This document shows positions 1-17,873 of a stretch of 17,873 nucleotides of DNA, one piece after another. Numbering within the stretch: the first letter of the stretch is position 1; each line of letters begins with the position of its first letter. This DNA comes from Candidatus Fermentibacterales bacterium (lineage in GTDB: Bacteria; Fermentibacterota; Fermentibacteria; Fermentibacterales; JAFGKQ01), in the NCBI GenBank assembly GCA_016928495.1, contig JAFGKQ010000141.1:1-17873 (forward strand), in the 5' to 3' direction. Under the pieces are notes generated by a model. The model saw nothing but the letters and a program-made list of their open reading frames with translations. It had not been told where the DNA came from and ran no database searches. Position numbers and translations under genes: made by a program.

Positions 1-1126
1 CCAGCAGGACGCAGCCGTAGTGCCAGGCCGGATCGTAGATGCCCACCTGATCGAACCACGTCACGAAAGCCTCCCCGGGGCTGCTGCCCGATCCTATCGG
101 TCCGTAGAAGATCTCGAAGTCGAGGAGCGCGCCCGTCTTCGTGGACCCGATGGCCAGAAGCCCGTAGTCCTCACCGAAGAGGTACCAGTTGCCCAGGCAG
201 TTCGGCTCGGTCCACCTCGCGTTGGAGCAGGCGAAAAGCTGGATGAAGACGGTCTGCGGGTTGATCTCGGCGATCTCGGGCGCCATGACGGTGCCGGAAT
301 AGCCGGAGGGGACCTTGAAAGTGTGCCCCCACGGGGAGGAGTGCGACATCAGGTGCACGAACTCGTAGCCGTAGGCGAGCCGGTCCCTGTAGTAGTCGGC
401 AGTCGTCGTGGAAGGGCTGTTGTAGACGTCCACGGACCCGTAGATCATGTCCAGACCGGCCGATCCGTATCCGGACCAGTCATCGTCGTTGAAGGCGACA
501 GCACGGGCCGGCACGGCAAGAGAACCGGTCCTGTAGAGGTGGTTCCTGTTGAAGTAGTCCTTCAGGAGCAGGATCTCGTTGCCATACTCCATGGCATGGG
601 GGTCTATGCGCCCGATCCAGATCTCGGGACCCCTGTCGCCGCTATGGCTGTCCAGTAGCCCGTCACCATCGCCGTCTCCCCAGGTTCCGTCCAGGTCCAT
701 GAGGTACAGGTCCATGGGGAACTCCTCCTGACCCCAGTCCGACATCTCGTACCATGGCGTCGGGAGGTTGCCCACCAGAATGGCGCCCGCCCTTCCCGTC
801 TGGCCCTGGAGAAAGCTCCTCAGACTGGAGGGAGTGCCCCCCGTCATGACATGGGTGGAGACGTTGTAGCCGTCCGCCTCCAGATCGGTCGCGTACTGGG
901 CCAGCTCCGCGGCAAGCGGGGTCTCCAGCCCGGAGGCGACTATGACGAGGATATCGGAGTCTCCGCGATCCGAGCGCGCTTCCCTGATGGTGTGGAAGCC
1001 GGGCGGCAGGATCTCGAGGGGACACGGCTCGACCATCGAGCGCGGCACGGGCTCGGGACCGGTCGGCATGACGGGCGAAGCGATGGAGTGGGCAAGCAGA
1101 ACAGAAAGGACAACTTGGATAAGCAA
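1..1126 (-). CDS. Secreted C25 (gingipain/caspase-like) peptidase, partial
   Basis: This is a 5'-complete gene cut by the left edge; about 375 residues are visible without a stop. The best start is a TTG at 1126, because an AGGGAGG ribosome-binding site lies 6 bases upstream (1139-1133) and the frame opens with a short signal peptide (hydrophobic MLIQVVLSVLLAHSIA, likely cleaved before SP). After it comes a Rossmann-like caspase-fold pattern: strand DILVIVASG near residue 60, a helix, then AILVGNLPTPWY. A probable catalytic His is H262 in LMSHSSPWGH, and the probable nucleophile is C300 in QLFACSNARW, about 38 residues later. That His-then-Cys order and spacing is that of family C25. An acidic DGDGDG stretch could bind calcium. 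The role is presumably extracellular or periplasmic proteolysis. The usual C-terminal sorting domains would lie outside the window. Family assignment is fairly confident; substrate is unknown. Confidence 0.8.
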   Translation of the reverse strand, partial: MLIQVVLSVLLAHSIASPVMPTGPEPVPRSMVEPCPLEILPPGFHTIREARSDRGDSDILVIVASGLETPLAAELAQYATDLEADGYNVSTHVMTGGTPSSLRSFLQGQTGRAGAILVGNLPTPWYEMSDWGQEEFPMDLYLMDLDGTWGDGDGDGLLDSHSGDRGPEIWIGRIDPHAMEYGNEILLLKDYFNRNHLYRTGSLAVPARAVAFNDDDWSGYGSAGLDMIYGSVDVYNSPSTTTADYYRDRLAYGYEFVHLMSHSSPWGHTFKVPSGYSGTVMAPEIAEINPQTVFIQLFACSNARWTEPNCLGNWYLFGEDYGLLAIGSTKTGALLDFEIFYGPIGSGSSPGEAFVTWFDQVGIYDPAWHYGCVLL

Positions 1127-1186
1127 CTGGCACCTCCCTGGTGGGGCCACTGGGTGGGCCTCTAGTCCTCCGGACCGTCCAGCCTA

Positions 1187-1215
1187 GTTATCGGCAAGAC
1201 CCGGGCGCTCAGCAA
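1187..1215 (-). promoter_or_regulatory. Possible sigma-70-type promoter for the C25 peptidase gene
   Basis: On the minus strand TTGCTG (1215-1210), a 17-base spacer and GATAAC (1192-1187) lie upstream of the TTG start. The predicted leader is about 54 bases. Match to consensus is moderate, so this is a suggestion. The gap 1127-1230 shows no other gene and no clear terminator. Confidence 0.3.
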
Positions 1216-1230
1216 GGCCACCCGGATCCA

Positions 1231-2829
1231 TCACCTGAGAACGACGGCTGCCGGGACCCTGCCGTCCATCCAGACACGATCGGCATCCGGAGGGACGAAC
1301 CCCTCGGTGACTACTGCTTCGACACCTGCCGAGTCGAGCCATCTCTCGGCAGGCGCTGAGGGCCATTCGTTGAGAATACGGGCCGTCTCCGGGTAGTCCC
1401 GGGGCAGGCTGGTCGCGTAGCCGTTGACCATCGGAGTGAAGGAGGCCATCGAGCCGTAGAGCCGCAGGCACTCGGGCTCGGGCCTGTCGAACGAGGGGAA
1501 CATGGGCAGGATGACCACCGACTCCACCCCCCTCGCGGAAATCCAGTCGTGATAGGGGGGTGGCCTAACCGCTATGAGATCGAGGGGCGGGTGCATGACC
1601 TCCGCGATCGCAAGCAGTCCCAGGAGCCACGGAACGAACCTCCGCGCTCTCTGAAGCGTGGCCCCCGCTATGACGCACGCAGGAAGAAGGAAGAGGAAGC
1701 CCATCCTTCCCGGCAATCGGATCGAGGCGAAGCCGGGGATCCACGCCAGCAGCCTCCAGGGGGCGGGGGCGATCCCGCGCCCTCCCAGCGATACCGTGGG
1801 CCCTACGATCACGAGGGCCGAGAGGAGCCCGAGACAGATCAGAAAGCCCTCCATTGCCGGAGCCGATCCCGAGGAGCGGGCCTTCTTCCGGAGCCTGGCG
1901 AACCAGGCGACCAGGCAGCCGACGACGATCAGGCCGGGCCAGAGAGCTGCCTCGCCGGCCAGGAAGGAGGGGCGCGCCCAGCCCTCCAGGATGCTGCTCT
2001 CCCACGGCGCCAGGAAGGCCGCGAGGTCGGTGGAGGTCATCGTGTCGGGACACCATGTGACCGCATTGGAGAGCTGATTCCCGAGCAGCGGGAGCATGAG
2101 CAGGTTCCCGAGAAGCAGCCCGCACAGGAGCGCGGCCAGAGCGGGAAGCCGGCGGGGTCCTCCCATGCGTCCCAGGGCGACGAAGACGGCGAGAAGGAGC
2201 AGCGCGATGTCCAGGAAGACCAGGTAGTAGAGGGAGGCGCAGCCCTGCAGCAGGATCAACAGGCTCAGCAGAAGGGCGCTCGGGACCGGTCCGGGCCCCC
2301 TGCCCAGTGCCATCCTCACGCTCTGCGCCAGTGCCAGCACGGAGAGGCCGCAGGAGGCGAGCTGAACGTGCCAGAGATGGCTCTGGAAGAAGGGTGTCGC
2401 CGCGAAGGCGGTCCCGGCGAACCAGGCTGCCGCAACCGACAGCCCGACGGATCTCGAGAACAGGTAGGCAGACAGGCCACAGAGCGCGATCGAGAGCACC
2501 AGGATCAGGTTGTGAGCCCCGAGAGGGGAGATGCCCAGTAGCCTGAGCGGGATCGCCAGTATGGCCTGAGTGAGGAGCAGATCGCTTCGTCCGTCTGCGT
2601 CGGGCTGGCCCAGGAAGATCGGCAGGTCCATGGGGTCGGAGCCCGAGAGCAGGGCGTGATGGTTCCATGCCATCAGCCACGTGTTGAAGAGGCTGTCCGC
2701 GTGGTCGTAGGCCCCGTGCCCGGCCCGCGGCAGCATCGGCCAGGTGAGCAGCGCCGCGAGAGCAACGAAGTAGAGCGCCAGAGCGGCGGGACGGGCGAGC
2801 AGCCGCAATCGATGCCCGGCAGAGGCCAT
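1231..2829 (-). CDS. GT-C-like polytopic membrane protein (glycosyltransferase-like)
   Basis: The protein is 532 aa. I chose the ATG at 2829 because it follows the proS stop by 8 bases, has AGGA just upstream, and opens with a normal N-terminal membrane helix. The frame is open to 3066, but that part lies inside proS and reads as nonsense. TM1 (about 15-32) is followed by a luminal/periplasmic loop YDHADSLFNTWLMAW (D42, D45). This acidic loop after TM1 is typical of GT-C lipid-sugar-dependent glycosyltransferases and related YfhO/DolP-mannosyltransferase-like proteins. Roughly ten or more hydrophobic segments follow, including a poly-Leu stretch, then a soluble C-terminal domain of about 120 residues ending in AAVVLR. 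It probably acts in the inner membrane on a polyprenyl-linked sugar. Acceptor and donor are unknown. The proS linkage looks positional rather than functional. Confidence 0.7.
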   Translation of the reverse strand: MASAGHRLRLLARPAALALYFVALAALLTWPMLPRAGHGAYDHADSLFNTWLMAWNHHALLSGSDPMDLPIFLGQPDADGRSDLLLTQAILAIPLRLLGISPLGAHNLILVLSIALCGLSAYLFSRSVGLSVAAAWFAGTAFAATPFFQSHLWHVQLASCGLSVLALAQSVRMALGRGPGPVPSALLLSLLILLQGCASLYYLVFLDIALLLLAVFVALGRMGGPRRLPALAALLCGLLLGNLLMLPLLGNQLSNAVTWCPDTMTSTDLAAFLAPWESSILEGWARPSFLAGEAALWPGLIVVGCLVAWFARLRKKARSSGSAPAMEGFLICLGLLSALVIVGPTVSLGGRGIAPAPWRLLAWIPGFASIRLPGRMGFLFLLPACVIAGATLQRARRFVPWLLGLLAIAEVMHPPLDLIAVRPPPYHDWISARGVESVVILPMFPSFDRPEPECLRLYGSMASFTPMVNGYATSLPRDYPETARILNEWPSAPAERWLDSAGVEAVVTEGFVPPDADRVWMDGRVPAAVVLR

Positions 2830-2837
2830 AGATCCTG

Positions 2838-4283
2838 CTAGTAGGCCCTGGCTATGACCGCGATCCTGTCGGTCTCCCTGCCCGAGACGACGCACCTGCC
2901 GCTCGTTCCGGGCTGGTCTATGGGGATGCACCGGACGGTGGCCTTGGTCTCCTCCTGGAGCCTCTCCTCGTCCTCGCGGGAACCATCCCAGTAGCACCTG
3001 AAGAAGCCGCCCTTCTCCTCGATCAGCCTCGAGAGCTCGGCATAGTCGGAGACTTCCGTCGTCCATCCCTCCCTGCGCTCGAGGGCCTGATCGTAGAGCT
3101 CGGCCTGTATCTCGTCCAGGATCCGCCTGATCCCGGCGGCGATGCCCTCGTCCAGCGGAAGGCTGTGCTTGCCTTCGCTGCCCGGTCTCGATCTCCGGGC
3201 AGCGGTCACGCTTCCGCTCTCGAGGTCTCTCGGGCCGATCTCGATCCTCAGGGGGACCCCTCTCACCTCCCAGTAGTTGAACTTGAAGCCCGGGCTCTGG
3301 GTGTCCCTGTCATCCAGCCTGACGCGCAGCCCGTCCTCGGCCAGCCTTGCTCTGAGCCTCTGGCACTCCTCGAGGACAGCAGCCCTTGTGTCATCACCAC
3401 GCCATATGGGGACCACCACCACCTGGATGGGGGCCAGTCCGGGAGGAAGCCTGAGGCCATGCTCGTCCCCGTGGGCCATTATCACAGCCCCCACCATCCT
3501 GGTAGAGACGCCCCAGCTCGTCTGATGGACGTACTCCAGCTCGTTGGCTTCGTTCAGGAACTGGATGTTGAAGGCGCGTGCGAAGTTGGTCCCGAGGTAG
3601 TGACTGGTCCCCGCCTGCAGGGCCCAGCCGTTGCCCATCATCGCCTCGATGGAGTAGCTGTCCACGGCACCGGGGAACTTCTCCCTCTCCGTCTTGATGC
3701 CCGGTATCACTGGAATCGCGGCATCCTCGACGGCGAATGACTCGTAGACCCGCAGCATCCTCAGGGCCTCCTCGACGGCTTCCTGCTTGCTGGCGTGGGC
3801 GGTGTGACCTTCCTGCCAGAGGAACTCCGTTGTCCTGAGGAAGGGCCTGGTTCTGAGCTCCCATCTGACGACGTTGGCCCACTGGTTGATCAGCAGGGGA
3901 AGGTCCCGGTAGGACTGGACCCACTTCGCGAACATGTAGTTTATGATGGTCTCGGAGGTCGGTCTCACTATCAGGGGCTCTTCGAGCTCCCTGCCTCCCC
4001 CGTGTGTGACCACCGCCAGCTCGGGCGCGAAGCCCTCCACGTGCTCGGACTCCTTGTCTATGAAGCTCTTGGGTATGAAGAGGGGGAAGTAGGCGTTCTC
4101 GTGCCCGGTCTCCCGGAAGCGGCGGTCCAGCCCGGCCCTGATTGCCTCCCAGATAGCGTAGCCGTAAGGCCTTATGACCATGCACCCCCGGACCGGAGCC
4201 TTGTCCGCCAGCTCGGCTTCCCGGATCACGTCCTGGTACCATCTGGCGTAGTCTGTGCGTGGGGAGGTGATGTTCTCGGCCAT
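2838..4283 (-). CDS. proS: Prolyl-tRNA synthetase, type 3 (archaeal/eukaryote-like)
   Basis: The enzyme charges tRNA-Pro with proline in the cytoplasm. The 481-aa length is right for the short type 3 ProRS without the editing insertion. The ATG at 4283 (MAENITSPRTDY) is preferred because GGAAGG lies 7 bases upstream; the open frame to 4346 adds 21 unlikely residues. Class II landmarks are clear: RPTSETI at 108-114, the motif 2 region FLRTTEFLWQEGHTAH at about 148-163, QAGTSHYLGTNFA in the middle, and AHGDEHGLRLPPGLAP (motif 3 side) leading into the anticodon-binding domain. The C-terminal domain ends ARAY, the conserved terminal tyrosine. Of the zinc-site cysteines, those in RCYWDG, VRCIP and GRCVVSG remain, but the CxxC second Cys is Ser. 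This resembles the zinc-less bacterial type 3 enzymes. Confidence 0.95.
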   Translation of the reverse strand: MAENITSPRTDYARWYQDVIREAELADKAPVRGCMVIRPYGYAIWEAIRAGLDRRFRETGHENAYFPLFIPKSFIDKESEHVEGFAPELAVVTHGGGRELEEPLIVRPTSETIINYMFAKWVQSYRDLPLLINQWANVVRWELRTRPFLRTTEFLWQEGHTAHASKQEAVEEALRMLRVYESFAVEDAAIPVIPGIKTEREKFPGAVDSYSIEAMMGNGWALQAGTSHYLGTNFARAFNIQFLNEANELEYVHQTSWGVSTRMVGAVIMAHGDEHGLRLPPGLAPIQVVVVPIWRGDDTRAAVLEECQRLRARLAEDGLRVRLDDRDTQSPGFKFNYWEVRGVPLRIEIGPRDLESGSVTAARRSRPGSEGKHSLPLDEGIAAGIRRILDEIQAELYDQALERREGWTTEVSDYAELSRLIEEKGGFFRCYWDGSREDEERLQEETKATVRCIPIDQPGTSGRCVVSGRETDRIAVIARAY

Positions 4284-4373
4284 GTTGCGCCCTTCCAGGC
4301 ATGCCAGCATCGCGGGCGTCTGGCGGGTTCCTGTATTCGGTTTCACGACAGCGGATTCCGATGAGCAGCAGAA

Positions 4374-4403
4374 TTACTAATGGGAAAGGTCCGAGCGGTG
4401 CAA
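4374..4403 (-). promoter_or_regulatory. Weak candidate promoter for proS
   Basis: On the minus strand TTGCAC (4403-4398), an 18-base spacer and TAGTAA (4379-4374) precede proS by about 90 bases. The -35 is good and the -10 poor. It is the best candidate I could find by eye. Confidence 0.25.
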
Positions 4404-4410
4404 GGCCGGT

Positions 4411-4439
4411 TTGACACCGCTTGCGGACGTCAATAGAGT
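4411..4439 (+). promoter_or_regulatory. Sigma-70-type promoter of the PAP2-panB-purD-purE operon
   Basis: TTGACA (4411-4416, a perfect -35), a 17-base spacer and TAGAGT (4434-4439, 4 of 6 matches) predict transcription from about 4446, leaving a leader of roughly 196 bases before the ATG at 4642. The -35 and spacer overlap a quasi-palindrome (4411-4433): TTGAC/GTCAA outer arms and CCGC/GCGG inner arms around TT. This could be an operator. Confidence 0.6.
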
Positions 4440-4445
4440 TTGAAT

Positions 4446-4641
4446 CGTGCAGGGGGTCATAACCTGAGGGTGGGATACTGAACAGATGAAGGTTGCGCCC
4501 CCGGACTGAGCTCATGCCGTGACCCTGCCTGGCGCAGGTAGCAGACGCGAAACGCCCGGGGCCGTGTAAAGCCTTTAGACCTGAAGCCTGTCACTTCTTC
4601 AGCGAATATGGCCCCCTCCAACTCTATCCGGGGCGGACCAC
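4446..4641 (+). other. Long untranslated leader with small hairpins
   Basis: No gene fits here: the frame of the downstream ATG is closed by stops at 4567, 4576 and 4582. Two simple hairpins are visible: CCTGC-ctggc-GCAGG at 4524-4538, and CTGAAG with CTTCAG at 4581-4602 with a 10-base loop. I do not recognise a known riboswitch class. The rest of the divergent gap 4284-4445 holds only the promoter signals listed. Confidence 0.4.
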
Positions 4642-5586
4642 ATGACGGCGGACAGATGGAAGAAGCTGCTCAGCCGGGTCCTGGTCAGAGACAGGGGCTA
4701 CGCCCTGATCCTGGGCGTGGGCTTCGTCTACTCGATCGCAGTAAGCGTCATACCACTCTTCCGGGCCGTTCCCTGCTTCCCGCTGCAGCTCCTGGTCTGG
4801 GTCCTGATCCTGCTCCTGTACATCGACAACGGGATACCGGACACCGTCAAGAGGTGGTTCTTCTACGTATTCCTCACGCTGTCCTACCAGTCTCTCAGGA
4901 GCGTTGTGGTTACCTATGCGATGGAGTTCCACGGCAGGGGCATCGCCGCATTCGAGGCAGAGCTGTTCGGAAGACTGCCCTCCGAGATACTGCAGAACCT
5001 CCTCTACACCAGGGGCCAGACCGCCTGGTACGACGCCGCGTTCGCCGTGCTGCACGCGTCTCTCTTCGCCCTGCCGATACTGGCGCCCCTGGTCGTCCTC
5101 CTGCTCAGGGGGAAGGAGAGGATGAAGAGGGCCACGGTTGCCTTCGTGCTGCTCAGCCTGGCCGGCTACCTGACCTACGTGCTCTTCCCGGTGACTCCAC
5201 CGTGGATGGCCAGTCTCGAGGGCTTCGTTCCGCCGTTAGACAGGGTCGTCTTCAGCGCCCTGAGGGAGATCACGAACCCCTGGCTGGCCAGCGCGTTCCA
5301 GCCCAGCCCTCGGGGTGCGATGCCCTCGCTCCATACGGCCGTGCCTTTCCTCATGCTGCTCGTCTTCAGGAGGGAGCTGGGCAGGAAGGCACTATGGATC
5401 TCCGTCTACGTGGCGGCGATCTGCTTCGAGATCGTCTATGGCGCCGAGCACTACGTGCTGGACATCGTGGCGGGCATTGCCTATGCCATTCTCGCCTACT
5501 GGCTGGTCTACAGGGTCCTCTATCCGGACGAGCGCCTTCAGGAGAGGGCGCCGGAGATCGGAGAACGGAAGCCGCAACATGACTGA
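4642..5586 (+). CDS. PAP2-superfamily membrane phosphatase/transferase, IPC-synthase-like (PAP2_3)
   Basis: The protein has 314 aa and about six or more hydrophobic segments. The active-site motifs of the PAP2 fold are present: FPVTPPW at 182-188, MPSLH at 227-231 (catalytic-side His 231) and GAEHYVLD at 267-274 (His 270, Asp 274). The TPPW plus PSLH plus HYxxD arrangement is that of inositol-phosphorylceramide synthase (AUR1)-type PAP2 proteins. The enzyme therefore either hydrolyses a lipid or polyprenyl phosphate or transfers a phospho-headgroup between lipids at the outer membrane-facing side of the inner membrane. The ATG is supported by in-frame stops just upstream; the ribosome-binding site is weak (GGGGCGG). 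It is the first gene of the operon and overlaps panB by 8 bases. Superfamily is sure; the reaction is not. Confidence 0.85.
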   Translation: MTADRWKKLLSRVLVRDRGYALILGVGFVYSIAVSVIPLFRAVPCFPLQLLVWVLILLLYIDNGIPDTVKRWFFYVFLTLSYQSLRSVVVTYAMEFHGRGIAAFEAELFGRLPSEILQNLLYTRGQTAWYDAAFAVLHASLFALPILAPLVVLLLRGKERMKRATVAFVLLSLAGYLTYVLFPVTPPWMASLEGFVPPLDRVVFSALREITNPWLASAFQPSPRGAMPSLHTAVPFLMLLVFRRELGRKALWISVYVAAICFEIVYGAEHYVLDIVAGIAYAILAYWLVYRVLYPDERLQERAPEIGERKPQHD

Positions 5587-6415
5587 ACCCGGGAAGAGAT
5601 CAGTGCACTCGCTGCTCCAGAAGAAGAGGAATGGCGAGAGGATCGTGTGCCTGACGGCCTACGACTGCCCGCTGGCAAGGATCGAACAGGAGGCGGGGAT
5701 CGACCTGATCCTGGTCGGGGATTCCATCAACATGGCGGTCCTTGGCGATGAGACGACCCTGGGCGCCACCATGGACCTCATGATCGCCCACACGAGGGCA
5801 GTCAGACGCGGAGCCCCGGAGACCCTGGTCGTCGGTGACATGCCCTTCGGCTCCTATCAGCCCTCGGAGGCCCTGGCCATCGAGAACGCCATGAGGTTCC
5901 TGGTCGAGGGCGGGGCCGACGCGGTGAAGCTCGAGGGCGGTTCCGGACGCGCCCTGGAGAGGGTCGAGGCCATCCTGGACTCGGGAATCCCCGTGATGGG
6001 CCACATAGGTCTTCTTCCTCAGTCGCTGAGGAAGGCTGGGGGATACAGGGTTGTGGGATCCTCCCAGAGGGACCGGCTGATGGCGGAGGGCCGGGCCCTG
6101 GCGGATGCCGGGGCATTCGCCGTGGTGGTCGAGAGCGTCGAGGAGGCGCTCGCCAGGGAGATAACGGATTCGATCGAGGTTCCCACCATAGGCATCGGCG
6201 CAGGCCGCTACACGGACGGCCAGGTGCTTGTCGTGAACGATGTCCTCGGTATGAGCGGCGACTTCGCCCCGAGGTTCGTCAGGAAGTACGCGGAGCTGGG
6301 CTCACTCGCGGCAGGGGCTGTCAACGCGTATGTCAGGGACGTCAGGGAGGGGTCCTTCCCCGCGCGGGAGCACTGCTACAAGCCGGTGGACCGAAAGGAT
6401 GCGGAGACGAAGTGA
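5579..6415 (+). CDS. panB: 3-methyl-2-oxobutanoate hydroxymethyltransferase (ketopantoate synthesis)
   Basis: The enzyme transfers a hydroxymethyl group from 5,10-methylenetetrahydrofolate to 2-oxoisovalerate, the first committed step of pantothenate and CoA synthesis. At 278 aa it is close to the usual length. Metal ligands and the catalytic base are recognisable: D48 in LVGDSINM, D87 in VVGDMPFGSYQ, E119 in VKLEGG and E185 in VVVESVEEA. The core also shows GHIGLLPQS and IGIGAG. The ATG at 5579 lies inside the last codons of the PAP2 gene (8-base overlap). The frame stays open upstream to 5315, but that part is a shadow of the PAP2 gene. The 3' end overlaps purD by 4 bases. No panC or panD is nearby. 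Confidence 0.96.
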   Translation: MTEPGKRSVHSLLQKKRNGERIVCLTAYDCPLARIEQEAGIDLILVGDSINMAVLGDETTLGATMDLMIAHTRAVRRGAPETLVVGDMPFGSYQPSEALAIENAMRFLVEGGADAVKLEGGSGRALERVEAILDSGIPVMGHIGLLPQSLRKAGGYRVVGSSQRDRLMAEGRALADAGAFAVVVESVEEALAREITDSIEVPTIGIGAGRYTDGQVLVVNDVLGMSGDFAPRFVRKYAELGSLAAGAVNAYVRDVREGSFPAREHCYKPVDRKDAETK

Positions 6416-7677
6416 GAGTGCTCGTCGTTGGCAGCGGGGGACGGGAACACGCGCTCGTGTGGGCCCTTTCCAGGGCCCCCGGGACGGAGGTCCTTGCCGC
6501 TCCGGGGAACCCTGGCATGGCGGAACAGGCCAGGCTGCTCGATGTCGGGGTCGGGGACCGGTCGGGGCTTGTCAGGGCGGCTGTCGAGCAAGAGGTGGAT
6601 CTGGTTGTCGTCGGCCCGGAGGCCCCTCTGGTAGCCGGAATCGCCGACGAGATGGCCGCTAACGGGGTCACCTGCCTCGGTCCGGGCTCGAGCGGCGCCG
6701 CCCTGGAGGGAAGCAAGTGGTTCGCCAAGCTGCTGATGCGCGAGGCTGGCGTCCGGTGCGCGGAGGGCAGGATCTTCGAGAGCTCCGGCGAGGCCATGTC
6801 CTTCATCGGCAGCAGGGCGGCGGACTGGGTAATAAAGGCCGATGGGCTGGCAGCCGGCAAGGGCGTGTTCCTTCCCGCGACGCGCGACGAGGCACTCGAG
6901 ATCCTCCAGCGGCTCGAGAGCGGCGCGCTCGGCGACTGCGGCAGGAGGTTCATCGTGGAGCGCAGGCTGCCCGGGCGCGAGGTGAGCGTGATCGCCCTGT
7001 GCTCTGGCACCTCCGCCATCGTCATGCCGCCCAGCAGGGACCACAAGAGGGTCGGAGACGGTGACACCGGTCCGAACACCGGCGGCATGGGAGCTGTGAG
7101 CCCTCCGCCAGGGCTGCCCGCCGGCTTCTCGCTGATGGTCCTGGAGACCGTCTTCCTCCCTGTGCTGGAGGTGCTCGAGGGGCGCGGCATCGACTACAGG
7201 GGAGCCCTCTATGCGGGCCTCATCGTGGATGCCGACGCAGTGCCCAGCGTTCTGGAGTTCAACGTGAGGCTCGGAGATCCCGAGACCCAGGCTGTCCTGC
7301 CTCTGGCTGACGGAGGGGAGTTCCTCGAGGCCTGCTACCGCGCCGCCAGGGGGGAGCCGCTGGAGGAGAGCGGGGTAGTCCGCGCCGGGCAGTGCTCTGC
7401 CTGCATCGTCGTCGCCTCCCGCGGTTATCCCGGGAGCTACGGGAAGGGATTCGAGATAAGCGGGCTGGATGACCTCTCGGACCCGGACCTTCTGGTGTTC
7501 CACGCCGGAACGGCTCTGGACGAGCATCAGAGGCTCGTCACTGCCGGCGGCCGGGTCCTCTGTGTAACGGGACTGGGGGAGACTCTCGAGGAGGCTCTGG
7601 AGACCGCGTATGGTGGAGTCGGCCGGATCGGGTTCGAAGGCATGATCTTCCGCAAGGACATAGGGAGGACCCAGTGA
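6412..7677 (+). CDS. purD: Phosphoribosylamine-glycine ligase (GAR synthetase)
   Basis: This ATP-grasp enzyme joins glycine to 5-phosphoribosylamine, step two of de novo purine synthesis. Its 421 aa match the family. N-terminal Rossmann-like motif GSGGREHAL is at 7-14, VVGPEAPL at 67-73, the ATP-grasp loop DGLAAGKGV at 144-152, [19 protein letters not shown] at 210-228, and the metal-binding [12 protein letters not shown] at 282-292. The GTG start at 6412 overlaps the panB stop in a GTGA. The 3' end overlaps purE in the same way. The run is therefore translationally coupled. Confidence 0.97.
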
Positions 7678-8123
7678 AGCCTCTGGTCAGTGTCGTCATG
7701 GGCAGCGAGAGCGACATGGAAACGATGAGTGCCTGCTCGGAGGTCCTCGACTCCCTCGGGATCCCGAGCGAGACGCTCGTCATGTCCGCCCACCGGAATC
7801 CCGAGAAGCTCGCGTCTCACGCTTCGGGGGCAAGGGCCCGGGGCATACGCGTCATAATCGCCGGCGCGGGTCTTGCCGCGCATCTGGCGGGAGCGATAGC
7901 CTCGCGCACCACCCTGCCGGTGATAGGGGTCCCGCTCGGAGCAGGTCCGCTCGGTGGGCTCGACTCGCTGCTCTCCACCGTCCAGATGCCGGGAGGCATA
8001 CCCGTGGCGACTGTCGCCATCGGTCGGCACGGCGCGAAGAACGCCGCCTACCTGGCCGCAGAGATACTGGCGCTCGAGGACGGGGCGCTGCTGGAGAGAC
8101 TGGAGTCTCTACGGACGCCGTAG
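7674..8123 (+). CDS. purE: N5-carboxyaminoimidazole ribonucleotide mutase, class I PurE
   Basis: The enzyme shifts the carboxyl group of N5-CAIR to give CAIR in purine synthesis. At 149 aa it is slightly shorter than many PurE proteins. Visible motifs are [10 protein letters not shown] at 9-18, the substrate-binding SAHRNP at 38-43 with the catalytic His 40, GLAAHLAG at 66-73, PVIGVPL at 82-88 and [22 protein letters not shown] at 95-116. The last of these is characteristic of class I bacterial mutases rather than class II CO2-using carboxylases. The GTG start overlaps the purD stop by 4 bases. No purK lies in the window, although class I PurE normally needs its product. Confidence 0.95.
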
Positions 8124-8158
8124 CACACGGCCTCCCCGGAGGGCTCACGGAGGCCACG

Positions 8159-8737
8159 GTGTCGCGTGCGGGGAAGAGGCTCCGGGAGCTCGGTGTGGTG
8201 GTCTACCCGTCCGACACCGTGTACGGGATGTGCGCGCGAGCAGATTCGAGGGAGTGTTACGAGAGGGTTCTGCGGATCAAGGGCTACCCTGTCAGGGATG
8301 GCGTTCGCCGTCCGATGATTCTGCTCTCCGATTCGACCTCCGGCGCGCTCTCGCTGGCCCTGGAGAGCGATCTCCCGGCAAGGCGGCTCGCAGATCGCTA
8401 CTGGCCCGGCCCGCTGACGCTGGTGATCCCGGCCTCTCCGCGCTGTCCGGAGTGGCTGGTCGCCGGGGATGGCACGGTAGCAGTGAGGGTTCCGGCGGAC
8501 CGCGTCTCCCGGATGCTGCTCCGCGCCTCCGGTTCCCCTCTCATCAGCACCAGCGCGAACCTCTCGGGCGGGCCTTCACCGAGGTCCCTGGCGGAAGTGC
8601 CGGCGGGCATCCTGGAGGCATGCGACGAGGTACTCGATGGCGGTCTTCTTCCCTACAGGATGCCGAGCACGATGGTGAGACCGTCACCGGATGGCCGGCT
8701 GACGATCCTCAGGCAGGGGGATCTCCTGGTCGAGTAG
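8159..8737 (+). CDS. tsaC: L-threonylcarbamoyladenylate synthase (Sua5/YrdC/TsaC family)
   Basis: The enzyme makes threonylcarbamoyl-AMP from threonine, bicarbonate and ATP, the first step of the universal t6A modification at position 37 of ANN-decoding tRNAs. At 192 aa it is a single-domain TsaC form without the Sua5 C-terminal domain. Motifs: VVYPSDTVYGM at 14-24, RIKGYPVRDGVRRPM at 39-53 (the KxR-type nucleotide/substrate loop), YWPGPLTLVIPA at 81-92, VAVRVPA at 108-114 and STSANLSG at 130-137. The GTG start is fixed by a strong GGAGG 5 bases upstream (8149-8153). It follows purE by 35 bases and probably shares its transcript. It ends 4 bases from the stop codon of the opposing radical SAM gene, which leaves no room for a separate terminator. 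Confidence 0.92.
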   Translation: MSRAGKRLRELGVVVYPSDTVYGMCARADSRECYERVLRIKGYPVRDGVRRPMILLSDSTSGALSLALESDLPARRLADRYWPGPLTLVIPASPRCPEWLVAGDGTVAVRVPADRVSRMLLRASGSPLISTSANLSGGPSPRSLAEVPAGILEACDEVLDGGLLPYRMPSTMVRPSPDGRLTILRQGDLLVE

Positions 8738-8741
8738 GTGG

Positions 8742-9887
8742 CTATCTTCCCAGGACGGCGATCATCAGTGCGCGGGCAAGGCTCAGGGGGCTCATCAGGA
8801 TGTTCGAGTAGGCCTGGTTGGCCAGAGGGCAGGCGCACTCACCCCTCCTGATGGAGCGCCTGCGGTCCCTTGCCTGGAGGGAGCGCCATATCTCCCCGAA
8901 GCTGCCGTCCCTGCCGACGGTCCCCATGCTGCCCTCGTAGCCGAGCACCGCACAGGGCCAGATGTCTCCGTCCGAGTTGATGTGGACGTTCAGCAGGCCC
9001 GCGTAGCAGGGTATCGCCTGGCTGCCCTCGCTCACTATCCTGGGGGCCAGGTCGTAGTAGACGATCCTCATGGCGGTCGTCAGCCGGGAGAGAAGGCCCA
9101 TCCCCCGCAGCTCCGACCTGACCGAGCTCTTGAAGATCTCCATCACCCCCCTGTAGTCCGGGCCCGATGGAGTGATGCCCGTGCCCGTGTTGTGGAACTC
9201 GCTCCTCTCCTCCGCGATCTCGTTGATGTAGGTGCTCACGTTCCATCTGGAAGCGGCGTAGTCTATTATCTCCTGGAGCCTGTCTATGTTGAGCGTGGAG
9301 ACCACCGTCCCGAGGCCGACCTGGAGAGACGTGCTCAGCTTCGCAAGCCCGAGCAGGACGTCCATGGTCTCGCAGAGCTTCTCGAAGTTGCCCGGCACTC
9401 CCCTGATCTCGTCATGGAGGCTCCCCACACCGTCGAAGGAAGGCTTCACCGTGAGCGTGGCTCCGCTGCCGCATCGCGACATCTGCTCCAGGCACCTCTG
9501 CGTCAGCTCACCGATCCGCCGGGGCATCAGGGCATTGGTGGGTATGTGGATGACGGCCGGATCGAGGATCCTGCACGCTGCGCCGACAATGTCCGGTAGA
9601 TCGTCTCTGAGGTAGGGCTCACCCCCGGAGATGTTGAAGAAGTAGGTCCAGCCGATCGAGCCGAGCAGGCCCTCTATCTCGGCAATCGAAAGCTCCGGGC
9701 GCGGAGGGTGCTTCCATATCAGGCAGGTCCTGCATCTGGACTGGCAGCGCGTCGTAACCGAGAAGGTGACGTTTATCGGCCTCGGCGGCGGTGACAACCC
9801 CCACCTGGCCAGCCTCGCCCCAAGCACGCTGCGGGCCAGCCGGGCGATCTGGCGGATCCCGCCCAGGCCATGCTTCCCGGCGCTCAT
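8742..9887 (-). CDS. Radical SAM protein with SPASM-like C-terminal cysteine domain
   Basis: The protein is 381 aa. The 4Fe-4S radical SAM motif CxxxCxxC is at C48, C52 and C55 (TTRCQSRCRTC), followed by a conserved SAM-binding GGEP at 88-91. The C-terminal part holds four cysteines, C294 (IPCYAG), C312 (IWPCAVLG), C351 and C353 (ECAC), around NSDGDIWPC. This is a reduced SPASM/twitch-like pattern that could hold one auxiliary cluster. The N-terminal ~30 residues form a basic amphipathic helix, and the last ~20 (PLSLARALMIAVLGR) are hydrophobic, so membrane association is plausible. Substrate is unknown. Its start overlaps the YfhO stop by 4 bases, so it is translated as the last gene of the glycan operon and probably works on that product. 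A peptide-modifying role is the alternative, but no small precursor peptide is seen nearby. Confidence 0.85.
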   Translation of the reverse strand: MSAGKHGLGGIRQIARLARSVLGARLARWGLSPPPRPINVTFSVTTRCQSRCRTCLIWKHPPRPELSIAEIEGLLGSIGWTYFFNISGGEPYLRDDLPDIVGAACRILDPAVIHIPTNALMPRRIGELTQRCLEQMSRCGSGATLTVKPSFDGVGSLHDEIRGVPGNFEKLCETMDVLLGLAKLSTSLQVGLGTVVSTLNIDRLQEIIDYAASRWNVSTYINEIAEERSEFHNTGTGITPSGPDYRGVMEIFKSSVRSELRGMGLLSRLTTAMRIVYYDLAPRIVSEGSQAIPCYAGLLNVHINSDGDIWPCAVLGYEGSMGTVGRDGSFGEIWRSLQARDRRRSIRRGECACPLANQAYSNILMSPLSLARALMIAVLGR

Positions 9888-12331
9888 CGAGGGTCCTCCG
9901 CTCCGGTCAGGGCCGCGCGGGTCCCCTTTCTCGACCTCAGCAGCGAGAGCAGGACGAGAAGGCCCGAGGCGAGCATGGTCAGGAGCGTGATGAGGAGGCC
10001 CCCGGTGACGAGGCTGCCGTCATACCACATCTCCACCACGGCGCCGTCGGGGCATGCCGGAAGCGCCAGGGCCCGTTGCCAGTGGTTGGCCCTGAGCACC
10101 GGAGTCGGCGCCCCGTCCACCGAAGCCCTCCACCTGTCGTACCAGGTGTCGGCCACCACCAGGAGCCCGGGCCTGTCTCTTGTCACCCGGAGCACTATCC
10201 TGGCCGGCTCGTCCGAGATAAGCTCGATACTGCCTCCCGAGCCGGTGGAGTCGGGCAGACCGGCTGGCTCGGTCTCGAGGAGCGTGTGCCCGAGAGGATC
10301 CAGCCCCTGAGCCATGGCGGTTCTCATGTCGGGGATGTCGCACACGGACCATGAGGCGGCGAGGAAGAAGCGTGGGAGCGGCCCTGGAGGTATCGCGGAG
10401 GCGACCATGGCCGAGTCTGCCGCCCGGGAGGCGGAGTCCGCCGAGGCCGCGACCTGCGAGAGGATCATCTCCCTGACCTCCCCGTAGGGCACTAGCCGAT
10501 TGTCCGCCTGGAAGTAGTCGGCGGCGGTCTGCCTGATGAGAAGCACCGCGGAGATGTCGTCCCTGGCCGTCTGGAGAGCTGCAAGCATCTCGTCAGTCAC
10601 CTCGAGCTTGGCGGCATGGTAGCCCACTACGGAAGCGACGCCATGGAGCATGAGCCTGTTCTCTCCCGGATAGACCCTGGTGACGCCGTCCGCGCCGGAA
10701 GGCGCCCGGCTTCCGCCGTATGCCTCCTCGACCGTGTCGTAGGGCAGGTAGTACTGGAAATCCCTGTCGAGCGGGATGAGCTCCCATCCGGCAACCAGCA
10801 GCAAGCCAGCCAGCAGGGCGGTCCTCCAGCCCCTGAACCGGGCTCTCGGGATCAGGAGCAGGAACACGACGGCGAGACCCACCAGCGCCGCTCTGTAGAG
10901 GTCGGTTCTCGCCATGTCGACCCTGGCCCTGACCACCGCCCCGACCTGCGAGCCCGCCGCCCCCATCCTCTCCCACCAGCCCTGCTGAGCGGAGGACACG
11001 ATGGGTCCGGCGAGCAGACCGGCCAGGAGGAGAAGAGCACTGAGCCCTGCAACGATCCGGAGCAGCAGCCTGGATCGCTTCAGAGCGGCGTCGCTCTGCT
11101 GGAGGACAGAGTCGAGGCCCACGCCCGCAAGCAGCGGCAGCACCGAGGACGGCAGCAGCATGGCGATATGGGGAGCCCGCAGCTTCCTGAAGAAGGGCAC
11201 GATCCTGTAGAGCAGGCCGTAGATAGGGGTGTAGCCGCCCCAGGCGATCAGCAGCCCCGCAAGACCCACCAGGAGCATGGGCAGGCTCAGGCGCCTGCGG
11301 CCCGAGAGCGATCCGGCGATGGCTAGAAGGAAGACGCTCAGGCCCAGGAACTCGCTGCTGAGGCGAAGCCCCAGCCTTCCCCAGTAGAGGGGAACGCCCG
11401 AGATGGCGCTGTCGGGGAAGCCGTGCCTGTAGCCGAACAGGTGGGGCAGCACCATGGTCAGGCTCTCCTCGGGCGGTAGAGAGTAGCTCGCCGATGTCGA
11501 GAGATCGAGGCCCTCGCCCCGGGTCGAGCTGGCGGAGAAGTGCATGCCCGGAAGCAACTGGACGGCGCCCGTCCCGATTCCGAGGGCGAGTATCACTGCG
11601 AGTCCCACCGCTGCGGAGGACAGCGATCGAAGCCGCCCGGCGGCCCGCCCGACTAGGGATCTGCAGGCTCCCCATGCGATCGCAGCGCCGAAGCTGTACA
11701 TCATGACCTGGGGGTGACTGGCGAGCGCCTGCGCACCCAGGGCCAGGCCGCCTATCGCGAGAAAGCGGGCACGCTCGAGTGCGCCGGGGCGTTGTGCATC
11801 GGGCTCCGCGCCCGGCGAGAGCCAGCCTTCGACCGCATAGAGCAGCAGTGGCAGATAGCTCCAGCACACTACTTTGCTCCCGTGACCCGCGTAGAATAGC
11901 GTGTTCGCCCAGGCTCCCGAGCAGAAGGCGAAGCCTCCGAAAAGGCTCCCGTGTACGCCCAGCCCGATCCTTCGAAGGAAGAGATAGGCGAAAACGCCCC
12001 CGAGAAGCATGTGGAGCGGGAAGCTCAGCCTCGCGAAGGCCTCGACGCCTCCCAGCAGCAGGAGCAGCCCTCTAGGGAAGTAGAAGAGCGGAACGGAGAA
12101 CGACGAATAGAAGGGAGTCCCGCAGAAGACCATGGGGTTCCAGTGCGGGAACTGGCCCTGCGAGATCATCGTTGAGGCCAGCCCGAGGAAAGGGTAGCCC
12201 TGGTGCTCCGTATCGCTCATCGGGCCGCCGGGCAGTCCCCGTGCCAGTATGGACCTGTCGTAGACCAGGAAGGTCGCGATCAGGAACACCAGCACCGCCG
12301 CCGCGAAGCCCCTGCCTGCTCTCCCCGTCAT
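9884..12331 (-). CDS. YfhO-family polytopic membrane protein (GT-C-like)
   Basis: The protein is 815 aa. The ATG at 12331 overlaps the previous stop (ATGA) and has GGAG 9 bases upstream. The frame is open to 13186, but that part is a shadow of the neighbouring gene. The N-terminal TM1 (about 9-24) leads to a loop with MSDTEHQGYPF (D40) and PHWNPMVFCGTPF (62-74), typical of bacterial YfhO (PF09586) proteins. About a dozen membrane segments follow. The C-terminal ~280 residues are largely soluble, with TDEML, a likely β-rich VLRVTRDRPGLLVVADTWYD segment and a last TM helix before a basic tail (LLRSRKGTR). YfhO proteins are linked to glycosylation of teichoic acids or other surface glycans with a lipid-phosphate-sugar donor. 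Here that donor would be the GT2 product. Function in this organism is inferred. Confidence 0.85.
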   Translation of the reverse strand: MTGRAGRGFAAAVLVFLIATFLVYDRSILARGLPGGPMSDTEHQGYPFLGLASTMISQGQFPHWNPMVFCGTPFYSSFSVPLFYFPRGLLLLLGGVEAFARLSFPLHMLLGGVFAYLFLRRIGLGVHGSLFGGFAFCSGAWANTLFYAGHGSKVVCWSYLPLLLYAVEGWLSPGAEPDAQRPGALERARFLAIGGLALGAQALASHPQVMMYSFGAAIAWGACRSLVGRAAGRLRSLSSAAVGLAVILALGIGTGAVQLLPGMHFSASSTRGEGLDLSTSASYSLPPEESLTMVLPHLFGYRHGFPDSAISGVPLYWGRLGLRLSSEFLGLSVFLLAIAGSLSGRRRLSLPMLLVGLAGLLIAWGGYTPIYGLLYRIVPFFRKLRAPHIAMLLPSSVLPLLAGVGLDSVLQQSDAALKRSRLLLRIVAGLSALLLLAGLLAGPIVSSAQQGWWERMGAAGSQVGAVVRARVDMARTDLYRAALVGLAVVFLLLIPRARFRGWRTALLAGLLLVAGWELIPLDRDFQYYLPYDTVEEAYGGSRAPSGADGVTRVYPGENRLMLHGVASVVGYHAAKLEVTDEMLAALQTARDDISAVLLIRQTAADYFQADNRLVPYGEVREMILSQVAASADSASRAADSAMVASAIPPGPLPRFFLAASWSVCDIPDMRTAMAQGLDPLGHTLLETEPAGLPDSTGSGGSIELISDEPARIVLRVTRDRPGLLVVADTWYDRWRASVDGAPTPVLRANHWQRALALPACPDGAVVEMWYDGSLVTGGLLITLLTMLASGLLVLLSLLRSRKGTRAALTGAEDPR

Positions 12332-13320
12332 GGCTCTCTTCTCCGGGCAGGATCCGTCGGTCCTGACTGAGGGTTGCGCCTGCCGGCGCTCCCGAACAGA
12401 TGTCTCATGTGGCGGGCAAAGGCAACCGCCGTGACAAGCTCGATGAGGCCGAGCACAACCCTCTGGCCGAAGAGCAGCAGCAGGAGAGGCCCTCGGCCCT
12501 GCGTCACGGAGATCAGGGACGCCAGTACTCCTTCCCTGACTCCGATTCCTCCCGGTATGAGGAAGGCGACGTAGCCTGCCAGCCAGGCCAGCGGGGTCGC
12601 CAGGAAGACCATCGCGGGCTCCACGCCCTCCAGCCGGAACGCTATCAGCCAGAAGAACAGCGAGGCCCCTCTCGCCGCCCAGAGACCGCTGTACAGAAGC
12701 ACCGCCCTTGCGATCGTAGCGGTGGGAACTACTGCCCGCGCGTCGCTCCCGCCTCTCGCCCTCCGCGACAGCAGCAGCTTCTGGACCGGAGAGAGCAGAG
12801 GAAGCACCAGGAACAGCGCTGCCGAGACCACGGACAGGGTCCTGACATGACTGGAGATGCGGCCGGCCTCCACCCACCATACCGACGCAAAGACGACGAG
12901 TCCGACCGATGCCATCGTCAGGAGCATCTCCATGCCGGTCGTGAAGGCAGCCCTCTTCATGCTCATCCCCCTGGACCGGAGGTAGCCTGCTCTGCCGGCG
13001 AGAAGCCAGACCTTGCCCGGCACGTAGCGGCCGAGCTGACTGACGAACCATGCCGACCGGAGCTCTCTCCGGGAGGCATCGCAGCTCATTGCCCTGCAGA
13101 GCCAGACCCAGCCCTGGGGCGTGAGAAGGTAGGAGAGCGCGAGAAGCAGGATCGAGAGGAGCAACGGCAACAGGTCGACGCGCCATTCGGTGGCGCGGAT
13201 CTCGGCAAGCCAGGCGCTGCCCCTGCTGAGAAGGACCACCGCCGCTGCGAGGATGAACAGCGCCGCCACCACGATGCCTGCGGCGCGCTTGACGGCGGAT
13301 GGCGAGAGCGGCCCCTTCAT
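12328..13320 (-). CDS. Flippase-like LPG_synthase_TM / UPF0104-family membrane protein
   Basis: The protein is 330 aa with about eight hydrophobic segments. The two family signatures are LGRYVPGKVW at 97-106 and FLIPGGIGVREG at 253-264. These mark the membrane domain shared by lysylphosphatidylglycerol synthase (MprF flippase domain), AglD and related proteins (PF03706). There is no soluble aminoacyl-transferase domain, so it is not MprF. Such stand-alone domains are common in glycosyltransferase clusters and are thought to move or handle lipid-linked intermediates. The gene overlaps the SDR gene upstream and YfhO downstream by 4 bases each. The C-terminus is a basic soluble tail (SAGRRNPQ onward). 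Confidence 0.85.
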   Translation of the reverse strand: MKGPLSPSAVKRAAGIVVAALFILAAAVVLLSRGSAWLAEIRATEWRVDLLPLLLSILLLALSYLLTPQGWVWLCRAMSCDASRRELRSAWFVSQLGRYVPGKVWLLAGRAGYLRSRGMSMKRAAFTTGMEMLLTMASVGLVVFASVWWVEAGRISSHVRTLSVVSAALFLVLPLLSPVQKLLLSRRARGGSDARAVVPTATIARAVLLYSGLWAARGASLFFWLIAFRLEGVEPAMVFLATPLAWLAGYVAFLIPGGIGVREGVLASLISVTQGRGPLLLLLFGQRVVLGLIELVTAVAFARHMRHLFGSAGRRNPQSGPTDPARRREP

Positions 13321-14216
13321 CGCCGGATCAGGCCCTGCGCGGCGTACCAGGAGGTCGTCGCAGCTATGCCCTCGCGCAGACCGGTCGAGGCCCTGAAGCC
13401 GGCCTGCCAGGCCTTGCCGGTAAGCACGTAGTGGCTCTTGCCGAACATCTCGACCCTGCTTCTCGAGAGGGCGCCGGGGGCAAGGGGTCCGAGCCTTGCC
13501 GCGAGCCTCAGAGCGGGCGCCGGTATCGGCAGCATCCTGACCCTGGTCCCCATCGAGCCGGCTATCTCCCTCACCAGATGCCTCATGCTCACCACGTCTG
13601 GCCCACCGATGTTGTAGACGTCGGCGCGCAGGCTGCCTCCCGGAAGGGCCGCGAGCACGGCTCTGCAGACGTCATCGACGTAGGTCGGCCTGAGCAGCGC
13701 CTTGCCGGAGCCGACCAGCGGAAACCAGCCCTTTGCCGCCCTCTGCCAGAGAGGCAGCTTGTGCCTGTCTCCCGGGCCGTAGACGAAGTCCGGGCGGAGG
13801 ATCGTCAGCCTTGCCCCGGCAACTCTCGCACGGAGCAGCTCTTCCGCTTCTGCCTTTGTCCTCTCGTACTCTCCCCAGGGCGCTGGAGGCAGGCTCTCGC
13901 CGGCTCCCGGAACCAGGCCGGTCACACCCGGCGTGCTCAGGTGGATGACGTGGAAGTCCCGCCCTGAGCCCCAGGCGTCCGCAACGATCTCCGGGACCCC
14001 GACGTTGGAGGCTCTCAGCTCCTCCATGGTCGCCCCGTGCCCGCCGAGCCTCCCGGCAGCGTTCACGAGCACATCGAACGGCAGCCCGAGGTGCCCCGGG
14101 TCCAGGTCCCCCATGGCTTCCCAGTCGTGGCGCTTCAGGTCATGCCCGGCTTCCGAGAGCAGGCAGCAGATCTTCGATCCGATGAAGCCTCCGGCGCCCA
14201 CCACGAAGACCCTCAA
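13317..14216 (-). CDS. Extended SDR family NAD(P)-dependent epimerase/dehydratase
   Basis: The protein is 299 aa. The Rossmann nucleotide-binding motif GAGGFIG is at 7-13, NAAG at 52-55, the catalytic YxxxK at Y117/K121 (EYERTKAE), then LRPDFVYGPGD and RPTYVDDVCRAV, all classic for nucleotide-sugar epimerases and related extended SDRs. The start is a TTG at 14216, 3 bases after the GT4 stop; the next in-frame GTG would cut into the first β-strand. The enzyme probably converts a nucleotide sugar used by the neighbouring glycosyltransferases, although it is on the short side for UDP-hexose 4-epimerases. The substrate cannot be read from the sequence. Confidence 0.88.
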   Translation of the reverse strand: MRVFVVGAGGFIGSKICCLLSEAGHDLKRHDWEAMGDLDPGHLGLPFDVLVNAAGRLGGHGATMEELRASNVGVPEIVADAWGSGRDFHVIHLSTPGVTGLVPGAGESLPPAPWGEYERTKAEAEELLRARVAGARLTILRPDFVYGPGDRHKLPLWQRAAKGWFPLVGSGKALLRPTYVDDVCRAVLAALPGGSLRADVYNIGGPDVVSMRHLVREIAGSMGTRVRMLPIPAPALRLAARLGPLAPGALSRSRVEMFGKSHYVLTGKAWQAGFRASTGLREGIAATTSWYAAQGLIRR

Positions 14217-14219
14217 GCC

Positions 14220-15332
14220 TCAGACCTCCTCCCCGAGAAGGCTCCTGGCGTAGATCTCCCAGTCGAACCGGCGCGCGAACTCCGCGATCCTCTCCGGAGT
14301 GTCCGGATGCGTCGCGATGGAGAGACACGCCTCGATGGCCCGCCTCAGGTCCTCGGGGTCGCCCGGTCGGGCCAGGAAGCCGGTGACTCCTTCCTCCACG
14401 AGCTCCGGCAGCCCTCCCGTGCGCGTCAGCACGAGGGGCTTGCGGAAGGCCAGGGCTATCTGCGCTACCCCGCTCTGGGTGGCGTGCCTGTAGGGGAGAG
14501 CGACGATATCGGCAGACTCGAAGAACCCGGCCACCTCGTCGGCCCCGACGAACCTGTCGACCCACACCGCGCGAGCCCCCATGCCGGAGGAGTGCAGGAT
14601 ACCCCTGATCTCGTCCGTCATTCCGTAGCTCTCTCCGACCATGAGCAGCCTTGCGTTCCCGGGAAGCCCCGATATCGCCAGGATGAGATCCGAGAGACCC
14701 TTGTATGGTCTTATCATGCCGAAGAAGAGGATCACCTTCTCATCAGGAGCGAAGCCCAGTGACTGCCGTTCTCTCTGACCGGAGACATCGGGCCTGACGT
14801 ATTGCTCGTAAGCGGGATGGTACAGCCTGAGCAGCTCCGCGCCCGGGGCAACTCCCCGGGCGGTCTCCATATCCTCCGTGCTGTGGACGACGACCAGGGA
14901 GCTCTTGGCCGCCAGTCTCCTGAAGAGCGCTGCCGCTCCGGGAAAGCGATCGTGGGGCAGCACGTTGTGGCAGACCAGCACGCTGCGCGAGGAGCTCTCC
15001 GGTGGAAGCGCCCCGGACAGCGCCGGGGCGAAGAAGGGGTGCCACCACTTCAGGATGATCCGGTCGGGGAGGTGTGACCGAAGCAGCTTCCGGACCGAGA
15101 GCCAGGATGGTGGCCAGCAGGAGTCCAGCATTCGGGCGGCGCGTGACCCCGAAGGCCCGGTGTCCGGCTCGTACTGGCTGGTGCCCGGGAACAGGATGCC
15201 CGGATAGAGCCTCGAGTAGCTGATGCGGATGACGTCGTGCCCCAGGCTCTCGAGGGTGTCGGACAGGATGCCGGTGAACTGGGCTATTCCTCCTCGATAG
15301 GGCGGGAAGGGCCCTATCAGGGCCACCTTCAT
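14220..15332 (-). CDS. Glycosyltransferase family 4 (GT-B fold)
   Basis: The protein is 370 aa. The N-terminal domain begins MKVALIGPFPPYRGGIAQF, with the usual Gly-rich donor/acceptor loop after β1. The C-terminal donor domain begins near 198 with VILFFGMIRPYKGLSDLI and ends in GGLPELVEEGVTGFLARPGDPEDL, typical of GT4. The usual EX7E first Glu region reads PYRHATQSGVAQIALAFRKP (280-299), with Ser/Gln in place of the acidic residue, a known sub-branch. It is expected to add a sugar to a lipid- or glycan-linked acceptor at the cytoplasmic membrane face. It overlaps the GT2 gene by 4 bases. Confidence 0.92.
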   Translation of the reverse strand: MKVALIGPFPPYRGGIAQFTGILSDTLESLGHDVIRISYSRLYPGILFPGTSQYEPDTGPSGSRAARMLDSCWPPSWLSVRKLLRSHLPDRIILKWWHPFFAPALSGALPPESSSRSVLVCHNVLPHDRFPGAAALFRRLAAKSSLVVVHSTEDMETARGVAPGAELLRLYHPAYEQYVRPDVSGQRERQSLGFAPDEKVILFFGMIRPYKGLSDLILAISGLPGNARLLMVGESYGMTDEIRGILHSSGMGARAVWVDRFVGADEVAGFFESADIVALPYRHATQSGVAQIALAFRKPLVLTRTGGLPELVEEGVTGFLARPGDPEDLRRAIEACLSIATHPDTPERIAEFARRFDWEIYARSLLGEEV

Positions 15333-16306
15333 GCGCTGCCGGCTTCCTCTCCGGAGCGGGTGGAATCACACTCCTCCACGATAGCGATGGGTCTTCTGGG
15401 AGCGTAGCTCAGCAGCATCTCGGCCAGGAGGCCGAGGGACACGAACTGGAAGCCGACGATCATCAGGAGCACCCCGAGCAGGAGAAGCGGGCGGCTGCCG
15501 ATGGGCTCGCCGGAGAACCAGAGGGCCGTCAGGTAGGCCGAGATCGCGAACCCGACCAGGGAGAGGAACAGGCCGAAGCCGGCGAAGAAGTGCAGCGGCC
15601 TGAACGAGTACCTGTGCAGGAAGAGAACGGTCGCCAGATCGGCGAAGCCCCTGAAGAAGCGAGAGACGCCGTACTTCGTCTTCCCGTGGAGGCGTGGCCT
15701 GTGGTTGACGGCCTTCTCTCCCACTCGATGTCCCTGCTGGGCGACGAGCACCGGGGTGTACCTGTGCATCTCGCCATACAGGTCGAGCTGCCTGGCAACC
15801 TCTCCCCGGTAGACCTTCAGGCCGCAGTTGAAGTCGTGCAGGGGCAGTCCGGTAGTCAGCCGGACGGCCCAGTTGAAGACCCTCGATGGAATCGTCTTGG
15901 TAGGCGGGTCTTGCCTCCTCTTCTTCCAGCCGCTCACGAGCCCCAGTCCCTCTCGCTCGAGCTGCCCGATCATCGCCGGGATCTCCAGCGGGTCGTCCTG
16001 CAGGTCCGCATCGACCGTGGCGACGAAGAGCCCTCTGGACCTGGAGAAGCCTTCGGAGAGGGCGGCAGCCTTGCCCCGGTTGGCCCCGAAACGGACTGCC
16101 CGCAACGGGAACCTTTTCGAGAGCTCCAGGATGGCCTCCCAGGAGCCGTCCGTGCTTCCGTCGTCGATGATGACTATCTCGTATGTCATCCCGGACAGGG
16201 CGCCAGAGATCTCCCCGCAGAGCTGCGGCAGGCTCTCCGCCTCGTTGAAGCAGGGGATCACTACGCTGATCGTGGGCCGGGTGCCCCCGGCGGCTCTGTC
16301 GTCCAT
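15329..16306 (-). CDS. GT2 family polyprenyl-phosphate glycosyltransferase (DPM1/ArnC/GtrB-like)
   Basis: The protein is 325 aa. The GT-A domain shows TISVVIPCFNEAESL (12-26), DDGSTDGSW (48-56), the DXD-type DADLQDDP (99-106), NCGLKVYRGE (160-169) and RPRLHGKTKYG (203-213). Two C-terminal TM hairpin helices lie at about 237-263 and 273-300, followed by a short cytoplasmic tail. This is the layout of enzymes that transfer a sugar from a nucleotide donor to undecaprenyl or dolichyl phosphate at the inner membrane. The ATG at 16306 has no ribosome-binding site, yet a promoter sits directly in front of it, so the first gene of the operon may be read from a nearly leaderless message. Donor sugar unknown. 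Confidence 0.93.
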   Translation of the reverse strand: MDDRAAGGTRPTISVVIPCFNEAESLPQLCGEISGALSGMTYEIVIIDDGSTDGSWEAILELSKRFPLRAVRFGANRGKAAALSEGFSRSRGLFVATVDADLQDDPLEIPAMIGQLEREGLGLVSGWKKRRQDPPTKTIPSRVFNWAVRLTTGLPLHDFNCGLKVYRGEVARQLDLYGEMHRYTPVLVAQQGHRVGEKAVNHRPRLHGKTKYGVSRFFRGFADLATVLFLHRYSFRPLHFFAGFGLFLSLVGFAISAYLTALWFSGEPIGSRPLLLLGVLLMIVGFQFVSLGLLAEMLLSYAPRRPIAIVEECDSTRSGEEAGSA

Positions 16307-16315
16307 GCGTGGAAG

Positions 16316-16341
16316 ATTCTAGCAGCCGGAGTTGTCGTCAA
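16316..16341 (-). promoter_or_regulatory. Extended -10 promoter at the head of the glycan operon
   Basis: On the minus strand TTGACG (16341-16336), a 14-base spacer and TGC-TAGAAT (TAGAAT 16321-16316, preceded by the extended -10 TGN). Only 9 bases separate the -10 from the ATG at 16306, so the start of transcription should fall 0-4 bases before the start codon. The 14-base spacer is short, so recognition may rest on the extended -10. Confidence 0.55.
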
Positions 16342-16345
16342 CGAG

Positions 16346-16437
16346 ACGGGGCATGATCCGAGACCAGATAGGACTTGCCCGTCCGATTCTCACGGGGCGT
16401 GATCCGCAACCAGACCGAATTCGCCCGTCCGATCGTC
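16346..16437. repeat. Diverged 46-bp tandem duplication at the lpxH 3' end
   Basis: Two head-to-tail 46-base units, 16346-16391 and 16392-16437, match at 36 of 46 positions by my alignment. The second encodes the last 15 residues of LpxH (DDRTGEFGLVADHAP). The first, after the stop codon, would encode ENRTGKSYLVSDHAP in its own frame, followed by SR and TGA. Each unit also carries an imperfect inverted repeat (GACGGGC with GCCCCGT). Confidence 0.85.
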
Positions 16438-17130
16438 TATCGTGGCGAAGCTCCGGTGCGAGATCCAGTCACCCAGGGAGATGTGGATGCCCCTCTCGAA
16501 GCCGGTTATCAGTGGGACGTGGGTGTGCCCTGTGATGACTATCCTCACGTCGTCTCTGGCGTCCAGGGTCTCGGAGACCCAGTCCAGGAGTCCCTTCGGG
16601 ATGCTGTCGACCTCCCTGCGCAGGATCCGCTTGCTCGTGCCGGAAGCCATGCGGGCGATGCGATTGCCGACGCCCTCGGGCAGGCCGCCGAACAGCCTGG
16701 CCGACAGCCTCGCGCGAAGCAGCGGCCGCAGGATGAGCCTGTAGCCGTAGTCGCCCCCGCCGAGAGCGTCGCCGTGGGCGAGAAGGGCGTTGCCTCCCTG
16801 GAGCTTCAGGGTGAAGGGGTCCCCGATCAGATGGAAGCCCGTCGATTCCTCGAACCTGCCGTCAAGCCAGAAGTCATGGTTGCCCGGGATCATGCTGCCG
16901 GACCAGCCGGAGTCCGTCAGGGCGCGCAGAGAACGGAGCACCCTCTCGAAGCCGGCCGGCATCCTGCCCCTGAACTCGAACCAGAAGTCGAACAGGTCGC
17001 CCAGGATCCAGAGAGATCCTGGCTCGCGATCCGTCGCCAGACTCCCGAGGAAGCGGATCAGGGCTTCCCTGCCGGGGTGCTCGAGCGGCTCCGGGAAGAG
17101 GTGGGCGTCACTCAGGAAGTAGTGGGTCAT
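16390..17130 (-). CDS. lpxH: UDP-2,3-diacylglucosamine diphosphatase (LpxH-like)
   Basis: The enzyme cleaves UDP-2,3-diacylglucosamine to lipid X and UMP in lipid A synthesis, at the inner face of the inner membrane. At 246 aa it matches the LpxH length. Metallophosphatase motifs are in order: SDAHL with D8/H10, GDLFDFW with D45, GNHDF with N84/H85, AHGD with H119 and GHTHVP with H202/H204, then SLGDW as in LpxH. The ATG at 17130 lies 23 bases inside the preceding lipoprotein gene and is the only start that keeps β1, so coupling is likely. The C-terminus ends at a stop formed by the tandem-duplication junction. Other calcineurin-like phosphoesterases are possible; the GDW and 240-250 aa size favour LpxH. 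Confidence 0.82.
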   Translation of the reverse strand: MTHYFLSDAHLFPEPLEHPGREALIRFLGSLATDREPGSLWILGDLFDFWFEFRGRMPAGFERVLRSLRALTDSGWSGSMIPGNHDFWLDGRFEESTGFHLIGDPFTLKLQGGNALLAHGDALGGGDYGYRLILRPLLRARLSARLFGGLPEGVGNRIARMASGTSKRILRREVDSIPKGLLDWVSETLDARDDVRIVITGHTHVPLITGFERGIHISLGDWISHRSFATIDDRTGEFGLVADHAP

Positions 17131-17716
17131 CCTGCGGCTGGGCCGCGACGGTATCCCTGGCGGCCTCCACGAAGAGCGAGTCGAGAGCGGGGCATGACCG
17201 CACGAGCCTCATGGCTGCGCCATGGCCCGTCTCTGCCCTGATGTCCGGGCCATGCGCCAGAAGCGCGACCGGCATGCCGCGACACGAGTCGAAGAAGAAG
17301 CAGGCGAGGCTTCCGTCTCCCAGGCATACCTGCAGGTCGCTGCCGGCTGCCTGGAGCCCGTACTGCGCTATGTGCCGGGAGACGGAATCGAGCTGCACCG
17401 GCACCACGAGGACGCCGCCCAGGGCACTTATGCTGTCGAGCTGCATCAGGTCGCGCTCCTCCTGGGGATAGTCCGGCATCGGTATCCATGTGTAGAGGAG
17501 GACGTACGGCTCCGTGGAAGGGTCCAGGGTGTCACCCTCGAGGGTCCATACGGCACCGGGCAGTTGCGTGACCCGTGCGGCGGACCGGAGCGTGTCGGCA
17601 GCCTCGGATGCGTCGTTGCCGTCGGACCTGCAGGCAATGGAGGACAGCGCCGGGGGCAGCAGTGCTGCAGGCAGCAGCCGCAGGGCCATCGAGGTGATGC
17701 GTCCGCGCAGGTTCAT
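17108..17716 (-). CDS. Putative lipoprotein with thioredoxin-like fold lacking CxxC
   Basis: The protein is 202 aa. The ATG at 17716 overlaps the previous stop by one base (TGATG). A basic N-terminus and hydrophobic stretch (ALRLLPAALLPPALSSIAC) end in a lipobox-like SIAC with C29. The following segment (WTLEGDTL, then YVLLYTWIPMPDYPQEERDLMQLDSI, then GVLVVPVQLD, then GMPVALL with P149) has the order of a TlpA/redoxin-type thioredoxin fold: β1, the active-site turn WxPMPDYP at 77-84 where CxxC would be, and the cis-proline loop. The two catalytic cysteines are missing; remaining cysteines (C131, C139, C145, C175) do not form a CxxC. I infer a non-redox or altered role in the periplasm. Function unknown. 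The frame is open to 17824, but that part overlaps the previous gene. Confidence 0.6.
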   Translation of the reverse strand: MNLRGRITSMALRLLPAALLPPALSSIACRSDGNDASEAADTLRSAARVTQLPGAVWTLEGDTLDPSTEPYVLLYTWIPMPDYPQEERDLMQLDSISALGGVLVVPVQLDSVSRHIAQYGLQAAGSDLQVCLGDGSLACFFFDSCRGMPVALLAHGPDIRAETGHGAAMRLVRSCPALDSLFVEAARDTVAAQPQDDPLLPE

Positions 17717-17873
17717 CAGAGGCCGTCCGGGTCGAGCAGTGAGGCCGTGAGGAACGAAAGGGCTGAATCGCATGACGCAACCGAGACCAGCTCCCCGCCG
17801 CCGAGTGCGACTGTCGAGACCCACAGGCCGGCTCTGGAACGTGCGCTGCTGCCGCTGACGAAGGGGAGGCCGA
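17716..17873 (-). CDS. C-terminal end of an unknown protein (partial)
   Basis: About 51 residues are visible before the stop (17718-17716), running from GLPFVSGSSARSRAGL to LTASLLDPDGL. The 5' part lies beyond the right edge. It is judged real because its TGA overlaps the ATG of the lipoprotein gene by one base, the codon pattern fits, and no other frame explains this stretch. I do not recognise the family. Confidence 0.5.
   Translation of the reverse strand, partial: GLPFVSGSSARSRAGLWVSTVALGGGELVSVASCDSALSFLTASLLDPDGL

Follow-up and report, generated by a model that had tools for sequence, protein, structure and literature searches.

A putative transmembrane glycosylation operon with a twitch-type radical SAM enzyme, conserved in Fermentibacterota

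The window analysed here is the whole 17,873-nucleotide stretch at positions 1 to 17,873 of contig JAFGKQ010000141.1 (contig C231) of Candidatus Fermentibacterales bacterium (GCA_016928495.1), from the uncultured phylum Fermentibacterota; the genome is a 2.3 Mb MAG that is 81% complete. It carries a conserved operon, well supported as one for transmembrane glycosylation with a radical SAM step. In our main reading, to which we give a probability of about 0.4, this would be glycosylation of the ArnC / CsbB-YfhO type with the radical step acting on the lipid-linked sugar at the membrane. We observed directly the gene order, a domain fusion, the homologies, the cysteine pattern, the linkage to a GT4 and the sole LpxH candidate. 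The fusion, the GT4 linkage, the twitch type of the radical SAM enzyme and the sole LpxH candidate are new relative to the earlier note on this DNA. We would group the operon with the known multi-component glycosylation pathways as a variant, and its protein architecture may be new.

Six coupled genes on the minus strand encode GT2, GT4, SDR, LPG_synthase_TM, YfhO-like and radical SAM proteins, in that order (Table 1). Start and stop codons were checked, and the junctions in order from GT2 were a 4-nt overlap, a 3-nt gap and then three 4-nt overlaps. This agreed with the coupling of six genes by four overlaps and one gap claimed in the earlier note, whose coordinates were right, and its identification of a glycan operon is supported. 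The complete lipid-linked sugar pathway that the note saw in these genes is a putative one. Matches in Pfam and NCBIfam back the labels GT2, GT4, SDR, LPG_synthase_TM and radical SAM + SPASM. The order and the coupling stood but the extent of six genes did not, as the LpxH-like and lipoprotein genes belong to the same conserved string. The coupling is more than chance because the order is kept in intact loci of the same bacterial order.

Table 1. Genes of the conserved string in the window.
Feature	Position	Strand	Basis or remark
Putative lipoprotein	17108..17824	-	uncertain start; heads the conserved string within the window
LpxH-like UDP-2,3-diacylglucosamine diphosphatase	16390..17130	-	PRK05340, TIGR01854, LpxH structures
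GT2, ArnC/GtrB-type polyprenyl-phosphate glycosyltransferase (putative)	15329..16306	-	ArnC structures; Pfam/NCBIfam
GT4, radical-SAM-associated subfamily	14220..15332	-	Pfam Glycos_transf_1; linkage across phyla
Extended SDR, NAD-dependent epimerase/dehydratase family, TTG start	13317..14216	-	PF01370 E 5.5e-20
LPG_synthase_TM membrane protein (MprF-flippase-like), copy 1	12328..13320	-	PF03706 E 1.1e-13
YfhO-like multi-TM protein, probable GT-C glycosyltransferase	9884..12331	-	orthologues match PF09586
Twitch-type radical SAM enzyme, free protein in the window	8742..9887	-	PF04055 + PF13186

The GT2 protein matched ArnC structures over residues 12-298 (E 2.7e-39), ArnC being closest among solved structures, and it also matched GtrB (sll0501) structures over its full length. 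Its score against PRK10714 was 143 bits, under the cut-off of 529, and hydropathy indicated 2 C-terminal TM segments. By these structure matches it is a putative polyprenyl-phosphate GT-A enzyme. GxxGxxG and YxxxK were both read in the SDR sequence. The window YfhO-like protein itself fell under detection and matched no YfhO model, so its label rests on orthologues, with PF09586 matched by 15 of 18 aligned orthologues or homologues (best E 1.1e-14). The roles given to the YfhO-like and LPG_synthase_TM proteins are putative ones, assigned from family only. The putative lipoprotein had no match in Pfam or NCBIfam; it has syntenic homologues in relatives at 30-36% identity, and a lipobox-like LSSIAC was read by eye in its translation.

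We compared the loci of the same order in the fetched regions L039-L058, with L052 left out. All intact loci had the order lipoprotein, LpxH-like, GT2, GT4, SDR, LPG_synthase_TM, YfhO-like and radical SAM, with operon proteins at 35-65% identity, and a convergent string of PAP2, panB, purD, purE and tsaC genes usually lay opposite the operon. Since this order is kept in the intact loci, the operon comprises at least 7-8 genes and is older than the families of its order. The tree places the window radical SAM protein next to Candidatus Fermentibacter, within a Fermentibacterota clade of good support (100/99). The protein has a long branch and an unusual composition there, so its exact place is less sure than the clade. 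An extra gene of 249 aa adjoined YfhO in three loci (L045:4671-5420, L048:4625-5374 and L108), and the copy in L048 is a SAM-dependent methyltransferase by Pfam.

Exactly seven cysteines were invariant among 81 sequences of the radical SAM protein. Three of them (C48, C52 and C55) form the CxxxCxxC motif of the SAM cluster, with PF04055 over cut-off, and the other four, the only conserved C-terminal cysteines, are those of the predicted auxiliary cluster (C294, C312, C351 and C353). A C-terminal domain with one auxiliary cluster and four cysteines defines the twitch type, and the window enzyme has a CxC pair as in SkfB and four ligands as in BtrN (PMC6231123). Because there are four conserved C-terminal cysteines, we assign it to the twitch type, with one SAM cluster and one predicted auxiliary cluster. 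The seven-cysteine SPASM motif for two auxiliary clusters was absent from the conserved C-terminal cysteines, though PF13186 was over cut-off; twitch-type is a better label than the 'SPASM-like' of the earlier note. Invariant polar residues in the 81 sequences include K148, D152, Y220, E223, E230, R274, Y277 and Y278, which are candidates for substrate binding.

NeoN is a late-stage radical sugar epimerase, and in radical epimerases of the NeoN and EpeE type a conserved cysteine is the hydrogen donor. The window enzyme might likewise epimerise a sugar within the lipid-linked glycan, for which NeoN is a precedent and EpeE a fold match (Z 16). We consider this very improbable, since there is no eighth invariant cysteine beyond the seven cluster ligands in the 81 sequences, which speaks against a cysteine-donor epimerase.

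The AlphaFold model of the window radical SAM protein (pLDDT 92.7) matched the folds of SkfB (Z 23.0), BlsE (22.8), SuiB (21.6), anSME (21.3), DesII (19.2) and BtrN (17.2). BlsE, DesII and BtrN, among the closest solved folds, are enzymes with sugar or cyclitol substrates, and SkfB and other peptide maturases were as near in fold as the sugar enzymes. The fold alone therefore does not decide the substrate, and twitch/SPASM sequence is no predictor of function (PMC6231123). The enzyme resembles BtrN, SkfB, BlsE and DesII (Z 17-23) in its radical SAM core and its four-cysteine auxiliary site with the CxC of SkfB, but differs from these twitch/SPASM enzymes in its low identity to them (~15-19%) and in its membrane-linked, glycan-associated context. 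Against the characterised equivalog models listed, its scores stayed under threshold.

With SkfB as the best fold match, several peptide maturases ranking high and a putative lipoprotein gene at the head of the operon, the enzyme could instead be a maturase whose target is a protein or peptide, such as a glycoprotein acceptor or the lipoprotein encoded by the first gene. This seems unlikely, as the model consists of core, twitch domain and short helix and lacks an additional peptide-binding domain at the N-terminus, the operon showed no gene for a small precursor peptide, the neighbours across phyla are glycan genes, and the radical SAM clusters outside Fermentibacterota occur without the lipoprotein. 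Modification of the lipid itself, in the polyprenyl or acyl chain as by Tes (tetraether synthase), would fit the membrane fusion described below and the presence of Tes/GDGT-MAS among the matches (profile E 2.6e-5, fold Z 16.4). However, the Tes equivalog NF045702 was matched at 36.9 bits against a cut-off of 450, the match covers the common radical SAM core only, and the neighbours are sugar genes rather than lipid genes, and we hold this reading to be improbable.

The radical SAM domain was fused to an LPG_synthase_TM domain in 37 of the 38 orthologues of the same order, counting three that are cut or broken. Open frames of ~700 aa were found in 34 of the 38, compared with 381 aa for the window protein. 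By Pfam, the N-terminal half of the ~700-aa protein is a second LPG_synthase_TM domain and the C-terminal half is radical SAM + SPASM. The three further orthologues were cut by contig ends or broken, and in these the upstream frame was still visible in the fused position. The fused domain (copy 2) is a paralogue of operon copy 1 (97-120 bits), and the model of the fused protein had a mean pLDDT of 85. We ruled out an open-frame artefact by the Pfam domains and the recurrence of the fusion. Unfused radical SAM proteins were found only in the window and in genome G001 (locus L051), and as fused relatives surround both of them in the tree, the simplest account is that each has lost the domain. 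The flippase domain missing from the window may lie elsewhere in its genome, the MAG being 81% complete, but the other LPG_synthase_TM gene open to comparison was no closer to copy 2 than to copy 1. Outside Fermentibacterota we did not find the fusion, and the N-terminal extensions in L064, L076, L102 and L130 were without TM segments.

A profile of the LPG_synthase_TM sequences from these loci matched MprF structures (E 4e-5). Most relatives resemble MprF in joining an LPG_synthase_TM flippase domain to a cytoplasmic catalytic domain. In contrast to MprF, the C-terminal aminoacyl-PG synthase domain is absent and the relatives carry radical SAM + SPASM in its stead, while the radical SAM domain of the window stands alone, unfused. 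Because most relatives fuse the enzyme to a flippase-like domain, and flippases are its neighbours elsewhere, we place the radical step at the membrane: it probably acts there, and a membrane-linked sugar is the favoured substrate. A more far-reaching proposal is that an MprF-like flippase with a radical SAM half would edit an inner-leaflet lipid-linked glycan before flipping it. This would make it a new bifunctional envelope protein. It would represent, in fused form, a GT4-radical SAM module that spans phyla and makes a surface sugar not yet described, in archaea as well as bacteria. We advance this proposal tentatively.

A scan of genome contigs yielded 141 confirmed relatives of the radical SAM protein. 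We retained the best 80, which had at least 48% identity to the query over most of the length. These best 80 of 141 came from Fermentibacterota, Thermodesulfobacteriota, Myxococcota, Planctomycetota, Chloroflexota, Bacillota (above all Lachnospiraceae), Gemmatimonadota, Armatimonadota and several archaea. In plasmid records there were only distant radical SAM matches, with no Brachyspira among the organisms listed for them. The plasmid sugar cluster of Brachyspira hyodysenteriae, likened here by gene description alone, also has a radical SAM gene beside a group 1 GT and an NAD-dependent epimerase (PMC4267127).

Partners were counted within 5 kb of the radical SAM gene at 56 loci outside Fermentibacterota, each with at least 4 kb of flank. 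GT2 or GT4 was present at 39 of the 56 loci, an SDR at 31, a methyltransferase-like gene at 21 and a flippase at 25 (Wzx 16, LPG_synthase_TM 9), and 50 of the 56 had a GT, SDR or flippase. The homologues are therefore not found mostly away from glycosyltransferase clusters, a possibility raised in the earlier note. Its key pair of YfhO and radical SAM did not survive the same census: YfhO was nearby at 1 of the 56 loci, which ruled out a conserved pair. GT2 and LpxH genes were not general partners of the family outside Fermentibacterota either. The direct upstream neighbours by Pfam were most often GT4 (14 of 53), SDR (9) and Wzx (8). What recurs beside the enzyme is a single GT4 subfamily, together with an SDR and a flippase of the Wzx or LPG_synthase_TM kind. 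Four-gene runs of GT4, radical SAM, SDR and Methyltransf_11 were seen in L072 and L111 (Desulfobacterota-type), and a run of GT4, radical SAM and SDR in Butyrivibrio (L087). Two DUF362 proteins, of which one has a 4Fe-4S domain, are encoded close to a radical SAM and YfhO pair in an Armatimonadetes MAG (L084:2540-5112).

Such neighbours would also suit an enzyme acting on a soluble nucleotide sugar in the manner of DesII or BlsE, upstream of the GT4 and together with the SDR, with proximity to flippases reflecting cluster membership only. In its favour, the closest folds include DesII and BlsE, SDR genes often lie directly beside the radical SAM gene (18 of the 94 adjacent same-strand genes) and the GT4 is the best-conserved partner. 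This alternative leaves unexplained the flippase-like fusion through most of Fermentibacterota and, as a weaker point, the amphipathic, basic N-terminal helix seen in several radical SAM members; we regard it as a serious alternative, but a doubtful one.

The GT4s near radical SAM genes mostly scored 110-250 bits against the window GT4, compared with 58 bits for the best solved GT4. A match to the window GT4 was present in 24 of 25 genomes searched whole, and in 20 of these 24 the best genomic match shared a contig with the radical SAM gene and lay no more than 15 kb from it (distances from two tables), compared with ~1% expected by position alone, the genomes having been picked by the length of their contigs after the loci were labelled, a possible bias. 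The exceptions were G088 (42 kb), G090, G097 and G107. The background was 306 GT4 matches in 51.3 Mb from 14 genomes, or one per 168 kb. Of 26 loci flanked by 8 kb or more on each side, 22 contained the radical-SAM-associated GT4. The scores and the genome-wide linkage together indicate that the partner is not just any GT4. Pairwise distances of the radical SAM and GT4 proteins were correlated (r 0.85, a value reached by none of 2000 permutations; r 0.50 among pairs with <65% radical SAM identity), as expected for joint inheritance or joint transfer. Few loci held two GT4s, and a comparison of the best-scoring with the nearest GT4 within loci was uninformative.

The LpxH-like protein matched LpxH structures (E 3e-21) and scored 103 bits against PRK05340 (cut-off 134) and 96 bits against TIGR01854 (cut-off 190). 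It was the sole TIGR01854 match per genome in all 8 genomes tested, at the operon position or on the radical SAM contig. No LpxI match was found in the same 8 genomes, and LpxB was present in all of them. Of 42 genomes in the order, 37 had an LpxC match, that of the window among them. G001 is 98% complete and has the operon with its unfused radical SAM gene and LpxB, and gave no LpxC match; because LpxB is present, we did not read this as a loss of lipid A. The place of the sole LpxH candidate of these 8 genomes in the operon suggests that the operon is linked to lipid A. If the LpxH-like protein is a working LpxH, lipid A synthesis and the glycan pathway would be transcriptionally linked, with LPS/lipid A a natural acceptor. 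Lipid A as acceptor is the weakest link of the model.

From these data we infer the carrier, the order of steps, the reaction, the flipping and the acceptor as follows. The ArnC-like GT2 would charge a polyprenyl-phosphate carrier with a sugar, which the GT4 and the SDR would extend and edit. The twitch-type radical SAM enzyme, at the cytoplasmic surface of the membrane beside the MprF-like LPG_synthase_TM protein, would modify the lipid-linked sugar before flipping. In BtrN the fully ligated auxiliary cluster is thought to accept the second electron in alcohol oxidation (PMC9012708), and by analogy the reaction here would most likely be a two-electron oxidation in which the auxiliary cluster takes up an electron. 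The LPG_synthase_TM protein would then bring the product to the other side of the membrane, where the YfhO-like GT-C would transfer it to an acceptor in the envelope. LPS/lipid A is the probable acceptor, given that the sole LpxH candidate lies in this operon. At loci elsewhere the Wzx-type neighbours point to Und-PP oligosaccharides and not to Und-P-monosaccharides, so the substrate on the lipid may be a different one.

CsbB, a flippase and YfhO are a known set for charging, flipping and transfer (PMC8035078). Like CsbB/GtcA/YfhO, the operon combines a putative GT-A enzyme that ends in TM helices with a flippase-like protein and a GT-C of the YfhO type (PMC8035078). It differs in having LPG_synthase_TM instead of a GtrA-type flippase, in the additional GT4, SDR, LpxH-like and radical SAM genes, and in its diderm host with lipid A genes. 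No GtrA-type small flippase was found in the operon, where LPG_synthase_TM is the only other multi-TM protein. With the Arn pathway it shares a GT2 closest to ArnC and a likely lipid A link through LpxH, but the final transferase is YfhO-like and a radical SAM step is added. ArnA, ArnB, ArnD and a PMT-type ArnT had no match among the operon genes.

To our knowledge, radical SAM enzymes acting on sugars come mostly from small-molecule antibiotic pathways, and we found no description of this family in a glycan or flippase context in the open-licence papers searched. If our reading is true, radical chemistry would have a part in surface-glycan synthesis in bacteria and archaea, through a widespread family that is tied to surface-glycan loci and joined to a flippase domain. 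Genetic and biochemical testing is feasible because cultivable isolates carry family members (Butyrivibrio hungatei NK4A153, Frisingicoccus caecimuris DSM 28559 and strain NaphS2).

Further genes were observed around the operon. A 337-aa REP-type transposase-like protein, recognised by eye in the L010 translation, is encoded directly behind the radical SAM gene at L039:10381-11394, L045:10127-11140 and L048:10057-11070. A second large membrane protein ORF lies downstream of proS on the minus strand of the window (1231-3066), and it is beside proS also in L047 and L049. On the plus strand, 4642-5586 encodes a PAP2-family membrane protein, which lies opposite the operon in much of the order. It matched phosphoinositol dihydroceramide synthase weakly (43.8 bits, cut-off 480), and could hint at inositol or sphingolipid chemistry.
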